DNA of 64,000 nucleotides from Archangium violaceum (GTDB taxonomy: Bacteria > Myxococcota > Myxococcia > Myxococcales > Myxococcaceae): positions 9,799,501 through 9,863,500 of the forward strand of contig NZ_CP069338.1 in assembly GCF_016859125.1 (NCBI RefSeq). The letters run 5' to 3'. The notes beneath the pieces are model-generated. The model had not been told where the DNA came from. It made no database searches and worked only from the letters and a program-made list of their open reading frames with translations. Shown piece after piece: positions 1 to 64,000 of the stretch (position 1 is the stretch's first letter; each line of letters opens with the position of its first letter). The translations under genes were made by a program, and so were the position numbers.

Positions 1-59
1 TGTCAACCCCCCTGGAGGGCCCCTCCGGAGGGTGCGCGGGCCTCCGGACAGTCGATGCC

Positions 60-88
60 TTGACACTCGGAGGGTGACTCAATATTGA
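60..88 (+). promoter_or_regulatory. sigma-70-type promoter for the sphingolipid gene pair
   Basis: TTGACA at 60-65 and TATTGA at 83-88 are separated by exactly 17 bases, a near-consensus housekeeping promoter. Predicted transcription would begin near 95 and leave about 114 bases of leader before the ATG at 209. It is the only good match in the upstream region. No gene is supported between the left edge and 208. Confidence 0.55.
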
Positions 89-208
89 CGGCCACGCCTA
101 GCCCCCCGAGGAGGACGCGCGCTGCGGTGCCCCAGGTCGCAATGAACACCGCAGGGAAGCGCGCCCCGGATTCGCGGAGCCGGATCTCCCGCACAAGAGA
201 AGACCGCC

Positions 209-1750
209 ATGAGTGACGTGTTCGAGAAGTGCCGCAGCTGGAAGGACTACCGCATTGCCAAGGCGACGGGCCTCTACCCGTACTACCGGTCCATCGAGGA
301 GTCCTTCGGTGCCACCGAGGTCCAGATCGAGGGCCGCCGCATCATCATGGTGGGCTCGAACAACTACCTGGGCCTGAGCGCGGACCCGCGGGTGAAGGAG
401 GCGGCGATCAAGGCGGTGGAGCGTTTTGGCACCACGTGCTCCGGCTCGCGACTGCTCAACGGCACCCTGGCGCTGCACGAGGAGTTGGAGCAGCGCCTGG
501 CGAAGTTCCTCAACCGCGAGGCCGCGGTGGTCATCTCCACCGGCTTCCAGACGAACCTGGCGCTGTCCTCCATCCTGGGCCGCCACGACATCGTCTTCGC
601 GGACCGGCAGAACCACGCCTCGCTGGTGGACGGCATCCGACTGTCGTTCGCCACCGAGCGCAAGTTCCGTCACAACGACCTGGACCACCTCGAGCAGCTG
701 CTGCAGCAGGCGGCGGAGAAGGAGCCCAAGGCCGGGAAGATCATCATCACCGACGGCGTGTTCTCCATGGAGGGCGACCTCTGCAACCTGCCCCGCATCG
801 TGGAGCTGGCCAAGAAGTACAACGCGCGGGTGATGACGGATGACGCCCACTCCATGGGCGTGCTGGGAGAGAAGGGCCGCGGCACCTCCGAGTACTTCGG
901 GCTCGAGGCGGAGACGGACCTCGTCATGGGCACGTTCTCCAAGAGCTTCGCGTCGCTGGGCGGCGTGCTGGCCGGTCCCCAGGACGTCGTCAACTACATG
1001 CGGCACAAGTCGCGCTCGGTCATCTTCTCCGCGTCCATGACGCCGGCGTCGATCGCCGCGGCGACCAAGGCGCTGGAGATCATCGAGGCCGAGCCGCAGC
1101 GGCGCGCGCGCCTGCTGGACATCGCGGAGAAGATGCACAACGGATTCCGCGCCATGGGCTTCGACACGGGCGTGTCGGTGACGCCGGTGGTGCCGGTGCA
1201 CATCGGCGATCAGGTGAAGTGCTTCCGCTTCTGGAAGGCGCTGCACGAGGCGGGCGTGTTCGCCAACCCCGTGGTGCCGCCGGCGGTGGAGGCGGGCCAC
1301 GCGCTCATCCGCACCAGCTACATGGCCACGCACACGGACGAGCAGTTGGACCGGGTGCTCGACATCTTCGAGCAGATTGGCAAGAAGCTGGACATCATCC
1401 CCCAGACGCGGCCGTCCTCGTACACCCCGGTGCAGATCGCCCGCCCGGGCACCTTCGTGCTCGCCAACAAGGCGTCGGAGAAGTGGGCCGCCGCCAGCGC
1501 GGGCCTCAACGGAGGCAACGGCTTCTCGCTGGATCAGCTCTCGCGCATGTCGTCGCGCGAGGTGGCCGGCAAGCTGTTCGACGCGGTGGAGTCGCTCACC
1601 TGGCGCGCCGCCAACCTCCAGCCCGAGGACATCCGCAAGCTGGGCCAGATGCCGATGAAGCTGTGGGAGAAGCGCGCGAACCTGCCCGGGATGCTGCTGG
1701 AGAAGGGCGCCAACCTCCTCATCCGCAACGGGCACGAGGACAGGAGCTGA
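209..1750 (+). CDS. spt: serine palmitoyltransferase-like alpha-oxoamine synthase
   Basis: This is a PLP-dependent fold-type I enzyme of the alpha-oxoamine synthase family (KBL, BioF, ALAS, SPT), which condense an amino acid with an acyl thioester. The DDAHS segment lies near residue 211. The PLP lysine is Lys245 in GTFSKSFASLGG. After the usual core of about 400 residues there is an extension of about 110 residues that I do not recognise. SPT is favoured over KBL or BioF because no biotin or threonine genes are nearby and the next gene, 4 bases downstream, is a GNAT acyltransferase, as expected for bacterial ceramide synthesis. It would act in the cytoplasm making 3-ketosphinganine. The ATG is preceded by a modest GAGAAG ribosome site. 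Confidence 0.8.
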   Translation: MSDVFEKCRSWKDYRIAKATGLYPYYRSIEESFGATEVQIEGRRIIMVGSNNYLGLSADPRVKEAAIKAVERFGTTCSGSRLLNGTLALHEELEQRLAKFLNREAAVVISTGFQTNLALSSILGRHDIVFADRQNHASLVDGIRLSFATERKFRHNDLDHLEQLLQQAAEKEPKAGKIIITDGVFSMEGDLCNLPRIVELAKKYNARVMTDDAHSMGVLGEKGRGTSEYFGLEAETDLVMGTFSKSFASLGGVLAGPQDVVNYMRHKSRSVIFSASMTPASIAAATKALEIIEAEPQRRARLLDIAEKMHNGFRAMGFDTGVSVTPVVPVHIGDQVKCFRFWKALHEAGVFANPVVPPAVEAGHALIRTSYMATHTDEQLDRVLDIFEQIGKKLDIIPQTRPSSYTPVQIARPGTFVLANKASEKWAAASAGLNGGNGFSLDQLSRMSSREVAGKLFDAVESLTWRAANLQPEDIRKLGQMPMKLWEKRANLPGMLLEKGANLLIRNGHEDRS

Positions 1751-1754
1751 GACC

Positions 1755-2936
1755 ATGGCCGTCGCCGCCGAGAAGCAGAACCCCGAGTCCAGGCTGCCGC
1801 CCCTCCCCGCCGACGTGGAGGTGACTCCCGTCCGCACCTCGGCGGATCGCACGGCCTTCATCCGCTTCGTCTACTCCATCTACCAGGGCGACCCGAACTT
1901 CGTGCCGCACCTGGAGATGGAGCGCCGGGACTTCATGGATCCGCGCAAGCACCCCTTCTTCGAGTTCGGCGAGGTGGAGTTCTTCCTCGCCCGCCGGGGC
2001 AAGGAGGTGGTGGGGCGGATCGCGGCGGTGAACAACCCCCGCTACAACGAGTTCCACGGCAGCAACGTGGGCTTCTTCGGCCTCTTCGAGTGCGTGAATG
2101 ACGCCGGCGTGGCCCGGGCGCTCTTCGAGGCCGCGGCCTCCTGGCTGCGCGCCAAGGGCTTCGTTTCCGTCATCGGCCCGATGAGCTACTCCACCAATGG
2201 CGAGGTGGGCATGCTCATCGACGGGTTCAACACCCCGCCGGCCATCATGACGACGTACAACCCCTCCTGGTACCCGGCGCTCGTCGAGGCCAACGGTTTC
2301 ACCAAGGCCAAGGATCTGTACGCGTGGGAGCTGTCCTCCTCCACCCCACCGCCGGAGAAGGTGGCGCGCATCGCGGAGAAGATCCGCCAGCGCGAGGGCG
2401 TCACCGTGCGCCCGGTGAACATGAAGGACTTCGACGCCGAGGTGGCCCGGGTGAAGGCCATGTACAACATGGCCTGGGAGAAGAACTGGGGCTTCGTCCC
2501 GATGACGGAGGGCGAGTTCGATCACCTGGCGCGCGATCTGAAGCAGATGGTGCGGCCGGAGCTCGCGCTGATCGCCGAGGTGAAGGGAGAGCCGGTGGGC
2601 TTCGGGCTCACCATCCCGGACGCCAACGAGGCCATCAAGGCCGCCAACGGCCGGCTCACCACGTTCGGCCTGCCCATCGGCCTGGCGAAGCTGCTGCTGG
2701 CCTCGCGCCGCATCCGCCGGCTGCGCCTCGTCCTGCTCGGCACCGTCGAGGGCTACCGGCGCCGCGGCCTGGACGCCATCCTCTACCTGGACACCCTGAA
2801 CAAGGCGCGCGAGCTGGGCTACGAGGGCGGGGAGATCTCCTGGACGCTCGAGGACAACCACCTCGTCAACCGCGCCATCGAGTCCATGGGCGGCAAGCGC
2901 TCCAAGCAGTACCGCGTCTACGAGAAGCCGCTGTAG
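1755..2936 (+). CDS. GNAT-fold acyltransferase, candidate bacterial ceramide synthase
   Basis: This 393-residue protein is well above the size of a single GNAT domain. The C-terminal third is typical GNAT: a hydrophobic strand, then GTVEGYRRRGLD near residues 330-340 in the acyl-CoA binding position, and an LEDNHLVNRAIESMGG ending characteristic of the superfamily. The N-terminal half contains a second alpha/beta region of the type seen in long GNAT proteins. The ATG lies 4 bases after the spt stop with AGGAG ahead of it, so the two are co-translated. Bacterial ceramide synthases are GNAT-superfamily N-acyltransferases located near spt. The assignment as the enzyme that N-acylates the sphingoid base rests on this pairing and is inference. 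Confidence 0.65.
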   Translation: MAVAAEKQNPESRLPPLPADVEVTPVRTSADRTAFIRFVYSIYQGDPNFVPHLEMERRDFMDPRKHPFFEFGEVEFFLARRGKEVVGRIAAVNNPRYNEFHGSNVGFFGLFECVNDAGVARALFEAAASWLRAKGFVSVIGPMSYSTNGEVGMLIDGFNTPPAIMTTYNPSWYPALVEANGFTKAKDLYAWELSSSTPPPEKVARIAEKIRQREGVTVRPVNMKDFDAEVARVKAMYNMAWEKNWGFVPMTEGEFDHLARDLKQMVRPELALIAEVKGEPVGFGLTIPDANEAIKAANGRLTTFGLPIGLAKLLLASRRIRRLRLVLLGTVEGYRRRGLDAILYLDTLNKARELGYEGGEISWTLEDNHLVNRAIESMGGKRSKQYRVYEKPL

Positions 2937-2965
2937 TCGCCCGGAGTCCCCGTCGGCTCCAACGA

Positions 2966-3015
2966 GAAGACCCCACCCCGCCCCTCCTGAGGAGAGGGTC
3001 GGACGTGGGGTCTTC
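2966..3015. terminator. bidirectional hairpin between convergent genes
   Basis: An 11-bp perfect inverted repeat, GAAGACCCCAC at 2966-2976 and its complement at 3005-3015, encloses a second small dyad around CTCCTGAGGAG. It lies between the stops of the convergent GNAT and mlaC-like genes. There is no strong T tract, so it may be a roadblock hairpin rather than a canonical intrinsic terminator. Confidence 0.5.
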
Positions 3016-3037
3016 GCGTTCCGTCACCGCGATCGCG

Positions 3038-3601
3038 TCACTGCACCGACTTCTCGAGCTGCGCCCGCTTGGCCTTCAGGGTGGCCAGCAGACCGTCGAA
3101 GCCCTTGTCGGCCAGGAGCTTGCGGAACTGGCCCTGGTACGTCTCCAGGAGCGACACCTCGTCGGTGACGATGTCGTAGATGCGCCACTCACCCTTCTCG
3201 TTGGGGCGGTAGAGCTTGTACTCCACGGGGAACTTGTCCCGGTTCACGTTCATGGTGGTGTCCACGGAGGCCTCGTTGCCCTCGACGGACTCCTTGCCGT
3301 AGCGCACCTGCGCCTTGCCCTGGCCGAGAGCCTTCTGAGCGTAGGAGGCGCGCAGCAGGCCCTCCATCGTGCTGGAGAACTCCTTGCGCTGCGCGGCCGT
3401 CAGCTTGTTCCACGTATCGCCGAGCGCGCGCTTGGACAGCTCACCAAAATCCACGAACTTCTCCACCACCTTGGAGAGCTGATCCGCCGTGGCGCCCTTC
3501 GCGGAGGCGACCTTCTGGACGTCGGCGTTGCCGGACTTCACGACCTCGAGGGGGCCGGGCGCGGCGGTGAGCAGCACGGCGGCGAGCAGGGAAGCGAACA
3601 T
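3038..3601 (-). CDS. mlaC: MlaC/Ttg2D-family periplasmic phospholipid-binding protein
   Basis: The 187-residue product has a short signal peptide (MFASLLAAVLLTAAPGP) and the MlaC fold. Family hallmarks include the VDFGELSKRALGDTW helix, an LLRASYAQ segment and the late pattern EWRIYDIVTDEVSLLETYQGQF. MlaC ferries phospholipids across the periplasm between outer-membrane and inner-membrane Mla complexes. Here it is not with mlaEFD, which lies 26 kb away at 29.5-32.6 kb, but 66 bases downstream of a TolC-type channel gene on the same strand. It ends in a hairpin shared with the convergent GNAT gene. Confidence 0.8.
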   Translation of the reverse strand: MFASLLAAVLLTAAPGPLEVVKSGNADVQKVASAKGATADQLSKVVEKFVDFGELSKRALGDTWNKLTAAQRKEFSSTMEGLLRASYAQKALGQGKAQVRYGKESVEGNEASVDTTMNVNRDKFPVEYKLYRPNEKGEWRIYDIVTDEVSLLETYQGQFRKLLADKGFDGLLATLKAKRAQLEKSVQ

Positions 3602-3667
3602 ATCTGTGTGACTCCAAAGTGCTGAAAGTGAAGATGGGTGGGATGACAGTCCGCGGCGCGGACTTAT

Positions 3668-5125
3668 TCACGGCTCCCTGGGCGCGGTGCCGGTGACCCG
3701 GGCCAGCTCCGCCTGGGCAACCTGGAAGTCATGCCAGCTCTGCGCCCGGTCGGCCGACGACTGGGCATAGGCCGAGAAGGCCTCGATCAGATCGCGCGTG
3801 CCGGTGGTGCCCAGATCGAACGCGGTCATGGCCGCCGTGGCCCAGCGCCGCGCGTCCCGTTCCGCCTCGGCGAACTCCTGGGCCCGCTGCCACGCAGCCA
3901 CCAGCTCCCCGTGTGTCTTCGTCACCTCCAGGCGGATGGCCGCCTGGAGCAGCCGCTGCTGCGCCTTCAGCTTGTCGAGCTCCGCTCGCGCTTGATCCAA
4001 CAGCGCCTGCTTCGTCGGGAAGTCGAAGGTGTACCGGGCCACCAGCCCCACCCCCACCTCGCGCTCGTTGTAGGGATCGTAGGCGAAGGGATCCCGCTGC
4101 GGTGTGGCGCTCGAGGTGTAGCGGAGCGTCAGGAAGCCCGCGAGCCCGAAGTCCGGGTAGAAGCTGCGCTCGCGGATGAAGACCTCCTTCTCTCGCGCGA
4201 CGATGCCCGCGGTGATGCCGGCGAGCTCCGGCCGCTTCTGCTCGGCCGCCGCGAGGGACTCCTCCAGCGTCGGGGGCGTCACCTCCCCTTCCGGCTCCAG
4301 ATCCACCTCGACCACCTCCACCGGCTCTCCGGGAGGAATGCCCGCCAGCAGACGGATCGCGGCCAGCGCGAGCTGACGGCCCTGCTCGGCCTGAAGCCGA
4401 CGCGCGTCGAGCTGATTGCGGAAGTATCCGACCTTGTACAGGTCCATCTTCGAGACCTGCTCGGACTTCGCCTTCAACATCTCCTGCAGCCGCTGCGCCG
4501 CGTCCTCCAGCCGCTTCGACGTCTCCTCGAGCTGAGCCAGCCCGGAGCGCGCCAGCTGGTAGCCGAAGAAGGCCTGTGCCGCCTGGAATCCCGCCTCGTC
4601 CTCCGCGCGCGCCTTCAGCGCCCGACCGATGACGGGCCCCTGCTCCGCCGCCTTCTCCAGCGCCCGCAGCTTCCCGAAGGTGTAGAGCGGCAGCACCGCG
4701 TTCGACTCGAGGAAGGCCGTCACCCCCATCCGGCCGAACCTCAAATCCCCCTCCAACGAGGCCTCCGTCGTCGGGGGACCACCCAGGCCGTCGTTGCGCG
4801 CCTCGGGGATGGGGCCCCCCGCGCCTATCGTCGTCTCGAACTTCGGGAACCAGGCCCACCGCGCCTGGCGCAGGAGCGCCTCCAACCGGCGCAGCTCCGC
4901 TCGCGCCTCCTCCACCCGCGCGTCCTGCTTGCGCGCGCGTTGCACGAGCTGCTCCAGTGTGAGCGGCTCGCGCTTCACCTCCCCGGACGCGGGGGGCGGC
5001 TCCTGCGCGGCTACCTCCTGCGAGGGGGCGGGCGCCGGAGCCGAGGCATCCTGCGCTCCGGCCAGCGCCGCGGCGAGCACCAGGCCCACTCCCAGGACAC
5101 GTCGCGAATCTCTACGGTTCACCAC
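3668..5125 (-). CDS. TolC-family outer-membrane efflux protein
   Basis: The 485-residue product has an N-terminal signal peptide ending near LAGAQDA, a Pro/Ala-rich spacer, then two long heptad-rich helical repeats (for example LVQRARKQDARVEEARAELR near residue 60) typical of the outer-membrane efflux protein family. These trimerise into a beta-barrel with a periplasmic alpha tunnel and dock with inner-membrane pumps. No RND or ABC pump or membrane-fusion gene is adjacent. The only linked gene is the mlaC-like gene 66 bases downstream, so the pair may act in lipid rather than drug traffic. That role is inference. A 207-base divergent promoter region separates it from the aldolase gene. Confidence 0.8.
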   Translation of the reverse strand: MVNRRDSRRVLGVGLVLAAALAGAQDASAPAPAPSQEVAAQEPPPASGEVKREPLTLEQLVQRARKQDARVEEARAELRRLEALLRQARWAWFPKFETTIGAGGPIPEARNDGLGGPPTTEASLEGDLRFGRMGVTAFLESNAVLPLYTFGKLRALEKAAEQGPVIGRALKARAEDEAGFQAAQAFFGYQLARSGLAQLEETSKRLEDAAQRLQEMLKAKSEQVSKMDLYKVGYFRNQLDARRLQAEQGRQLALAAIRLLAGIPPGEPVEVVEVDLEPEGEVTPPTLEESLAAAEQKRPELAGITAGIVAREKEVFIRERSFYPDFGLAGFLTLRYTSSATPQRDPFAYDPYNEREVGVGLVARYTFDFPTKQALLDQARAELDKLKAQQRLLQAAIRLEVTKTHGELVAAWQRAQEFAEAERDARRWATAAMTAFDLGTTGTRDLIEAFSAYAQSSADRAQSWHDFQVAQAELARVTGTAPREP

Positions 5126-5332
5126 TCGCCTCTCCAGAGCCCCGCTGCCTCCCGGGGCGTTCGCAGCGGCGCAGCATCCACTTTCGTGACCCGTCCGTCA
5201 TCGGGATCGTGCACCCCGAGCGTTCGCGCCGTGACGAAGAGTCGAATGATCTGCTTGGTACAAGGCCTCCGGGTGGGCAGAATCCGCGCCCGTCAAGTCA
5301 CGGGCCTTCCGCCCCGAACTTCGAGGAGCCAC

Positions 5333-6256
5333 ATGGCGTATACCGACCGCGTCAAGCAGATCCTCTCGTGGTACCCGTCCGACAACCCCGGCACGCTGAC
5401 CAACCTGGCCCGCCTGCTCAACACCGGCACGCTCGCCGGCACCGGCAAGCTGGTCATCCTCCCGGTGGACCAGGGCTTCGAGCACGGCCCGGCGCGTTCC
5501 TTCGCCCCCAACCCGGCGGGGTACGATCCGGAGTACCACATCCAGCTCGCCATCGAGTCGGGCTGCAACGCCTACGCCGCGCCCCTGGGCTTCCTGGAGG
5601 CGGTGGCCGGCAAGTACGCGGGTGAGATCCCGCTGATCCTCAAGCTCAACAACTCGGACACGCTCGGCAAGCCCGAGCACCCCATGTCCGCCGTCACCGG
5701 CTCGGTGAAGGACGCGGTGCGTCTGGGCTGTGTGGCCATCGGCTACACCATCTACCCGGGCTCCGGTTACCGCAACGAGCAGTACGAGGCCCTGCGCGAT
5801 CTGATCCGCGAGGCCAAGGACTACGGCATGCCCACGGTGCTGTGGGCCTACCCGCGCGGCAGCATCTCCAAGGAGGGAGAGCAGGCCATCGACGTGATCT
5901 CCTACGCCGCGCAGATCAGCGCCCAGCTCGGCGCCCACATCATCAAGGTCAAGCCGCCCAAGGACTTCCTGGAGCAGACCGAGGCCAAGAAGGTCTACGA
6001 GAAGTACAGCATCCCCACAAAGACCATGGAGGAGCGGATTCGCGACGTGGTGAAATCCGCCTTCAACGGAAAGCGCATCGTCATCTTCTCCGGTGGAGAG
6101 AACAAGACCACCCCGGACCTGCTCGAGGAGATCCGTCAGATCGCCGCGGGTGGTGGCTTCGGCTCCATCATGGGTCGCAATGCCTTCCAGCGTCCGCATG
6201 AGGAGTCCGTGAAGCTGCTGAAGGATGTGATGAACATCTTCAAGAACGCCAAGTAG
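5333..6256 (+). CDS. fbaB: class I (DhnA/FbaB-type) fructose-bisphosphate aldolase
   Basis: The 307-residue product matches the archaeal/bacterial class I aldolase family in length and motifs: VDQGFEHGPARSF near the N-terminus, a lysine-bearing IIKVKPP strand (Lys205 or Lys207, expected to include the Schiff-base residue) and the phosphate-binding VIFSGGENK strand near the end. It interconverts fructose-1,6-bisphosphate with DHAP and glyceraldehyde-3-phosphate in the cytoplasm. The start is the ATG at 5333, preceded by a CGAGGAG ribosome site. The same frame stays open upstream by chance. It is monocistronic, ending in a strong terminator. Confidence 0.92.
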   Translation: MAYTDRVKQILSWYPSDNPGTLTNLARLLNTGTLAGTGKLVILPVDQGFEHGPARSFAPNPAGYDPEYHIQLAIESGCNAYAAPLGFLEAVAGKYAGEIPLILKLNNSDTLGKPEHPMSAVTGSVKDAVRLGCVAIGYTIYPGSGYRNEQYEALRDLIREAKDYGMPTVLWAYPRGSISKEGEQAIDVISYAAQISAQLGAHIIKVKPPKDFLEQTEAKKVYEKYSIPTKTMEERIRDVVKSAFNGKRIVIFSGGENKTTPDLLEEIRQIAAGGGFGSIMGRNAFQRPHEESVKLLKDVMNIFKNAK

Positions 6257-6278
6257 CCGTCACGACAAGGGTTTCTCC

Positions 6279-6311
6279 GCGGCCGGACTCCTTCGGGACC
6301 GGCCGCTTTTT
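6279..6311 (+). terminator. intrinsic terminator of the aldolase gene
   Basis: GCGGCCGG (6279-6286) pairs with CCGGCCGC (6299-6306), and the stem is followed directly by TTTTT. This is a textbook rho-independent terminator 23 bases after the fbaB stop. Confidence 0.85.
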
Positions 6312-6341
6312 CATTGTGATGTCGCTGTACTCAGCACGGAT

Positions 6342-6375
6342 GGGTCATCAAAGACATATGAGTAGTAAATGACCC
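6342..6375. promoter_or_regulatory. 7-bp inverted repeat in an AT-rich upstream region
   Basis: GGGTCAT (6342-6348) and ATGACCC (6369-6375) form a spaced dyad about 70 bases upstream of the predicted -35 element of the prenyl synthase gene. The surrounding 150 bases are strikingly AT-rich for this genome. It could be an activator site. The evidence is only symmetry and position. Confidence 0.3.
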
Positions 6376-6446
6376 GTTACCAGATTTTCCCTCTGAGGCC
6401 CTTCCGTTCTCACTCGGTGAGCAATATTTCTCCTCTCAAAACGGAT

Positions 6447-6475
6447 TTGCCTGTATAAAAATTTTCTGCTATTAA
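6447..6475 (+). promoter_or_regulatory. sigma-70-type promoter of the prenyl synthase gene
   Basis: TTGCCT (6447-6452), a 17-base AT-rich spacer and TATTAA (6470-6475). The predicted start near 6482 gives a leader of about 58 bases. It sits in the most AT-rich stretch between the aldolase terminator and the ATG at 6540. Confidence 0.5.
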
Positions 6476-6539
6476 AACCGGAAAGAATGTCCATGGGGCT
6501 TGCCCGACCCCCCAAGCCGCCCAGCCCCGGAGGTTCGCC

Positions 6540-7718
6540 ATGCTGACGTTGGTTGCCGCAGTGCAGGATACGATGCCGACGCGCGGAACCTCGGGTGCTG
6601 CCAAAAACCCCGTCATGAAAGAGCGGAAGTCTCCACAGGCGGCCGGCACCCCGGCGGCAGAGCAGCAGCAGTCGGCGTCTCCCGTGGACTTCGTCTCCTG
6701 GGCGAAGACCGTGCAGTACCAGACGCAGGTCGTGCTGCATCAGATCCTCGAGCTCGAGGACGAGCGTCACCTGGATCCGGCGTGGAACAAGGTGCTCGAG
6801 CAGGTGCGCAGCTACAGCCTGCGGCCCTCCAAGCGCATCCGTCCGGGCCTGGTGCTCGTGGGCTACGCGCTCGGCCGGGGCGACACGCGGGCGCCGTCGG
6901 GCCTGTGGCGGTTCGCGGCGGCCACGGAGCTGCTGCACACCTTCATGCTGATCCACGACGACGTGGCGGATCAGGCGGACACGCGGCGTGGGGGCGCCGC
7001 GCTCCACAAGATGCTCGGCGAGGGGCGGCTCGGTGAGAACCTCGCGATCGTGATCGGCGATCACCTCTACGGGCGCTCGCTCGAGGTGATGCTGGGCTGC
7101 AACCTGCCGGAAGCGGACGTGGCCACGCGCTACTTCCTCAAGGTGTGCCGCTACACCGCGGCCGGGCAGTACATGGACATCCGGCTGCCGCACCAGCCGC
7201 TCTCCGAGCTGTCCATCTACCACGCGCTGCGCGTGGCCTACCTGAAGACGGCGCTGTACGGCTTCACCGCGCCACTCGTGTGCGGGGCGATGCTGTCCGG
7301 CGGCGATCCAGAGCTGATCAACAAGCTGGAGCGCTTCGGCCGCTACGTGGGCACCGCCTACCAGCTGCGCGACGATCTGCTCGGCCTGTACGGACAGTCC
7401 TCCGTGGTCGGCAAGCCGACCGACTCGGACCTGGCGCAAGGCAAGCGCACCTTCCCGCTGCTGGCTTCCTACCTCCGCGCGACGCCCGAGGCCCGCCAGG
7501 AGCTCGAGACGCTCTGCATCCCCGGCCCCAAGGACGAGACGATGCTGCAGCGCGCGCGCGAGCTGGTGGAGCTCCACGAGGGCCGCGCCGCCACCGAGCG
7601 CATCATCGAGCGCTCCACCAACGCCGCCGCGCGCATCCTGGCGACCCTGCCCGAGGCCGGCGGTCTCAAGCAGATGCTGCGCGATCTGCTGCAGATGCTG
7701 ATGATCCGCGAGGCCTGA
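6540..7718 (+). CDS. short-chain polyprenyl diphosphate synthase (GGPP/FPP synthase-like)
   Basis: Trans-isoprenyl diphosphate synthase of 392 residues. The first Asp-rich motif is DDVADQADTRRG near residues 140-151 and the second is YQLRDDLLGLYG near 276. These bind the Mg-diphosphates of IPP and the allylic primer. A phenylalanine five residues before the first motif (FMLIHDD) favours a short C15-C20 product such as GGPP for carotenoids. A polar N-terminal extension of about 50 residues precedes the catalytic fold. The ATG at 6540 is chosen because GGAGG stands just upstream. Internal Met codons at residues 13 and 26 are possible alternatives. It stands alone, with no crt or quinone genes beside it. 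Confidence 0.85.
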   Translation: MLTLVAAVQDTMPTRGTSGAAKNPVMKERKSPQAAGTPAAEQQQSASPVDFVSWAKTVQYQTQVVLHQILELEDERHLDPAWNKVLEQVRSYSLRPSKRIRPGLVLVGYALGRGDTRAPSGLWRFAAATELLHTFMLIHDDVADQADTRRGGAALHKMLGEGRLGENLAIVIGDHLYGRSLEVMLGCNLPEADVATRYFLKVCRYTAAGQYMDIRLPHQPLSELSIYHALRVAYLKTALYGFTAPLVCGAMLSGGDPELINKLERFGRYVGTAYQLRDDLLGLYGQSSVVGKPTDSDLAQGKRTFPLLASYLRATPEARQELETLCIPGPKDETMLQRARELVELHEGRAATERIIERSTNAAARILATLPEAGGLKQMLRDLLQMLMIREA

Positions 7719-7866
7719 GCACCTCGGCGACGTCCGGGCCTCGCGCCCGGGCTCCCTCTTCCAGCTCGCTGGCGCCCTTCCCTCGCGTTCCGCTCGACGG
7801 ACTCGGGCTCGGGCTCCACGCGCTCGCTCCACGGGAAGCAGGAGCAACACCCAGTCGAAGCAAATG

Positions 7867-7902
7867 AAAAGGCCCGTCAGGTACCGACCTGACGGGCCTT
7901 TT
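7867..7902. terminator. symmetrical terminator after tRNA-Ala copy 1
   Basis: AAAAGGCCCGTCAGGT (7867-7882) and its perfect complement (7887-7902) surround a 4-base loop. The A-rich and T-rich flanks make it functional on both strands. It lies just past the 3' end of the minus-strand tRNA and also faces transcripts from the prenyl synthase gene. Confidence 0.8.
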
Positions 7903-7907
7903 CACTG

Positions 7908-7980
<73 letters not shown>

Positions 7981-8013
7981 TTATTCACTTGTGCCCCCGA
8001 AGGGGAAAGACGG

Positions 8014-8042
8014 GGCCCGTCAGATTTCCTGACGGGCCTTTT
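8014..8042. terminator. terminator between the tRNA-Ala copies
   Basis: GGCCCGTCAG (8014-8023) pairs with CTGACGGGCC (8029-8038) around a 5-base loop, followed by TTTTC on the plus strand. The stem sequence is the same as that of the 7867-7902 terminator, showing that the tRNA and its terminator were duplicated together. On the minus strand the U tract is weaker, so some readthrough into copy 1 is possible. Confidence 0.65.
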
Positions 8043-8048
8043 CTACTG

Positions 8049-8121
<73 letters not shown>

Positions 8122-8175
8122 AAAACCCCGGAACCACCTGGGAAGTGGTTGCCGTCCGTCGAAAGCGGCGCCCTT

Positions 8176-8574
8176 TTATAACTTCTTCGTGCGGGGCGCT
8201 ACTCCCGAATTCGCCCCTCCTGCGTTTTTTTGCTTCAGACGCTGGGCCGCCTCCTCCCCTTCCTGGAGCAGATCGCCGATCTCCCGCGCCTGGGCCTCGG
8301 CCTTCTGCTGCGCCTGCTCGAGCGCCTTGAGCAGCGGAGCGAACGTGGAGGGGAGCTCCAGCCGGCCCTTCTGCACCTGCTTGAACACGGCCTCGCCCAG
8401 CTCGCGCAGGGCCCGCTCCTTCTCCGACTGGATGAAGTCGCGCTGCGTCTTCACCCGGGCCAGCTCGGCATGCTTCTCCACCTGCTGGCGAAGCTGGGCC
8501 ATCTGGGCCTGGGCGGTTTGGAAAGCCTCCTGGAGCTGACGGAGGGCCTCGGACTGCTTGGGGTCGGCTGCCAC
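8176..8574 (-). CDS. small charged coiled-coil protein, unknown function
   Basis: About 132 residues, almost entirely helical and rich in Gln, Glu, Ala, Lys and Arg with heptad character (for example QLRQQVEKHAELARVKTQR). There is no signal peptide or membrane segment and the tail is basic (APRTKKL). I do not recognise a family. The GTG at 8574 is preferred because AGAGG stands 9 bases ahead. A TTG three codons further upstream would abut that site. It lies between the tRNA pair and the rRNA methyltransferase gene on the same strand, without tight coupling to either. Confidence 0.6.
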   Translation of the reverse strand: MAADPKQSEALRQLQEAFQTAQAQMAQLRQQVEKHAELARVKTQRDFIQSEKERALRELGEAVFKQVQKGRLELPSTFAPLLKALEQAQQKAEAQAREIGDLLQEGEEAAQRLKQKNAGGANSGVAPRTKKL

Positions 8575-8648
8575 CGGGCGCAACCTCTCGGAAATAGAGC
8601 CTGTTTCCTGCGTAGCGTGTGCCCGCCGGGACTGTCAACCCCGCGGGC

Positions 8649-10016
8649 CTACCCCTTCCGGAGCCGGGCGGCGAAGAAGCCCCCGCCCGGTACCCGAGGA
8701 GGCAGCGCCCTGAGGAAGGGTCCATCGCACAGCACCGCGGCCCGCTCGGGACCGAAGATGGGCGCCAGGGGCTCCACGGTGAAGCCCGGCACCCGGGCAA
8801 GGAAGTCGTGCACCACCGCGTCGTTCTCCTCGGGCAGCAGCGAGCACGTCGCGTACACCACCAGCGCTCCGGGCTTCACCTGGCCCGCGAGCTCCTCCAG
8901 CAGGGCGAGCTGCGTGTCGTGGAACTCCTCCACGGCCTTCGCGGTGAGCTTCCACTTCTGATCCGGCTCCTTCGCCAGCGAGCCCGTCCCGCTGCACGGC
9001 GCGTCCACCAGCACCACGTCCGCCTGCGACATGGGCAGTGGATGCGGGAAGGACACGTGGCGCAGGGACAGCTCCCTCGCGCGCTCGCGCGCCTGGGCCA
9101 GCCTGCGACGGGAGCGGTCTCCGGCCAGCACCCGCCCGGCTCTCCCCACCTCGTCCGCCAGCGCGAGCGTCTTGCCGCCCGCCCCCGCGCACACGTCCGC
9201 CACCGTCCGCCCCGTCAGAGAGCCCTCCAGCGGGCGACAGGCCTCCACGATCAACTGGCTGCCCACGTCCTGCACCTGCAGCCGGCCTTCCTTCATCACC
9301 CGCGTCTCGAAGACCCGATGGCTGGCCTCGGCGATGCGCACCGCGTCCAGGGCCACCTCCACCGGCTCCGCGGCCACGCCCTCCTCGGTCAGCCGCGCCA
9401 ACACCTCGGCCCGCGTGCCCGACGGGCGCGCCCGGAAGTGCAGCGTGGGCTCCTCGTCCAGCGCCGCCAGCATCGCCTCCAACACCGGCTCCGGGTGCAG
9501 CTCCGCCAGCCGCTGCACCAACCAGTTGGGGAATGAGTAGCGCGTGGCCAGGCGCTCCGGCCCGGACTCCGGCACCGCCGGCTCCGGCAGCGGCGACTCC
9601 ACCACCCGGGCCAGCAGATCATCCTTGATGGTGCGCGGGCGCACGGGGCCGGGCAGCTTCACCTCGGGGCCGATGCGCGCCCAGCTCGCGCCACAGAAGA
9701 GCCGGCGCCACAGGACGTAGCGCACCAGCGCCTGATCCTCGAGCAGACCGATCTTGCTGGGAGGGTGCCCCAGCGTGCGCGACGCCAGATCCAACAGCCG
9801 CTGGTGTCGCGACATCTCCCGCACCGCCAGGGCCGTGAAGCGCCGCTCCTGGCCGCCCAGGCTCTCCGCCTCCCGCAGGGCATTGCCCAACGCGGCCTTC
9901 AGCGGCTCGCCCTTCAGGATCGACAGGTGCGCTTCGAGGGCCGCCGTCGCCGCGCGCCGCGAGGGACGCCCCAGGCGATCCTCGTCCAGGAATGTGTCAG
10001 GCCAGAGGGTCTTCAC
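8649..10016 (-). CDS. RsmB/NOP2-family rRNA cytosine-C5 methyltransferase
   Basis: A 455-residue SAM-dependent RNA m5C methyltransferase. An N-terminal helical NusB-like region (about 1-200) is followed by the Rossmann domain. Motif I is VADVCAGAGGKT near 270. DAPCSGTG near 335 supplies the cysteine for product release and ATCSLLPEEN near 389 supplies the nucleophilic cysteine. The DQKWKLTAKAVEEF segment between them is typical of the family. The architecture resembles RsmB, which makes m5C967 of 16S rRNA, but the exact target base cannot be read from sequence. It is cytoplasmic, followed at a distance by the coiled-coil gene. Confidence 0.85.
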   Translation of the reverse strand: MKTLWPDTFLDEDRLGRPSRRAATAALEAHLSILKGEPLKAALGNALREAESLGGQERRFTALAVREMSRHQRLLDLASRTLGHPPSKIGLLEDQALVRYVLWRRLFCGASWARIGPEVKLPGPVRPRTIKDDLLARVVESPLPEPAVPESGPERLATRYSFPNWLVQRLAELHPEPVLEAMLAALDEEPTLHFRARPSGTRAEVLARLTEEGVAAEPVEVALDAVRIAEASHRVFETRVMKEGRLQVQDVGSQLIVEACRPLEGSLTGRTVADVCAGAGGKTLALADEVGRAGRVLAGDRSRRRLAQARERARELSLRHVSFPHPLPMSQADVVLVDAPCSGTGSLAKEPDQKWKLTAKAVEEFHDTQLALLEELAGQVKPGALVVYATCSLLPEENDAVVHDFLARVPGFTVEPLAPIFGPERAAVLCDGPFLRALPPRVPGGGFFAARLRKG

Positions 10017-10040
10017 GCTCGAACGTTCTGCCGCGCCCCG

Positions 10041-10694
10041 CTACCCGCGGAGCGCCAGCGAGACGGCCAGACACCCCTCGTGGGTCCGCGCCTCACGCGG
10101 TCCGGCCGACAGATAGAAGTATTGCCGCGCCACCCGCCGCTCGCCCTCCACCTCGAGCGAGCCCTCCACCAACATCACGCCCGTCCCCCCGCGATGCGCC
10201 GGCCGCGGATGGCTCGTCCCAGGCGCCATCCGCGCCCACAGGCGTCCGCCCGGCTCCTCGAACATCCGGATGCCCTCGGCCACCTGCGTCCACGCCCCCT
10301 CCGCGGGCACGGGACCCGCCGCCGCCCGCTCCACCTCGCCACGCAACCCGGCGAAACGCTCCACCAGCGCCAGCATGTCGTCGATCTGGAAGGGCTTGGC
10401 GAGCACCGCGTCCGGCTCGTGCGGCCGGAGCATCCTCACCACCTCGTCCGCGGTGGACGCGCTGACGATGGCCACCGGCTGCAGCCGCTTGCGCGCCGCC
10501 TCCAGGATGATGCGCCCACCCTCCCCCGTCTCGCCGATGCGCAGATCCGTGATGACGAGCGAGAAGAGCTCCTCGCGCAGCGCCGCCAGCGCCTGGGGCA
10601 CACTACCGGCCTCCCGGACCTCGGCCTGCTCGGAGATGAGCTCCACCATCCCCTCACGGAGACTGGCGTCATCCTCCACCAGCAGAACCTTCAT
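10041..10694 (-). CDS. receiver-domain protein with C-terminal cupin-like domain
   Basis: The N-terminal 120 residues are a CheY-like receiver with acidic pair Asp8/Asp9, phosphoacceptor Asp50 (VITDLRIGE) and conserved Lys100 (LAKPF). After a linker, residues about 145-217 form a small beta-rich unit (MAPGTSHPRPAHRGGTGVML, then LEVEGERR and a late HEGCLAVSLAL) resembling the cupin of ChrR-type anti-sigma proteins. There is no DNA-binding or enzymatic output. The ATG at 10694 is chosen over an upstream in-frame start because GGAGG lies just before it. No partner histidine kinase is adjacent. The cupin reading is by eye and is the weaker part of the call. Confidence 0.7.
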   Translation of the reverse strand: MKVLLVEDDASLREGMVELISEQAEVREAGSVPQALAALREELFSLVITDLRIGETGEGGRIILEAARKRLQPVAIVSASTADEVVRMLRPHEPDAVLAKPFQIDDMLALVERFAGLRGEVERAAAGPVPAEGAWTQVAEGIRMFEEPGGRLWARMAPGTSHPRPAHRGGTGVMLVEGSLEVEGERRVARQYFYLSAGPREARTHEGCLAVSLALRG

Positions 10695-10780
10695 CGGGGG
10701 CCTCCCACCCTGCACTCCTGGAGTCTCACTGCGCACGCCTGGGAGTGCCCCTTCCCATCGGGCGAGAGAACTCCCCGGAT

Positions 10781-10866
10781 TGGCCCTCCCCGGACTCGAA
10801 CCGGGACGCGGGGTCAGCCGCAGCGGATTTTGAGTCCGCCTCGTCTACCAATTTCGACAGAGGGCC
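10781..10866 (-). tRNA. tRNA-Leu (anticodon CAA)
   Basis: An 86-base class II tRNA on the minus strand. The acceptor GGCCCTC pairs with GAGGGCC, the D loop contains AATTGGTAGACGA, the anticodon stem GCGGA/TCCGC has loop CTCAAAA giving anticodon CAA, and a long variable arm precedes the GGTTCGAGTCC T arm. The discriminator is A and CCA is not encoded. It reads UUG codons. Confidence 0.95.
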
Positions 10867-10959
10867 CCTTGGGGTTGGAACAAGCGGACGTATACCGCGA
10901 TGCCGCGCCGGACGCATCCGAAGATTGCGGTCCCCCACAACGATCGCTAAACGGGCGCC

Positions 10960-11712
10960 ATGTACAACCTTCTCATCGCCCTGGGTGTGGGTGTCGCCAT
11001 TACCCTGGGTGTCAAGCTCTCCGGCCTCGGTTCCGTCTGGGCCGGCATCATCCCGGGCACCATCGCCTTCGCGGTGACGTACTTCCTGCTCGCCCGGCGT
11101 ATCGGCAACCAGCTCCAGGTCCTGATGACCTCCGTCCAGAAGGAGCTCCAGGGGCAGCCCACCAGTCAGAAGGAGGCCCAGGCGCGTGTCGAGCGGGCCA
11201 TCAAGATGTTGGAAACCGGACTCGCCTACGAGAAGTGGCAGTTCCTCGTGGGCCCGGAGATCCACTCCCAGATTGGAATGTTGAAGTACATGTCCAAGGA
11301 TCTGGACGGGGCCAAGGCGCACTTCGCCAGGGCCAGCCCGCGCAACTACATGGCCAAGGCCATGGAGGGCGCCCTCTACTTCCAGCGCAAGGACTTCGGG
11401 GCGATGAAGAAGTCCTTCGAGGCCGCGGTGACCTCCGGCAAGAAGGAGCCCCTGGTGTGGGCCGTCTATGCCTGGTGTCTCACGCAGAACAAGGAGAAGG
11501 ACGAGGCCCTCAAGGTGCTCGGCCGGGGCGTGGAGGCCAACCCCTCCGACGAGAAGCTGAAGAACAGCCTCTCCGCCCTCCAGAACGACAAGCGGCTGAA
11601 GATGAAGCCGTATGAGCCCATGTGGTGGCAGTTCGGCCTCGAGGCGCCTCCTCCCCAGGTGCTCGGCGGCGGGGGCGGCGGCCGGCGCGTTCAGTTCAAC
11701 CCGCGACGCTGA
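10960..11712 (+). CDS. inner-membrane protein with cytoplasmic TPR-like repeats
   Basis: The 250-residue product has two N-terminal membrane helices (about 3-20 and 28-45) separated by a short turn, so the rest lies on one side, probably the cytoplasm. Helical hairpins follow from about residue 65, including YMAKAMEGALYFQRKDFGAMKKSFEAA and a later VWAVYAWCLTQNKEKDEALKVLGRG, with TPR spacing. The end has a Pro/Gly-rich patch and a basic tail. No enzymatic motif is seen. It is likely a membrane-tethered scaffold. It has its own transcription unit between tRNA-Leu and the GGDEF gene. Confidence 0.7.
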   Translation: MYNLLIALGVGVAITLGVKLSGLGSVWAGIIPGTIAFAVTYFLLARRIGNQLQVLMTSVQKELQGQPTSQKEAQARVERAIKMLETGLAYEKWQFLVGPEIHSQIGMLKYMSKDLDGAKAHFARASPRNYMAKAMEGALYFQRKDFGAMKKSFEAAVTSGKKEPLVWAVYAWCLTQNKEKDEALKVLGRGVEANPSDEKLKNSLSALQNDKRLKMKPYEPMWWQFGLEAPPPQVLGGGGGGRRVQFNPRR

Positions 11713-12075
11713 TCACCCGCTGGCGGGAATTCCTACTGGCGGCATACCCGGGAACGCTGCAACTCTTGCCTAGTCGGACGCGTCTCCTCCCAAGGAGGGT
11801 GCTGCAAGTCCCTGGAATCACTCTCCCCTCTCCCGGTTTGAAGAGGGGCACGACCCTTGCTCCTGAGGTCGGCACATGACCGGGCGAGCGAGCCCGGGAA
11901 GTGAAGAGACAGCGGACTTGGCAGCCGGGGGTCTCGGGTGAAGGAGGAGGGCGTGGAGGGGTGCTCGCCGTGGGCGGCGGCGGAGGATGGGCGGGAGGGT
12001 CACCCCTCCGGGCGTGGCACTCGAGACTTTCGGCCTGCCATTACCAGGCAGGCGCAGGAAGTGGAGCGTACCATC
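11713..12075. other. 363-base intergenic region with a sigma-54-like promoter
   Basis: No coding feature is supported here. It contains a short CCTCC/GGAGG hairpin near 11790 and a good sigma-54-type element at 11846-11861, listed separately. Between that element and the ATG at 12076 lie about 200 bases of leader. An open frame extends upstream of 12076 as far as 11938 but lacks a convincing start. Confidence 0.5.
11846..11861 (+). promoter_or_regulatory. sigma-54-type (-24/-12) promoter
   Basis: GGGCAC, five bases, TTGCT: the invariant GG (11847-11848) and GC (11859-11860) are ten bases apart as RpoN requires, and only the first base differs from TGGCAC-N5-TTGCW. It points toward the receiver-GGDEF gene. 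Myxobacteria use RpoN heavily, so this is plausible, but no enhancer site was identified. Confidence 0.45.
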
Positions 12076-13035
12076 ATGGAACGGCACGACCGCCAAGGGG
12101 AGAGGGCCCTGATCCTGGTCGTGGAGGATGACCCGGGCACTCGCGATAGCCTGGTGGAGTTGCTCACCGCCCGGTTCGACGTACTGGGCGCGAGCGACGG
12201 ACAGTCGGGACTGCTGCTCGCTCGCGAGCGCCAGCCGGATCTGGTGCTGCTGGATCGCTTCCTGGATCAGGAGGACGGGCTGGCGGTGCTCGAGTCGCTA
12301 CAGCACGACAAGGCGACCGAGTCCGTACCCGTCATCTTCCTCACCGGTGATTCCGACGAGGCCACGCTGGAGCGGTGCCTCGAAATGGGGGCGGTGGACT
12401 TCGTCCACAAGCCGGCGAGCGCGCGCGAATTGATGGCGCGCATCGACCGGGCCCTGCGCCAGAGCGAGCAGCAGCAGAGGCTCCAGGTGCTCGCCCAGAC
12501 GGACGCCCTCACGGGCCTGGCCAACTTCCGAGCGTTGTCCATCCGGCTGGACGAGGAGTTCAAGCGCTCCAACCGCTACCAATATCCGATGTCCGTGGTG
12601 ATCATCGACCTGGACCACCTCAAGGCCATCAACGATGGCATGGGGCACGACGTGGGCAATCGGGCGATCCTCGCACTGGCCACTCACCTGCGCACCAACC
12701 TGCGCGAGGTGGACTTCGCCGCGCGCTTCGGTGGAGACGAGTTCGTCGCGCTGCTGCCGCACCAGACGGCGGCCGAGGCGGCGGTGTTCGCCGAGCGGAT
12801 CCGCGCCGGGCTGCGTACCGTGAAGGTCACACGCAGCGACGGGCGGCCGGCGCCCTTCGGGCTGAGCGTGAGCGTGGGCATCGCCGATCACTCGGCCGCC
12901 CACCCGAAGGAGAGCACCGACGCGTTGATGGCCGCCGCGGACGCGGCGCTCTACGAGGCCAAGCGTGAGGGGCGCGATCGGGTCGTGGTGTACGGAGCGA
13001 CGGAGATGCCACCCCCCAAGGTACAGCGGCACTGA
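12076..13035 (+). CDS. receiver-GGDEF diguanylate cyclase response regulator
   Basis: A 319-residue product. Residues 10-130 form a receiver with phosphoacceptor Asp60 (LVLLDRFL) and a KPAS lysine near 112. Residues 150-305 form a GGDEF domain with intact GGDEF at 219-223, preceded five residues earlier by the RxxD inhibitory c-di-GMP site (REVD, about 210-213). It should therefore be catalytically competent and feedback-inhibited, making c-di-GMP when phosphorylated, in the manner of PleD/WspR-type regulators. A PilZ protein at 27.9 kb could be one reader. The start ATG lies within a weak purine-rich context. A flavoprotein-receiver gene follows 23 bases downstream. Confidence 0.9.
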   Translation: MERHDRQGERALILVVEDDPGTRDSLVELLTARFDVLGASDGQSGLLLARERQPDLVLLDRFLDQEDGLAVLESLQHDKATESVPVIFLTGDSDEATLERCLEMGAVDFVHKPASARELMARIDRALRQSEQQQRLQVLAQTDALTGLANFRALSIRLDEEFKRSNRYQYPMSVVIIDLDHLKAINDGMGHDVGNRAILALATHLRTNLREVDFAARFGGDEFVALLPHQTAAEAAVFAERIRAGLRTVKVTRSDGRPAPFGLSVSVGIADHSAAHPKESTDALMAAADAALYEAKREGRDRVVVYGATEMPPPKVQRH

Positions 13036-13058
13036 CAACCAAAACCCCCAGAGGTTCG

Positions 13059-14816
13059 ATGGACGGCGGAGCGAGGGCGCGGATGAACGTGAGCAGGCTG
13101 GCGAACGGTTCGAGGGTGGCCATCATCGGGGGGGGGATCGCCGGAGCGGGGCTGGCCGCCTCACTGCTCTTCAATGGCCGGGCCCGCGGATGCGCGCTCG
13201 ACGTGCGGGTGTACGAGAGCGGTGAGCCGGGCACCATCGCGCCGCCGGCCATGCTCACGCCCGAGTGCCGCTCGCGCCTGGCCGCGCTCGGCTGCCGCGT
13301 GCCCCCGGAGTGGCGGGCACACGAGCTGCGCGGGGTGGAGATTCTTTCCCATGGCAACCGCGAGGTGGTGCCCTCCTCGCCGGGTGGCCTGTGGGTGGTG
13401 GATGGATGGCCGCAGGGCCAGGGCGGGCTCGCGCTGGTGCGGGAGGTGCTGGCGGGCGCGGCCGCATCCCAGGGTGCTCGCTTCGTTCAGAGGCACGTGG
13501 ACCGGGTGGAGAACCAGCCCGCGGCGCCGGATGCTCCCGCCGCGGTGCGCAAGAATGGCCCGCTCGTGGTGAGGGCCCAGGGAAGTGGCGAGCGCTTCCA
13601 CGCGGCCGTGCTGGCCACCGGCGCCGGGCCCTCGCTGGGAGATGCCTTCTTCCCCGGCTTCAAGCCCGCGCCCACCGTGGCGGCCGTGCAGGCGCGGCTG
13701 CGGCACGCCTCTCCTCGCCTGTCCGTGACGCCGCTGGCACGGCTGTGGCTCTCCCCTCTTCCCTCGGTGGACGGACTGCTGCTGCTGCCCGGAGCGCACT
13801 CGGTGTACGCGCTCGCCTTCGGGGCCACGGTGACGCCGGCGGACCTGTGCCAGGTGCTCATGATGGCGGCCCGCGACGGGCTGGTGGAGGAAGGTTTCGA
13901 GCTGGCCGCGCTGGAGACGACGCGGCTGCCCTATGGGCCGGGTCGCACGCTGGTGGCGCCCGGGCAGCTCGCGGTGGGCGCGGCGGCGTTCGGCCACCCG
14001 CTCCAGATGGGACTGTCGGAGACGCTCGCCTCGTGCAGCCGCGCGGCGGTGGCGCTGCTGGACGCGGGCCTGGAGGGCCCTGCCCTGGAGCGCCGGTACG
14101 TGCGCGAGGGACTCGGCGAGCTGCTCGAGGACTCGGCCGCGGGTGCTCGCGCCGTCACCTGGCTGCGCCGCGCGGGACGTCGCGCGCCCCAGGCCTTCCT
14201 GTCGGCCCGCAACCGGGGCTCGTCGGGCGGCATGGGCGGCGGCGTGCTGGGGCTGTCCTCTCCGACTCCGCTGGCCCTGCTGTCCTCGGCGCGGTGGGCG
14301 GGCGTGCGCGAGACGATGGCCTCGTGGGTGCGCACGACGGTGGAGCCCCTGCCGGCGACGATCCCCTCGCTGGAGCCGGACCTCTACTACATCGTGGATG
14401 ACGACGCGGACGCGCGCGAGGCGATGACGCAGCTGCTGGAGTCCACGGGCGCGCGGGTAGTGGCCTTCGCGGACGAGCTGGCGCTGTTCTGCGCGGTGGC
14501 GCGTCGGCCCCCCACGGCGATCCTCCTGGACGTGGTGCTGCACTGGGTGGATGGGTTGCGCTTGTGCGAGGGCCTCAAGCAGCACCCGCTCACGCGCGAC
14601 ACCCGCGTGTTCGTGATGAGCGGGTTGAACCGGCCACACGTGCGCCAGCGCGCGCTGGACGCCGGAGCCGAGGCCTTCCTGCCCAAGCCCGTGGAGCCCG
14701 AGCGGCTGCTGCGCCTGCTCATGGGCCACGTCGCGGCCGGAGCGCCGGCGACCCAGCCCCATCACGCCTCGCCGGAGAGCTCCGTGTCCGACGAGACGGG
14801 CCGCTACGCCTCCTGA
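13059..14816 (+). CDS. FAD-dependent oxidoreductase fused to a C-terminal receiver domain
   Basis: The first 420 residues are a class A flavoprotein: dinucleotide motif GGGIAGAG (24-31), a second motif AAVLATGAGPS near 190, and a GQLAVGAAAFGHPLQ segment near 310 in the place of the FAD-ribityl GD motif of geranylgeranyl-reductase-like and halogenase-like enzymes. Residues 440-560 are a complete receiver, with YYIVDDDADARE, phosphoacceptor Asp491 (ILLDVV) and lysine near 543 (LPKPVEP). The fusion is continuous, with no stop or frameshift. It probably shares a transcript with the diguanylate cyclase 23 bases upstream. The substrate is unknown. ATG 13059 is used, and an ATG eight codons later is possible. 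Confidence 0.75.
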   Translation: MDGGARARMNVSRLANGSRVAIIGGGIAGAGLAASLLFNGRARGCALDVRVYESGEPGTIAPPAMLTPECRSRLAALGCRVPPEWRAHELRGVEILSHGNREVVPSSPGGLWVVDGWPQGQGGLALVREVLAGAAASQGARFVQRHVDRVENQPAAPDAPAAVRKNGPLVVRAQGSGERFHAAVLATGAGPSLGDAFFPGFKPAPTVAAVQARLRHASPRLSVTPLARLWLSPLPSVDGLLLLPGAHSVYALAFGATVTPADLCQVLMMAARDGLVEEGFELAALETTRLPYGPGRTLVAPGQLAVGAAAFGHPLQMGLSETLASCSRAAVALLDAGLEGPALERRYVREGLGELLEDSAAGARAVTWLRRAGRRAPQAFLSARNRGSSGGMGGGVLGLSSPTPLALLSSARWAGVRETMASWVRTTVEPLPATIPSLEPDLYYIVDDDADAREAMTQLLESTGARVVAFADELALFCAVARRPPTAILLDVVLHWVDGLRLCEGLKQHPLTRDTRVFVMSGLNRPHVRQRALDAGAEAFLPKPVEPERLLRLLMGHVAAGAPATQPHHASPESSVSDETGRYAS

Positions 14817-14828
14817 GCGAGAGGGCGC

Positions 14829-15644
14829 TCACAGGCCGTAGTAGGACATGAGGATCCGCTCGAAGAGGCGCGCCGGGAGGAACGCCTTGGTGGACGTGAG
14901 CAGCCGCTGGGAGAGGTGGCCCACGCTGTAGCGCACGCCCACCTGCTTCCGGTCCACCAGCTCCAACAGCCGCCGGGCCACGAGCTCGACAGGGGCACCG
15001 GCCCGCTCCTCCTTCTCGATGATGCCGAGGGCCGTCTCGAAGGCGCTCCGGTACGGAGAGTCGGGGCCACACCGCTGGACCCGCACACGGTTCTCGGTGA
15101 TGGGCGTGCGCACGTCTCCAGGCTGGAGCGAGGTGACCTGGATGCCGAACGACGCCACCTCCTGGCGCAGGCTCTCCGTCAGCCCCTCCAGGGCGAACTT
15201 GCTGGCGCTGTACAACCCCTGGAACGGCAGGCCCACCACGCCGCCCAGCGAGCTCACGTTGACGATGAGGCCCGAGCCCCGCGCCCGCATGGACGGCAGC
15301 ACCGCATGGCACACGCGCAGGACGCCGAAGAAGTTGGTGTCGAGCTGGCGCCGCGCCTCCTCCATCGAGGTCTCCTCGATGGGGCCGGCCAGGGCGTAAC
15401 CGGCGTTGTTCACCACGACGTCGACGTGGCCCTGCTCCTCGAGCACGGTGCTCACCCCCTTCTGGACCGATTCCTCCCGGGTGACGTCCAGCTCCAGCAT
15501 CCGATAGCCGGTCGGCGCGGGCGATGGCTTGCGGCTCGTACCGTAGACGGTGTGGCCTCGAGCACTCAGCAGCTCCGCGCAGGCCCGGCCAATGCCGGAC
15601 GACGCCCCGGTAACGAGGACGACCTTCGATCCCTTCGTGCTCAT
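14829..15644 (-). CDS. short-chain dehydrogenase/reductase
   Basis: A classical 271-residue SDR: cofactor motif TGASSGIG (12-19), structural NNAG near 87, catalytic serine in VNVSS and the YSASK tetrad pair near 155. An arginine or lysine after the first strand (GTSRKP) suggests NADPH preference. The substrate is unknown. The start overlaps the miaA stop as ATGA (15641-15644), so it is translationally coupled behind miaA, although the two have no obvious common pathway. The C-terminal AFLPARLFERILMSYYGL segment is hydrophobic and may touch the membrane. Confidence 0.85.
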   Translation of the reverse strand: MSTKGSKVVLVTGASSGIGRACAELLSARGHTVYGTSRKPSPAPTGYRMLELDVTREESVQKGVSTVLEEQGHVDVVVNNAGYALAGPIEETSMEEARRQLDTNFFGVLRVCHAVLPSMRARGSGLIVNVSSLGGVVGLPFQGLYSASKFALEGLTESLRQEVASFGIQVTSLQPGDVRTPITENRVRVQRCGPDSPYRSAFETALGIIEKEERAGAPVELVARRLLELVDRKQVGVRYSVGHLSQRLLTSTKAFLPARLFERILMSYYGL

Positions 15645-16546
15645 GGCATCTCCCCCTTCGACAACGCATCGGCGTCATACGGAGGCTCCACGAAGATCGC
15701 CCCCGCTTCCTTCCGGAACCACGTGAGCTGCCGCTTGGCGTAGCGGCGCGTCTCCTGGGCCGTCTGCTGGATGGCCTCCTCCACCGAGAGCGTCCCGTCC
15801 ACCACCGCCTTCGCCTGCACGTACCCCACGCTGCGCATGGGCGCCGCCTCCGCGTAACCCCGGGCGATCAGCTCGCGCACCTCGTCCACCAGTCCGCGCT
15901 GGAACATGGCGGCGGCGCGCGCGTCGATCACCCGGTACAGCTCCTCGCGCGGCGGCGAGAGCACGTACATCCGAAAGGGATACCGCTCCCCTGCGAACGC
16001 GTGCTCCTTGCGGAACTCGGAGGCCGGTCTGCCCGTCTGCTTGTGGATCTCCAGCGCCCGGATGATTCGCACCAGATCCCTCGGGGGCAGCTTCGCCGCG
16101 GTCTCCGGATCCACCTCGGCGAGCTTGCGGTGCACGGCCTCCCGGCCCTCGGCGGCGGCGAGTGCCTCCAGCTCGGCGCGCAGCTCGGGATCCGCGCCCG
16201 GGGCCTCCACCAGACCGTGCAGCAGGATTCGGAGGTACATCCCCGTGCCGCCCACCACGAAGACGGGCTTGCCCCTCGAGGTGATGTCCGCGATGGCCGC
16301 GTCGGCCTGGCGCTGGTACTCGGCGGCGGAGAACGGCTCGAGCGGCTCCACCACGGAGACGAGATGGTGCGGCACCGCGGCCAGCTCCTCCGCCGAGGGC
16401 TTCGCCGTACCGATATCGAAGTACCGGTACACCTGCTGCGAGTCCGCGCTGACGATCTCCCCACCCCGCCGGCGGGCCAGCTCGATGGCGATCGCTGTCT
16501 TTCCGGATGCCGTGGGTCCGGCGATGACGGTGAGGTGGGGCTTCAT
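15641..16546 (-). CDS. miaA: tRNA dimethylallyltransferase
   Basis: MiaA transfers dimethylallyl to N6 of A37 in tRNAs reading U-initial codons. The 301-residue product shows the P-loop GPTASGKT (9-16), the substrate aspartate in SADSQQVYR, DIGTAKPS and VGGTGMYLR, all diagnostic. ATG 16546 is preferred over a GTG two codons upstream because GGAG is correctly spaced for the ATG. The tRNA-Leu(CAA) at 10.8 kb decodes UUG, a U-initial codon, so it is a plausible substrate. Followed by the overlapping SDR gene, and divergent from the peptidase gene. Confidence 0.95.
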   Translation of the reverse strand: MKPHLTVIAGPTASGKTAIAIELARRRGGEIVSADSQQVYRYFDIGTAKPSAEELAAVPHHLVSVVEPLEPFSAAEYQRQADAAIADITSRGKPVFVVGGTGMYLRILLHGLVEAPGADPELRAELEALAAAEGREAVHRKLAEVDPETAAKLPPRDLVRIIRALEIHKQTGRPASEFRKEHAFAGERYPFRMYVLSPPREELYRVIDARAAAMFQRGLVDEVRELIARGYAEAAPMRSVGYVQAKAVVDGTLSVEEAIQQTAQETRRYAKRQLTWFRKEAGAIFVEPPYDADALSKGEMP

Positions 16547-16559
16547 CGACACTCCAGGG

Positions 16560-18779
16560 ATGCTCGTACCACGTCATTGGAGGATACTCGCCGCCAAACC
16601 TGATCGAAGGAGGACTCCCATTCTCCCGTTGCTAGCCGTGGTCGCGCTGGTGAGCGCCGCCGCCCCCTCCCAACCCGACACCCTCCTCCGGCAGCTCACG
16701 GAGACGAGATACTTCAACCTGGGCCGGCCGATGGCGGTGCGGATCACCCCCGATGAAGGGACGGTGCTCTTCCTCCGGAGCCCGCCCACGTCGGGCGCGA
16801 GCTCGTTGTTCTCATTCGACCCCGCCACCGGACAAACCCGCGAGGTGCTCACGCCGGAGAGCGTCATCGCTGGCGCGGAGGAGACCCTGTCGCCCGAGGA
16901 GAAGGTTCGCCGTGAGCGGATGCGCGTCTCGGGCCGTGGCTTCACCTCGTACTCGCTCTCCAGCGATGGCCAGAAGGTGCTGCTCTCGCTCTCGGGCAAG
17001 CTCTATGTCGTCGAGCGCGGCTCCGGAAAGGTCACCCAGCTCCGAACGGGCGAGTGGCCCGTCGACCCGCGGTTCTCCCCCGATGGCCGGCAGATCGCCT
17101 ATGTCCGGGACAACGACGTGTTCCGCGTCGAGCTCGCCACCAACAAGGAGCACCGGCTCACTCGTGGAGGCACTCCCGAGCGGACGCACGGCCTCGCCGA
17201 GTTCGTGGCGATGGAAGAGATGGGCCGCTTCTCCGGCTACTGGTGGAGCCCCGACGCGAAGCACATCGCCTATGCCGAGGCCGATACGTCCGGCGTCGAG
17301 AAGCTCAACCTCGTCGATCCGGCGAACCCCGAGCGGGGCGCCCAACCGTTCGCGTACCCACGTCCCGGCAAGCCGAACGCCAGGGTGCGGCTCCTCGTCG
17401 CACCGGTCACGGGTGGCGCGGCGAAGGAGATCCGGTGGGACGCCGAGAAGTACCCCTACCTGGCGACGGTGAGGTGGCCGAAGAAGGGCCCGCTCACCCT
17501 GCTGGTGCAGAACCGCGCGCAGACGGAGGAAGTGCTCCTCGCGGCGGATCCGCGGACGGGCCAGACGCGCCCACTCCTCATCGAGAAAGATGACGCGTGG
17601 CTCCAGCTGGATCAGAGCTTCCCCGAGTGGTTGGAGGACGGCAGCGGCTTTCTCTGGTCCACCGAGCGCAACGGGGCACCCGAAGTGGAGCTCCGCCGCG
17701 CCGACGGAAGCCTGGCACGATCGCTGGTGAAGCCGGACGCCGGATTCCGGACGCTGGTGAGCTATCAGCCGAAGGACGATGTCCTGTACTTCCTGGGCGG
17801 GCCGAACCCGACCGAGCAGTACCTGTGGCGGGTCAAAGGCGGCGGTGAGCCCGAGCGCGTCACCTCGGGCGGCCCCGCGCTCGAAAGGGCGATTGTCTCC
17901 GACCGGGGCGGATTGATCGTCGTCATGAGCGAAGGACCAACGAGCCTGCGCCGGGTGTACGTCCATCGAGCCGATGGGACGCGCCTCGGCGAGCTGCCTT
18001 CCGTCGCGCGCGAGCCCCCGTACCAGCCCCGGTTCGAATTGCGGCAGGTCGGACCCGAACGGTTCTGGACCTCGATCGTGCGGCCCCGGAACTTCAAGCC
18101 GGGCGTGAAGCTGCCGGTCATCGTCGAGATCTACGGAGCCGCCTATCCGCTGGTTCATCAAAGCATGGCGATGAACCTCACCGCACAGTGGATCGCGGAC
18201 CACGGCTTCATCGTGGTGAAGCTCGATGGCCGCGGAACGTCGCTGCGCGATCGCGCGTGGGAACGGAAGATCAAGTTCGACTTCGTCGGCGTGCTCGATG
18301 ATCAGATCGCCGCGCTGAGGGCGCTCGCCGCCGAGGTGCCGGAGATGGACCTCTCGCGCGTGGGCATCGAGGGGTGGAGCCACGGCGGGTACATGGCCGC
18401 GTTCGCGGTGCTCTCACGCCCGGACGTCTTCAAGGCCGCGTTCGCCGGCGCCCCGGTGACGGACTGGCGCGACTACGACAGCCACCTCTCCGAGCGCTAC
18501 CTCGGGCTGCCGGAGGAGCATCCCGAGGCGTACGAGAAGAACTCGCTGCTCACCTACGCGAAGGCCGACAAGCCCATCGGCAAGCTGCTGCTCGTCCACG
18601 GCACCGCCGACGACAACGTCTTCTTCTCGCACACGTTGAAGCTCTCGGATGCGCTGTTCCGCGCGGGCAAGCCTCATGAAGTGCTGCCGCTGAGCGGGCT
18701 CACCCACATGCTCGCCGACCCCGACGTGCACGAGCGGGTCTGGGCGAGGATGATGCGCCACTTCCAGGAGAATCTCTGA
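16560..18779 (+). CDS. S9B (DPP IV-like) serine peptidase, exported
   Basis: About 739 residues: N-terminal signal region (LPLLAVVALVSAAA), eight-bladed-propeller-type domain to about 480, then an alpha/beta hydrolase. The nucleophile is Ser607 in GWSHGGY (most DPP IVs have GWSYGGY). Asp is near 684 in HGTADDNV and His near 717 in LTHML. FVAMEEMGR near 220 matches the glutamate pair of S9B enzymes that holds the substrate N-terminus, so removal of X-Pro-type dipeptides is likely. The start is uncertain: ATG 16560 gives an Arg-rich n-region but a weak ribosome site, while AAGGAGG at 16607 lies before a non-standard ATT and a TTG at 16629. Confidence 0.85.
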   Translation: MLVPRHWRILAAKPDRRRTPILPLLAVVALVSAAAPSQPDTLLRQLTETRYFNLGRPMAVRITPDEGTVLFLRSPPTSGASSLFSFDPATGQTREVLTPESVIAGAEETLSPEEKVRRERMRVSGRGFTSYSLSSDGQKVLLSLSGKLYVVERGSGKVTQLRTGEWPVDPRFSPDGRQIAYVRDNDVFRVELATNKEHRLTRGGTPERTHGLAEFVAMEEMGRFSGYWWSPDAKHIAYAEADTSGVEKLNLVDPANPERGAQPFAYPRPGKPNARVRLLVAPVTGGAAKEIRWDAEKYPYLATVRWPKKGPLTLLVQNRAQTEEVLLAADPRTGQTRPLLIEKDDAWLQLDQSFPEWLEDGSGFLWSTERNGAPEVELRRADGSLARSLVKPDAGFRTLVSYQPKDDVLYFLGGPNPTEQYLWRVKGGGEPERVTSGGPALERAIVSDRGGLIVVMSEGPTSLRRVYVHRADGTRLGELPSVAREPPYQPRFELRQVGPERFWTSIVRPRNFKPGVKLPVIVEIYGAAYPLVHQSMAMNLTAQWIADHGFIVVKLDGRGTSLRDRAWERKIKFDFVGVLDDQIAALRALAAEVPEMDLSRVGIEGWSHGGYMAAFAVLSRPDVFKAAFAGAPVTDWRDYDSHLSERYLGLPEEHPEAYEKNSLLTYAKADKPIGKLLLVHGTADDNVFFSHTLKLSDALFRAGKPHEVLPLSGLTHMLADPDVHERVWARMMRHFQENL

Positions 18780-18791
18780 GCTTCGTTCGGG

Positions 18792-19577
18792 TCAGCGTTC
18801 CAGAGCCGCGCGCACCACGTTCACGGCGGACGCATCCCGCGCGAAGACGAGCCGGGCCGTCTCCACGCTCGCCAGCAGACGGCTCGCCGCACTCAGCAGG
18901 TAACGGCGTCCGGCGGCGAAGGCCTCGGGCAGGAGCGCATTGAGCAGCAGCACCCGCGCCACCTCTCCCGCCCCCTGCGCTTCCCATCGCGAGGCCGCAT
19001 CCCAACCCAGCGTCCCCACCACGCGCAGGGATGCCTCCTGGGGAACACCCACGTTCCACGGCGTCCCGGCCGCGCGCCAGCCGTCCGCCTCGGGCCACAC
19101 CGCCACCAACTCGTCCGTCAGCACCGTGCCACCGGCCCTCGCCCACAACGCCCCCAGGGTGCTCTTCCCCGCTCCCGAGTGTCCCGTCCAGAGGGCGGCC
19201 CGGCCCTGGTGCTCCACCGCCACCCCGTGCACCAGCAGGCCTCCGCGCCTCGCCAGTTCCCCGGCCAGCATCACCTTCAACACCGTGTCCACGGGGAAGC
19301 GGCCCTCGCCCGTCACGGTGGCGCTCCGGCCCTCGGGGGCGATGTCCGCGACGTAGTCCTCCCCATCCACCCGCAGGCCTCCACCGGGGGCCGGGCGAGG
19401 CTCGGGCAGGGATCGCACACCCGGCGTAGCACCCGAAACGGACGGGCGCAGCACACGGACATGCGCCCGGGCCGGCGCCGAGGTGAGGAACGCCGGGAAG
19501 GCGCGGGCGAGCGCCTCCTCCAACGCCGGCTCCTCGGACTCGAGCGCCACCGTCCAACCCGCCAGCGAGAGCGTCAC
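18792..19577 (-). CDS. HPr-kinase-related ATP-binding protein of a peptide cluster
   Basis: This 261-residue protein resembles the C-terminal kinase half of HPr kinase/phosphorylase. GGLLVHGVAVEHQGRAALW leads into the P-loop GHSGAGKST (about 131-140), and TVLTDELVAV near 155 supplies the metal-site acidic residues. It lacks the N-terminal HprK domain, as do the shorter HprK-related proteins found beside PqqD proteins in peptide-modification loci. The start is a GTG 19 bases after the small peptide gene, with no strong ribosome site, so it probably relies on coupling. It is the last gene of the 24072-18792 operon, converging on the peptidase gene. A phosphotransfer role on the peptide or another protein is inference. 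Confidence 0.7.
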   Translation of the reverse strand: MTLSLAGWTVALESEEPALEEALARAFPAFLTSAPARAHVRVLRPSVSGATPGVRSLPEPRPAPGGGLRVDGEDYVADIAPEGRSATVTGEGRFPVDTVLKVMLAGELARRGGLLVHGVAVEHQGRAALWTGHSGAGKSTLGALWARAGGTVLTDELVAVWPEADGWRAAGTPWNVGVPQEASLRVVGTLGWDAASRWEAQGAGEVARVLLLNALLPEAFAAGRRYLLSAASRLLASVETARLVFARDASAVNVVRAALER

Positions 19578-19596
19578 CCCATGGGATGGATGAACC

Positions 19597-19794
19597 TCAT
19601 GGCAGGTCCGGGCACGAGGCCGGAATGTCGCAGCCGAAGTCGTCGCGGAAGGACACCTGCGCGAGCGCGACGAAGGCCTGCGCCCAGAGCACCGCGGGCG
19701 GCTCGTAGACGCGTGAGCCCGTTGCCGGCCCCGACTCCCTCGCGTCGGGCACGGGCGGGGTTCCACTGGAGGCAGGAGAGCGCTCGTGTGTCAT
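19597..19794 (-). CDS. 65-residue candidate precursor peptide
   Basis: Begins with ATG preceded by TTGAGG, 6 bases after the stop of the propeller gene, and ends 19 bases before the kinase GTG. The N-terminal 28 residues are Pro/Ser/Gly-rich. Residues 30-41 read YEPPAVLWAQAF, keeping Tyr30, Pro33, Val35 and Phe41 at the spacing of the leader motif (YxxPxLxxxGxF) recognised by PqqD-type domains in lasso and similar peptides. The C-terminal part carries Cys55 and Cys61 around a Pro-rich FGCDIPASCPDLP tail. Small size, position and the PqqD and HprK neighbours support a precursor. The product and modification are unknown. Confidence 0.6.
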   Translation of the reverse strand: MTHERSPASSGTPPVPDARESGPATGSRVYEPPAVLWAQAFVALAQVSFRDDFGCDIPASCPDLP

Positions 19795-19800
19795 GGGGCC

Positions 19801-22800
19801 TCAAGGGAACGGCACCTGGAAGGCGCAGACGCGGCCGTCCTGGGTGCCCACGTGGAGACGCGACACGGTGCTGTCCACCGTGGGCGTGCCAATGGCCAGC
19901 GCGCCGGGGAGGGAGACCTGCTTGCCGTCCGCGCCCGTGGTGAAGTCGAGCTCGTGCAGCTTCTCGTCCTTGCCGCCGACGTAGAGGCGCTGCACGCCGC
20001 CGCTGGTGAACGAGAAGTTCCCGGACGGGCTCGGGATGGGGGTGGACCAGACCTTCTTCGCCGTGGTGCCCGAGGAGGAGGTGGTGACGCTCCAGCGCTC
20101 CACCCTGCCCTCCGCGTCGCTGGCGCCCAGGATGCTCACGACGAAGCCACCATTCACCGGCCGGGCGAACTGGGAGAACGCGGGCACGGAAGCCGAGGGT
20201 CGGCTCGCCACGGACACGCTCCAGGCGACCGTCATCCCCACCATGTCGAGGCCGTACACCCCGCCATCGCTGTTCGTCACGAGCGCCAGGGGCGTCGCCG
20301 AGCCATAGCGGACGATGCCGAAGTCGATGTCCCCGAGAGACAACCGGGCCAGCTCGTTGCCGGTGAGGGAGTCCAGGATGCGCAGCGAGGCCAGGGTTCC
20401 CCCATTGGAGCGGGCGCCCACGTACAGACGGTTGTACGTGTAGTCGATCAGCATGCCCCCGCTGACCATGCCGAGGTCTCCCGGGGCGTACGTCCACACG
20501 GGCGCGCCGCTGGCGGCATCGAGCGCCACCACCTTGTTGTCGGTGCCGGTGCTCTGCCGTGTGGCGAAGAAGGCCAGGTCGCGCCCGGGGAAGGCCGCCT
20601 TGTAGGCCGCGTTGGTGCTGGAGGTGTTGTAGAGCTGCGCCACCGGGAAGGACTGGATGGTGCCGAGCGACGTGGTGCTCCGCCAGAGGACCTCGCCGGT
20701 GTTGGTGCGGATGACGTAGGTGAAGCCCGCCTGGTCTCCAGTGAGGATGTACTGGCCGGGCAGGCCGTACAGCGGGACGACGGGGAAGCGGCTCTGCACG
20801 GCGCCCTCGAGCCGCACGGGCCGCCAGCGCTCGTCGCCATCGAGCGGGGGCGTGGACGTGTTCGTCAGGTGGGCCGTCACGCGCCCCGAGGTGTTGGAGG
20901 TGAAGATGCCCACGCCGAGCTCGGTGATGGGCTGCTGCAGCGTGGAGAAGCCGACGCTGTAGCACCACAGCGGCTGGCCGGGCCCGCGACTCGTGGGAAC
21001 GGACTTCAGCCCGAGCGACTGCGGCGCGTTGCCGGGCGAATACCGGTGCAGCGCGTCATGGTTGTGGACCCGGTAGACGTAGGCCGTACCGTTGACGAGC
21101 CCGGTGTCCTCGACGGTGGAGGCCACGCTCAGCTCGTCCGCGTACACCACTGTCGCGTTGCCCACCGTCTCGCCTGGCGTGTACCGCCGGCCCGGCTCGG
21201 GCGCGGTGTCGGGGGCGGCGCCCACGGCGCGCAACACGAGCACTCCGTCATGCTCGGACGGGTTGGTCCACACCAGCGTATTGCGGCCCTGCCCGGCGAT
21301 CGCCACCAGCGACTCCACCTCGGGCACCACGCGGTTGACGAACACGGTGACCGGCGCGTCCACGCGGAGCGTGTTGGTGGTGGTTCCGCTCACCTGTGTC
21401 AGCTCCAACTGGTGGCTGAAGGCGGTGTCGCTGGTGACGGTGCCGATGGCGGAGTAGTCGAGCGAGAAGGTCTTCTGTGTGCCCGGAGTGATGCCGGGCT
21501 GGCCGGAGGGCGCCGTCCAGGTGTAGCCCTTGTTGGAGCTCGTGCCCCAGCCGCTGTGATCATTGGCGAACGGACTCGCCGAGACGGTGAAGAAGGCCGG
21601 GTCCGGAGTGAGCAGCTTCACGGTCCGGAGCTCCACCGTGCCTCCGTTGTAGAGGGTGTACTGGAGCGTCCGGTTCTTCGCGCCGGAGATGAGCGAGGAG
21701 GGTTCGATGGCCAACCGGTGCTCCACGATGCGCCCCTGCGCGGAGACCACCAGGCCCGTGTTGATGGGGGTGGTGCCACGCACGGCGTCCGCCTGGCTCT
21801 CGAACTGGAAGGTGCTCCCGATGGGGCCCTCCATCCGGTACTTCCAGATGAAGGAGAGGGACGAGCCGGGGCCAAGCGATGCGGCGCTCGCGGGAGTGGG
21901 TCCGCTCAGCAACGAGGGCACCGCCGTCCCCACGAAGCCGGGCGCGCGGGGGACCACCTCCCGGTACGTGGACAGGGACGGGTTGGACACCACGAGGCGG
22001 ACCGTGACCGTATCGCCCGGAGCGATGCTGGCGGGCAGCGCCTCGAGAAGCGCCGGGAAGCTGCTCACGTTCACCTGGAGCGAGGAGGTCGGCGCGGTGC
22101 TCACCGTGCCATTGCCCGCCGAGGCATGGAAGACGGCCGTCCCCTCCCCCGTGGATTGCAGCTTCCCCGTGAAGGCGCCGGTGGAACCAGGATCCAGGGA
22201 GAGCGAGGCGGGAGAGAAGGCCGTCACCGTCCGGTCGAAGGCCGCGCTGCCCACCACCACCGGGCCACTCAGGGTGATGTTGGCCTGATTCACCAGCGAG
22301 CGGTTCACGACGATGAGTTGCACCGTGACGTTGCCCCCGAGTTGAAGGGTCCGCGGAAGCACCGTGAGGGTCGCGGACAGACCCACGCGCTTCCAGCGCG
22401 CCAGCGTCGGGTCACCGGAGAACGACGTGTTGGTGCACATGTCACGCGCCTCGGAGGCCTTCTTGCTGGCATTGCCGGCCACCAACGCGTCGGTGGCGTC
22501 GGCGTTGGCCGCGATGCCCACGAGCCGCAGCGTGAAGCGCGCGGAGGCTCCCGGCGCGAGCCCGAACGACCCGGGACAGGCGCCACCCGCCCGATAGGTG
22601 ATGCGACGCTCCTTGCGATCGATGGTGCTCACCGTCCAGCCCGCCGGTGCATCGCCACCATCGACGTCGTAGGCGGTGCCATCGACCGCGAGGCTGATCT
22701 CGTTGAGGGGGCGGGTGCTGGTGGAGGTGTTGCGGACCTCGAAGACGAGCGAGGAGATCTCCCCCATGACGGAGGTGCCATCGACCGGCGTGACGGTCCA

Positions 22801-22866
22801 CGCGTTCTGGGCCAGCGCGGCGGCAGGGAGCAGCAGGAGCAGGATCGGGAGCAGGCGTGCGTTCAT
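19801..22866 (-). CDS. large secreted protein with Ig-like repeats and a PQQ-type beta-propeller
   Basis: This 1021-residue protein has a clear signal peptide (MNARLLPILLLLLPAAALAQ). Residues about 20-520 contain tandem beta-sandwich units of the CARDB/DUF11 type with recurrent patterns such as PGDTVTVRLVVSNPSL. A fibronectin-III-like unit follows (LVWTNPSEHDGVLVLR through TAYVYRVHNH). From about 640 to the end there are propeller blades with tryptophan-docking repeats (GEVLWRSTTS, GAPVWTYAPGDLG, KKVWSTPIPSP). No PQQ-dehydrogenase catalytic residues are evident, so it is probably a surface or periplasmic binding scaffold. It lies inside the peptide operon, 11 bases after the lipoprotein gene. 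Confidence 0.75.
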   Translation of the reverse strand: MNARLLPILLLLLPAAALAQNAWTVTPVDGTSVMGEISSLVFEVRNTSTSTRPLNEISLAVDGTAYDVDGGDAPAGWTVSTIDRKERRITYRAGGACPGSFGLAPGASARFTLRLVGIAANADATDALVAGNASKKASEARDMCTNTSFSGDPTLARWKRVGLSATLTVLPRTLQLGGNVTVQLIVVNRSLVNQANITLSGPVVVGSAAFDRTVTAFSPASLSLDPGSTGAFTGKLQSTGEGTAVFHASAGNGTVSTAPTSSLQVNVSSFPALLEALPASIAPGDTVTVRLVVSNPSLSTYREVVPRAPGFVGTAVPSLLSGPTPASAASLGPGSSLSFIWKYRMEGPIGSTFQFESQADAVRGTTPINTGLVVSAQGRIVEHRLAIEPSSLISGAKNRTLQYTLYNGGTVELRTVKLLTPDPAFFTVSASPFANDHSGWGTSSNKGYTWTAPSGQPGITPGTQKTFSLDYSAIGTVTSDTAFSHQLELTQVSGTTTNTLRVDAPVTVFVNRVVPEVESLVAIAGQGRNTLVWTNPSEHDGVLVLRAVGAAPDTAPEPGRRYTPGETVGNATVVYADELSVASTVEDTGLVNGTAYVYRVHNHDALHRYSPGNAPQSLGLKSVPTSRGPGQPLWCYSVGFSTLQQPITELGVGIFTSNTSGRVTAHLTNTSTPPLDGDERWRPVRLEGAVQSRFPVVPLYGLPGQYILTGDQAGFTYVIRTNTGEVLWRSTTSLGTIQSFPVAQLYNTSSTNAAYKAAFPGRDLAFFATRQSTGTDNKVVALDAASGAPVWTYAPGDLGMVSGGMLIDYTYNRLYVGARSNGGTLASLRILDSLTGNELARLSLGDIDFGIVRYGSATPLALVTNSDGGVYGLDMVGMTVAWSVSVASRPSASVPAFSQFARPVNGGFVVSILGASDAEGRVERWSVTTSSSGTTAKKVWSTPIPSPSGNFSFTSGGVQRLYVGGKDEKLHELDFTTGADGKQVSLPGALAIGTPTVDSTVSRLHVGTQDGRVCAFQVPFP

Positions 22867-22877
22867 GGCGGGCCTCC

Positions 22878-23381
22878 TCAGCGCTCCAGGGTGAAGGAGA
22901 CGGCGGTCAGGGGCGAGCCATCGACGAAGAAGCGCGCCTCCCACCTCCCGCTCAGTCCATGGAGGGGAATGTTCGTCCCCGCCACCGGCAGACTGAAGAC
23001 GAGCTCGCGAGCCTCCGTGGGGACGACGGCCTCCACCATGCGGGTGTGCTTCTCGTAGGCCGCGGGGCCGGGGGCCAGGAACTCCGCGTCCACCGACACC
23101 GAGCCCACGAGGCCGCTCACGCGCAGCCGCACCTCCACCGCCGTCACGTCCGACAGGCCCCGCGTGCCCTCGGGCACGTAGAGCACCTCCGCCCTGCCCA
23201 CTCGCGGCGGCAGCGGAGGCGTGGACCTCACGGACGGGGAGATGCCGTTCCATGACACCTCGACGGGGATCACGGGTCCGGCGTCCGACGGCGGCGCCTC
23301 TTCTCCAGGAAAGCTGGGAGGAGCCCCCTCATCACAGGCCGCCAGCCACAGGACCACCGACGCCATCTCGAGCGCTTTCAT
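22878..23381 (-). CDS. lipoprotein of the peptide operon, unknown function
   Basis: 167 residues. The short signal MKALEMASVVLWLAAC ends in a lipobox with Cys16, followed by an acidic Pro-rich linker and a predicted beta-sandwich (VEVSWNGISPSV, then VEVRLRVSGLVGSVSVDAEF and a final ARFFVDGSPLTAVSFTLER). The ATG overlaps the PqqD stop by 4 bases (ATGA). Its beta pattern resembles the Ig-like units of the following 1021-residue protein, so the two may interact in the periplasm or at the surface. No family recognised. Confidence 0.65.
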   Translation of the reverse strand: MKALEMASVVLWLAACDEGAPPSFPGEEAPPSDAGPVIPVEVSWNGISPSVRSTPPLPPRVGRAEVLYVPEGTRGLSDVTAVEVRLRVSGLVGSVSVDAEFLAPGPAAYEKHTRMVEAVVPTEARELVFSLPVAGTNIPLHGLSGRWEARFFVDGSPLTAVSFTLER

Positions 23382-23668
23382 CGAAGCACCTCCCCTGCGT
23401 CCAACAGCCCATGACCCGCGAGCCGCTCGAGGAACCGCAGGCAGTCCTCGAGCACCCGCTCCACGTCCATGCCGTACTCGTGCGCCACCACGCCGGCGAT
23501 TTCCCGCGCGGTGCGCGTCCCGTCACTCAGCTCCCAGATACGCGCCGCGGTGTCGTTGAGGCCCCGCAGCATCCGTCCTTCCGGATCCAACACCACGAAG
23601 TCCGAGCCGAAGCGTTGCCCGTCCGCGCCCTCGCGTCGGCGGGGGATTCTGTCGGCCCGGAAGCTCAT
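23378..23668 (-). CDS. PqqD-family peptide-binding protein
   Basis: 96 residues with the PqqD winged-helix signature: basic N-terminus, a strand pair ending FVVLDPEGRMLRGLNDTAARIWELSDG, then TAREIAGVVAHEYGMDVERVLEDCLRFLERL and a hydrophobic tail LAGHGLLD. Proteins of this family (RiPP recognition elements) grip the leader of a precursor peptide and present it to the modifying enzyme. It overlaps the S26-like gene upstream and the lipoprotein downstream, both by ATGA, so the three are produced together. The likely client is the 65-residue peptide encoded at 19597-19794. That pairing is inference from operon context and the leader motif. Confidence 0.85.
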   Translation of the reverse strand: MSFRADRIPRRREGADGQRFGSDFVVLDPEGRMLRGLNDTAARIWELSDGTRTAREIAGVVAHEYGMDVERVLEDCLRFLERLAGHGLLDAGEVLR

Positions 23669-24072
23669 GCGCGCCTCCGTCCGAGCAGCGCCGCCAGCCC
23701 GCGCTTCACCGCCACGCGCCAACGGCCCCAGCGCCGTGGCCCCTGGTCCCATCGGCCTGGCGCGAGCACCTCGCCGCCCCGGCGTACCAGGCACACCCGC
23801 CCCAGCACCCGCGCACGCGGTAGCGGCGGATCCTCCGCCCAGGCGTTGTCCCCGAGCAGCACGCACGTGTCCGCGTCACTCCGGCGCACGCGGTGCACCA
23901 CCAGCGCATGCGCGAAGCGCGCGAGCACCACCTCACCGGGACGCGGCGCCTCCACCAGCGGCTCCACGCCCGCCAGGTCCCCCGAACGCAACGAGGGCCA
24001 CATGCTGTCTCCCCGGATGGGAATCCAGCACAGGCCCTCGTCTCGACGTTCGTGCGTCCAGTCTGGAGGCAT
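23665..24072 (-). CDS. S24/S26-like peptidase with Ser-His dyad
   Basis: 135 residues, small and apparently soluble. IRGDSMWPSL gives nucleophile Ser23, SGDLAGVEPL follows, and ALVVHRV places His60 where bacterial leader peptidases have lysine, as in the SipW/ER-type signal peptidases that use a Ser-His pair. GDNAWAED near 74-81 matches the family's late GDN motif. There is no N-terminal membrane anchor, so export-type cleavage is unlikely. Trimming the leader of the operon's peptide is an attractive inference. First gene of the operon, with no clear ribosome site before ATG 24072. Confidence 0.7.
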   Translation of the reverse strand: MPPDWTHERRDEGLCWIPIRGDSMWPSLRSGDLAGVEPLVEAPRPGEVVLARFAHALVVHRVRRSDADTCVLLGDNAWAEDPPLPRARVLGRVCLVRRGGEVLAPGRWDQGPRRWGRWRVAVKRGLAALLGRRRA

Positions 24073-24085
24073 GACTGGAACGGAA

Positions 24086-24113
24086 TTGTAACGTCACCTT
24101 CGCGTCACACCAA
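24086..24113 (-). promoter_or_regulatory. possible promoter of the peptide operon
   Basis: On the minus strand, TTGGTG (24113-24108) and TTACAA (24091-24086) lie 16 bases apart, with GTGACG repeated at an 11-base period between them. A start near 24079 would make a nearly leaderless transcript, which fits the absence of a ribosome site before ATG 24072. Weak matches, so low confidence. Confidence 0.3.
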
Positions 24114-24128
24114 GCCGGCGACCGCTCC

Positions 24129-24152
24129 AAACCCTTGGATTCTCAAGGGTTT
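24129..24152 (-). terminator. terminator of hisS
   Basis: AAACCCTTG (24129-24137) and CAAGGGTTT (24144-24152) form a perfect 9-bp stem with a 6-base loop, 16 bases beyond the hisS stop. It separates hisS from the downstream peptide operon, implying that the operon has its own promoter. Confidence 0.6.
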
Positions 24153-24167
24153 TGCAGGTTTTCCCAG

Positions 24168-25442
24168 TTATTGGGATTTGAGAATGGTGCGCAGCGTCTG
24201 GGCCAGCTCGTCGAGCCGCACGGGCGTGGGATCGCCCCCCGCCATGCGCTTGAGCTGGGCCTGGCCGCTCTGACGCTCGGCCTCGCCGAGCACCAGTGTG
24301 AAGACGGCGCCCACCTTGTCCGCGCGCTTCATCTGGCTCTTGAGGCTGCCGCCGCGCGTGTCGAACTCCACGCGGAAGCCCTCGCGGCGCAGCCGGCTGG
24401 TCAGCGTGAAGCCCGCGTCCGCCGAGCCCTCGTCCGCCACCGCGATGAAGAGATCCGTCCGCCGCCCGAACTGCTGACCGCTCTCCTTGAGCAGCAGACA
24501 GAGCCGATCCAACCCCAGTCCGAAGCCCACTGCGGGCACGTCCGGCCCGCCCAGGCTCTTCACCAGCTTGTCGTAGCGGCCTCCACCGCCCACGGTGCTG
24601 GCGGTGCCCAGCACGGGGTGCGCGGCGATGAACTCGAACGTGGTGCGCGTGTAGTAGTCCAGCCCGCGCATGATGCGGGGGTTGACGACGTATTTGATCT
24701 CCAGCGCGTCCAGCTTGCGCTGCACCTCGGCGAAGTGCGCGCGGCACGGATCGCACAGCGACTCGAGGATGTTGGGCGCGGCGCTGGCGATCTGCTGGCA
24801 GCGCTCGTTCTTGCAGTCGAGCACCCGCAGCGGGTTCTTCTCCAGGCGCACCTGGCAGTCCGAGCACAGCTCGCTCGAGTGCGCACGCAGGTGCTCCACC
24901 AACCGCGTCTGGTAGGCGGGCCGGCACGCGTCGTCGCCCAGCGAGTTGATGTTGAGCGACACGTCCGTCAGCCCCAGCTTGAGCAGGAGCTGCACGACCA
25001 TGTCCATCAGCTCCACGTCCTGAGCGGGCTCCTTGGAGCCGTAGCCCTCGGCGCCGATCTGGTGGAATTGACGGTAGCGGCCCGTCTTCATCCGCTCGTA
25101 GCGGAACATGGGGCCCATGTAGAACCAGCGAGTGAGCGGCTCCTGGTTCACCACCGAGTGCTCGATGTACGCGCGCGCCGCCGGAGCGGTGCCCTCGGGA
25201 CGCAGGGACAGGCTGCGGCCGCCCTTGTCCTCGAAGGTGTACATCTCCTTGCCGACGATGTCGGTCGTCTCGCCCACGCTGCGCACGAAGAGCGCGGTGT
25301 CCTCCACCATGGGCGTGCGCACCTCACCGTAGCCGAAGAGCGAGAACAGCTCCCGGGCGGTGCGCTCGACGTGCTGCCAGACCTCCACGTCGCCGGGGAG
25401 GATGTCGTTCATGCCCTTGACGCCGGTGATCTTCTGACTCAC
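24168..25442 (-). CDS. hisS: histidyl-tRNA synthetase
   Basis: A 424-residue class II synthetase. Motif 2 is around FRYERMKTGRYRQFHQIGAE, the histidine-binding motif is GLDYYTRTTFEF, and motif 3 is AVGFGLGLDRL. The C-terminal anticodon-binding domain ends at TLRTILKSQ. A CxxC pair set in the insertion (CSDCQ and CDPC, with CKNERC between) is consistent with a small zinc-type element in some HisRS. The start is a GTG overlapping the psd stop (GTGA) with GGAG 7 bases ahead, so it is coupled to psd. Confidence 0.95.
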   Translation of the reverse strand: MSQKITGVKGMNDILPGDVEVWQHVERTARELFSLFGYGEVRTPMVEDTALFVRSVGETTDIVGKEMYTFEDKGGRSLSLRPEGTAPAARAYIEHSVVNQEPLTRWFYMGPMFRYERMKTGRYRQFHQIGAEGYGSKEPAQDVELMDMVVQLLLKLGLTDVSLNINSLGDDACRPAYQTRLVEHLRAHSSELCSDCQVRLEKNPLRVLDCKNERCQQIASAAPNILESLCDPCRAHFAEVQRKLDALEIKYVVNPRIMRGLDYYTRTTFEFIAAHPVLGTASTVGGGGRYDKLVKSLGGPDVPAVGFGLGLDRLCLLLKESGQQFGRRTDLFIAVADEGSADAGFTLTSRLRREGFRVEFDTRGGSLKSQMKRADKVGAVFTLVLGEAERQSGQAQLKRMAGGDPTPVRLDELAQTLRTILKSQ

Positions 25443-26281
25443 GGAATTTCTCCAATACGCCGGCCCATGCGAACCACCGCCTCGGGCTGGAAGCTGTCGT
25501 CCCACTTCACGCGCCCCGGCTCGAAGACGAGGATGACGGTGGAGCCCATCTCGAAGCGGCCCAGCTCCCCACCCTTCTCCACGGGGATGGGGGTGTCGAA
25601 GCGGTGCACCTTGCCCGGCTTGCCCTCGTGGGTGATGACGTCCTCGTACGCGGCGCGGATGCGCGACACGCACGTGGCGCCCACCTTCACCACGGCGCAC
25701 TTGCCGGCCACGGTGTCCAGGTACGTGACGAGCCGCTCGTTGACGCAGAAGAGCGCCTGCTTGTTCTTCACCGAGGCCGGGTTGACGGGCCAGAACTCAC
25801 CGGGGATGTACGAGTACCCGGTGATCTTCCCGCCCAGCGGCGAGTGGATGCGGTGGTAGTCGCGCGGGGACAGGTAGATGGTGGTCCAGGCGCCGCCGTG
25901 GAAGGGCTTCGCGGCCGTCTCGTCCCCGAGCAGCTCGCCCACGGTGTAGTGGATGCCCTTGGCCTGCATCACCCGCCCGTGCTCGGCGTAGCCCACCTGG
26001 GACACGGCGCCGTCCACCGGAGACACCACCACCTTCTCGCCCGGATCCACGGGACGCGAGCCGACCTTCAGCCCGCGGGTGAAGAACTCCGCGAACGTGG
26101 GGTAGTGCTCCAGGGCGTGCTCCGCCTCGGCCAGGTCCACGTTGTACGCCTTGGCGAAGGCCTTGATGGCGGCCCGGTGCAACGGCGCCGGAGCGGGCAG
26201 GCGCGTGGCCATCCCCACCGCCGTGGACAGGGCGGACTTGGGGAGGATCTGCATCAGCTTCATGAAGGTCTGTTCGTTCAT
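25439..26281 (-). CDS. psd: phosphatidylserine decarboxylase proenzyme
   Basis: 280 residues, the length of membrane-associated bacterial Psd. It shows YLSPRDYHRIHSP, the catalytic histidine/aspartate region of the family, and the self-cleavage site as MGST near residue 247, where most proteobacterial enzymes have LGST. The serine and following threonine are kept, so maturation to the pyruvoyl form should still work. It converts phosphatidylserine to phosphatidylethanolamine on the inner membrane. Followed by hisS with a 4-base overlap. Confidence 0.95.
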   Translation of the reverse strand: MNEQTFMKLMQILPKSALSTAVGMATRLPAPAPLHRAAIKAFAKAYNVDLAEAEHALEHYPTFAEFFTRGLKVGSRPVDPGEKVVVSPVDGAVSQVGYAEHGRVMQAKGIHYTVGELLGDETAAKPFHGGAWTTIYLSPRDYHRIHSPLGGKITGYSYIPGEFWPVNPASVKNKQALFCVNERLVTYLDTVAGKCAVVKVGATCVSRIRAAYEDVITHEGKPGKVHRFDTPIPVEKGGELGRFEMGSTVILVFEPGRVKWDDSFQPEAVVRMGRRIGEIP

Positions 26282-26333
26282 GACCCGTGGTTTCCGCGTG
26301 AAGGATTCTGGGAGTTGGATGCGCGAGGCCGCT

Positions 26334-27056
26334 TCAGCGACCGCCGTCCGGGGTGGAGCCGGTCGTACCGCCGTCGCTGGGGATCTCCTGGATCGCGCTC
26401 CGGGGCACCATACCGAGCACCTTGCCGTCTTCGACGATCAACAATTGATCCTGCAGCTGGCCATACTGCTGGCGACACGCCAGGCGGTCCGCCAATTCCC
26501 AGCGATCGCGGGGTCCACGACCCTTGACCTCCAACTGCTCGCCCTTCTGGAAGCAGCCGGAGAAGGCGCTCGCCAGCTCGGACACCGGAGTGCCGATCCC
26601 AGGAGCGCCCGCCGTTCCGGCGTCGGTGCCAGCGTCGACGGCCGCTTCAGGGGTCTCGACGTTCGAGGGGGGCTCCGCGGCCCTGGCGGCGGCGGTGGAA
26701 TCCGCGGGCATCGTCCCCGGCTCGCGAATCTGCTCCAGGACGTCGGCCTTGGCCTGGTCCCGGGCCGCGGCCAGCTGCTTGCCCGCATTGATGCGTGCGC
26801 GCAGTTCGTTGGCCGCCGCCGCGTCCAGACTATCCGCCGGGACCTGGGCGAGCAGGGACTCCACCTCGGCCAGTTCCGGATCCACGAAGGCGTCATCCCC
26901 CTTCGCCGCGTACAGCTTGCCGAAGCGCGTATGCGCCTGGGCGTACGCCTCGGAGGGCTGGGCGGGCTTGCGGCAAGCCAAGGGAGCCGCGGACAACAAG
27001 AGAGCCGTCAGGAGGCCGGCGAGCGTCCGGCCGCGAAAGGAGCTGTAGGTACGCAC
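26334..27056 (-). CDS. lipoprotein, unknown function
   Basis: 240 residues from a GTG start. The signal MRTYSSFRGRTLAGLLTALLLSAAPLAC ends in a lipobox at Cys28. The mature part has a helical repeat-like stretch (FVDPELAEVESLLAQVPADSLDAAA), an Ala/Glu/Pro-rich linker around 110-150, then a compact region with two cysteines (SGCFQKG and RLACRQQ) that could form a disulfide, and a low-complexity Asp/Gly/Thr tail. No family recognised. It lies 52 bases upstream of psd on the same strand and may be co-transcribed. Confidence 0.65.
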   Translation of the reverse strand: MRTYSSFRGRTLAGLLTALLLSAAPLACRKPAQPSEAYAQAHTRFGKLYAAKGDDAFVDPELAEVESLLAQVPADSLDAAAANELRARINAGKQLAAARDQAKADVLEQIREPGTMPADSTAAARAAEPPSNVETPEAAVDAGTDAGTAGAPGIGTPVSELASAFSGCFQKGEQLEVKGRGPRDRWELADRLACRQQYGQLQDQLLIVEDGKVLGMVPRSAIQEIPSDGGTTGSTPDGGR

Positions 27057-27191
27057 GGGGCCGGTTTTCTACGCCATTTCCAGGCCGCCGCGCCCCTTTT
27101 TCGTGCCTCCCTGCTTCCTGGCCGACTCACGCCCATGCCGGCAGTGAGCCCGGGCGCCTGACGGGCCCTGGTCGAGGAACCGGTGCGAGGG

Positions 27192-27923
27192 CTACACTCC
27201 GAGGAACAGGCGCTTGCCGAAGTTCAGCGCCAGCGACGCATCGAAGATCTTCTGCGCCGCCGACTCGATGTCGTACTCCACCCGGAGGTACTCCACCGTG
27301 CGCGCCCCGGTGTCGCAAATCACGAAGCACGCCCGGTTGTCGTAGTCCCGCGGCTGGCCCACGCTGCCCACCGAGATGATGTACTTGTAGCCCCGGCGGA
27401 TGCCGAACTTCTGGGCCACCACGTCATGCACCTCGCCATTGCCAATGGCGAACGCCTTGCACAGGTGGCTGTGCCCGATGAACGTCACCTCGGGCAGGTG
27501 CTCCACATATGGCGCGAGCTCCCGCGCCTGCTCCAGCGCGAAGATGTACTCGTACGCCTTGGGCTCCACCGGCGAGCCATGGCTGAAGCCCACATCGCCG
27601 ATCCGGTACGTGTACGGCAGGCTCCTGAGCCACTCCATGTTCTCGTCGGACAGCACGCTGGCGGACCAGTCCAGCGCGTGGCGGGCGGCGTCGTAGTAGT
27701 ACGAGTAGTCCATCCGCCCGGCCACCGCCGCGTCGTGGTTGCCCAGCAGCGTGACCTCCGTCACCGAGCGCACCAGATCGCAGCAGGCATTGGGCGAGGC
27801 CCCGTAGCCCACCACGTCTCCCAGCGAGACGAGCCGATCCACCTTCTGCTCTTCCGCGACGCGCAGCACCTCCGTCAGTGCCTCGATGTTGGAGTGGATG
27901 TCGGAGATGATCGCGATTCGCAT
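27192..27923 (-). CDS. calcineurin-like metallophosphoesterase (YfcE/MJ0936 type)
   Basis: 243 residues with the full dimetal set in order: SDIHSN (residues 7-12), GDVVGYG near 35, GNHDA near 61, a histidine in SHGSP near 114 and GHSH near 150. Length and motif spacing fit small bacterial phosphodiesterases with loose substrate range. It is cytoplasmic, with no signal. It follows the PilZ gene 28 bases downstream on the same strand and is likely co-transcribed. A link to cyclic-nucleotide turnover is possible but unsupported. Confidence 0.85.
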   Translation of the reverse strand: MRIAIISDIHSNIEALTEVLRVAEEQKVDRLVSLGDVVGYGASPNACCDLVRSVTEVTLLGNHDAAVAGRMDYSYYYDAARHALDWSASVLSDENMEWLRSLPYTYRIGDVGFSHGSPVEPKAYEYIFALEQARELAPYVEHLPEVTFIGHSHLCKAFAIGNGEVHDVVAQKFGIRRGYKYIISVGSVGQPRDYDNRACFVICDTGARTVEYLRVEYDIESAAQKIFDASLALNFGKRLFLGV

Positions 27924-27951
27924 GTGGGCCTCGCCGGTCCCAGGTCCGAGC

Positions 27952-28299
27952 TCAGTTGCCGAACGTGGGTCCTCGCTGCTCTTCGGAGATGATGCGCCTC
28001 AGCAGTGCCAGCGCGCCAGAATCCAGCACTTCGAACTTCAACCCCATCCCCGGTGGGCCTTTATCCTGCCGCTGCGGCCGGCTCCACACCACCGTGGCCT
28101 CGGCCTCCACCTCGCGGGCCGGCCCGCCGCTCAGCCGCAACAGCGTCCGGCGCCCCGTATCCAGCGGAGTATTCGTCTGCAGGAACAGCCCCCCCTCGCT
28201 CAAGTTCGCGATACGCGCGTAGAGGGTGATGTTTTCCGACTCGCACCAACAGCGCAAGCGCGAGGGGAAACGTACGTACTTTCGGTTCTCCGTCCGCAA
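27952..28299 (-). CDS. PilZ-domain c-di-GMP binding protein
   Basis: A stand-alone 115-residue PilZ protein. The N-terminal RxxxR is Arg6-Lys-Tyr-Val-Arg10. The second motif, N32-x-S34-x-x-G37 in NLSEGG, is complete, so c-di-GMP binding is expected. The core ends with VVWSRPQ and GMGLKFEVL, standard PilZ strands. The start is a TTG preceded by GGAGG at 9 bases. A diguanylate cyclase encoded at 12 kb could supply ligand. It has its own promoter and precedes the phosphoesterase gene. Confidence 0.85.
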   Translation of the reverse strand: MRTENRKYVRFPSRLRCWCESENITLYARIANLSEGGLFLQTNTPLDTGRRTLLRLSGGPAREVEAEATVVWSRPQRQDKGPPGMGLKFEVLDSGALALLRRIISEEQRGPTFGN

Positions 28300-28392
28300 C
28301 CCGCTTGTCCTCCGCTGCGCGGCCGTCCCGCCCCGCCCTCTCCCCCATCCACCCGCCGCTTTTTTCCCAGGAATCGAGATTCGCGAACGCGC

Positions 28393-28421
28393 AGATTAGT
28401 GACAGCGTAAAATTCCGTCAA
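28393..28421 (-). promoter_or_regulatory. sigma-70-type promoter of the PilZ gene
   Basis: On the minus strand TTGACG (28421-28416), a 17-base spacer and TAATCT (28398-28393). Initiation near 28386 leaves a leader of about 87 bases before the TTG start at 28299. The -35 box abuts the terminator stem of the upstream sugar-kinase gene. Confidence 0.55.
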
Positions 28422-28444
28422 GGAGGGGGTTCTTCCCCCCCTCC
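28422..28444 (-). terminator. terminator of the PfkB-family gene
   Basis: On the minus strand GGAGGGGG pairs with CCCCCTCC around a loop of about 7 bases, beginning 11 bases after the kinase stop. The following bases (TTGACGGAATTTT) are only partly T-rich. Confidence 0.55.
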
Positions 28445-28454
28445 CGGAGCCGGC

Positions 28455-29378
28455 TCAGCCCTCCAGGGGGCCCAGGTCCTCGAAGTGCGTGAGGCGCTTG
28501 AAGTCGGAGAAGCGGGCGCGGATCTCCGCGCGGCTCACCTCGCGCAGGCGCTCGAGGCTGAACTTCTCCACGGTGAAGGAGGCCATGACGCTGCCCATCA
28601 CCATGGCGCGGCGGAGCACCTCGGTGTCCACGTGGCTGGCGATGGCCAGCGTGCCCATGAAGCCACCGGCGAAGGTGTCTCCGGCGCCAGTCGGGTCGAA
28701 CACGTCGGCCAGGGGCATGGCCGGACAGGCGAAGATGTGCTCCTGCTCGAAGAGGAGCGCGCCGTACTCACCGCGCTTGACCACCACGCGCTGGGGCCCC
28801 ATGGCGAGGATGGCGCGGGCGGCGCGGACGATGTTGTGCTCGCCGGAGAGCTGGCGCGCCTCGGCGTCGTTGACGAAGAGCAGGTTGACGCGCTTGAGCG
28901 TCTTGAGGAGCGCCGGGCGGCTGCCGTTGATCCAGAAGTTCATGGTGTCAGCGGCCACCAGCTTGGGCGCCTTCACCTGGTCCACCACCTGGGACTGGAG
29001 CTCGGGGTGGATGTTGCCCAGGAAGACGAACTGGGCGTCGCGGTACTTCTCGGGCAGGCGGGGCGAGAAGGACTGGAAGACGTTGAGCTGGGTGTCGAGC
29101 GTCTCGGCCTCGTTGAGCTGCCAGCCGTAGCGGCCCTTCCAGCGGAAGGTGCGGCCCTTCTCCCGGGTGACGCCCTCGAGGTCCACGCCTCGGGCCTCGA
29201 GGAACTCCAGGTGGGCCTGGGGGAAGTCCTCGCCCACCACCGCCACCACCTGCGTGGGAGCGAAGAAGGACGCCGAGGTGGAGAAGTAGGTGGCGGAGCC
29301 GCCGAGGACGTCCTCCTTCAGCCCGAAGGGGGTTTCCACCGAGTCCAGCGCGACCGAGCCAACGACGAGAAGAGACAT
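28455..29378 (-). CDS. PfkB/ribokinase-family kinase
   Basis: 307 residues. The N-terminal GSVALDSVETP and GGSATYFS segment forms the substrate lid and pocket. The C-terminal signature DPTGAGDTFAGG (about 227-238) carries the catalytic aspartate and anion hole, so the kinase should be active. No lid residues point to a specific sugar. Some enzymes of this shape act on nucleosides. ATG 29378 is used rather than an upstream in-frame start because the kinase fold begins immediately (MSLLVVGSVALD). A GGCACGGG/CCCGTGCC hairpin (29410-29442) lies upstream, between it and mlaD. Confidence 0.85.
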   Translation of the reverse strand: MSLLVVGSVALDSVETPFGLKEDVLGGSATYFSTSASFFAPTQVVAVVGEDFPQAHLEFLEARGVDLEGVTREKGRTFRWKGRYGWQLNEAETLDTQLNVFQSFSPRLPEKYRDAQFVFLGNIHPELQSQVVDQVKAPKLVAADTMNFWINGSRPALLKTLKRVNLLFVNDAEARQLSGEHNIVRAARAILAMGPQRVVVKRGEYGALLFEQEHIFACPAMPLADVFDPTGAGDTFAGGFMGTLAIASHVDTEVLRRAMVMGSVMASFTVEKFSLERLREVSRAEIRARFSDFKRLTHFEDLGPLEG

Positions 29379-29490
29379 GGGCGTTCCAGGGGGAGAGGCC
29401 GTCAAGACTGGCACGGGGCTCTCCCAGAAGACCGCCCGTGCCTGTGCGAGGTACGACTTTTCAGCCAGTCAGGTCAAGCCGGAACCCCAC

Positions 29491-31017
29491 TCAGGGCGAG
29501 GGCAGGACAGGCAGGATGGACTTCAGATCGTCATCCGTGAAGTAGATGCCGCCACCGAAGAAGAAGTCCCGGCCGGCGAGCATGCGGCGCGTGTTCAGAT
29601 CGTGCTGGGGGTTGTTGAGGATGTCGTCCACGCCAGCGGTGATGAAGAGCCGGTCGAATGCCTGGGCCCTGAGCGAGGTGCGGATGCGTGGATAGCGCAG
29701 CTCGTCCACGGAGAAGTTGAAGGCATCCATCCTCAACATCAGGTGATCCTTGAAGAAGTGGAAGTCCGCGCCCACGCCGCCGGTGGACTCGATGATACCG
29801 AAGCGCAGCGTGGTGAAGTAGTAGCGCTTGGCGAACTGCGCGCTGAACTTGATGCCCTCGCGGGTGATCTTCTGCTGCTGGATGACGGGCTCGCCCGAGC
29901 TGGGCGGGTTGGACTGGATCGTCTGCGTCTCGATGGTGCCGCGCGGATCATCCACCAGCTCCAGCAGGTAGTACTTGTCCGGCCTGGGGGCCAGCCGCAG
30001 CGACAGGCTGTTCTTCGAGGACCCCTGCCCCATCAGGTAGGTGGCCTGCAGGCCCACCTCCGTCTGCATGCCGGTGAGCCTGGAGGCCATGTCCGACAGG
30101 TCCTCCACGGACTCGGAGAGCTTCTGGCCCAGGCGCTTGTCGGCCACCAGCGCGCCCACGGCGCCCTCGCCGTTCTTCACCCGGGTGGTGACCTCCTCGA
30201 TGTTGGCCAGCGTCCTGTCCAGCCGGTTCATCGTCTGCTTCAGGCTGGCCACGCTCTCCTTCAGGTCCCCTTCCCCACCGCTGCCGACGATCTTCTGCAC
30301 CGTGGACAGCACCTCGCGGGTATCGCGGGTGATGTGCTCGATGTTCTGCACGATGTGGTGGACGCTCTCCTCGTTGGAGGCCGTCATGCCGCGCACGTCG
30401 GCGCTCACGCCCTCGAAGTTGCGCAGGATGGCGTCCAGCCGCTCGGAGCTGGCGCGCACCGTCAGGTCCACCGCGTCGGAGAGTCGCACCAGGTTGTCGA
30501 CGATGCGCTCGAGCGAGCCGGCGCCCTTGTCCCCGCCGAGCACGTCGCGCAGCGCCCCCGTCACCTGCTGGATGTCCGAGGTGATCTGACTGAGCGAGGC
30601 GAAGACGGCCTCCATGCCCTGCACGTCGATGACCTTGCGGATCTCCCCGTCGTGCGCCATGGGCGGGGTCATCTCGGTGCCCGGGTTGAGCTCCAACAGG
30701 TAGTCACCCAACAGGGACTCCGAGCGCTTGATCAGGGCGGCGTCCTGGTGCAGGGGCACGTCGCGGCGGATGCGCACGGTCACCTTCGCCCGGGTGCCCT
30801 CCAGCTTGACGTCCACGACCTCGCCCACGGGGATGCCGGCGATCTGGATGCGGCTCTTGGGCCCCAGCCCCGAGGCGTCCCGGAAGTAGGCGTGGGCCTG
30901 GTGGGCCTCGTCCTCGCCCAACCCCCCCTTGCGGGTGAAGAGGATGAAGCCGAAGAGGAACCCGCCGGCGATGATCACCAGCAGGCCGACTCGGAACGGT
31001 GTGATGAGCTTCTTCAC
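29491..31017 (-). CDS. mlaD: MlaD-like MCE protein with long beta-rich C-terminal region
   Basis: 508 residues, far longer than E. coli MlaD (about 180). It has an N-terminal membrane helix (10-28), the MCE domain (about 40-120, with SGLGPKSRIQIAGIPVGEV), a long helical region (about 130-310) rich in DIQQVTGAL/NLVRLSDAVD-type heptads, then 190 residues of amphipathic strands (SLSLRLAPRPDKYYLLELVDDP, GIKFSAQFAKRYYFTTLRFG) ending LPVLPSP. MCE proteins form hexameric lipid conduits anchored in the inner membrane. The helices could extend such a tube and the strand-rich end could reach toward the outer membrane. GTG start, third gene of the mlaE-F-D operon. Confidence 0.85.
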   Translation of the reverse strand: MKKLITPFRVGLLVIIAGGFLFGFILFTRKGGLGEDEAHQAHAYFRDASGLGPKSRIQIAGIPVGEVVDVKLEGTRAKVTVRIRRDVPLHQDAALIKRSESLLGDYLLELNPGTEMTPPMAHDGEIRKVIDVQGMEAVFASLSQITSDIQQVTGALRDVLGGDKGAGSLERIVDNLVRLSDAVDLTVRASSERLDAILRNFEGVSADVRGMTASNEESVHHIVQNIEHITRDTREVLSTVQKIVGSGGEGDLKESVASLKQTMNRLDRTLANIEEVTTRVKNGEGAVGALVADKRLGQKLSESVEDLSDMASRLTGMQTEVGLQATYLMGQGSSKNSLSLRLAPRPDKYYLLELVDDPRGTIETQTIQSNPPSSGEPVIQQQKITREGIKFSAQFAKRYYFTTLRFGIIESTGGVGADFHFFKDHLMLRMDAFNFSVDELRYPRIRTSLRAQAFDRLFITAGVDDILNNPQHDLNTRRMLAGRDFFFGGGIYFTDDDLKSILPVLPSP

Positions 31018-31036
31018 CGGGTGTAGCTCCTAATCA

Positions 31037-31771
31037 TTACTTTCCGAACCAGGTCTCGAGGAAGACCTTCACCGTCGGGTGCTGCGAGGCGCGCACCTGC
31101 TCCGGCGGTCCCTGCTCCAGGATGACGCCCTTGCTGAGGAAGGCGATCTGGTCCGCGATGTTGAAGGCCGAGGCGATGTCGTGACTGATGACGACACTGG
31201 TGATGCCCAACTCCCGCTGCGCCGCGAGGATCATCTCGTCCACGTAGTCGGTGGTGATGGGATCCAGCCCCGTGGTGGGCTCGTCATAGAGGACGATCTT
31301 CGGATTCATCACGATGGCGCGTGCCAGGCCCACGCGCTTGCGCATGCCGCCGGACAGGTCCGCCGGGAACTTGCTCTCCACGCTCTTCGGCAGACCCATC
31401 AGATCCAGCTTCGAGCGCACCAGCGCGCGGACCTCCTCCTCGGGCATCCTACTGTGCTCGCGCAGGGGGAAGGCCACGTTCTCATAGACGTCCATCGAGT
31501 CGAAGAGGGCCGCGGCCTGGAACACCATCCCGAACTTGCGCCGCACCCGCTCCAGCTCCTCGGCGCCCATGGGGACGAGGTCCTCGCCGTCGACGATGAC
31601 CCGACCCTGGTCCGGCTTGAGCAGGCCGATCATGTGCTTCATCAGCACCGTCTTGCCCGAACCCGAGCCCCCGAGGATGACACAGGTGCTGCCCGCGGGC
31701 ACGGCGAGGTCGATGCCCGTGAGGACCTTGGTCTCCCCGAAGGACTTGTGCAGGCCGACGATCTCGATCAT
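31037..31771 (-). CDS. mlaF: MlaF-type ABC transporter ATPase
   Basis: 244 residues with Walker A GGSGSGKT (34-41), Q-loop VFQAAALFDS, signature LSGGMRKR and Walker B IVLYDEPTTGLDP, then the switch histidine in VVISHD. The AALFDSMDVYENVAFPLRE segment is typical of MlaF and Ttg2A. It energises phospholipid movement with MlaE. ATG 31771 is used, though an in-frame GTG a few codons upstream, just after the mlaE stop, is also possible. Neither has a clear ribosome site, suggesting coupling to mlaE. Confidence 0.9.
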   Translation of the reverse strand: MIEIVGLHKSFGETKVLTGIDLAVPAGSTCVILGGSGSGKTVLMKHMIGLLKPDQGRVIVDGEDLVPMGAEELERVRRKFGMVFQAAALFDSMDVYENVAFPLREHSRMPEEEVRALVRSKLDLMGLPKSVESKFPADLSGGMRKRVGLARAIVMNPKIVLYDEPTTGLDPITTDYVDEMILAAQRELGITSVVISHDIASAFNIADQIAFLSKGVILEQGPPEQVRASQHPTVKVFLETWFGK

Positions 31772-31794
31772 CGGCGGGGGGTTCGTGTCCACGG

Positions 31795-32619
31795 TCAGTG
31801 CAGGAGGACCCCGACGATGAAGTCGAGGATGAAGATGGAGAGGGCGCTGGACACCATGGCCTCGGTGGTGGCCTTGCCCACGCCCTTGGCGCCACCCGAG
31901 GCGTTGAAGCCCTTGAAGCAGCAGACGAGCGTCACCGACAGGCCGAAGACGGCGCCCTTGATGAGCCCCTCGTAGACGTCCACCGGGTCCAACCACTGCT
32001 GGGTGCGGGTGATGAAGGTACCGGCCGACACGCCCTTGGTGCCCACGGAGACGGCGTAGGCGCCGAGGATGCCCGAGGTGTCGAAGAGCAGCGTGAGGAC
32101 GGGCACCATGAACAGGCCGGCCAGGATCCGGGGCACCAGGAGGAACTGGACGGGGTTGACGGCCATGGTCTCCAGGGCGTCCACCTGCTCGGTGACGCGC
32201 ATGGTGCCCAGCTCGGTGCACATGGCGGAGCCGGCGCGCATGGTGACCATCAGCGCGGAGAACACGGGGGCCAGCTCGCGCGTGAGGACGAGCGCCACCG
32301 TGGGGCCCACCAGGCTCTCCGCGTCGAACATCTCGAAGGCGCGCGAGGACTGGTGGGCGAACACCATGCCGGTGAAGAGCCCGGTGAGCAGGACGATGAA
32401 GACGCTGCCCACGCCCACGAAGTCCAGCTGGAAGAAGAGGTTCTGCCAGCGGAAGGGCCGGCGCACGCTCCAGCGGGCCACGTCCACCCCGAGGGTGACG
32501 AGGTTGCCCAACTCCTCCACGTTCGCGATGGCGCTCCGCCCCACGTCCTCCACGGAGCGGACGAGGAGGGAGGGAGGCTGAGGCTGCTGCTCCGCCTTCT
32601 GTGCGTTGTCGGATGCCAC
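31795..32619 (-). CDS. mlaE: MlaE-type ABC transporter permease
   Basis: 274 residues with an N-terminal amphipathic interface helix (RPFRWQNLFFQLDFVGVGSVFIV), about five further membrane helices and the conserved cytoplasmic loop GTMRVTEQVDALETMAVNP that couples to MlaF. A 25-residue polar N-terminal tail is extra. With MlaF and the MCE protein it forms the inner-membrane lipid-transport complex. First gene of the operon, GTG start. Divergent from the zinc-ribbon gene across 204 bases. MlaC for this complex may be the one at 3.0 kb, since none is adjacent. Confidence 0.9.
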   Translation of the reverse strand: MASDNAQKAEQQPQPPSLLVRSVEDVGRSAIANVEELGNLVTLGVDVARWSVRRPFRWQNLFFQLDFVGVGSVFIVLLTGLFTGMVFAHQSSRAFEMFDAESLVGPTVALVLTRELAPVFSALMVTMRAGSAMCTELGTMRVTEQVDALETMAVNPVQFLLVPRILAGLFMVPVLTLLFDTSGILGAYAVSVGTKGVSAGTFITRTQQWLDPVDVYEGLIKGAVFGLSVTLVCCFKGFNASGGAKGVGKATTEAMVSSALSIFILDFIVGVLLH

Positions 32620-32823
32620 GGGTGGGCCCTACTCTACGTGGCCCCATTCCCGGCACAAGCAATCGCGCTGGCCACCAGAGCCCCCCTCCGCCTCCCGGCA
32701 CCCCGGCCATCCAGGCTGTGTGACACGAGGCTCCACAAGGGGGTTTCTCCCGTGACCGCTTGCCGTTATGTTCCGCCGCCCTTTTTCATCCCCCTTCATT
32801 AAAGAAGCGAGAAGCACACAGTC

Positions 32824-33402
32824 ATGGCGACCCAACACAAGGTCGGCGGCGAGGTCGACGCGTTCTGTACCCGGTGCCGTCTCACGCTCGCCCACACCAT
32901 CCTGGCGATGGTCGGCACGAAGATCGCCCGGGTTCGTTGTAACACCTGCGGCGGAGACCACGCCTTCCGCTCGGCCCCTGGCACCACGGACAAGCCGAGC
33001 CCCTCCTCGCGCGCCAGCAGCGGCGGCGGCACCAGCGGTACGCGTGCTCCCAGGGCGAGCAGGTCGAGCGAGGACAAGGTTGTCATCTCCTTCGAGGAGC
33101 AGCTGGCCGGCAAGGACATCGCCAACGCCCCGAGGTACAGCCCCAAGGACTCCTACAAGGTGGATCAGGTCATCCAGCACCCCTCCTTCGGGCTGGGCCT
33201 GGTGACGGCGGTCCGCGGCAACAAGGTGGACATCACCTTCAAGTCGGAGACGAAGACGCTCGTCCACGCCGCCGGCGCCGCCCCCGCGGAGAAGCCCACC
33301 TTCAATCCACCCAGCGCGAAAGCTACGGGCCCAGCGGACAAGCCACAGGCCCAGGAGACGCAAGAGCCCGCTTCCTCGCCAACCAGCCCCGCTGAGGGTT
33401 GA
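32824..33402 (+). CDS. zinc-ribbon plus CarD/Tudor-like small-barrel protein
   Basis: 192 residues. CTRC (Cys15, Cys18) and CNTC (Cys39, Cys42) form a four-cysteine zinc ribbon. A Ser/Gly/Arg-rich linker (about 50-85) leads to a compact beta unit, YKVDQVIQHPSFGLGLVTAV then KVDITFKSETKTLVH, the pattern of the small barrels in CarD-like and UvrD C-terminal RNA-polymerase-binding modules. A Pro/Ala-rich tail follows. A nucleic-acid or RNA-polymerase partner is suggested by these folds but not shown. Monocistronic, divergent from mlaE, with the next gene 38 bases downstream. Confidence 0.65.
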   Translation: MATQHKVGGEVDAFCTRCRLTLAHTILAMVGTKIARVRCNTCGGDHAFRSAPGTTDKPSPSSRASSGGGTSGTRAPRASRSSEDKVVISFEEQLAGKDIANAPRYSPKDSYKVDQVIQHPSFGLGLVTAVRGNKVDITFKSETKTLVHAAGAAPAEKPTFNPPSAKATGPADKPQAQETQEPASSPTSPAEG

Positions 33403-33440
33403 CAGAGGCGCCGGGGAGGCTGGACGGTAGGCCTCCCCGT

Positions 33441-34844
33441 ATGCGCGCGCCGCTTCTCCTCCCCCTGCTGCTCCTCCTGTCGCCCCTGGCGGTGGCGGCT
33501 CCCTTCCCGGTGACGGCCACCCCCGCCCAGGTGGTGCTCGGCCAGGACAAGGCGGTGCTGGTGCAGGTGAAGGTGCCGCGCGGCACGCCCGCCCTTCGAG
33601 CCGCGGCCTCCACGGGCAGCCTGGTGCCGCTGCCCGCCACCGCGCGGGGCGTGTACTCGTACCGCTGGGTGCCCCCGGACATCCGCTATCCGCTCCTGGC
33701 GGTGCTCGCCTTCTGGGTCGAGCCCCCCGGGAGCCCGCCGGAGGTCACCACCCTGCACATCCCCCTGCTGGGCCGCACGACGCTGGATGTGGACACGAAC
33801 GTGGGCGCGGGCGCCGAGGTGGTGGTCCAGGTGGCCGACATGCGCTTCGGCCCCGTGCGCACCAACCGCAAGGGCCGCGCCCAGGTCCAGGTGGAAGTGC
33901 CTCCCGGCGTGCGCGAGGCCAGCGTGCTCGCCACCGCCAAGGGCCAGCAGACCCACCGGACCACCCGGCTCGACGTGCCTCCCGAGCGGCCCCTGCTCGC
34001 GTTCATCAGCCCCGACGTGCTCCCGGTGGAGGGCAGCGGGTGGTTGATGGTGCTGGGCGAGCAGCCCGTGCCCGACTCGGAGTTGAAGCTGGATGTGCGC
34101 GGAGGGAGCGCACGGGAGCAGGCCCCGGGCATGTTCCGCGTGAAGCCGGACTCCGGCTCGAACGTCGTCGTGGTGGACGTGCACCGCAAGGACGGTGCCG
34201 GCGCCGCGCGCGTCACCGCCCCGGTGTCCGCTCCCATCGTGGCCTACGTCCCTCCGCCCGAGCCGCCTCCCGAGGTGGCGCCCCCTCCCGAGGTGAAGCC
34301 CGAGCCCTCCGTAGACTGGGCGAAGTACGTGAGCTGGAGCCACCTGTCCTTCCACCTGCTGGCCGGAGGCTTCCTCGCCGGCGGCGACAACCGCGGGCCC
34401 CTGGCCTCGGTGGGCCTGGCCTACCGCCTGCCCCCGCTCGCGAACCGCCTCTTCTGGTTGGAGGCGGAGGCGGGAGTGCGCCAGTTGGTGAGCCATCCCC
34501 TCGTGGAGCAGCTGGGACCCCTGGACTCGCGGGTGGTCGCCCTCCCCCTGCTGTTGTCCGCAAGGGGACTGATCTTCGAGCGCGGGCCCCTGTCCGTCCA
34601 CGGCCGCGCGGGAGCTGGGGTAATGTTCTTCGAGCAACGAGTGACGAGCTCGTTCTTCGCGGAACCGCGCATCCAGCGCGGACAGTCGTTCATGGGCTTC
34701 GTGGCGGCCCAGGCCGCCTGGAGTTTCGGCGCGGCGAGCGCCCTGTTCGAGCTGCGGGGCAGCTACGCCGCGGCTCAGGCAAGTGAGATCGACGCCCAGC
34801 TCGGCGGCCTGTCCGCCTCGCTGGGGGTGAGGTACTCCTTATGA
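33441..34844 (+). CDS. secreted Ig-like/outer-membrane barrel protein
   Basis: 467 residues from ATG 33441, where a signal peptide begins (MRAPLLLPLLLLLSPLAVAA). Residues 25-270 form repeated beta-sandwich units with an invasin/Big-like cadence (FPVTATPAQVVLGQDKAVLVQV and later LAFISPDVLPVEGSGWLMVLGE). A Pro-rich linker (PPPEPPPEVAPPPEVKPEPS) leads to a C-terminal 170-residue region of alternating amphipathic strands ending SLGVRYSL, like a small outer-membrane barrel with a C-terminal aromatic/hydrophobic residue. It probably displays the Ig part in the periplasm or at the surface. Coupled by ATGA to the lipoprotein gene. Confidence 0.65.
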   Translation: MRAPLLLPLLLLLSPLAVAAPFPVTATPAQVVLGQDKAVLVQVKVPRGTPALRAAASTGSLVPLPATARGVYSYRWVPPDIRYPLLAVLAFWVEPPGSPPEVTTLHIPLLGRTTLDVDTNVGAGAEVVVQVADMRFGPVRTNRKGRAQVQVEVPPGVREASVLATAKGQQTHRTTRLDVPPERPLLAFISPDVLPVEGSGWLMVLGEQPVPDSELKLDVRGGSAREQAPGMFRVKPDSGSNVVVVDVHRKDGAGAARVTAPVSAPIVAYVPPPEPPPEVAPPPEVKPEPSVDWAKYVSWSHLSFHLLAGGFLAGGDNRGPLASVGLAYRLPPLANRLFWLEAEAGVRQLVSHPLVEQLGPLDSRVVALPLLLSARGLIFERGPLSVHGRAGAGVMFFEQRVTSSFFAEPRIQRGQSFMGFVAAQAAWSFGAASALFELRGSYAAAQASEIDAQLGGLSASLGVRYSL

Positions 34845-35521
34845 GGAAGTTCCTGCCCCTTCTCCTGGTTCTGCTGTGCGCGTGTACATCCGAGCCACCG
34901 GCCCTGGCCGAGCCTCACATCCTCTCCATCACACCCGCGGAGCAGTTCTTCACCGAGTCGCAACGTGTCACCGTGCAGCTCGACACGGATCCGCGCTTCC
35001 TCGTGAACTACAGCGACAAGTCCGTCCAGATGCTCGAGCAGCCGATGCTGGAGATTGGCTGGCTGTCGGTGAAGCTGGATGCCTACCTGGGTCACGGACG
35101 GTTCCAGGGCACGGTGACCCCGGGGCTGACTGTCGGCCGTTACTCCATCCGGGTGACCCTGGGGGACGGGCGCGAAGCCACCCTCTCCGACGCCTATGAG
35201 ATCAAGGAGGGTGGAACACCGCCGTGGATCAGCTATTGGATCGAATCCGTTGGGGATCAGATCCAGGGCCAGCCCTTCATCGTTACCATCCATGCCGAGA
35301 GCTCGAAGGCCGATTCCTTCGCGGGTCCGGCCACGATCATCATCTACAGGGGTGGCGAGATCATCGACTCCGTCTCCAGCGGCACCTTCTCCGGGGGCGT
35401 GCTCCTCCAGGAGCTCACCATCAACGAGTACGGCGAGGACTTCGTCCTCGTGATCGAGGACGAACAGGGCAACAGAGCCACCTCGAACGCCTTCCTGGTG
35501 AGCAAAAAGCAGAAGAACTGA
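34841..35521 (+). CDS. lipoprotein partner, unknown function
   Basis: 226 residues. The signal MRKFLPLLLVLLCAC ends at lipobox Cys15. The mature protein looks all-beta with two sandwich-like units (ILSITPAEQFFTESQRVTVQLD and later IQGQPFIVTIHAESSKADSF), close in style to the Ig part of the preceding protein. The ATG overlaps the upstream stop by 4 bases, so the pair is made together and may assemble at the envelope. No family recognised. Followed 12 bases later by the M50 protease gene. Confidence 0.65.
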   Translation: MRKFLPLLLVLLCACTSEPPALAEPHILSITPAEQFFTESQRVTVQLDTDPRFLVNYSDKSVQMLEQPMLEIGWLSVKLDAYLGHGRFQGTVTPGLTVGRYSIRVTLGDGREATLSDAYEIKEGGTPPWISYWIESVGDQIQGQPFIVTIHAESSKADSFAGPATIIIYRGGEIIDSVSSGTFSGGVLLQELTINEYGEDFVLVIEDEQGNRATSNAFLVSKKQKN

Positions 35522-35533
35522 TTCACGAGACTC

Positions 35534-36907
35534 ATGAGCATCGACTCCTCTTCCCCCTTTTCCTGGCAGTTCAACCTCGGACGAATCCCGATCCTCGTCG
35601 AGCCGAGCTTCTGGCTGATGACGGCCATGTTCGGACTGTTCGGGAGCCGGAGCTGGCAGGCCGTGCTGTCCTGGATGGCCGTGGTCTTCGTCTCCATCCT
35701 CGTGCATGAGCTCGGACACGCGCTCATGGCCATGGGCCTGGGCTGCGACGTTGCGGGCATCCGGCTCTACATGGGAGGCGGACTGACCTACTTCGACCGG
35801 GCGCTCAGCCGCTGGCGGGACGTCGCGGTCTCCGCGGCCGGGCCGTTCACCGGCTTCCTCTTCGGCGGGTTGATGCTCGCCGTCAACATCTTCATCCCCC
35901 CGAAGAGCGAGATGGGGCAGATCATCCTGGTCGACCTGCTGTGGGTCAACTTCGGGTGGGGCATCATCAACCTGCTGCCGGTCCCCCCGCTGGATGGGGG
36001 CCACATCGTGCGCGGCGTGCTCGGGCCCAAACGGCAGCGCATCTCCCTGTGGGTGGGCGTCCTCACCGCCGGCGCGGTGGTGGCCCTGGCGCTGAACTTC
36101 CGCGCCTTCTTCATCGTCTTCATGTTCGGCATGTTCGGCTACCAGTGCTGGCAGGCCCTCCAGGTGACGAGGGACATCAAGCCCCTGGAGCCCGTGAAGG
36201 TCACGGAGACCGAGCCGGATGCGCTCGCGCGCGGCTGGCAGGCCCTGCGCTCCGGCAACGAGAGCGAGGCGGCGCGGCTGGGGCACCTGGCCCTGTCGGC
36301 CGCGAAGCCGGGCGAGGAGAGCAACGCGGCGAGGGATCTGCTCGCCTGGGTGGCGCTCGCCGATGGCAATCCCCGCTACGCCCTGTCCCACCTGGAGAAG
36401 GTGGATCCGCCCCAGGCCGCGCGGCCCTACAGCCTGGCGGTGGCGTTCGAAGCCGCGGGCCTGCCGGAGCGCGCCCTGCCCCACGCGCTCGCCGCGCTGG
36501 AGAAGGAGCGCACGGAGGCGGTGGCCGCGCTGGCGGTGCGCCTGCTGGTGAAGGCCCAGCGTCTGGACGAGGCCGAGCGCATCGCGCGGGAGTTCGCCTG
36601 GAAGACGCCGGCGAAGCGGGACGCGGTGCTGGCGGACGTGGCGGTGGCCCGGGGCGACTTCGGCGGAGCGGCGTTGCTCCACGCGCGCGCCTTCGAGGCC
36701 GCGGGCCGCGCGGAGGACGCGTACCAGGCCGCCCGCAACCACGCGCGCGCCGGTCAGGTGGCGCCCGCCTCCGCGTGGCTGAAGTGCGCCCTGGAGGCGG
36801 GTTATGACGACCTCGAGACGCTCGCCCAGGAGCCCGCGCTGGCCGAGGTCCGCGCCGCTCCGGAGATCGCCGAGTGGCTCGCCCGCCGCAAGCAGGGCGC
36901 CGCCTAG
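35534..36907 (+). CDS. M50 site-2-protease-like membrane peptidase with C-terminal helical repeats
   Basis: 457 residues. Residues 15-215 form a polytopic M50 peptidase: zinc site HELGH (58-62) in a membrane helix and NLLPVPPLDGG (about 146-156) with the third ligand Asp. There is no PDZ domain, so it resembles the small group III enzymes (SpoIVFB/Rip3 type). From about 230, Ala-rich helical pairs (SNAARDLLAWVALADGNPRYAL, RAEDAYQAARNHARAG) give a TPR-like cytoplasmic tail, replacing the CBS domains found in many relatives. It should cut a membrane-bound substrate, often an anti-sigma factor. Substrate unknown. The anti-sigma at 40.7 kb is a candidate by proximity only. Confidence 0.8.
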   Translation: MSIDSSSPFSWQFNLGRIPILVEPSFWLMTAMFGLFGSRSWQAVLSWMAVVFVSILVHELGHALMAMGLGCDVAGIRLYMGGGLTYFDRALSRWRDVAVSAAGPFTGFLFGGLMLAVNIFIPPKSEMGQIILVDLLWVNFGWGIINLLPVPPLDGGHIVRGVLGPKRQRISLWVGVLTAGAVVALALNFRAFFIVFMFGMFGYQCWQALQVTRDIKPLEPVKVTETEPDALARGWQALRSGNESEAARLGHLALSAAKPGEESNAARDLLAWVALADGNPRYALSHLEKVDPPQAARPYSLAVAFEAAGLPERALPHALAALEKERTEAVAALAVRLLVKAQRLDEAERIAREFAWKTPAKRDAVLADVAVARGDFGGAALLHARAFEAAGRAEDAYQAARNHARAGQVAPASAWLKCALEAGYDDLETLAQEPALAEVRAAPEIAEWLARRKQGAA

Positions 36908-36998
36908 AGCGCGGGCAGCGGGATGGCGGGGAAACCCGCCCCTGTGAGCCTTTCACGGAATAAGCGCCGCGATCGGAGTTCTTTCGATCGAGGTGACC

Positions 36999-38264
36999 AT
37001 GAAAGCGCTCACTTGCATGGCGGTTCTCGCCTGGGGCGGGACCGCGCTCGCGGGCGAAGCATCGCCCCCGAAGTTTCCCATTGGCGTGTCCGCGGCACTG
37101 TACGACATCTCGGTCCCACCCGATCGGCGGCCCACCCCCGAGCGGGTGGCCCTGGGAGAGAAACTCTTCAACGACAAGCGACTGTCCGCCGATGACTCGG
37201 TGAGTTGCGCGACGTGTCATGACCCGAAGCGCGCGTTCACCGATGGAAAGGCCACGTCCGTCGGCATCAAGAACCAGGTGGGCCAACGCAACAGCCCCAC
37301 GGTCCTGAACGCCTTGTTCGCCGCCACCCAGTTCTGGGACGGGCGCGCGGGGACGCTCGAGGAACAGGCCATGTTGCCCATCCTCAACCCCATCGAAATG
37401 GGAATGCCCTCCCCGGAAGCGGTGGTGGCGAAGGTCAAGGGCATCCCGGAGTACCGGACGGAGTTCCAGAAGGTCTTCGGTCGCGAGCCCAACTACGACG
37501 ATCTCGCCTCGGCCATCGCCGCCTTCGAGCGGATGCAGTTCTCCGGCAATGCCCGCTTCGACCGGTTCCTCGCTGGTGACGCCAAGGCCCTCAACGCGTC
37601 GGAGAAGCGCGGCTGGGCCCTCTTCAACGGCAAGGCGCGCTGCAACACCTGCCACGCCGGCAACGCCGTCTCTCCCCTCTTCTCCGATCAGAAGTTCCAC
37701 AACATCGGCATCGCCGCGCACAAACAGGACTTCCCGAAGCTCGCCGCGGAGGCCCTGAAGATCGTCCGCACCGGGGACGAGAAGCAGATCGACGAGCTCG
37801 CCCTGGAGACGAAGTTCTCCGAGCTGGGCCGCTTCCTGGTGACGAAGAACGAGAACGACATCGGCGGCTTCAAGACACCGACCCTGCGCAACGTGGGCGT
37901 CACCGGCCCGTACATGCATGACGGCTCGCTGACGACGCTCTGGGACGTGGTCGATCACTACAACAAGGGAGGCATCGCCAATCCGTTCCTCGACGGAGGC
38001 ATGCAGCGGCTGGGCCTCACCGAGCCGGAGATCGACGATCTGGTCGCCTTCATGTTCGCCCTCACCGCGGACGACTTCTCCCAGCTGGAGAAGCAGGAGC
38101 TCGCACGCCAGCGCGCCCGCAAGAACATCCGTCCCGAGCGCGACACCGCCGCGGCCCTCGGCAAGAAGGGCAACCTCGGCGACCTGGCCCCCAACCCGAA
38201 CCTCGACATCAAGAACCCCGCCGAGCTGGGCCTCTATGGGCCCGTCCGTTCCCCGGAGAAGTGA
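36999..38264 (+). CDS. dihaem cytochrome c peroxidase (CcpA/MauG family)
   Basis: 421 residues with a signal peptide (MKALTCMAVLAWGGTALA). Two haem c sites are present: CATCH at 70-74 and CNTCH at 215-219. FWDGRAGTLEEQA and FKTPTLRNVGVTGPYMHDGSLTTLWDVV are family hallmarks, the latter with the distal-side segment near the C-terminal haem. A polar tail of about 40 residues is extra. It reduces H2O2 in the periplasm with electrons from a small cytochrome. ATG 36999 has GAGG at 36990. It heads an apparent five-gene operon (phosphoesterase, monohaem protein, ECF sigma, anti-sigma). Confidence 0.9.
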   Translation: MKALTCMAVLAWGGTALAGEASPPKFPIGVSAALYDISVPPDRRPTPERVALGEKLFNDKRLSADDSVSCATCHDPKRAFTDGKATSVGIKNQVGQRNSPTVLNALFAATQFWDGRAGTLEEQAMLPILNPIEMGMPSPEAVVAKVKGIPEYRTEFQKVFGREPNYDDLASAIAAFERMQFSGNARFDRFLAGDAKALNASEKRGWALFNGKARCNTCHAGNAVSPLFSDQKFHNIGIAAHKQDFPKLAAEALKIVRTGDEKQIDELALETKFSELGRFLVTKNENDIGGFKTPTLRNVGVTGPYMHDGSLTTLWDVVDHYNKGGIANPFLDGGMQRLGLTEPEIDDLVAFMFALTADDFSQLEKQELARQRARKNIRPERDTAAALGKKGNLGDLAPNPNLDIKNPAELGLYGPVRSPEK

Positions 38265-38267
38265 CCC

Positions 38268-39386
38268 ATGCGCAAGCCCATCAAGAGCATCGAGACCCGG
38301 CATTACGAGGAGCGCGACGCCTTCTTCGACGGACTGCGGCGCCTGGACCGACGATCCTTCATGAAGATCGCCGGCATCTCCGCGGGCATCGCGGCGTCCA
38401 AGGCCCTCATCTCCCCCCACAGCTTCCAGCTCATCGACGTGGCCTCCGCGGCCCCGTCCAAGCCCCGCTTCACCTTCGCGTACATCTCCGACACGCACCT
38501 GTACAAGAAGGAGCTAAATGACCGCTTCGTGCGCTCCATCCTGCGCGCCGTCGATGACGTGAACCGGTTGGATCCCCAGCCGGACTTCGTCCTCTTCGGC
38601 GGCGACCTGGCCCAGCTCGGACAGAAGGAGGAGCTCGACCTCGGCAAGGAGATCCTCAAGAGCGTCAAGGCCCCCGTGCGCATGATGGTGGGCGAGCACG
38701 ACTGGTTCCTCGACATGGGCGAGCACTGGCGCTCGCTCTTCGGCGAGCCGCAGTACTCGTTCGATCACAAGGGCGTGCACTTCGTCACGCTGATGAGCGT
38801 GAACGAGAAGGACTTCTGGACCGAGCGCGGCATGACGCCCATGGAGCGCATGCAGACGGTGGCGGGGCTCGACAACGGCCTGCAGTCCCGCTTCGAGGTC
38901 GGCGCCGCGGGCCGCGAATGGCTCAAGCGCGATCTGGCGAAGGTGGACAAGAAGACCCCGCTCATCATCTTCAGCCACTCGCCGCTCTACAAATACTACA
39001 AGCCGTGGAACTTCTGGACGGATGACGCGGACGACGTGCAGGCCATCCTCCGCCCCTTCGAGAACGTGACGGTGATCCACGGTCACACGCACCAGATGCT
39101 GAGCAACCGGATCGGCAACATCAGCTTCCACGGAATGCTCTCCACCGCCTGGCCGTGGCCCTACGCCCCCGAGGGACTCCCCTCCCTGACGGTGCAGATG
39201 AACCGCGCCGATCCCTTCAGCAACTTCGATGGCTGCGGAGATGGCCGCTTCGATGTGCTCGAGGCGGGCCTCGTGGACAAGCTCTACAACCTCTGGGACC
39301 GCAACCCGGTCACCATCCGCTCCAGCTACCTCGCGTCCAACGGGAAGAACGACCGCCCGGCGGCGACCAAGCTTCCGTCCTACTAG
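38268..39386 (+). CDS. Tat-exported metallophosphoesterase
   Basis: 372 residues. The twin-arginine motif DRRSFMK (27-33) precedes a hydrophobic stretch ending in ASAAPS, so it is exported folded. The metal motifs are SDTH near 77, GGDLAQLG near 112, GEHD near 141 (where most relatives have GNHD), HSPL near 242 and GHTH near 272. The Asn-to-Glu change in the third motif is unusual because the Asn normally contacts the phosphate. Starts 3 bases after the peroxidase stop. It may remove phosphate or act as a phosphodiesterase in the periplasm. The substrate is unknown. Confidence 0.85.
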   Translation: MRKPIKSIETRHYEERDAFFDGLRRLDRRSFMKIAGISAGIAASKALISPHSFQLIDVASAAPSKPRFTFAYISDTHLYKKELNDRFVRSILRAVDDVNRLDPQPDFVLFGGDLAQLGQKEELDLGKEILKSVKAPVRMMVGEHDWFLDMGEHWRSLFGEPQYSFDHKGVHFVTLMSVNEKDFWTERGMTPMERMQTVAGLDNGLQSRFEVGAAGREWLKRDLAKVDKKTPLIIFSHSPLYKYYKPWNFWTDDADDVQAILRPFENVTVIHGHTHQMLSNRIGNISFHGMLSTAWPWPYAPEGLPSLTVQMNRADPFSNFDGCGDGRFDVLEAGLVDKLYNLWDRNPVTIRSSYLASNGKNDRPAATKLPSY

Positions 39387-39398
39387 GAGCCCACAACG

Positions 39399-40163
39399 AT
39401 GAACGCGCGCAAGACATCCGGTATCGCGGCGCTCGCCGCCCTCGGTCTCCTCTCGCTCGGAGCCGCTCCTCGAAAGGACGAGGCTCCCAAGCACCAGGTC
39501 CCCAGGTCCAAGGACGGCGACGTCGTGATCGCCCTGTGCGACGGCGAGACGACGCTCGAGGTCGACGGCGTGAAGGATCCGTCGAAGATCGACAGGAAGA
39601 AGGCGCAGGAGATCTCCAACCACCTCATGTCGGAGTGGCGCAAGAAGAACCCGAACGCCCACTGGGACGATCCGGCCCCCGTGCTCCTGGCGAACGCCCA
39701 GCCTCCCACGCCCCCCCAGGCCACCAAGGCTCCCGTCGCCAACCAGGGACAGAGCGCTTCGTCCAACGCGGACGCCGTCCAGAAGAAGCAGGACGCCAAC
39801 GTCCAGGCGGGACACACCTACGGCGCCTTCAGTGCTCGCGACGAGGCGCTCTGGAAGGCATCGGCCGAGCAGATCGTCCAGGAGGGGCACAAGGTCTTCC
39901 ATGACGCGAAGGAGCTCGGCAGCACCGTGGCCGTGTCCTGCGACATGTGCCACCCCGATGCTTCCAACACCCACCCGGAGACCTACCCGAAGTACCAGGT
40001 GCAGCTCGGCCGCGTGGCGCTGCTGCGCGACATGATCAACTGGTGCATCGAGAACCCCGTGCGCGGCAAGCCGCTCGCCGAGGACGACCCCCGGATGAAG
40101 GCCATGGAGGCGTATATCTACGCCCAGCGCAAGGGTGTGAAGCTGGAGTACGGCAAGCACTGA
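39399..40163 (+). CDS. exported monohaem cytochrome c-type protein
   Basis: 254 residues with signal peptide MNARKTSGIAALAALGLLSLGAA. A long Lys/Gln/Pro-rich, poorly ordered region (about 25-140) precedes a haem c site CDMCH (181-185) followed by HPETYPKYQVQLGRVALLRDMINWCIEN and VRGKPLAEDDPRMKAMEAYIYAQRKG, a single class I-like cytochrome lobe with a plausible Met ligand downstream. It is a likely electron donor to the dihaem peroxidase two genes upstream. Lies 12 bases after the phosphoesterase gene and 21 bases before the sigma factor. Confidence 0.85.
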   Translation: MNARKTSGIAALAALGLLSLGAAPRKDEAPKHQVPRSKDGDVVIALCDGETTLEVDGVKDPSKIDRKKAQEISNHLMSEWRKKNPNAHWDDPAPVLLANAQPPTPPQATKAPVANQGQSASSNADAVQKKQDANVQAGHTYGAFSARDEALWKASAEQIVQEGHKVFHDAKELGSTVAVSCDMCHPDASNTHPETYPKYQVQLGRVALLRDMINWCIENPVRGKPLAEDDPRMKAMEAYIYAQRKGVKLEYGKH

Positions 40164-40184
40164 GTCCTCGGCACGGGATTGGCC

Positions 40185-40748
40185 ATGTGGAACCGCAAGA
40201 GCGCCCACGGGAGCGGACGCACCCCCTCGTTCGACGAGGAGGCAGTGCAGCACCTTCCCGCCATCTTCGACACCGCCCTCCGGTTGTGCGGCAGCGAAGC
40301 GGACGCGCAGGATCTCACGCATGACACGTACGTGCGGGCGCTCGCCGCGGCGGATCGTTACGAGCAGCGCACCTCACTGCGCGCCTGGCTCCTGACGATC
40401 CTCCACAACCTCTTCCGCACACGCCGAAGGGATCAATCCCGCCATCCGGAGGTCGAGCTGGACGAGGAGTCCCTTCCTCCGGAGCCGGAGACGGAGCCCG
40501 TGCGGTGGAAGGCGGTGACTCCCGCCCAGCTCGATGCCGCCATCCGGGAGCTGCCCCTGAAGCTTCGGGAAGTGGTGGTGCTGCGAGATCTCCAGGGACT
40601 GAGCTATCGTGAGATCTCGCAGGTGCTGGACGTGCCCGCCGGCACGGTGATGTCGCGCCTCCATCGCGGGAGATTGGCGTTGAAGGAGGCCTTGTTACCC
40701 AGAACGGAAGACGTCGCCCCGGGCGACCATCAGCGAGACGTACAATGA
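40185..40748 (+). CDS. ECF-type RNA polymerase sigma factor
   Basis: About 187 residues. Region 2 is FDTALRLCGSEADAQDLTHDTYVRALAAADRY through LRAWLLTILHNLFRTRRR, and region 4 is LPLKLREVVVLRDLQGLSYREISQ through VMSRLHRGRLALKEALL. There is no N-terminal or C-terminal extra domain. ATG 40185 is used. A TTG two codons upstream is an alternative. The stop overlaps the anti-sigma ATG by 4 bases, the usual arrangement for a sigma/anti-sigma pair. Position at the end of a cytochrome operon suggests control of peroxide or electron-transfer genes. Confidence 0.92.
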   Translation: MWNRKSAHGSGRTPSFDEEAVQHLPAIFDTALRLCGSEADAQDLTHDTYVRALAAADRYEQRTSLRAWLLTILHNLFRTRRRDQSRHPEVELDEESLPPEPETEPVRWKAVTPAQLDAAIRELPLKLREVVVLRDLQGLSYREISQVLDVPAGTVMSRLHRGRLALKEALLPRTEDVAPGDHQRDVQ

Positions 40749-41554
40749 GCCCCTCCTGCGATTCGGTGCGGACCTTCCTGTCCGCGTACCTCGACGGTGA
40801 GGCGACTCCCCTGCCCCGCGTTGACCTCGAGCGACACCTGGAGTCCTGCACCACCTGCGCCCGCGAGGCCGAGGACCTGAGAACCCTTCGCACCGTGGTG
40901 CGAAATGCCTGGGTTCCGGCCCCCGTCCCCGCAGGGCTCCGTCGAAGCGTGGAGGCACTTCGAGCCGACCGGCACCCCCGCCGCCGTCTCGTCGCCCTGG
41001 GTGGGGCTCTGGCCGCCCTCGCCGCGGCCCTGCTGGTGTTCCTCGTCCCGGGCTCCACGGCCAAGGCCTCCTCGCTCGCCGAGGCGGCCGTGATCACCCA
41101 TCAGGGGCTCGTGAATGGTCTGCTGCCCCTGGATGTCGCCGAGCGGGATCCCACCCGGCTCTCCGCCCTCCTGTCGGCGCGCCTCCCGTTCCAGGTGGTG
41201 CTGCCGAAGCTCGACGACGCCACGCTCAAGCTCGACGGCGCACGCATGGTGCCCCTGGATGGCGCCTATGCGGCCGTCGTGAGCTACCGCAGGGAGGGCG
41301 AGCCCGTGAGCCTCGCCATCGCGCCGCGGCCCTACGCCGGCAAGCCCTCGGGTGAGTCGCGCACCGAGGTGTTCCGCAGCGTCCGCTTCGAGTCGCGCGA
41401 AATGCACGGCTACCACGTCATCTCGTGGAGCGAGGGCGCGCTGAGCTACTCTCTCGTCTCCCGCCGCCCGGCGGACGGACGTGCCTCGTGCGCGGTGTGC
41501 CACGGACAGAGCTCCGGGCTCCAGCGCGTGGACGAGTTCCACGGCATCCGTTGA
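40745..41554 (+). CDS. zinc-binding anti-sigma factor with periplasmic CXXCH motif
   Basis: 269 residues. The N-terminal anti-sigma domain has HxxxCxxC (His31, Cys35, Cys38). A membrane helix spans about 79-102 (LVALGGALAALAAALLVFLVPG). The periplasmic part has a beta-rich region and ends with SCAVCHGQSSG, a complete haem c attachment motif (Cys249, Cys252, His253) 16 residues from the C-terminus. If haem is attached there, the protein could sense redox state or peroxide and release the coupled ECF sigma factor. The haem motif next to cytochrome genes is striking. Haem attachment itself is inference. Confidence 0.85.
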   Translation: MSPSCDSVRTFLSAYLDGEATPLPRVDLERHLESCTTCAREAEDLRTLRTVVRNAWVPAPVPAGLRRSVEALRADRHPRRRLVALGGALAALAAALLVFLVPGSTAKASSLAEAAVITHQGLVNGLLPLDVAERDPTRLSALLSARLPFQVVLPKLDDATLKLDGARMVPLDGAYAAVVSYRREGEPVSLAIAPRPYAGKPSGESRTEVFRSVRFESREMHGYHVISWSEGALSYSLVSRRPADGRASCAVCHGQSSGLQRVDEFHGIR

Positions 41555-41559
41555 GCGTC

Positions 41560-42126
41560 TCATCGAAGGTGAGGCCATCCAGGAGGGAGGATGCCATCCG
41601 CCACGGCGAGTTCCCTGGCGAATCTCAACTCGTGGCCGATGCGCTCGGACTCAGGGAAGAGCTTCTCCGCTGTTTCGCCAAGCTGGAGCGCCTTAGCCAG
41701 TGACTCCCGGGTCCTCTTCGAAGACCAGTAGCTGATGAGTCCTGCCCAGGCCTCCTCGAGCGTCCCCAGCGCTTTGCGTGCACCTTCCTCGAAGAGCGTT
41801 TCAGCTTCAGGCGGTGAGTCGTGGAAGATGTCCAGGAAGTAGGCCAGTTCCACCAGCGCCGGGGCGCTCCGGCCCGAAGCCAGAACAGCCTGCTCGAGCA
41901 GTTGCCGCAGCTCCACTTCCACCGCTTCACTGGTTGAATCAGAAGGGGGGTTGTCATCCAGACGCAAGAGCCGGGCGAGCTCCATGAGGTTGGGCACGAA
42001 CGCGGGACATGACTCGGCCAACTCACGGTGCAGTCTCAATTGCTCCTCGCTGGGCTGGTTGGCGTCTCCCGCCGCGCGAGCAGCCCGCATTCTCGCCACC
42101 AGTTCGTCGAGAAGGGGGTGCTTCAC
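41560..42126 (-). CDS. helical-repeat protein, partner of an upstream lipoprotein
   Basis: 188 residues, Leu/Glu/Ala-rich, with paired helices (SEEQLRLHRELAESCPAFVPNLMELARLL, then LVELAYFLDIFHDSPPEAETLFEEGARKAL) in TPR/Sel1-like spacing. No signal peptide, so cytoplasmic. GTG start overlapping the lipoprotein stop (GTGA). No family recognised. A small soluble protein coupled to a small lipoprotein is the layout of some contact-dependent toxin/immunity pairs in myxobacteria, but nothing in the sequence shows toxicity. It converges on the anti-sigma gene with 5 bases between stops. Confidence 0.6.
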   Translation of the reverse strand: MKHPLLDELVARMRAARAAGDANQPSEEQLRLHRELAESCPAFVPNLMELARLLRLDDNPPSDSTSEAVEVELRQLLEQAVLASGRSAPALVELAYFLDIFHDSPPEAETLFEEGARKALGTLEEAWAGLISYWSSKRTRESLAKALQLGETAEKLFPESERIGHELRFARELAVADGILPPGWPHLR

Positions 42127-42617
42127 AGATCGCCCCCCTTCTCCATCAAACGCGGGGCCTCGAGAATGAGCTTCTTCGCCATCTTGAGCTGCGCTTGCGT
42201 TGCGATGCTGAAGTCCTTTCCACTCAGCATCTTCTCGATTTGGTACAGCGTGTATTCGCGAAGCTGCGATGGGAAGTCCTTGGCACGCTGCAGCGAGGCA
42301 GGGATATCGCCCAGCCTGGTGTTGAGCCTGGCGATGTCGTTCAGCAGGCGAGTGGCGTGAGGTTGTGAGAGCAGCCCCCCTGCGCTGGCCTCGGCGATGA
42401 GCGCTTCGGCCTCGGCGAACCGTCCCTGCGCAATCAACGCATGAATGCGGGTGGCAACCGTGTTGCCCTTGGTGCGTACGCCCTCCTCAGGCTCGTCACC
42501 GTATGCATCCCACGTCGCGCTCCGGGCCTGGGGCGCGTCCCGAACCTCTCTGGAAGCGTGAGTGCATGCTCCGCTGGCGATGAGGAAGCCGACCGTCAGT
42601 ATCAACCGGACGTACAT
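42123..42617 (-). CDS. small lipoprotein, unknown function
   Basis: 164 residues. Signal MYVRLILTVGFLIASGAC with lipobox Cys18. A disordered acidic/polar stretch follows, then helices from about 55 to the end (ARIHALIAQGRFAEAEALIAEAS in loose TPR form, and LREYTLYQIEKMLSGKDFSIATQAQLKMAKKLI). It resembles the many short myxobacterial lipoproteins of unknown role. Overlaps the next gene by 4 bases. A GC-rich repeat (42642-42678) lies just upstream, so its promoter must sit in or near that repeat. Confidence 0.6.
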   Translation of the reverse strand: MYVRLILTVGFLIASGACTHASREVRDAPQARSATWDAYGDEPEEGVRTKGNTVATRIHALIAQGRFAEAEALIAEASAGGLLSQPHATRLLNDIARLNTRLGDIPASLQRAKDFPSQLREYTLYQIEKMLSGKDFSIATQAQLKMAKKLILEAPRLMEKGGDL

Positions 42618-42641
42618 GCTTCATCCCCCTATCGAAGAAGA

Positions 42642-42678
42642 CCCTCACCCCAACCCTCTCCCAGAGGGAGAGGGGGCT
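42642..42678. repeat. REP-like intergenic repeat reading into a gene end
   Basis: The block CCCTCACCCCAACC followed by a 9-bp inverted repeat, CCCTCTCCC (42654-42662) and GGGAGAGGG (42666-42674), is a widespread short extragenic repeat type in high-GC Proteobacteria. Translated on the minus strand it gives PSPSGRGLG and a stop, and it forms the last residues of the pseudouridine synthase at 42645-43370. Confidence 0.75.
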
Positions 42679-43370
42679 TTGCGCAGGAGCTCCACGGTTC
42701 GCGTCATGTCCTCCGGCAGTGGGGACTCCAGCGCGCTCGCCTCCACTCCCGGCAGTGCTGGCCACTCCAACCGCGCCGCGTGCAGCGGTGTCCTCGCCAG
42801 CACCTCCTCCTCCCCTTCCCCTCCCAGCTCATTCGCCTTCAACGGATCGGCCCGCCCGTATTGGTGATCCACCAGCAACGGGTGCCCCTCCGACAGCAGG
42901 TGCACGCGGATCTGATGCGTCCGCCCCGTCTGCGGCTCGGCCTCCACCAGCGAGGCCGCCGTGAAGACCTCCACCGGCCTCACCCGCGTCCTCGAGGGCT
43001 TTCCCTCCTCCCCCGGCCTCGCCACCCGCATCCGCCCCTTGCGCGCCGGCACCAGCGCCGCGTCCACCATCCGCGGCGTCTCCAGCCGGCCCTCCACCAG
43101 CGCCAGGTAGCGCTTGCGCACCTTGCCGGACTCGAACGCCATCGACAGCGTCCGGTGCTTCTCCGGCTCCAGCGCGAACACCATCACCCCCGAGGTGTCC
43201 CGATCCAACCGGTGCACCACGTACACCTTCCGCTTCAGCTGCTCTTCCAGCACCTCGCGCAGCGAGGGACCACTCCCCTCGCCGCGCCCGGGGATGACCA
43301 GCATCCCCGCCGGCTTGTCCACCGCGAGCAGCCCCGCGCCCTCGAAGAGGACGCGTACCCCACCGCTCAC
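42645..43370 (-). CDS. RluA-family pseudouridine synthase
   Basis: 241 residues. HRLDRDTSG (53-61) carries catalytic Asp56. LAVDKPAGMLVIPG starts the fold, and AEPQTGRTHQIRVHL and LVDHQYG are the usual uridine-pocket segments. There is no S4 domain, so it resembles RluA/RluC catalytic cores or TruC-like enzymes, and the RNA target cannot be told. The last residues (PSPSGRGLG) come from an intergenic repeat. GTG start overlapping the M16 stop (GTGA), so it is the third gene of an M16-M16-RluA operon. Confidence 0.85.
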   Translation of the reverse strand: MSGGVRVLFEGAGLLAVDKPAGMLVIPGRGEGSGPSLREVLEEQLKRKVYVVHRLDRDTSGVMVFALEPEKHRTLSMAFESGKVRKRYLALVEGRLETPRMVDAALVPARKGRMRVARPGEEGKPSRTRVRPVEVFTAASLVEAEPQTGRTHQIRVHLLSEGHPLLVDHQYGRADPLKANELGGEGEEEVLARTPLHAARLEWPALPGVEASALESPLPEDMTRTVELLRKAPSPSGRGLG

Positions 43371-44746
43371 TCGTAGTCCGAGGCCGGTACCACCTTCACC
43401 GTCCCCAGCCCCTTGAGCTGCTTCTTCACCTCGGAGGCGCGTCCCAGCAGCACGATGAGCGGCGGCTGCGCGAAGAGGTACTTCGCCGCCACCTCCACCG
43501 TCTGCTTCTGCTTCACCGCCATCAGCCGATCCCGGAACTTCTCCACCCAGTCGTCCCCGAGCCCGTGCACCCGGATGTCGCTGATGACCGAGGCCACCGA
43601 CTCGTTCGTCTCCGTCCGCAGCGGGTACAGCCCCGCCAGGTACCGCTGCGCCTTCTTCAGCTCCGCCGCGGTGATTCCCTCCTGGCGCACCTTCGCCACC
43701 TCACCCAGCGTGACGTCGAGCATCTCCCGCGTCCGGTCCGTCTGGGTGAACGTGGAGATGCCGAACACACCTCCCGCGTTCATCATGTCGAAGTAGCTGT
43801 GGATGCCGTACGTCAGGCCGCGCTCCACGCGCACCTCGTTCACCAACCTCGAGGTGAACCCGCCGCCCAGCGCGTTGTTCATCGTCGTGGACGGGAAGTA
43901 GTCCGGGTGTCCCACCCGGAAGCCCGGCCCGCCGATGCGCACCTGCGTCTGCGTCTGGTCCGGCTTGTCCACCAGCAGGATCCGGCCCGTGGTCACCTTG
44001 TCGGCCGATGGCAGCCGAACCGGCGCTTCCGGTCCGCCCTCCCAGCCGGCGAAGGCCTTCTCCGCCTCGTCCGCCACCTGCTGCGGGCTCACCGCGCCCA
44101 CCACCGTCAGCAGCGATACCCGGGGACCCACCCGCTCCCGGTGGAAGCGCACCAGGTCGTCCCGCGTGAAGGTCTTCACGTGCGCCGTGCTGCCACCGAT
44201 GTCGTGCCCGTACGGGTGTTTGCCCCACAGCGCCCGCGTGAAGGCCCGGTCCGCGATCACCGCCGGATCGTCCAGGTCGTTGGAGAACCCCGCCAGCGCC
44301 CGCTCGCGCGCCAGCTCCACCTCGCGCTCCGGGAAGGACGGCTCGCGCACCAGCTGCCCCAACATGGACAGCATCGCCGGGAAGTGCTCCGCCGGCGTGG
44401 TGACGAAGAGCGACAGCACGTCCTCGCTGCTCCCCACGGAGAAGCTCGCGCCGACGAATTCGATCGTCTCGTCGATCTCGTCCGCGCTCATCCTCTCCGT
44501 GCCCCGGCGCAGCAGGCGCGCGGTGAAGTCCGCCAGGCCGTGCTTGTCCGCCGGATCCGTCGCGCTGCCCGCGCGGATGACGAGCCTCGCGGCCACCAGG
44601 GGCAACGGCCCGCGCTCGGCGGCCAGCACCTTCAGCCCACTCGAGGTGGTGCTCTCATGGAGGGTGGGCAGCGTCAGGGCGCCCGTCGTGGGGGCCGCCT
44701 TCTTCGTCACGACCGCCTTCTTCTTGCTCGTGGCTCGGGTGGCCAT
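43367..44746 (-). CDS. M16-family peptidase subunit lacking the zinc motif
   Basis: 459 residues, with the two-lobe M16B fold but HGLADF where active enzymes have HxxEH, so zinc and catalysis are lost. The C-terminal lobe keeps GGGFTSRLVNEVRVERGLTYGIHS, whose Arg/Tyr pair completes the active site of the partner in M16B heterodimers. The N-terminus is a Lys/Ala-rich, histone-tail-like stretch (TRATSKKKAVVTKKAA). It begins on the base after the stop of the catalytic subunit gene, with which it surely pairs. Probably cytoplasmic, since neither subunit has a clear signal peptide. Confidence 0.85.
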   Translation of the reverse strand: MATRATSKKKAVVTKKAAPTTGALTLPTLHESTTSSGLKVLAAERGPLPLVAARLVIRAGSATDPADKHGLADFTARLLRRGTERMSADEIDETIEFVGASFSVGSSEDVLSLFVTTPAEHFPAMLSMLGQLVREPSFPEREVELARERALAGFSNDLDDPAVIADRAFTRALWGKHPYGHDIGGSTAHVKTFTRDDLVRFHRERVGPRVSLLTVVGAVSPQQVADEAEKAFAGWEGGPEAPVRLPSADKVTTGRILLVDKPDQTQTQVRIGGPGFRVGHPDYFPSTTMNNALGGGFTSRLVNEVRVERGLTYGIHSYFDMMNAGGVFGISTFTQTDRTREMLDVTLGEVAKVRQEGITAAELKKAQRYLAGLYPLRTETNESVASVISDIRVHGLGDDWVEKFRDRLMAVKQKQTVEVAAKYLFAQPPLIVLLGRASEVKKQLKGLGTVKVVPASDYE

Positions 44747-46090
44747 CTACTCGACGTCCTTTCCATCAGCGCTTGCGTCCGCGGGTGCTCCCGCGGTGGG
44801 GATGAGCGTCACCACGGAGCGGCGCTCGGGTGCGAAGGTCTTCGCCGCCACCGCCTTCACCTGCTCGTTCGTGGCGGCCGCGTACACCGAGGGCAGCGTC
44901 AGCCCGTCCCGCCACGAGCCGAGCAGCGCTTCGTAGTGGCCCATGGCGTGGCCCCGCCCGCTGTTCGTCGCCAGCTCCCGCAGGTGATCCGCCCGCAGGT
45001 TGTTCTTCGCCTTCTGCAGCTCGCGCTCCGTCAGGCCCTCCTCGGCCACGCGCGCCAGCTCCGCGTACAGCGCCTCCTCCACCTTGCGCGGATCCGAGTC
45101 CGGCTTCAGCTCCAGGTAGAAGAGGATGATGCCGGGATCGATCCGCCAGCCCCAGTCCACCGCCACCGACACGGCGAGCTGCGTCTCGTAGACGAGCTTC
45201 TTCACCAGCCGGCTTCCCTCGCCCTTGGCCAGCCCGTACTGGATGACGTCCAGGAGGAGCGTCTCCTGGTCGCGCGCCGCCGGGCCCCGGTAGGCGATCA
45301 TCAACGCCGGGGACTGGGCGGGGTGGCGCACCTCGGCGCGGCGCTCGCCCTTCTGCTCGGGCTCGGCGTTGAGCACGGGCTCGGGCCTGGGGCCCTTGGG
45401 GATGTCCCCGTAGTAGCGGCGCACCAGCGCCAGCGTCTGCTTCGGGTCGATGTCCCCGACGATGTAGAGCACCGCGTTGTTGGGCGCGTAGTACGTGCGG
45501 AAGTACTGCTCGCAGTCCTGGCGGGTGATGTTCTCGATGTCCTTCATCCACCCGATGACCGGCCAGCGGTACGGGTGCGCCTTCCAGACGAGCGTGCCCA
45601 GTTCCTCGTCCATGATGCCGGTGATGTCGTTGTCCACGCGGACGCGGCGCTCCTCCATCACCACCTGGCGCTCGCTGGCCAGCGCGTCGTCGTTGATGCG
45701 CAGCGAGCGCATCCGGTCCGACTCCAGGTCCAACACCTTCTCCAGCGCGTCCGAGGCGAAGTCCTCGTAGTACACGGTCATGTCCGTGGACGTGTACGCG
45801 TTGGAGCGGCCACCGTTGGACTCGAGCACCATGTCGAACTTCTTGGGGCCGTACTTCTTCGCCCCGTTGAACATCATGTGCTCGAACAGGTGGCTGATGC
45901 CGGTGATACCGGGCCGCTCGTTGCGGCTGCCTACCTGGAAGAAGGTGTAGAGGCTCACCACCGGCGTCTGGTGGTTGGCCAGCAGACGAACCCGGAGACC
46001 GTTGGGAAGCGTGGCCTCCTGGACGTCGAACAGGGATTGCAGGACGGGATCCGCCGTGCGCTCGGCGGGCTTCGCAGGTGCCTTCGGCAT
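44747..46090 (-). CDS. M16-family zinc peptidase, catalytic subunit
   Basis: 447 residues from ATG 46090. The inverted zinc motif HLFEH (His67, Glu70, His71) is in GITGISHLFEHMMFNGAKKYG, with the distal acidic residue in ASERQVVMEERR near 145. The later lobe carries KLVYETQLAVSV in place of the GLTY segment supplied by the partner. M16B heterodimers degrade peptides into short pieces. The ATG nine codons into the open frame is chosen because GGTGGG stands before it. It heads the operon and is divergent from the P450 gene by about 127 bases. Confidence 0.88.
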   Translation of the reverse strand: MPKAPAKPAERTADPVLQSLFDVQEATLPNGLRVRLLANHQTPVVSLYTFFQVGSRNERPGITGISHLFEHMMFNGAKKYGPKKFDMVLESNGGRSNAYTSTDMTVYYEDFASDALEKVLDLESDRMRSLRINDDALASERQVVMEERRVRVDNDITGIMDEELGTLVWKAHPYRWPVIGWMKDIENITRQDCEQYFRTYYAPNNAVLYIVGDIDPKQTLALVRRYYGDIPKGPRPEPVLNAEPEQKGERRAEVRHPAQSPALMIAYRGPAARDQETLLLDVIQYGLAKGEGSRLVKKLVYETQLAVSVAVDWGWRIDPGIILFYLELKPDSDPRKVEEALYAELARVAEEGLTERELQKAKNNLRADHLRELATNSGRGHAMGHYEALLGSWRDGLTLPSVYAAATNEQVKAVAAKTFAPERRSVVTLIPTAGAPADASADGKDVE

Positions 46091-46217
46091 AGAAGCCCAC
46101 CGTATACACGCCTTCACTCGGGGGGAAGCACGCGTTTGGGGGCGCGAGTGTCAGCCAGGCGCCAGCCGCCCGGGGCTGCGGCATATTCCAGGGGCTCGTA
46201 CACTTGGAGAACGCACC

Positions 46218-47441
46218 ATGCAGCCCCAAGCCCTGAAGTTGACCCCCGAGATGGTGGCCAACCCCTACCCCGTCTTCGCCGCCCTGCGCGAATCCGCGCC
46301 CGTCCATTACGTCGAGGCCTTCCGGGGCTCCTATGTCCTGTCGCGCCACGAGGACATGGCTCCCGTCCTCAAGAACACGACCCTGTTCTCCTCGAAGATG
46401 GCGTCCGTCAGCGCCCTGATGCCCAAGGAGCTCGGCGAGGACGTGCTCCGCTACTTCAGGAGCGAGAACAGCCTGCTCTCCTCGGACCCGCCCCAGCACA
46501 CGCGCCTGCGCACCCTGGTGAGCCGTGCCTTCACCCCCCGCCGGGTGGCCGACCTGGAGCCGCGGATCCGCGAGCTCACCCGTGAGCTGCTCGACGCCAT
46601 GCTGACCCGGCAGGAGTTCGATCTGATGGCGGACCTGGCGGTGCCCCTGCCGATCATCGTCATCGCCGAGATGCTCGGCATCGAGCCCGAGCGCCGCCTG
46701 GACTTCAAGCGCTGGTCCAACGCCATCTCCCAGAGCGTCACCCTCACGGTCGGAGGGCTCGACCTGGAGTGGATCGCCACGGGCATCCGGGAGATCCACG
46801 CGTACCTGGAGGCCGCCATCGAGCGGCGCCGCCAGGAGCCCGGAAACGATCTCATCAGCGCCCTGGTCGAGTCCAACGAGCAGCAGGGCGGCTTCCTCTC
46901 CTCCATGGACGTCATCGGCTTCGTCCGGCTGCTGCTCTTCGCCGGCAACGAGACCACCACCAACCTGATTGGTAACGGAACGCTGGCCCTGCTCAACCAC
47001 CCGGCCGAGATGGAGCGGCTGGCGGAGGATGCCTCGCTCATCCCCAACGCCGTCGAGGAGATGTTGCGCTACGACACGCCGGCCCAGGTCATCTTCCGGA
47101 TCACCACGGCGGACACGGAGATCGCCGGCACGCCCATCCCCAAGGACTCGCGCATCATGCTCCTGCTCGGGGCCGCCAACCGGGATCCGCGCAAGTTCCC
47201 CGACCCGGACACGTTCGACATCACCCGAGACACCCAGGGGCATGTCGCCTTCGGCCACGGGGTGCACTTCTGCATCGGAGGGCCGCTGGCCCGGCTCGAG
47301 GCGAAGGTCGTCTTCGAGGAGCTCTTCCGCCGGGTGCGCCGCGTCTCGTTCGCCCCCGGCCAGGAGGGCCACCTCGACTACGGCACGACCTTCTCGCTGC
47401 GGGGCCCCAAGAGCCTCCGGCTGCGAGCCGAGCGGCGTTAG
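46218..47441 (+). CDS. cytochrome P450 (bacterial class I)
   Basis: 407 residues. Oxygen-binding helix FAGNETTTN, ExxR in EEMLRYDTP and haem loop FGHGVHFCIGGPLAR with Cys352. No fused reductase, so it needs a ferredoxin/reductase pair encoded elsewhere. ATG 46218 has GGAG 8 bases upstream, although the frame is open further 5'. It resembles CYP107/109-like secondary-metabolism enzymes in general form. Substrate unknown. Followed at 115 bases by an acetoacetate-decarboxylase-like gene on the same strand. Confidence 0.92.
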   Translation: MQPQALKLTPEMVANPYPVFAALRESAPVHYVEAFRGSYVLSRHEDMAPVLKNTTLFSSKMASVSALMPKELGEDVLRYFRSENSLLSSDPPQHTRLRTLVSRAFTPRRVADLEPRIRELTRELLDAMLTRQEFDLMADLAVPLPIIVIAEMLGIEPERRLDFKRWSNAISQSVTLTVGGLDLEWIATGIREIHAYLEAAIERRRQEPGNDLISALVESNEQQGGFLSSMDVIGFVRLLLFAGNETTTNLIGNGTLALLNHPAEMERLAEDASLIPNAVEEMLRYDTPAQVIFRITTADTEIAGTPIPKDSRIMLLLGAANRDPRKFPDPDTFDITRDTQGHVAFGHGVHFCIGGPLARLEAKVVFEELFRRVRRVSFAPGQEGHLDYGTTFSLRGPKSLRLRAERR

Positions 47442-47500
47442 TGGAGGAGCCCGCGCTCGGAGTGCCAGTGCACATCCGGGTCCGGCCATGCTATCGCTCG

Positions 47501-47520
47501 CCCCCCGTGACCGCGGGGGG
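47501..47520. other. GC hairpin between the P450 and ADC-like genes
   Basis: CCCCCCG (47501-47507) and CGGGGGG (47514-47520) form a perfect 7-bp stem with a 6-base loop, with no T tract. It could attenuate or separate expression of the two genes. Not a canonical terminator. Confidence 0.4.
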
Positions 47521-47556
47521 CCGGCCCGGGTCCTCACTTCACCAGGAAGAGCACTC

Positions 47557-48243
47557 ATGACCAGCACGCCGCTCGCCGCACCGCAGCTCGTCATCAACAG
47601 CCGGATGCTGTATTCGAGCTGGATTCCCGCCGATCCCAAGGCCGCCGCCGTGCTGCTGCCTCCCGGGCTCCAGCCGGCCCCCAACCACGCCCTTTTCATG
47701 AACCAGTACGTCGTCGACTCCGAGGAGCAGTCCTCGCACTTCGGCGCCTACTCGATGACGTACATGGGACTGGATCTGGCGGGCCGCCGCGCCCCCGACG
47801 GCGTGACGCCCGCGCGCTTCTTCACCCACTACCTCAACTCCTCGGAGCGCGTCCGCGACTACGCGCGCGAGCGGGGCGTGCCGGCCTCCCCGGGTGAGAC
47901 GACGCTGGAGCTGCACGGCAACGAGCTGGTGGCCACCACGCGCGTGGACGGCACCCCCATCATCCGCACGGTGGCCCGGGTGGGTTCGAAGATCGGCTCC
48001 GTGGCGCGCGGCCACCTCACGTACGTGACGAGGGTGGGCAAGAGGCTGATCGCCGGCAACTACCCCTACGTCGGGGAGCTCGCCACGCCCTTCGAGCTCG
48101 TCTCCCTGGAGTTCCTCGCGAAGGATCACCCGACGTACGCGCTGCGCCCCGCGAGCCCGCTGCAGAAGGTGGAGGGCTGGTGCTGGTACTCGCCCCGTGA
48201 CTCCTTCGTCTACCCGGGCGGAGAGTACGAGTACGAGCAGTAG
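47557..48243 (+). CDS. acetoacetate decarboxylase-like protein
   Basis: 228 residues. The cone-like beta fold of the ADC superfamily is suggested by VLLPPGLQPAPNHALFMNQYVVDS, FFTHYLNSSERVRDYARERGVP and the late SPLQKVEGWCWYSPRDSFVYPGGE. The catalytic lysine that ADC uses for its Schiff base is not obvious, so it may be one of the family's non-decarboxylase members, such as lyases or dehydratases. ATG with AGGAAGAG ahead. It follows the P450 gene and may share its transcript, suggesting a small tailoring pathway. Confidence 0.6.
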   Translation: MTSTPLAAPQLVINSRMLYSSWIPADPKAAAVLLPPGLQPAPNHALFMNQYVVDSEEQSSHFGAYSMTYMGLDLAGRRAPDGVTPARFFTHYLNSSERVRDYARERGVPASPGETTLELHGNELVATTRVDGTPIIRTVARVGSKIGSVARGHLTYVTRVGKRLIAGNYPYVGELATPFELVSLEFLAKDHPTYALRPASPLQKVEGWCWYSPRDSFVYPGGEYEYEQ

Positions 48244-48266
48244 TCACCCCGCGCTGGCCGCTCCTC

Positions 48267-49985
48267 TCAGGACGCGGCCGGGTTCGGAGGCCGCACACCC
48301 GGGGAGCCGCCCACCGGGAGGAAGACCTGGAAGGTGGTTCCCCGCCCCAGCTCGCTGTGCACGTCGATGCGCCCACCCAGCGCGGTGACGATGCCGTGGC
48401 AGATGGAGAGGCCGAGCCCGGTGCCCACCCCTACCGGCTTGGTGGTGAAGAAGGGATCGAACAACTTCCCCAGGTGCTCCCGTGGGATGCCGGAGCCGGT
48501 GTCCCGCACCGCCACCACCACATGGCCCTCTTCATGCCGCGTGGAGAGGCGGATTTCGTGCGTCTTCGGATCCCCGTGGGGGATGGCCTGGGCGGCGTTG
48601 ACGATGAGGTTGAGGAAGACCTGCCCGAGCCGCGACTCGTTGGCGCTCACGGGCGGCACCTCGTCATAGGCCTTCTCCAGCCGGGCGCGGTGGCGGATCT
48701 CGCTCCAGGCCATGTTCACGCACGAGTCGAGCACCGACCGCACGTCCACCTCCCCGCGTTGCTCCTCGTTGCCTCGCGAGAAGGTCTTCAGATCGCGCAC
48801 GATGTCGCGCACCCGATCGCTGCCCGAGAGGGCCTCCTTCAGGGCCTCGCGCACCTCCTGTCCCCGCTCGCTCGCCATCCCCTCCCCCGACTCGGCCATC
48901 GCGGCGAGCTCGTCGTCCACGAAGCGCAGATTGCTCAGCATGTACGACAGGGGGTTGTTGATCTCATGGGCCACGCCCGCGGCGAGCGTCCCCAGCGAGG
49001 CCATGCGCTCGTTGGCCCGCAGCTTCTCCTGGACCTGGCTGCGCTCGGTGATGTCGCGGGAGATGGAAACCATCACCGGCTGTCCGTTGGAGGCGAGGGA
49101 GACCGTCACCACCTCGCCCAGCACCTGCCGGCCCTCGCGGTGCCGGAACCGTGCTTCACGAGGGGCGCTGACGCTGGAGGGCGCGGTGAGTGCGTCCTCG
49201 CATCCGGGCAGGACGAGCTCCGAGACGGGCCGGCCCCGCAGCGCCTCCTGATCCTCGTGGCCCAGCAGGCGGACGGCGGCGGGGTTGACGAAGAGCACCG
49301 AGCCCCCCCAGTGAACGAAGATGGCATCCGGGGTGCCGTCGATGAGGGTGCGCAGGCTCTCCACCGATCGCCGCAGCTCCTCCTCGGCGTGGCGGCGCCG
49401 CTGCTCGTTGCGCAGCCCCTGGAGGATGGCGCAGCACGTGGTCAGCAGGGGCTGGAGGAAGGCGATGACCCCATCGTCGTAGCCACCGGGCCGGTTCGCG
49501 ATGCCCACCATGCCCACCATCTCCGTGGCGGAATGGAACGGCAGGCCCAGGAAGGCGCGCAGCGGCGGGTGGCCCTTGGGGAGCCCTCCCCGGCGGGGAT
49601 CTCCGTCCGGCGTGTTGGCCACCACGGGCTTGCCGCTCGTCATGACGGCGCCGAAGAGTGTCTGGAGGTTGCGGAACTCCATGCCCCTGGGCGCCTCGCG
49701 CGCGAAGAACGCCCGCAGCTCGTCCGTCCAGGCGATGTTGGTGATGGCGTACGTGCGCAGGTAGGGCTGGCCCTCGGGGGTGTGCAACACCTCGCCGATG
49801 AAGCCGTACTCACTGCCCGTCAGCTTCAACAGCACCGACAGCAACTTGTCGAACAGCCGGTGCACGTCCTGGCCCTGGATGAACTCCGTCTGGACCTCGG
49901 TGAGCGCCTGGAGCAACAGGTTGCTGGCACGCAGCGCCTTCTCCGTCGCGGACTCACAGTCGCCACACTCCATTCGTCCACTCAC
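48267..49985 (-). CDS. GAF-PAS sensor histidine kinase
   Basis: 572 residues, no membrane segments, so cytoplasmic. GAF domain about 20-180 (LLSVLLKLTGSEYGFIGEVLH to IGIANRPGGYDDG), PAS about 205-320 (TLIDGTPDAIFVHWGGSVLFVNPAAVRLLG), dimerisation/phosphoacceptor helix GVAHEINNP with His near 339, then the ATPase with N box VFLNLIVNAAQAI, DTGSGIP and GTGLGLSI. The GAF region is of the type found before chemotaxis-like or redox kinases. A CGDC near the N-terminus could be a redox pair. GTG 49985 has AGAGG ahead. No response regulator is adjacent, so it is an orphan. Divergent from blaI. Confidence 0.9.
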   Translation of the reverse strand: MSGRMECGDCESATEKALRASNLLLQALTEVQTEFIQGQDVHRLFDKLLSVLLKLTGSEYGFIGEVLHTPEGQPYLRTYAITNIAWTDELRAFFAREAPRGMEFRNLQTLFGAVMTSGKPVVANTPDGDPRRGGLPKGHPPLRAFLGLPFHSATEMVGMVGIANRPGGYDDGVIAFLQPLLTTCCAILQGLRNEQRRRHAEEELRRSVESLRTLIDGTPDAIFVHWGGSVLFVNPAAVRLLGHEDQEALRGRPVSELVLPGCEDALTAPSSVSAPREARFRHREGRQVLGEVVTVSLASNGQPVMVSISRDITERSQVQEKLRANERMASLGTLAAGVAHEINNPLSYMLSNLRFVDDELAAMAESGEGMASERGQEVREALKEALSGSDRVRDIVRDLKTFSRGNEEQRGEVDVRSVLDSCVNMAWSEIRHRARLEKAYDEVPPVSANESRLGQVFLNLIVNAAQAIPHGDPKTHEIRLSTRHEEGHVVVAVRDTGSGIPREHLGKLFDPFFTTKPVGVGTGLGLSICHGIVTALGGRIDVHSELGRGTTFQVFLPVGGSPGVRPPNPAAS

Positions 49986-50115
49986 CGATGGTTTCCTCTA
50001 ATTTCGAGGATGCTCCAGATTTCCACTCAGGGCAATCATCATCACCCCGGCGGACCTCGCATCCCCGCGTGCTCCCCTCGCCTTGTTGACGAAAGGACAT
50101 TGGAGGGGATCCACC

Positions 50116-50153
50116 AACTAAAGTCTTAGTTGTTTTTCAACTAAGGTCTTAGT
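50116..50153. promoter_or_regulatory. tandem BlaI-type operators
   Basis: Two dyads, AACTAAAGTCTTAGTT (50116-50131, palindromic around AGTC) and ACTAAGGTCTTAGT (50140-50153, around GGTC), lie 23 bp centre to centre and overlap a weak promoter (TTGTTT at 50130, TAGTTT at 50153). Spacing near two helical turns fits side-by-side repressor dimers. They sit 26 bases before the blaI GTG, as expected for autorepression. Confidence 0.7.
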
Positions 50154-50178
50154 AGTTTGGACGCTGGAGGTTGGAACC

Positions 50179-50577
50179 GTGTCCAAGCCATCGCGGAACG
50201 AAGGGCCCAGGCCGCTCACGCCCGTGGAGCTGGAGCTGATGCAGATCGTCTGGCGCAAGGGCGAGGTGAGCGTGGCGGACGTGTTGGAGGCGCTGCCACC
50301 GGAGCGCAAGCTGGCCTACACCTCGGTGTCCACGGTGCTGCGCATCCTCGAGCAGAAGGGGGTGCTGGGGAGCCGGAAGGTGGGCCGGGGGCACCTGTAT
50401 TCGGCGCTGCTGCCGCGCGAGGCGTACGAGGTCCAGAGCGTGCGCCACCTGGTGGAGACGGTGTTCGCCGGGACGCCCTCCGCCCTGGTGGAGCGCCTGG
50501 TCGAGGCCGTCCCGCTCTCCCCCGAGGAGGTGGAGCAGATCCGCGAGCTGCTCGGCAAGAAGGGCTCCCGGTCATGA
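50179..50577 (+). CDS. blaI: BlaI/MecI/CopY-family repressor
   Basis: 132 residues. The N-terminal winged helix is LTPVELELMQIVWRKGEVSVADVLEALP and AYTSVSTVLRILEQKGVL. The C-terminal helix pair (SVRHLVETVFAGTPSALVERLVEAV) is the dimerisation arm where BlaR-type peptidases cleave. It normally represses its own operon, a BlaR/M56 sensor peptidase and target genes until the sensor cuts it. Here the two palindromes just upstream are its likely operators. The M56 partner is reduced to a stub overlapping the stop by 4 bases, so induction by the local sensor is probably lost. Confidence 0.88.
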   Translation: MSKPSRNEGPRPLTPVELELMQIVWRKGEVSVADVLEALPPERKLAYTSVSTVLRILEQKGVLGSRKVGRGHLYSALLPREAYEVQSVRHLVETVFAGTPSALVERLVEAVPLSPEEVEQIRELLGKKGSRS

Positions 50578-50640
50578 GTGCCTTCTGGAGAGAGCTGGCC
50601 ACAAGCTACGTGAGCGTGGCGGTCCTCCTCACCGTGGGCT
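50574..50640 (+). pseudogene. truncated M56 (BlaR-like) sensor peptidase gene, N-terminal stub
   Basis: ATG 50574 overlaps the blaI stop (ATGA), as a blaR/mecR1 gene would. It encodes MSAFWRELATSYVSVAVLL, a first membrane helix like that of M56 proteins, but after about 22 residues the frame becomes unrelated Pro/Arg-rich sequence running into the next gene. No HExxH metallopeptidase domain is found downstream. The break near 50640 coincides with the start of the lower-GC DUF262-HipA module, suggesting insertion or deletion through this gene. Homology is judged from position and hydrophobicity only. Confidence 0.5.
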
Positions 50641-50719
50641 CGCCTCACCGCAGGGCACCGGCCCCGTTCTCCCTCGTGAGCGTCGGGAACCGTGCTACAG
50701 ACACGTCAGTAGGAAAACC

Positions 50720-52351
50720 ATGCCCCCCCCCTCACCGCTCCAACGACGCCCCCACGCGACGGCGTTCAGTATCGAGGATCTCCTGGACCGCGTCCGGCGG
50801 GGGGAGATTCGCATCCCTGAGTTCCAGCGCCCATTCCGATGGAAGGCCAAGGATGTGGTGGCACTCCTGGACAGTGTCTACCGGGGCTATCCGATTGGAA
50901 CCCTTCTCTTCTGGAAGAAGGAGGCCCCCGCAGCCAGCTTCTTCCTCGGCCCAGTCCGCATCGATGCCCCCCACTCCACGGAAGCACTATGGGTCGTGGA
51001 TGGACAGCAGCGCATCACAGCGCTCACCGGTGCCCTCCTCCACCTGCCCCACACGGAGGGGGAGCATGACAACTTCGTCGTCTACTTCGACCTCGAACAC
51101 GAGGCCCTTGTCCGTCCCTCGAAGAGGAGCCCTCCCCCATCCCACTGGCTACCGATGAATGTCGTCGTCGACAGCGAGATGCTCCTGGGATGGTTGGACA
51201 GATACCCTGGTCGAGCCCAGAAGCCCGAACACATGCGCACGGCGTTAAGGCTGGGCAAGGCCTTCCGGGAGTATCGGGCTCCTGCCTACATCGTCGAGGC
51301 GGATGAGGAACAGACGCTTCGTGTCATCTTCGACCGGCTGAATTCCGCCGGGAAGCCCCTGCGCCGAGCGGACGTGTTCAATGCTCTTCACGGAAGCACG
51401 GGCGAGGCAGAGCCCTCAGACCTTCGCGCACTCTCTGAGCGTTTGCAGACATTGAGATTCGGCACCATTGATGAGCAATGGCTGCTCAAGGCGGTTCTGG
51501 CAGTCCGGGGCCTCGACATCACGCGGGACTTCCGGCAGCAGATCGCAGAGGAGAGCGAACTGAGCGAGGCCCTGCGTCAGGCCGAGCACGCGCTGCGCGC
51601 CACCATCATCTTCCTCAAGCGGGATGTGGAGATCCCCCACATCGAACTCCTGCCCTACAAGCTTCCGCTGGTACTTTTGGCGCGGTTCTTCACGCTCCAC
51701 CCGGAGCCCCATGCTCGTTCGCGGGAGCTACTCGCGCGTTGGGTGTGGCGCGGAGCCATCACCGAGCATCATCGCGGCGAGAGTATCCCGGCCGTGCGCA
51801 AATCCCTGTCCGTGATCGGATCAGACGAGGAGAGGACCATCCAAGCGCTGCTTTCCGAGCTGCCGCCCACCAGTCCTAAACACCTCACCTTGAGCCAATA
51901 CAACTTTCGGACAGCACAGACCAAGCTCCAAGCCAATGCCCTGCTGGCACTCCATCCCCGGCACCTTCAGTCAGGCGAGTTCATCGATGCCTCCGCCTTA
52001 CTCGAAAAGGAGGGATCGGCAGCATTCAAGCAGCTCCTTGAGCCTACATCCCCGCACCTGCGAAACCTCGCCAATCGCATCTTCCATCCTCTCGTGGATG
52101 GACAGTCGCCCCTGGAGCTCCTCCGCGGCATTCCTCCACCCGCTCCGGAAGTCCTGCTCAGTCACGGCATTCCCACCGAGAGCATCGATGCGCTCCACCA
52201 TCGAAGCGCCCAGCATGACCTGGACTTCTTTCGCCACCGCGAGAGCATCCTGGATGCTCATGTGTGGCGATTCCTGAACTCACGCGCACGCTGGGATGAG
52301 TCCGACCGCAGGTCGCTTCAGTCCCTGATCGTTCCCGACGAGGAGGACTGA
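50720..52351 (+). CDS. DUF262 (GmrSD N-domain/ParB-like) protein
   Basis: 543 residues. The N-terminal DUF262 domain shows IPEFQRPFRWKAKDVVALLDS (about 32-52), GYPIGTLLFW, VDGQQRITAL (93-102) and IFDRLNSAGKPL near 203, the conserved set that binds or hydrolyses nucleotides in GmrSD-type restriction proteins. The second half is helical, with no HNH (DUF1524) motif visible. The ATG follows a short spacer after the blaI stub. GTG of the HipA gene follows one base after its stop, so they form one unit. Codon use is visibly less GC-biased than neighbours. A defence or toxin-regulatory role is inference. Confidence 0.8.
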   Translation: MPPPSPLQRRPHATAFSIEDLLDRVRRGEIRIPEFQRPFRWKAKDVVALLDSVYRGYPIGTLLFWKKEAPAASFFLGPVRIDAPHSTEALWVVDGQQRITALTGALLHLPHTEGEHDNFVVYFDLEHEALVRPSKRSPPPSHWLPMNVVVDSEMLLGWLDRYPGRAQKPEHMRTALRLGKAFREYRAPAYIVEADEEQTLRVIFDRLNSAGKPLRRADVFNALHGSTGEAEPSDLRALSERLQTLRFGTIDEQWLLKAVLAVRGLDITRDFRQQIAEESELSEALRQAEHALRATIIFLKRDVEIPHIELLPYKLPLVLLARFFTLHPEPHARSRELLARWVWRGAITEHHRGESIPAVRKSLSVIGSDEERTIQALLSELPPTSPKHLTLSQYNFRTAQTKLQANALLALHPRHLQSGEFIDASALLEKEGSAAFKQLLEPTSPHLRNLANRIFHPLVDGQSPLELLRGIPPPAPEVLLSHGIPTESIDALHHRSAQHDLDFFRHRESILDAHVWRFLNSRARWDESDRRSLQSLIVPDEED

Positions 52352-52352
52352 G

Positions 52353-53579
52353 GTGCAAGCTCAGAGTACGGAAGTAGGTGTCCTCGAAGTTCGCCTGGGA
52401 GAGGTTCACGTCGGGACTCTGACTCTCCTGCCCGACGAAGTCTCCGAGTTCGTTATTTCCGAGGAATATCGCCAGCGATACCCCCGCCCCGTGCTGGGAC
52501 AGTTCTTCGAGGATGACCTCACCCGGCGGCATCACAGCCGGATGCGACTTCCACCTTATTTCTCCAACCTCCTCCCAGAAGGGCCTCTCCGGGAACTCAT
52601 CGCCGAGCGAGAGGGCGTTTCAAAGCACCGCGAATTCTTCCTCATCGCTCGCCTCGGGGAGGATCTCCCGGGGGCCACCATGGTCACCCCGGCTGCCCCG
52701 CTCGACTGGAATGCCATCGGCTCCTCAGAGACCACTGAGCCCACCCTCCCCCACGAACAGGAGCCAATCCGCTTCTCGCTTGCTGGCGTCCAGCTCAAAT
52801 TTTCCATGCTTCGCCGGGATCGGGGTATGACCCTGCCTATGGGTGGACGCGGTGGAGATTGGATCGTCAAGCTCCCAGACAACCGCTATGACCACGTCCC
52901 GGAAAACGAGTACTCGATGATGCGCTGGGCCAGCGCGGCCGGCATCAACGTTCCCGAAATCATCCTCGTTCCGGTCGCCGACCTCCAAGGACTCCCCGAG
53001 GGCATCCAACTTCGGGAGGACACGGCCTTCGCCATCCGGCGCTTCGATCGCCCTGCCCCGGGGCATCGAATCCACATGGAGGACATGGCCCAGGTGCTCG
53101 GCCTGTACTCGGATGAGAAGTACAAGCGATATAATTATGAGACAGTCGCAAAAGTGCTCCTGAACGTCGCCGGCCCCAAAGCCCTCCAGGAGTTCCTCCA
53201 CCGTCTGGTTTTCATCATCGCCAGCGGCAATGGCGATGCTCACCACAAGAACTGGTCACTGCTGTATCCGGATGGCGTGCATGCGGAGCTCTCCCCCGCG
53301 TATGATCTCGTCTCGACCATCCAGTACATGCCGAACGACACGCTCGCCCTGAACCTCGCGCGCTCCAAGCGGTTCAAGGACGTCACGATGGCATCCTTCG
53401 AGCGACTGGCCCGAAAGTTGGAAGTTCCGGCCCACTTTGTCATTACCGAAGTCAAGCTGGCGGTAGAAGCGACCCTCCAGCTCTGGTCGGACCTGAGGGC
53501 AGAGCTGTCCATCCCAGAGTCCTTCAAGCAACGCATTGAGGCCCATTGGAAGACCGTGCCGCTGCTCCAGGTGGAATAG
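52353..53579 (+). CDS. HipA-like Ser/Thr kinase, type II toxin family
   Basis: 408 residues. The N-terminal HipA domain (LGQFFEDDLTRRHHSRMRLPPYFSNLLPEG) precedes the kinase: ATP-site lysine in WIVKLP near 171, catalytic NGDAHHKN (293-300, Asp295) and metal-binding LSPAYDLVS near 313-321 (Asp about 318). All key residues are intact. E. coli HipA phosphorylates glutamyl-tRNA synthetase and is held by the HTH antitoxin HipB. Here no HipB-like HTH gene is adjacent. The DUF262 gene occupies that place, one base upstream. GTG start with GAGGAGG ahead. Lower GC than the flanks. Confidence 0.85.
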   Translation: MQAQSTEVGVLEVRLGEVHVGTLTLLPDEVSEFVISEEYRQRYPRPVLGQFFEDDLTRRHHSRMRLPPYFSNLLPEGPLRELIAEREGVSKHREFFLIARLGEDLPGATMVTPAAPLDWNAIGSSETTEPTLPHEQEPIRFSLAGVQLKFSMLRRDRGMTLPMGGRGGDWIVKLPDNRYDHVPENEYSMMRWASAAGINVPEIILVPVADLQGLPEGIQLREDTAFAIRRFDRPAPGHRIHMEDMAQVLGLYSDEKYKRYNYETVAKVLLNVAGPKALQEFLHRLVFIIASGNGDAHHKNWSLLYPDGVHAELSPAYDLVSTIQYMPNDTLALNLARSKRFKDVTMASFERLARKLEVPAHFVITEVKLAVEATLQLWSDLRAELSIPESFKQRIEAHWKTVPLLQVE

Positions 53580-53662
53580 GCACCTTCGGCGTGGGGGGAT
53601 CCTTGCCGGACCGCGGCTTCTGGTTGCCGACGGACGGGAGTTGGACTTGAGTCCCCACCCCC

Positions 53663-56074
53663 ATGTCCGGCCTGGTCCTCCTCACCCTCGCCCTCACCCT
53701 CTCCGGGCAGCTCGATCTGCCCACGTCGACGGACTCCGTCATTGGCGAGCAGGCAGTCCTCACAGGTGACAAGGCCGTCGTCGAGGGCCGTATCGGCCGG
53801 GCCTCCGGGCACGCGCTGTTGCGCTCGGGGTCGTCGGTGCTCCGCGCCGATGAGCTGACCTACGACTTCGACAAGCGGGTGGCGGTGGCGAGCGGGAACG
53901 TGCTGCTGGTGAGCAACGGCCTGGCCGGCTTCGCCGACCGCCTCACGGTGGACCTGAGCACCCGCCAGGTGGAGGCCGAGGGCGGAACCTTCTTCCAGAA
54001 GGAAGGCGTGACGCCCCAGGCGCTCGTCGATCTCGCCGGCCGGGAGGACGCCACCGCCCGGGAGCTGACCCAGACGGGCACCAACGCGTTCTCCTTCACC
54101 GCGCGCCGTTTCCGCCTCCTGGAGGACAACGCGTACCAGGTGGAGCCCGCGTCCTTCACGGCGTCCTGCGGGTGCGACGTGTTCGATCGCAGCTGGCGCA
54201 TCACCGCGAGCAGCGCGAAGCTGACGCCCGGGGAGCGCGCCACGTTCACCTCGCCCACGCTGCGGGTGTTCGACGTCCCCGTCTTCTGGGTGCCGTGGAT
54301 CTCCCTTCCGCTGCGCAACCGCCAAAGCGGCCTGCTCATGCCCGAGTGGACCGCCTCCGGAGTGAGCGGATTCCAGGTGGATCTGCCGCTCTTCCTCACG
54401 CTCGGGCGGAGCTACGATCTCACGCTCTCCCCGGGGTACGCCTTCGGCAGTGGGGGCGCGTTCGGCGTGAAGGGCCCGCGGCTCGCCGCCGAGTTCCGGT
54501 ACGCCCCCGCGCCCGGAGTCGACGGGCGGGTCTGGCTTCGGCTCTACCAGGATCTGAAGCTCGAGCGGGAGCCGCTCGATCCCAACGTGCTCGCCCCCGA
54601 TGCGGGACAGCGGGGGCTCCGAGGCTGGGGCATCTTCGAGCACCGGCAGGAGCTCGGCCACGGCCTGCATGCACGGGCGGACGTGACGCTGTACTCGGAC
54701 GGCTTCCTCTTCGCCGACACAACGACCGCCAGCAACTTCCTCCGCTCGTATTACTACGTCCCCTCCACGGCCACCCTGTACCACCGCGGCGAGGATCATT
54801 ACGCGGGGCTCGCCCTGGCCTACCGCCAGGACGTCCGCTGGGGCTATCCGCTGATCGGTGACGCTTCGCGACCTCCCGTCTTCCAGGAGCTGCCCACGCT
54901 GCGCTACGCCATCCCCACGGTGCCCCTGTTCGGCCCGCTCACGGGGAGCGTCCAGGTGGAGCTCTCGCGACTGTCGCCCCTGCGCGGGCTGCTGGGGGAC
55001 GAGGGCACGGACGGGGTGTTCTGGCCGCTCCTGGCCGACGCGGATGGCACCCAGGGCAATGGCCGCTTCGATCTCGGTGAGCGGCAGGCGCGCAGCCGCC
55101 TGGACATCCTGCCGCGCGTGAACGCCACGTTCGACATGGGGGGCGTGCTGCGCTTCACCCCCTACCTGGCGGTGCGCGAGAGCCTCTATCTCTACGAGGT
55201 GACGCGGGAGACGCACAACCGCGCGTACGGGATGGTGGGACTGCTGCTGGATTCGGAGCTGTCACGGGTGTTCGGAACGGGAGCCTCCGCGATCCGTCAC
55301 AGCATCATGCCGTCGGTGGAGCTGCGCGCGGTGCCACGCGTCTTCGGCGAGCGCGCCCCCTCGGTCTATGACGAGGTGGACGCCGCGGTGCCCGAGAACG
55401 GGTTCTTCCAGGGCCAGGTGGCGCTGCGCCAGAAGCTGCTCATGCGCAGCGGGACGGGGACGCGCGAGCTGGGGCGGTTGGATGTGGTCCAGGGAGTGGA
55501 CTTCCTCGAGCGGCGGATGGGAGAGACGTCCGGGCGTCTCCTGACGGTGATCGGGCCGGTGACGGCGACGGCCACGGCGCGGCTCGATCTGTTCACCCCG
55601 AATGTGGAGGAGCGACTGACCCAGCTCTCGGCCTCGGTGGGCTGGAGCGTCCTTCGCAATGGGCTGTTGGACGTGAATGCCGGATACGAGCGGACCCTGG
55701 GAAGCTCGGAGCAGGTGCGCCGGCCCATCGACATGCTGCTGCCTCCTCCCCTGCCCGCGACCGCTCCGGTGGGCGACGGCGGGTCGTGCTCCGACACCAA
55801 CAACCCGGCGCTCCAGCAGGTCGACCGCGTGCTGTTCGGCGCCGGGACCCGGCTCCCGTTCGGCCTGGGGGTGAGGTACGACGCGGAGGTGTTCCGGAGG
55901 GCTCCGGGACGATGCGACGTGGTCCAGGTGAATTCCCAGACCCTGACCCTCTCGTACACGCCCCAGTGCAACTGCTTCCAGATCCAGGCCTATGGCAGGT
56001 TGGTGCCCGCGCCGGTGTATTTCCAGCAAGGGCTGTTCGTGACGATCGCCAACCTCGGCACCTTCGGGGGCTGA
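53663..56074 (+). CDS. lptD: LptD/OstA-type LPS-assembly outer-membrane protein
   Basis: 803 residues, the LptD size. Signal peptide (MSGLVLLTLALTLSGQ), then an N-terminal OstA jelly-roll (about 25-200: LRADELTYDFDKRVAVASGNV and VDLSTRQVEAEGGTFF) that takes LPS from the periplasmic bridge, followed by a large beta-barrel with FWVPWISLPLRNRQSGLLMPEWT and repeated aromatic strands. Cysteine pairs sit at the domain junction (SCGCDV) and near the end (PQCNCFQIQ), positions where LptD forms essential disulfides. No lptE is adjacent. It begins just after the HipA gene, at the right boundary of the putative insertion. Confidence 0.85.
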   Translation: MSGLVLLTLALTLSGQLDLPTSTDSVIGEQAVLTGDKAVVEGRIGRASGHALLRSGSSVLRADELTYDFDKRVAVASGNVLLVSNGLAGFADRLTVDLSTRQVEAEGGTFFQKEGVTPQALVDLAGREDATARELTQTGTNAFSFTARRFRLLEDNAYQVEPASFTASCGCDVFDRSWRITASSAKLTPGERATFTSPTLRVFDVPVFWVPWISLPLRNRQSGLLMPEWTASGVSGFQVDLPLFLTLGRSYDLTLSPGYAFGSGGAFGVKGPRLAAEFRYAPAPGVDGRVWLRLYQDLKLEREPLDPNVLAPDAGQRGLRGWGIFEHRQELGHGLHARADVTLYSDGFLFADTTTASNFLRSYYYVPSTATLYHRGEDHYAGLALAYRQDVRWGYPLIGDASRPPVFQELPTLRYAIPTVPLFGPLTGSVQVELSRLSPLRGLLGDEGTDGVFWPLLADADGTQGNGRFDLGERQARSRLDILPRVNATFDMGGVLRFTPYLAVRESLYLYEVTRETHNRAYGMVGLLLDSELSRVFGTGASAIRHSIMPSVELRAVPRVFGERAPSVYDEVDAAVPENGFFQGQVALRQKLLMRSGTGTRELGRLDVVQGVDFLERRMGETSGRLLTVIGPVTATATARLDLFTPNVEERLTQLSASVGWSVLRNGLLDVNAGYERTLGSSEQVRRPIDMLLPPPLPATAPVGDGGSCSDTNNPALQQVDRVLFGAGTRLPFGLGVRYDAEVFRRAPGRCDVVQVNSQTLTLSYTPQCNCFQIQAYGRLVPAPVYFQQGLFVTIANLGTFGG

Positions 56075-56084
56075 GCGGCTCCCG

Positions 56085-58142
56085 TCAGGCGGCGATGCGG
56101 GACACCCGCTTCTTGCGCGGACGGCCGCTGCCCCCCTCGCCCCGAGGGCCGAGCACCCGGTCGGCGGGAAGACCCGCGTCGAGGGCCTCGCGCAGCTCGG
56201 GAGACAATCCGTCCAGCAATAGCAGCACCGAGGCGTTCGTCCAGGCGAAGCCCAGCGTCCGCTCGGTCCGGGGAGCCAGGAGCGAGCCGCGATCGGCGCC
56301 CTGGTTGCCGTACTCGACGGGCACCTCGGCCGACCTGCGCACCACGTCGTACTTCTCCTTGACGAGGCCGTTATGGCTCCCGGCGATGTCCAGCACCATG
56401 GACAGCCAGCGGTAGGCCACCGCGTCGGCCTCGGCGTGGAAGCCGTAGCGGCGCAACCCCTCCGCCGCGATGATCTGGTGCGGCGCCCAGCCGAAGGGCC
56501 AGTCCCACTGCAGATCCTCTCCGCCCGCGGCCTCGCGCGAGGCGCGCGTGCTGGAGGTCAGGCCGCCGTCATGGAGGAAGCGCGGGAGCGAGGCGGCCAC
56601 GGTGGCGGCCTCCTCGCGGGAGGCCCAGCCCGTCCACAGCGGATAGAAGGTGGCCAGGGACTCGTAGCGGGAGCGGCGTCCGGCCACGAAGTCATGGTCG
56701 AAGAACATTCCCCGCTCGGCGTCCCAGAAGCGCGCGCGCATGGTGCGAGCCCGGGCCCGCGCGGCCTTCGCGTACCGGGCCGCCCGCAGCGAGTCCTCCC
56801 CTTCCACCTGGCGGAGGATCGCCGCGAGATCCATCTCGTACTGGAACAACAGCGAGTTGAGGCACACCGGCTCGTGGTGGTGGATGGCCGTGCCGAAGCG
56901 GTGGCACATGTCCCAACCACTCTCGCGGATGGCGCGGTCGTGGCGGTGGAATTCGGCGTCGTCCGGCCGGGAGCCGTAGAACTTGGACAGATCCTCGGCG
57001 TCGGGCCCCTCGGCGTCGTCCTTGTAGCGGGAGAGCCCGCTCGGGGTGGCGCGAGGGCCCGTGCGGAAGACCTCCTCGAGCTCCTGCTCGGCGGCCCGGG
57101 CCACCCGCTTCAACAGGCGCCGGTCCGAGCGTACCGCCTGGAGCTCCAGCGCCAGCCGGGGCATGAGCGGCGGCTGGGTGCGCGACAGGTGGTAGCTGAG
57201 GTTCGAGTTGGGGATCTTCCCGTAGTGCTCGATCTCGTAGAGCTGGTTCTCGAGCATGTCCCGGGCGATCTCGTACTGGCCGGAGGCCAGGGCGCCGCGA
57301 GCGTTGAAGTAGCTGTCCCAGCCGAACATCTGCACGAAGCGCCCGCCCGGGACGATGTACGGACGCGGGAGGAAGAGCATCCCCGGCTGGCGCATGAGCG
57401 CGTTCCAGTCCGCTGCCTCGCGAGGCCTCTGCAGCGGCACCACCTCCAGGCCGCCGGAGCGCCGGGCGTCGGCGCGCAGCTTCTTGAGGGCCTTGCGATC
57501 TCTCGCGGGGACGTACACGCGCTGCCGGCCCTCGGGGTCCCTCACGGGCATCACCTGGAGCGCCTTCTTCAGGTCCTCGGCGCGATCCGAGCGGCGGACG
57601 AGCCCCTCCCAGCCGTGATCGATCAACTGTCGCAGCGCGGTGGTGCGCGACTCCAACATCCGCTCCACGGGGAGCCCGGGCACATCGCCCCGGCCCTCGA
57701 GGATCTCCCCGGCGAGCACGTCCGCGGCATGCGAGAGCCGCTCCGCTCCAGCCAGCTCGAGCCGCACGCCCGGGCCCAGCTCGAGGTCCACCGCGAAGCG
57801 CAATCCGTTCTCGCTCGCGCGTCCGGCATCGCGCGCCGTGAGGCGGCCGTCGCCGTCGAGATCCAGGGCCATCAGCAACGAGAAGGCGAGGCGCGCGGTC
57901 GACGAGCTCGCGGACAGCGAGCCCGGAGTCTCGGCTCGAGCGGTGGTGGGAACCGGTGACGCGGTGAAGGGCGTGCTGGAGTCCGCGCGAACGACGTTGC
58001 GCGAGGACCGGTTCTGGAGGGGGATGGAGGCGGGGGGAAAACGGGAGGACGGCGTCCGGGTGGGCACTTTCGACCTGTTCGCAGATGAGCGACGAGCAAG
58101 GTACACGAGTCGCAACGTCTGCTCATTCTCAATGAGAGACAT
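56085..58142 (-). CDS. GH37 trehalase with N-terminal EF-hand loop
   Basis: About 685 residues from ATG 58142. Trehalase signatures are PGGRFVQMFGWDSYF (about 270) and QWDWPFGWAPHQ (about 545), and the catalytic acid region SGWDMCHRFG lies between. It splits trehalose into two glucoses. Before the catalytic part, LDLDGDGRLTARDA gives a full EF-hand loop (Asp-x-Asp-Gly-Asp-Gly, then Asp at the twelfth position), so calcium binding is expected, as in fungal neutral trehalases. The N-terminal 70 residues are Ser/Arg/Pro-rich and disordered, with no signal peptide, suggesting a cytoplasmic enzyme. A perfect 18-bp inverted repeat lies just upstream. Confidence 0.88.
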   Translation of the reverse strand: MSLIENEQTLRLVYLARRSSANRSKVPTRTPSSRFPPASIPLQNRSSRNVVRADSSTPFTASPVPTTARAETPGSLSASSSTARLAFSLLMALDLDGDGRLTARDAGRASENGLRFAVDLELGPGVRLELAGAERLSHAADVLAGEILEGRGDVPGLPVERMLESRTTALRQLIDHGWEGLVRRSDRAEDLKKALQVMPVRDPEGRQRVYVPARDRKALKKLRADARRSGGLEVVPLQRPREAADWNALMRQPGMLFLPRPYIVPGGRFVQMFGWDSYFNARGALASGQYEIARDMLENQLYEIEHYGKIPNSNLSYHLSRTQPPLMPRLALELQAVRSDRRLLKRVARAAEQELEEVFRTGPRATPSGLSRYKDDAEGPDAEDLSKFYGSRPDDAEFHRHDRAIRESGWDMCHRFGTAIHHHEPVCLNSLLFQYEMDLAAILRQVEGEDSLRAARYAKAARARARTMRARFWDAERGMFFDHDFVAGRRSRYESLATFYPLWTGWASREEAATVAASLPRFLHDGGLTSSTRASREAAGGEDLQWDWPFGWAPHQIIAAEGLRRYGFHAEADAVAYRWLSMVLDIAGSHNGLVKEKYDVVRRSAEVPVEYGNQGADRGSLLAPRTERTLGFAWTNASVLLLLDGLSPELREALDAGLPADRVLGPRGEGGSGRPRKKRVSRIAA

Positions 58143-58173
58143 GCTCGCTTTCCTTCCAGACCGGCTCCGATGA

Positions 58174-58216
58174 TTTGAAATCAAAGCTTCGTCCCGGCCG
58201 AAGCTTTGATTTCAAA
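58174..58216. promoter_or_regulatory. perfect 18-bp inverted repeat, probable operator pair
   Basis: TTTGAAATCAAAGCTTCG (58174-58191) is repeated exactly in reverse complement at 58199-58216 across a 7-base loop. Each arm holds its own dyad, TTTGA-AA-TCAAA and TTTGA-TT-TCAAA, with centres 31 bp apart, about three helical turns. AT-rich against a GC-rich background, it lies in the divergent region 32 bases before the trehalase start and 99 before the GTG at 58315. Two repressor dimers or one tetramer are plausible. No T tract, so not a terminator. Confidence 0.7.
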
Positions 58217-58314
58217 GTTTCGCGCGGAAACACTTCCTGAGAAACGAGTTGGAGCGCCGCGCGAGAGGACTAGCGTGGTCGCGCTCCACCAGACCCCCAC
58301 CCTGGAGACCCATC

Positions 58315-59601
58315 GTGGAGATTCACGACCGCGCCGTACACCTCGAATGCTTCTCGCCTCCGTCGTTGCTCCGCCCACTCACCACCGCGGTGCTGCTGCT
58401 CACCGCCCTGACGGTGGCGCCCCCCGCGCGCGCCGACGAAGCCCCCACCCCGATGGAGGACAACCGCCGCATCACCCTGGGGTACATCGAGATCGCCTAT
58501 GAGCTGGGCGGGCTGCTCGACCCCAACCTCCAGCCCGGCGGGAGCAGCAACGTCCGCCCCAACTGGTTCGTCTTCGCACCGCACGCCTCGCAGACGGGAG
58601 GCCAGGGCATGCTCGGCGCGGCCCTCGCTCGGAGAATGATCGACGCGGCGCGGGGACAACCCTCCCTCTCGGTGCTCCAGGCGCTCGACCGGTTTGGCAT
58701 CGTCGGCACCGTGCGGCTCACCGTGGAGAACCTCTCGCTGGAGCTCGTCCTGCGGGGCCTGCCCATCGACGCGGCGACGTCGATCGCCTCGCTCACCACG
58801 GCCATGAACTGGGAGGCGCTGGCCGATCCGCGCACCTTCTCCACCACCGCATCACGCTTCGCCTCGCTCTATTGGAGCGCGCCCGGCGTCCTGCCGCTCG
58901 ATAAGGCGGAGTCCGTGGTGATCACCCTGGAGCGCACGCTGCACGAGGGCAACCTGGCCATCTTCACGGACATTGGCGGCTCGGCGCGCCTCTATCTGGA
59001 CTGGCGCCGGGGGCTCACCGGCGAGGTGACACCCGAGCGCGTCCTGACGGAGTTCGTGCTCCAGGACGCCATAGCGCAGGAGGCCCGGGTCGCCTACGCG
59101 TACGCGCTGGCCCACGCGAACGACACGCCCCGTCCCTATCTGATCGACACCCTCTTCCCGGGCATGCACTGGAAAAGTCTGCTGGTGGCGGCATTCGCGC
59201 TCTACGAGGAGGCACGCCTGGCGCCCACGCCCGCCGCGCGCGACGCGCTCATCGCCATGGGCAACAACTATGTGGCCTGGCGTGAGCAGCACGACATGGC
59301 GCAGCCCGTCTTCACCCCGGCCGTGGCCCATGCGGACGAGGTGTCCCGCTCCGCCCTGCTGGAGGCTCTCACGCCGCTGCTGAGGACGTACTTCGGCACA
59401 CTCGAGTGGAACTACGCCGACTACGCCTACAGCCAGCCGGACCCGGACGGCAGCCTCCTCACCTCGCCCCCCACCGAGTACAACTGGGCCACCTTCTGGG
59501 ATCGCTGGACGGGCATCCTCTACGCCTTCGAGCAGGCGTATGGAGATCCCTCGGCGCTGTGGGCGATGCCGGAGCCGCTGGTGGATCCCACCGCGGGTTG
59601 A
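58315..59601 (+). CDS. exported protein of unknown function
   Basis: 428 residues from GTG 58315, which has CTGGAG 7 bases ahead and yields a signal peptide (LLRPLTTAVLLLTALTVAPPARA, cut before DEA). The mature part is mixed alpha/beta with many aromatic and Ala residues (NLQPGGSSNVRPNWFVFAPHASQ, SLYWSAPGVLPLDK and a late EWNYADYAYSQPDPDGSL). The PHASQTGGQ and HEGNLAIFTDIGGSARLYLDW segments suggest a helical envelope-type hydrolase or a structural protein, but no catalytic motif is recognised. Divergent from trehalase across the inverted repeat, so the two may be co-regulated. Confidence 0.6.
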   Translation: MEIHDRAVHLECFSPPSLLRPLTTAVLLLTALTVAPPARADEAPTPMEDNRRITLGYIEIAYELGGLLDPNLQPGGSSNVRPNWFVFAPHASQTGGQGMLGAALARRMIDAARGQPSLSVLQALDRFGIVGTVRLTVENLSLELVLRGLPIDAATSIASLTTAMNWEALADPRTFSTTASRFASLYWSAPGVLPLDKAESVVITLERTLHEGNLAIFTDIGGSARLYLDWRRGLTGEVTPERVLTEFVLQDAIAQEARVAYAYALAHANDTPRPYLIDTLFPGMHWKSLLVAAFALYEEARLAPTPAARDALIAMGNNYVAWREQHDMAQPVFTPAVAHADEVSRSALLEALTPLLRTYFGTLEWNYADYAYSQPDPDGSLLTSPPTEYNWATFWDRWTGILYAFEQAYGDPSALWAMPEPLVDPTAG

Positions 59602-59720
59602 ACCGGGCGAGCACGCACCGCGCGTCCTGAAGCGAACACGCCCGCCCACGCCTGGAGTCGCAACGGGCCCGCACAGGTGGCAAACTGGAGGAAGCCCTCT
59701 TCTCTGCTACCGTTCGCTCC

Positions 59721-60374
59721 ATGCTGGCGTTCTCGCCCCCTCGCCTCCGGTCGCTGCTGTCTGGCCTCGCTTGTGTCGTGCTCCTGCACGGAGCCAGCGA
59801 GGCCTTCCGGATGGGCGCCACCGTATTCGTCCCCTACGTCTTGTTGGCCCTGGTCCTCGGGGCCCGTTGGCGTCACAGGTCCGCAGTGGCAGTCCCGGCG
59901 GGCGGAGCGCGCGTGGCGGGAGCGCCGGCGCTCGTGTTCGCGAGGATCGCGCACGAGGACGAGCCGCCCCGGCGTCATCCGGTGTCGACGAGCATGCCGA
60001 GCCTTCCCGTGCCGCGGACCTTCTGGGCGCGGGTGAAGATCTGGATCGGATGCGCGGGCCTCCTGGTGTGCGGACCGTGGTGGCTGCTGCTGGTCACCAT
60101 GCTCTTCATGCCGGATCCCGCCCCGGCGCTCGATAGCCTGTTCACCCACTACAGCCTGACGCTCGTCACCGTCTCCCTGCTGCTGACGATGCTCTTCCTG
60201 GTGTTCCTGCGCTCGGGACTGCGCGGGCCGTCGGATCCCTTCGCGCCGACGCACAACCCATATGAGCGCCTGCGTGATCAGCCCTATGTGCCGCACGCTC
60301 CCGGCGCGTACGTCGGCCCGGGGCCCCGCACTGGCAAGAAGCCCCACCTGCGGCTGGTGCGCAACGCGCCGTAG
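59721..60374 (+). CDS. integral membrane protein, unknown function
   Basis: 217 residues with about four membrane helices: LLSGLACVVLLHGASEA, ATVFVPYVLLALVLGARW, then after a basic loop of about 55 residues WIGCAGLLVCGPWWLLLVTMLFM and SLTLVTVSLLLTMLFLVFLRSG. The last 55 residues are Pro-rich, polar and basic (NPYERLRDQPYVPHAPGAYVGP), probably cytoplasmic. No family or motif recognised. It stands alone, 119 bases after the exported-protein gene and before a 326-base gap. Confidence 0.6.
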   Translation: MLAFSPPRLRSLLSGLACVVLLHGASEAFRMGATVFVPYVLLALVLGARWRHRSAVAVPAGGARVAGAPALVFARIAHEDEPPRRHPVSTSMPSLPVPRTFWARVKIWIGCAGLLVCGPWWLLLVTMLFMPDPAPALDSLFTHYSLTLVTVSLLLTMLFLVFLRSGLRGPSDPFAPTHNPYERLRDQPYVPHAPGAYVGPGPRTGKKPHLRLVRNAP

Positions 60375-60700
60375 GCGGTGAGCGCGCCCGTGCCGGGCAT
60401 CAGCCCACGTACTCCGTCGTAGCGGCCGTGCTTCTCGACGAGCGGCTCATGCCCGCAACCGATCGCCTGTCCGGGCTTCCAGAGCCAACAGCTCGCGCCT
60501 GGAGAGGACCGCGAGCCCTCACAAACACCAGAAAAGAGACACCCGGCTCGTAGCTTTCCAACACGATGATGCGCGTCGAGGTCTCGAGAACTGCTGGCAT
60601 GGCTCCTGCTCTGTGTTCTCGACAGCCGAGCAAGCCGACATTACTCTGCCGCGCCATGACAGGACCGGCCAGATCCGACAATTCAACCGTGGAGGCACCC
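60375..60700. other. 326-base intergenic region upstream of the second P450
   Basis: No coding feature supported. It contains a sigma-54-like element (60595-60610, listed separately) flanked by an 8-bp inverted repeat, TCGAGAAC (60584-60591) and GTTCTCGA (60615-60622). An open frame runs into the P450 from 60566 but lacks a ribosome site, unlike the ATG at 60701. Confidence 0.5.
60595..60610 (+). promoter_or_regulatory. sigma-54-type promoter of the second P450
   Basis: TGGCAT, five bases, CTGCT, with the GG (60596-60597) and GC (60608-60609) separated by exactly ten bases. Predicted start near 60622, leader of about 79 bases. The flanking TCGAGAAC/GTTCTCGA repeat spans it and would be a plausible regulator site, although enhancer sites usually lie further upstream. 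Confidence 0.4.
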
Positions 60701-61936
60701 ATGTCGAGCGCAGCTCCCACGCTTGACCGCAACCTGGTCAGCCCGCAGAACATGCTCAACCCGTTCCCGCTCTATCAGTACCTGCGCGAGAACGAACCGG
60801 TGCACTGGTCCGACGCGGTCCACGCATGGTTCCTCACCCGTTACGACGACGTGATGGCGGCCTACCGTGATCCGCGCATGAGCGCCAACCGGGCGAAGCT
60901 CTTCGAGTACCAGGTCCAGGGCTTGAGCCCGGACATCACGCGCGAGTTCATGCAGACCGTCCGCAACCAGATGTTCATGCGGGATGGTCCGGAGCACGTG
61001 CGGCTGCGTCGGCAGACGGGCATGGGCTTCACGCCCCAGCGGCTGGATGAGTTGCGGCCGACCGTCCACCGCATCATGCGCGAGCTGCTGGAGCAGCTGG
61101 CGTCGCGGCACGAGATGGATCTGGTGAAGGATCTCGCCTATCCGCTGCCCGCGCTCGCCATCGCCGAGCTGCTCGGCGTGCCGCCCGAGGATCGTGATCG
61201 CTTCTGGGTCTGGTCGGAGCACCTGGCCTTGTACAGCTCGCCTCCCGTGGGCGCCGACTCGCAGTTGCTGGCCAGCAACGCCAACAAGACCATGGTGGAG
61301 ATGAAGGAGTACCTGCTCCCCATCATCGAGCATCGCCGTCAATCGCCTGGCACGGACGGACTGAGCCAGATGCTCCTGGCGCAGGAGCAGGGGAAGATGA
61401 CCCCGGAAGAGCTGGTGGCCAACGCCTGCCTCATCCTGTTCGCCGGGCACACCACCACCACGGATCAGCTCAGCAACGGCGTGTACGATCTGCTGACCCA
61501 CCCGGATCAGTTCCAGATGCTCCGGGAGGACATGGGGCTGTTGCGCTCGGCGGTGGAGGAGATGCTGCGCTACACCACGTCGGTGCCCGCCATCACTCGG
61601 ATCGCCTCCGAGGACATCCAGATGCACGGGAAGACGATCCGCAAGGGCGACATGGTCTTCCTGGTGATGGCCGCCGCCAACCGGGATCCCTCGGTCTTCC
61701 CGGATCCGGAGCGCTTCGACATCACCCGCGACAGCTACCACCAGAAGCACATCTCGTTCGGCTTCGGCGCGCACCACTGCATGGGCGCGGGCCTGGCGCG
61801 CCGCGAGCTGGAGATCGGCATCTCCATGCTGCTGGAGCGCCTGCCCAACCTGCGCCTGGACGAGACGAAGCCTCCCCAGGTCAAGTGCCACGGTCTGTCC
61901 TTCCGCGGCTTCGACTCGCTGCCCGTGCGCTGGTGA
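60701..61936 (+). CDS. cytochrome P450 (bacterial class I), second copy
   Basis: 411 residues. I-helix FAGHTTTTDQLSN, ExxR in EEMLRYTTS and haem loop FGFGAHHCMGAGLARRELE with Cys360. ATG 60701 is fixed by GGAGG at 60691, despite an open frame upstream. It shares the class I layout with the P450 at 46.2 kb, but the two look only moderately alike and sit in unrelated neighbourhoods, so they are not a recent duplication. Substrate unknown. A possible sigma-54 promoter precedes it. The convergent regulator gene lies 36 bases downstream. Confidence 0.92.
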   Translation: MSSAAPTLDRNLVSPQNMLNPFPLYQYLRENEPVHWSDAVHAWFLTRYDDVMAAYRDPRMSANRAKLFEYQVQGLSPDITREFMQTVRNQMFMRDGPEHVRLRRQTGMGFTPQRLDELRPTVHRIMRELLEQLASRHEMDLVKDLAYPLPALAIAELLGVPPEDRDRFWVWSEHLALYSSPPVGADSQLLASNANKTMVEMKEYLLPIIEHRRQSPGTDGLSQMLLAQEQGKMTPEELVANACLILFAGHTTTTDQLSNGVYDLLTHPDQFQMLREDMGLLRSAVEEMLRYTTSVPAITRIASEDIQMHGKTIRKGDMVFLVMAAANRDPSVFPDPERFDITRDSYHQKHISFGFGAHHCMGAGLARRELEIGISMLLERLPNLRLDETKPPQVKCHGLSFRGFDSLPVRW

Positions 61937-61972
61937 AGCGAGGGACCGGAGGGGAGCCGTACTCCCCTCCCC

Positions 61973-62632
61973 TCACAACTCCACGAGGCCCGCGCGCAGG
62001 GCCAGCACCACCGCCTCCACGTGCGAGTTGACGCCCATCTTCTTGTAGATGTGGGACAGGTGCGTGCGCACCGTGCGCCGCTCCAGCGTCATCACCCGGC
62101 CCACCTCGGCGTTGGACAGGCCCTTGGCCACGTAGCGCAGCACGTCGAACTCGGCCGGGGTGAGGCCCCAGGGGTTCTGCTTCTCCGCCTCGGGCGGCTT
62201 CGCCTGGATGGACTGGAAGTAGTTCCAGAAGCGTCGTGCGATGAGGGGCTCGAGCACCGTGCCGCCCTCCATCACCTCGCGGATGCCCGAGCGGATCTTC
62301 TCCGGCCCCACCCGCTTCACCAGGTAGCCCGAGGCCCCCGCTTGAATCGCCTCGTACACCTTCTGCTCGTCCTCGAAGGACGTGAGGATGAGCACCTCCA
62401 CCTCGGGCGCGCGGCGCTTCACCCGCCGCGTCACTTCGATCCCGTTGAGGCCCGGTAGCTCCAGATCCAACAGCACCAGCTGCGGGCGCACCCGGACCAG
62501 TTCCTCCACCGCCTGCTCCCCATCCTGGGAGCTACCCACCACCTCCAGCTCCGGGAAGCTCCCCAGCACCTTGAGGAGGTTGCGCAAGAGGGTCGGCTGA
62601 TCCTCGACGACGAAGACGCGGGTCCGGTCCAT
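61973..62632 (-). CDS. NarL/LuxR-type response regulator
   Basis: 219 residues. Receiver with Asp11, phosphoacceptor Asp56 (LVLLDLELPG) and YLVKRVG lysine near 106. C-terminal LuxR HTH LTPAEFDVLRYVAKGLSNAEVGRVM and TVRTHLSHIYKKMGVNSHVEA (about 155-205). ATG 62632 is used because it lies 4 bases after the stop of the upstream TM-PEGA gene. An earlier ATG (62656) inside that gene lacks a ribosome site. Co-transcription with the kinase-like gene suggests that phosphorylation by a Ser/Thr kinase or a distant histidine kinase feeds it. Confidence 0.9.
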   Translation of the reverse strand: MDRTRVFVVEDQPTLLRNLLKVLGSFPELEVVGSSQDGEQAVEELVRVRPQLVLLDLELPGLNGIEVTRRVKRRAPEVEVLILTSFEDEQKVYEAIQAGASGYLVKRVGPEKIRSGIREVMEGGTVLEPLIARRFWNYFQSIQAKPPEAEKQNPWGLTPAEFDVLRYVAKGLSNAEVGRVMTLERRTVRTHLSHIYKKMGVNSHVEAVVLALRAGLVEL

Positions 62633-62636
62633 GGCC

Positions 62637-64000
62637 TCAGCGGTGGAGAGAGTCATTGAAGAGCTGCTGCAGCTTCCTGTGCTCGCCGCGCTCCAGGCTC
62701 ACCTGGAACACCTCGCGGTGCCGCGGCACGCCAATCGTCTCGATGATGATCTCACGGGTGCCCGACCTCACCGGGTAGCGAACCAGGGGCAGGTTGCGCT
62801 TCACCCGCACGCCATCGATGTACGCGCGTGCCGGACGGTTGGCCTCGAGCGACAGGTACGCGACGCCGGGCTTGGGGGAGTCCTCGCGCGTCCCCGGGGT
62901 GGACACCACCACCGGCTCCGCTGGAGGGCTGTGCCTGGGCTTGGAGGGCTCCGGCGGCGGCGTGGAAGGTTCATCGTGCAGGTACTGCTCCACGGCGCCA
63001 CTGACCGCGGACACCTTGGGATCCGTCTCGAGCTGGGGCCGCTGTGAGAACCGCCACAGCGCGAAGGCGAAGCACACCGCGCCCACGAGCGCGATGGCGC
63101 CCGCCACGGCCAACATCCGGCGCCGGCGCCGCGCGTCCTCCTGGAGGTTGCGCTCCTCGGTGAAGAGGCGCCGCTGGGACACCGCCGCCTTGACCTCGGG
63201 CGACGTGGGCGGGGGCATGGGGATGTACGAGCGATCCGGCTCGGCCGTCGTGGGCGGCTGCTCGGACACGTGCCCGCGCACCAGGGACGGAGGCACGCGC
63301 GCCCGCGTCACCGTCCCCTCGGGGACGCGCGAGCGGATCACCGTCCCCTCGATCTTCTCGGTGTCGATCCGGTCCTCGGCATCTCCCGCCGGAGAGGGGG
63401 CCTCGGATGGAGACTCGGGACGGGAGTAGTCCTCCACCACGCGCAGGCGGGGATGCTTGCCCACGCGCGTGCCTTCCCTCGCCGCCGCGGCGGCGCCCCC
63501 GAGCACGGGCCCCCGGCGCGGCTTGGGCGGAGCCGCCCCCGGAGGCGCCACCCAGGTCTGCTCGTCATCCCCCGGCGGAGCGCTCCGGCCCGCCTCGGAA
63601 GACGCCTTGGCGCTGACGTGGGTGGGCTCGAGGACCTCCTCCTTCGGAGGGTCGCCCGTGAAGACATGGGTGGAGTCGAGGACGCGGCGATCCATCGCGG
63701 GCCCCGGCACCACGGTGGGCTCGGGCAGGTAGTCGTCGAAGGCGGGCGGGGCCTCCATGGTGTCCGCCTCGCTGAGGGCGGGGCTGAAGGAGGGCCGCAC
63801 CACCACGGACTTGTCCAATGCATCCGCGCTCACCTGGGCCAGCGACACACCGGAGATGGGCGTGAGCGTGAAGCGCTCGGAGAACGGCACCGGACCGAGC
63901 CCGACGGACACTTCGTTGGGGAAGAGCTCGGCCACGAAGCGGCGCGAGTCCTCGGCACCGGGCAGGCCTCCGTTGGTGGAGAGGAAGTTGCGCAGCGAGC
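62637..64000 (-). CDS. C-terminal part of a membrane protein with PEGA domain, probably a Ser/Thr kinase (partial)
   Basis: The frame is open through the right edge, so the start is missing. The visible part begins LRNFLSTNGGLPGAEDSRRF-VAELFPNE, which resembles the stretch after the catalytic domain of myxobacterial Pkn2-type kinases. Then comes about 270 residues of acidic, Pro-rich linker, a membrane helix (MLAVAGAIALVGAVCFAFALW) and a PEGA domain (AYLSLEANRPARAYIDGVRVKRNLPLVRYPVRSGTREII, here split by description) at the C-terminus, expected in the periplasm. The GTG at 63935 is an internal codon, not the start. The kinase domain is inferred, not seen. Confidence 0.55.
   Translation of the reverse strand, partial: SLRNFLSTNGGLPGAEDSRRFVAELFPNEVSVGLGPVPFSERFTLTPISGVSLAQVSADALDKSVVVRPSFSPALSEADTMEAPPAFDDYLPEPTVVPGPAMDRRVLDSTHVFTGDPPKEEVLEPTHVSAKASSEAGRSAPPGDDEQTWVAPPGAAPPKPRRGPVLGGAAAAAREGTRVGKHPRLRVVEDYSRPESPSEAPSPAGDAEDRIDTEKIEGTVIRSRVPEGTVTRARVPPSLVRGHVSEQPPTTAEPDRSYIPMPPPTSPEVKAAVSQRRLFTEERNLQEDARRRRRMLAVAGAIALVGAVCFAFALWRFSQRPQLETDPKVSAVSGAVEQYLHDEPSTPPPEPSKPRHSPPAEPVVVSTPGTREDSPKPGVAYLSLEANRPARAYIDGVRVKRNLPLVRYPVRSGTREIIIETIGVPRHREVFQVSLERGEHRKLQQLFNDSLHR

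Follow-up and report, generated by a model that had tools for sequence, protein, structure and literature searches.

A six-gene operon between hisS and miaA

The window analysed here is a stretch of 64,000 nucleotides from Archangium violaceum (NZ_CP069338.1, GCF_016859125.1), and all coordinates are positions within it. Six genes, all on the minus strand, are flanked by hisS on one side and a peptidase/miaA pair on the other. They code, in order, for an S24/S26 peptidase, a PqqD-family RiPP recognition element (RRE), a lipoprotein, a secreted protein with Ig-like domains and a BamB-like propeller, a 65-aa peptide and an HprK-like kinase. The first-pass annotation, made from the sequence alone, had described six genes on one strand with overlaps or short gaps; the frames were confirmed, with gaps of −4, −4, 11, 6 and 19 bases between successive neighbours. 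The kinase start was corrected to a GTG at 19577. The hisS-miaA interval is the home of this layout, referred to below as type A, across genera.

The RiPP-like reading of the operon proposed in that annotation is supported. The gene set resembles a pathway reported in 2026 for Linear Polyphosphorylated Peptides (LPP), which comprises an RRE, a SipW-type peptidase and an HprK kinase; its genes in Paenibacillus alginolyticus are lppA, K, B, S, D and N (PMC13381572). An NTP transferase and an exporter are core genes of LPP clusters (PMC13381572); unlike these, the myxobacterial operon has no NTP transferase and no MsbA-like exporter among its six genes, as judged by family-profile searches. Two NTP_transf_5 matches above cut-off are present in the genome, both outside the operon, and an NTP transferase gene adjoins the peptide locus in a distant relative (L104). 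An asparagine-synthetase-like lasso cyclase, looked for with the same searches in the operon only, was not found among the six genes, in agreement with the first-pass annotation.

Peptidase, recognition element and kinase

The first gene (23665..24072, minus strand) codes for a SipW/Sec11-like serine peptidase of 135 aa, the proposed leader peptidase. Its S26 identity was borne out by Pfam PF00717 (4.5e-12, above cut-off); TIGR02228 matched below cut-off only. The best solved relative is Sec11A (1.8e-4), with LexA repressors close behind (6.6e-4). S23, H60 and D81, observed in all 11 aligned rows, correspond to LppS catalytic residues S29, H68 and D93 (PMC13381572). The protein lacks a hydrophobic stretch of membrane length (maximum 19-residue mean hydropathy 0.68).

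The PqqD-family protein (23378..23668, minus strand; 96 aa) matches PF05402 at 1.2e-16, above cut-off, so that its proposed identity also stands. Its family profile matches LppB (structure 9x8z) at 1.5e-10 and, as the best match, the lasso B1 protein TbiB1 at 3.3e-12. N38, D75 and F79 are counterparts of LppB N33, D70 and F74; D70 of LppB bonds the leader tyrosine. A single-sequence PDB search with the same protein returned mostly WD40 matches. A third PqqD in the genome lies, as read by eye, within an apparently ordinary PQQ operon.

The kinase gene (18792..19577, minus strand; 261 aa) had been called HprK-related. Its HPr-kinase-type residues are indeed kept, but all family matches fall under curated cut-offs (TIGR04352, 1.3e-6; PF07475, 0.032). 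The top PDB profile match is a designed P-loop protein, followed by HPr kinases 2qmh/1jb1 (4e-4). H118, G133, K139, S140, D156 and E157 (P0001 numbering) have the same spacing as the catalytic residues H148, G163, K169, S170, D186 and D187 of BsfK (PMC10368454), with Glu at the place of Asp D187. H118, K139, S140, D156 and E157 were observed in 15/15 rows, and G133 in at least 90%. NCBIfam systems with weak PqqD-family and/or HprK-related matches (HPr-rel-A, SynChlorMet, GeoRSP) were rejected, the matches being far below curated cut-offs; for HPr-rel-A, TIGR04352 and TIGR04353 score 27.7 of 200 and 16.6 of 35 bits.

The precursor peptide

The peptide gene (19597..19794, minus strand) is real: a chance open frame was rejected on finding that, at E<=1e-14, the peptide profile matches 54 of the 147 genomes in the class. 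Purifying selection was detected both over the motif (pN/pS 0.33, 46 sequences) and over the core (0.43, 35 sequences). The PqqD-type leader spacing noticed earlier was confirmed and matches the LPP register. The LPP precursor consensus is YxxPxVLxHQxIxFETxxS, cut after position 15 and phosphorylated at Ser3 of the core, position 18 (PMC13381572). In the window peptide Y30, P33, V35, L36, Q39 and S48 fit this register; the RRE-binding motif YEPPAV (residues 30-35, codons 19690..19707, minus strand) was assigned by motif comparison with PMC13381572. Since the register is kept, cleavage is predicted between A45 and Q46 (ALA/QVS, an AxA context; 19657..19662, minus strand) and phosphorylation at S48, core residue 3 (19651..19653, minus strand), a prediction that also draws on the S/T conservation described below. 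The predicted core thus likely comprises residues 46-65 (19600..19659, minus strand) rather than about 48-65 as first proposed; the two-cysteine tail of that proposal (C55 and C61) is present. It has about 20 residues, QVSFRDDFGCDIPASCPDLP, compared with 15 in the commonest relatives.

Numbered from Tyr = 0, most myxobacterial peptides share Y0, P3, V/I5, L6, Q9 and S18 with the LPP consensus. H8, F13, E14 and T15 are not kept, these positions being mostly E, A, L and A. Among 47 distinct DNA versions (34 distinct proteins counted from Tyr onward), position 18 is S in 44, T in two and V in one, i.e. S/T in 46/47. A first leader count had demanded S/T near position 18, and a rerun without that filter returned the same 47. 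Because both counts relied on a motif pattern that fixes or restricts positions 0, 2, 3, 5, 6 and 7, 35 loci found by profile alone were counted as well. There, position 0 is Y in 34 and W in one; position 6 is L (29), V (4) or A (2); position 9 is Q (31), H (2) or E (2); position 11 is F (34) or L (1); position 15 is A (32), T (2) or G (1); and position 18 is S (32), T (2) or V (1), giving S or T in 34/35. Positions 17 and 19 are variable. The valine belongs to L045, whose peptide has S at 16 and 19. LppK does not accept Thr at Ser3 (PMC13381572), whereas two of the 47 myxobacterial peptides have Thr there.

The RRE and the leader tyrosine appear to covary. Across 57 RRE-leader pairs the D75 position is D in 55 and E in two, and in both E cases Trp replaces the leader Tyr (Fisher 0.0019, a guide only, with related genomes treated as independent). 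The association was spotted in the first 41 pairs; the 16 test pairs added contained a single new Trp leader, L114, the third in all, which retains Asp in its RRE and is a counter-example. The 57 pairs omit repeats L110 and L125 and one-partner loci L055, L103, L105-L107, L111 and L130.

The same data bear on a cryptic lasso peptide, in which the PqqD protein would be a B1 protein and a cyclase and B2 protease would act in trans. TbiB1 is the best profile match, YxxPx[LVI] is common to both leaders, and phosphorylated lasso clusters with HprK kinases have been described (PMC8498205; PMC10368454). To this reading we nevertheless give hardly any credence: the core has no starting Gly, the S26 peptidase occupies the place of B2, and no B2 protease (PF13471) is found in this genome at E<=1e-5, on which ground, the cyclase having been sought in the operon only, a lasso product was set aside. 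PF13471 is present in 19/145 genomes of the order.

Distribution and conservation of the locus

Within the order, a close kinase copy occurs in 53 genomes, and each of them also encodes the peptide. The cut-offs for this co-occurrence (kinase, E<=1e-20, 145 genomes; peptide, E<=1e-14, 147 genomes) were set after the lists had been seen. After repeats L110 (= L052), L111 (= L104) and L125 (= L109) were dropped, 35 type A and 23 second-layout loci remained; L105, L106 and L107 were dropped for weak peptide matches and no PqqD in the stretch fetched. PqqD, S26 and HprK genes lie on the same strand beside the peptide in 27 of the 35 type A loci, including L128 and L129, where only an S26 fragment is present, at the end of the contig. 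The small frame beside PqqD and kinase genes, whose absence from relatives was to have refuted the original proposal, is present and conserved. In the incomplete loci, the kinase match of L101 lies on a separate contig (L046), L102 has neither S26 nor kinase in the 12 kb fetched, and L103 and L108 run into contig ends. L045 and L104 have peptide, PqqD and kinase but no detectable S26 in the stretch fetched, and L047 and L048 show none before a nearby contig end; in these four, cleavage may differ.

The second layout, found in the window's genome and 22 others, consists of PqqD, a large protein, a different Cys-bearing YxxP peptide, HprK and S26; the four genes other than that of the large protein are present in 23/23 loci. 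The large protein has FG-GAP domains in the two loci checked (L063, L065). No recognisable peptide was found directly upstream of the HprK-like genes of L055, L056, L061, L066, L130, L131 and L046. A search of an 84,980-species collection with the 'AW' leader pattern returned only two known loci, in Anaeromyxobacter oryzae Red232 and a Deltaproteobacteria MAG; outside the phylum it covered this form and not the typical 'LW/VW' form.

In both layouts the peptide gene immediately precedes the kinase gene at nearly every locus. This order, and an operon without an exporter, would suit a small peptide that only regulates the kinase or the expression of the operon, with no exported product. We consider such a role unlikely: it would need neither a leader peptidase nor a conserved two-Cys core, a secreted partner gene recurs across loci, and the peptide and kinase genes of L052 are separated by those for the propeller and the lipoprotein.

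Variability of the core was expected from the first reading, together with a conserved leader. The leader is conserved, but in type A the two Cys of the core are retained as well, and the core sequence is almost invariant in two large genera and nearly fixed in most versions. Type A cores do vary within the window's own genus, and second-layout cores are variable, with 2, 4 or 6 Cys. Myxobacteria are predators that prey on others, and together with this variation that would fit an antimicrobial or predatory specialised-metabolite peptide, a proposal about role that is compatible with an LPP-like mechanism. It seems improbable to us: in different genera type A sits in the same hisS-miaA interval and its core is nearly fixed in most versions, which contrasts with the patchy, transferred LPP genes of Bacilli (PMC13381572).

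The lipoprotein and the secreted propeller protein

The putative lipoprotein (22878..23381, minus strand; 167 aa) has an LAAC box, read by eye, and no family match in family-profile searches. Its C-terminal part was modelled as an Ig-like beta sandwich, for which a fold search returned generic beta sandwiches only. The 1021-aa protein (19801..22866, minus strand) has a signal peptide, also read by eye, an Ig-like stack and a C-terminal BamB/PQQ-like propeller. With a pTM of 0.47, only domain types were used from its model. Both proteins are likely envelope partners or the destination of the peptide, although partner binding is inferred; the earlier idea that the product is displayed or bound at the envelope likewise remains an inference.

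Tight packing of the genes would also allow the S26 peptidase and kinase to act on the lipoprotein or propeller, the peptide being a never-cut assembly cofactor, and L045 and L104, which retain peptide, PqqD and kinase without detectable S26, are in line with this. It is nonetheless very unlikely in our judgement, as the peptidase has no membrane segment, the secretion signals of both proteins look ordinary by eye, and both an AxA-like site and the LPP register are retained in the peptide.

Proposed pathway and its relation to known systems

With gene order, its conservation, the leader register, the conserved catalytic residues and the RRE-leader covariation demonstrated, we think it probable that the product of the operon is a short linear phosphopeptide made by an LPP-like pathway, with the lipoprotein and propeller as likely envelope partners or destination. 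PqqD would clamp the leader through Tyr30-x-x-Pro33-x-Val35, the HprK-like kinase would phosphorylate Ser48, and the soluble S26-type peptidase would cut after Ala45, freeing a core with two cysteines for which the lipoprotein and the secreted Ig/propeller protein may serve as partners or destination at the envelope. That the peptide is phosphorylated, where it is cut, and that it is exported and binds partners are inferences made without expression, mass or phenotype data.

Like LPP, the operon combines a discrete RRE, a SipW-type Ser-His-Asp leader peptidase and an HprK-like kinase without a cyclase, and its precursor follows the YxxPx[VI]L..Q register, Ser being placed at +18 relative to Tyr. 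Unlike LPP, whose C terminus is highly variable, it has a short, largely kept two-Cys core; it occupies a fixed chromosomal place with apparently vertical inheritance, includes secreted Ig/propeller and lipoprotein genes, and occurs outside Bacillota, to which LPPs were described as restricted, the SpI network being 'predominantly' Bacillota (PMC13381572). We conclude that the operon probably works like LPP but do not assign it as an LPP member.

The Bsf lasso system of Bradymonas sediminis also has an HprK-like kinase with identical catalytic-residue spacing. In Bsf the RRE speeds the kinase and phosphorylation is on core Ser3 (PMC10368454), a site only predicted in the myxobacterial operon. 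Its Tyr-to-Ser spacing of 19 is common to second-layout peptides, with S or T at position 19 in 14/20 distinct sequences. Unlike the operon, Bsf has a lasso cyclase and a B2 leader protease. Paeninodin-type phosphorylated lasso peptides likewise combine a discrete RRE with an HprK homologue whose substrate is a RiPP precursor, but differ in C-terminal Ser phosphorylation, lasso fold and a Trp leader motif (PMC8498205; PMC13381572).

The role of LPPs is unknown (PMC13381572). Large secreted Ig/propeller proteins repeatedly accompany the myxobacterial peptides, which suggests a function at the envelope in preference to an antibiotic one. As a tentative extension, possible but far from secure, the fixed, vertically inherited phosphopeptide might be a non-weapon ligand or maturation cofactor of the co-encoded secreted Ig/propeller protein; the processing quartet would then have been paired twice with different propeller proteins, BamB-like and FG-GAP, and could represent a RiPP class equipping surface propellers. 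Relatives of a pathway described as Bacillota-restricted are now found in a tractable group, where they occupy a fixed position on the chromosome and come with a named secreted partner gene, which makes the role of the phosphopeptide directly testable by gene deletion.

A conserved operon around a small peptide

The operon (18792–24072, minus strand) encodes an S24/S26 peptidase, a PqqD/RiPP recognition element (RRE) protein, a lipoprotein, a 1021-aa Ig/propeller protein, a 65-aa peptide and an HprK-like kinase, and is flanked by hisS on one side and a peptidase/miaA pair on the other. The close packing of six genes on one strand proposed in the first-pass annotation was borne out, the gaps being −4, −4, 11, 6 and 19 bases. 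The peptidase and PqqD passed Pfam cut-offs; no curated family cut-off of Pfam or NCBIfam was passed by the kinase.

A kinase search of 145 genomes of the order (match threshold E≤1e-20) yielded 53 genomes with a match, and the peptide (E≤1e-14) was present in 53 of these 53. G128 was the only genome with the peptide at this level and without such a kinase match. The same six-gene order was found in 16 fetched relatives (loci L031–L044, L049 and L050), with the propeller match split into three pieces at L038. In 15 of the 16, hisS lies upstream (none was seen at L033), and miaA lies downstream, also in 15, the exception being L032, whose fetched stretch shows none. Beyond the family, Anaeromyxobacter oryzae Red232 carries genes for S26, PqqD, the peptide, the propeller protein and the kinase, with a lipoprotein-like frame, in a rearranged order. 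A Deltaproteobacteria MAG (L104) carries lipoprotein, peptide, kinase, a radical SAM/SPASM enzyme and PqqD together, a large protein matching the non-propeller part only, and an NTP_transf_5 gene on the opposite strand.

Several window-like (type A) loci show peculiarities of their own. At L104 (7773–11247) radical SAM/SPASM, PqqD and NTP_transf_5 genes adjoin peptide and kinase, and peptides of this family may be modified further there. L045 (8047–9320) and L047 (1111–2320) each show two matches to the lipoprotein-type gene, around PqqD; no S26 gene was detectable at its usual place in either, the L047 contig starting 1.4 kb upstream of PqqD. At L102 (2590–3032) PqqD directly follows the peptide on the opposite strand, an arrangement not seen in other type A loci with both genes found.

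The precursor peptide

The peptide profile was run against 195 genomes, all from this phylum, other phyla being outside the scope of the search. After a variable N terminus the type A peptide carries the leader motif Y-x-[PA]-P-x-[IV]-[LVA]-W-x-[QHE]-x-F-x-x-L-[AT]; its short tail contains two cysteines in 46/47 distinct DNA versions and a single one in L052. The core is 15 residues long in 35 of the 47, near Q-x-S-x-C-x-IPGESEC-x-P; cores from the genus of the window are longer and more variable (QVSFRDDFGCDIPASCPDLP, QVSFHDDYGCDIPGSCSDLP, QVSNKDYACEPGACEDVP). The 46 sequences compared across the motif give a pN/pS of 0.33, and the 35 compared across the core give 0.43. Counting from the Tyr, position 18 is S/T in 46/47 versions and in 34/35 loci from the profile alone, where positions 17 and 19 are variable.

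A second layout of the same genes

The window's genome contains a second system at 6.014–6.021 Mb (L065, G000:C1:6010764-6025964, positions 3349–10904), consisting of the processing quartet (PqqD, precursor peptide, HprK-like kinase and an S26-like frame) and a ~2000-aa FG-GAP/Ig protein. Its two-Cys YxxP peptide of 47 aa, MERPKKPYRRPKVRSVKILVPDLFTPTNCVPTEFDPCDGLLPKSSGA, differs from the window peptide. At E≤0.01 a profile of this peptide matched in 25 of the 195 genomes searched in the phylum, and the order PqqD, peptide, HprK, S26 was kept in 23/23 fetched loci, one genome each. Since the large proteins are BamB-like in type A and FG-GAP in the second layout (FG-GAP domains being checked at two loci only, L063 and L065), the quartet accompanies secreted propeller proteins of at least two kinds. 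Four cysteines, compared with the usual two, occur in the second-layout cores of L060, L069, L112 and L114, and six in L113. One in-frame TGA was flagged by the profile search in the peptide match at G084:C72:24477-24641.

Comparison with the LPP pathway

In the Linear Polyphosphorylated Peptide (LPP) pathway of Bacillota, as described in 2026 (PMC13381572), the RRE protein LppB binds YxxP, the HprK-like kinase LppK phosphorylates core Ser3, and the SipW-type peptidase LppS (S29, H68, D93) cleaves after T-1, LppB being required. Counted from the Tyr, LPP cleavage comes after position 15, and position 18 corresponds to Ser3. Placed in this register, the window peptide would be cleaved after A45 (ALA|QVS) and phosphorylated at S48. 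Peptidase residues S23, H60 and D81 are unchanged in 11/11 alignment rows. Kinase residues H118, G133, K139, S140, D156 and E157 (P0001 numbering, which includes one residue ahead of the GTG) have the spacing of the BsfK catalytic residues H148, G163, K169, S170, D186 and D187, as listed in PMC10368454.

Window PqqD was mapped to LppB via the 9x8z chain with an offset of 18, which fits LppB N33, V35, C39, D70, F74, M78 and L83. In this alignment N38, D75 and F79 correspond to LppB N33, D70 and F74, and LppB D70 bonds the leader Tyr (PMC13381572). Across the 57 non-duplicate systems from the two layouts, Glu takes the place of the D75-equivalent Asp in just two, L069 and L101, whose leaders have Trp instead of Tyr. 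L114, with a Trp leader and Asp kept, is a counter-example. The pattern was first seen in 41 pairs; 16 were added later, one with Trp (L114). The one-sided Fisher value for all 57 is 0.0019, uncorrected for prior noticing or relatedness. As L069 and L101 belong to different layouts and genomes, their changes look like separate events.

The system also differs from LPP. The NTP transferase and exporter of LPP are absent from the window operon. The genome does have two NTP_transf_5 genes at another place, L139 (G000:C1:5450000-5469000), in what by eye looks like a polysaccharide locus; this 19-kb stretch gave no match to PqqD, S26, HprK or the peptide. Leader positions 8 and 13–15 are unlike LPP. 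According to PMC13381572, LPP C termini are highly variable and LPPs are patchily distributed and restricted to Bacillota, whereas the window-type core is short and largely kept and the operon's chromosomal place is constant across genera. LPP has a SipW-type peptidase, whereas no S26 gene was detectable in the fetched stretches of the type A relatives L045 and L104. We conclude that the window system works like LPP and, because of these differences, do not class it as an LPP member. No published report of the operon in myxobacteria was found among the matches listed, subscription papers being mostly outside scope; a term search of two RRE surveys (PMC7470986, PMC12710340) did not return the words kinase, HPr, S26 or signal peptidase.

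Putative secreted partners

The 1021-aa protein was modeled as Ig-like domains and a BamB-like propeller (pLDDT 75, pTM 0.47) and the lipoprotein as a single Ig-like domain (pLDDT 81). That the peptide acts with these two proteins is inferred from gene order. The operon is real and conserved. With product and function untested, the reading that fits it best is an LPP-like phosphopeptide system of myxobacteria whose partners are secreted propeller proteins.
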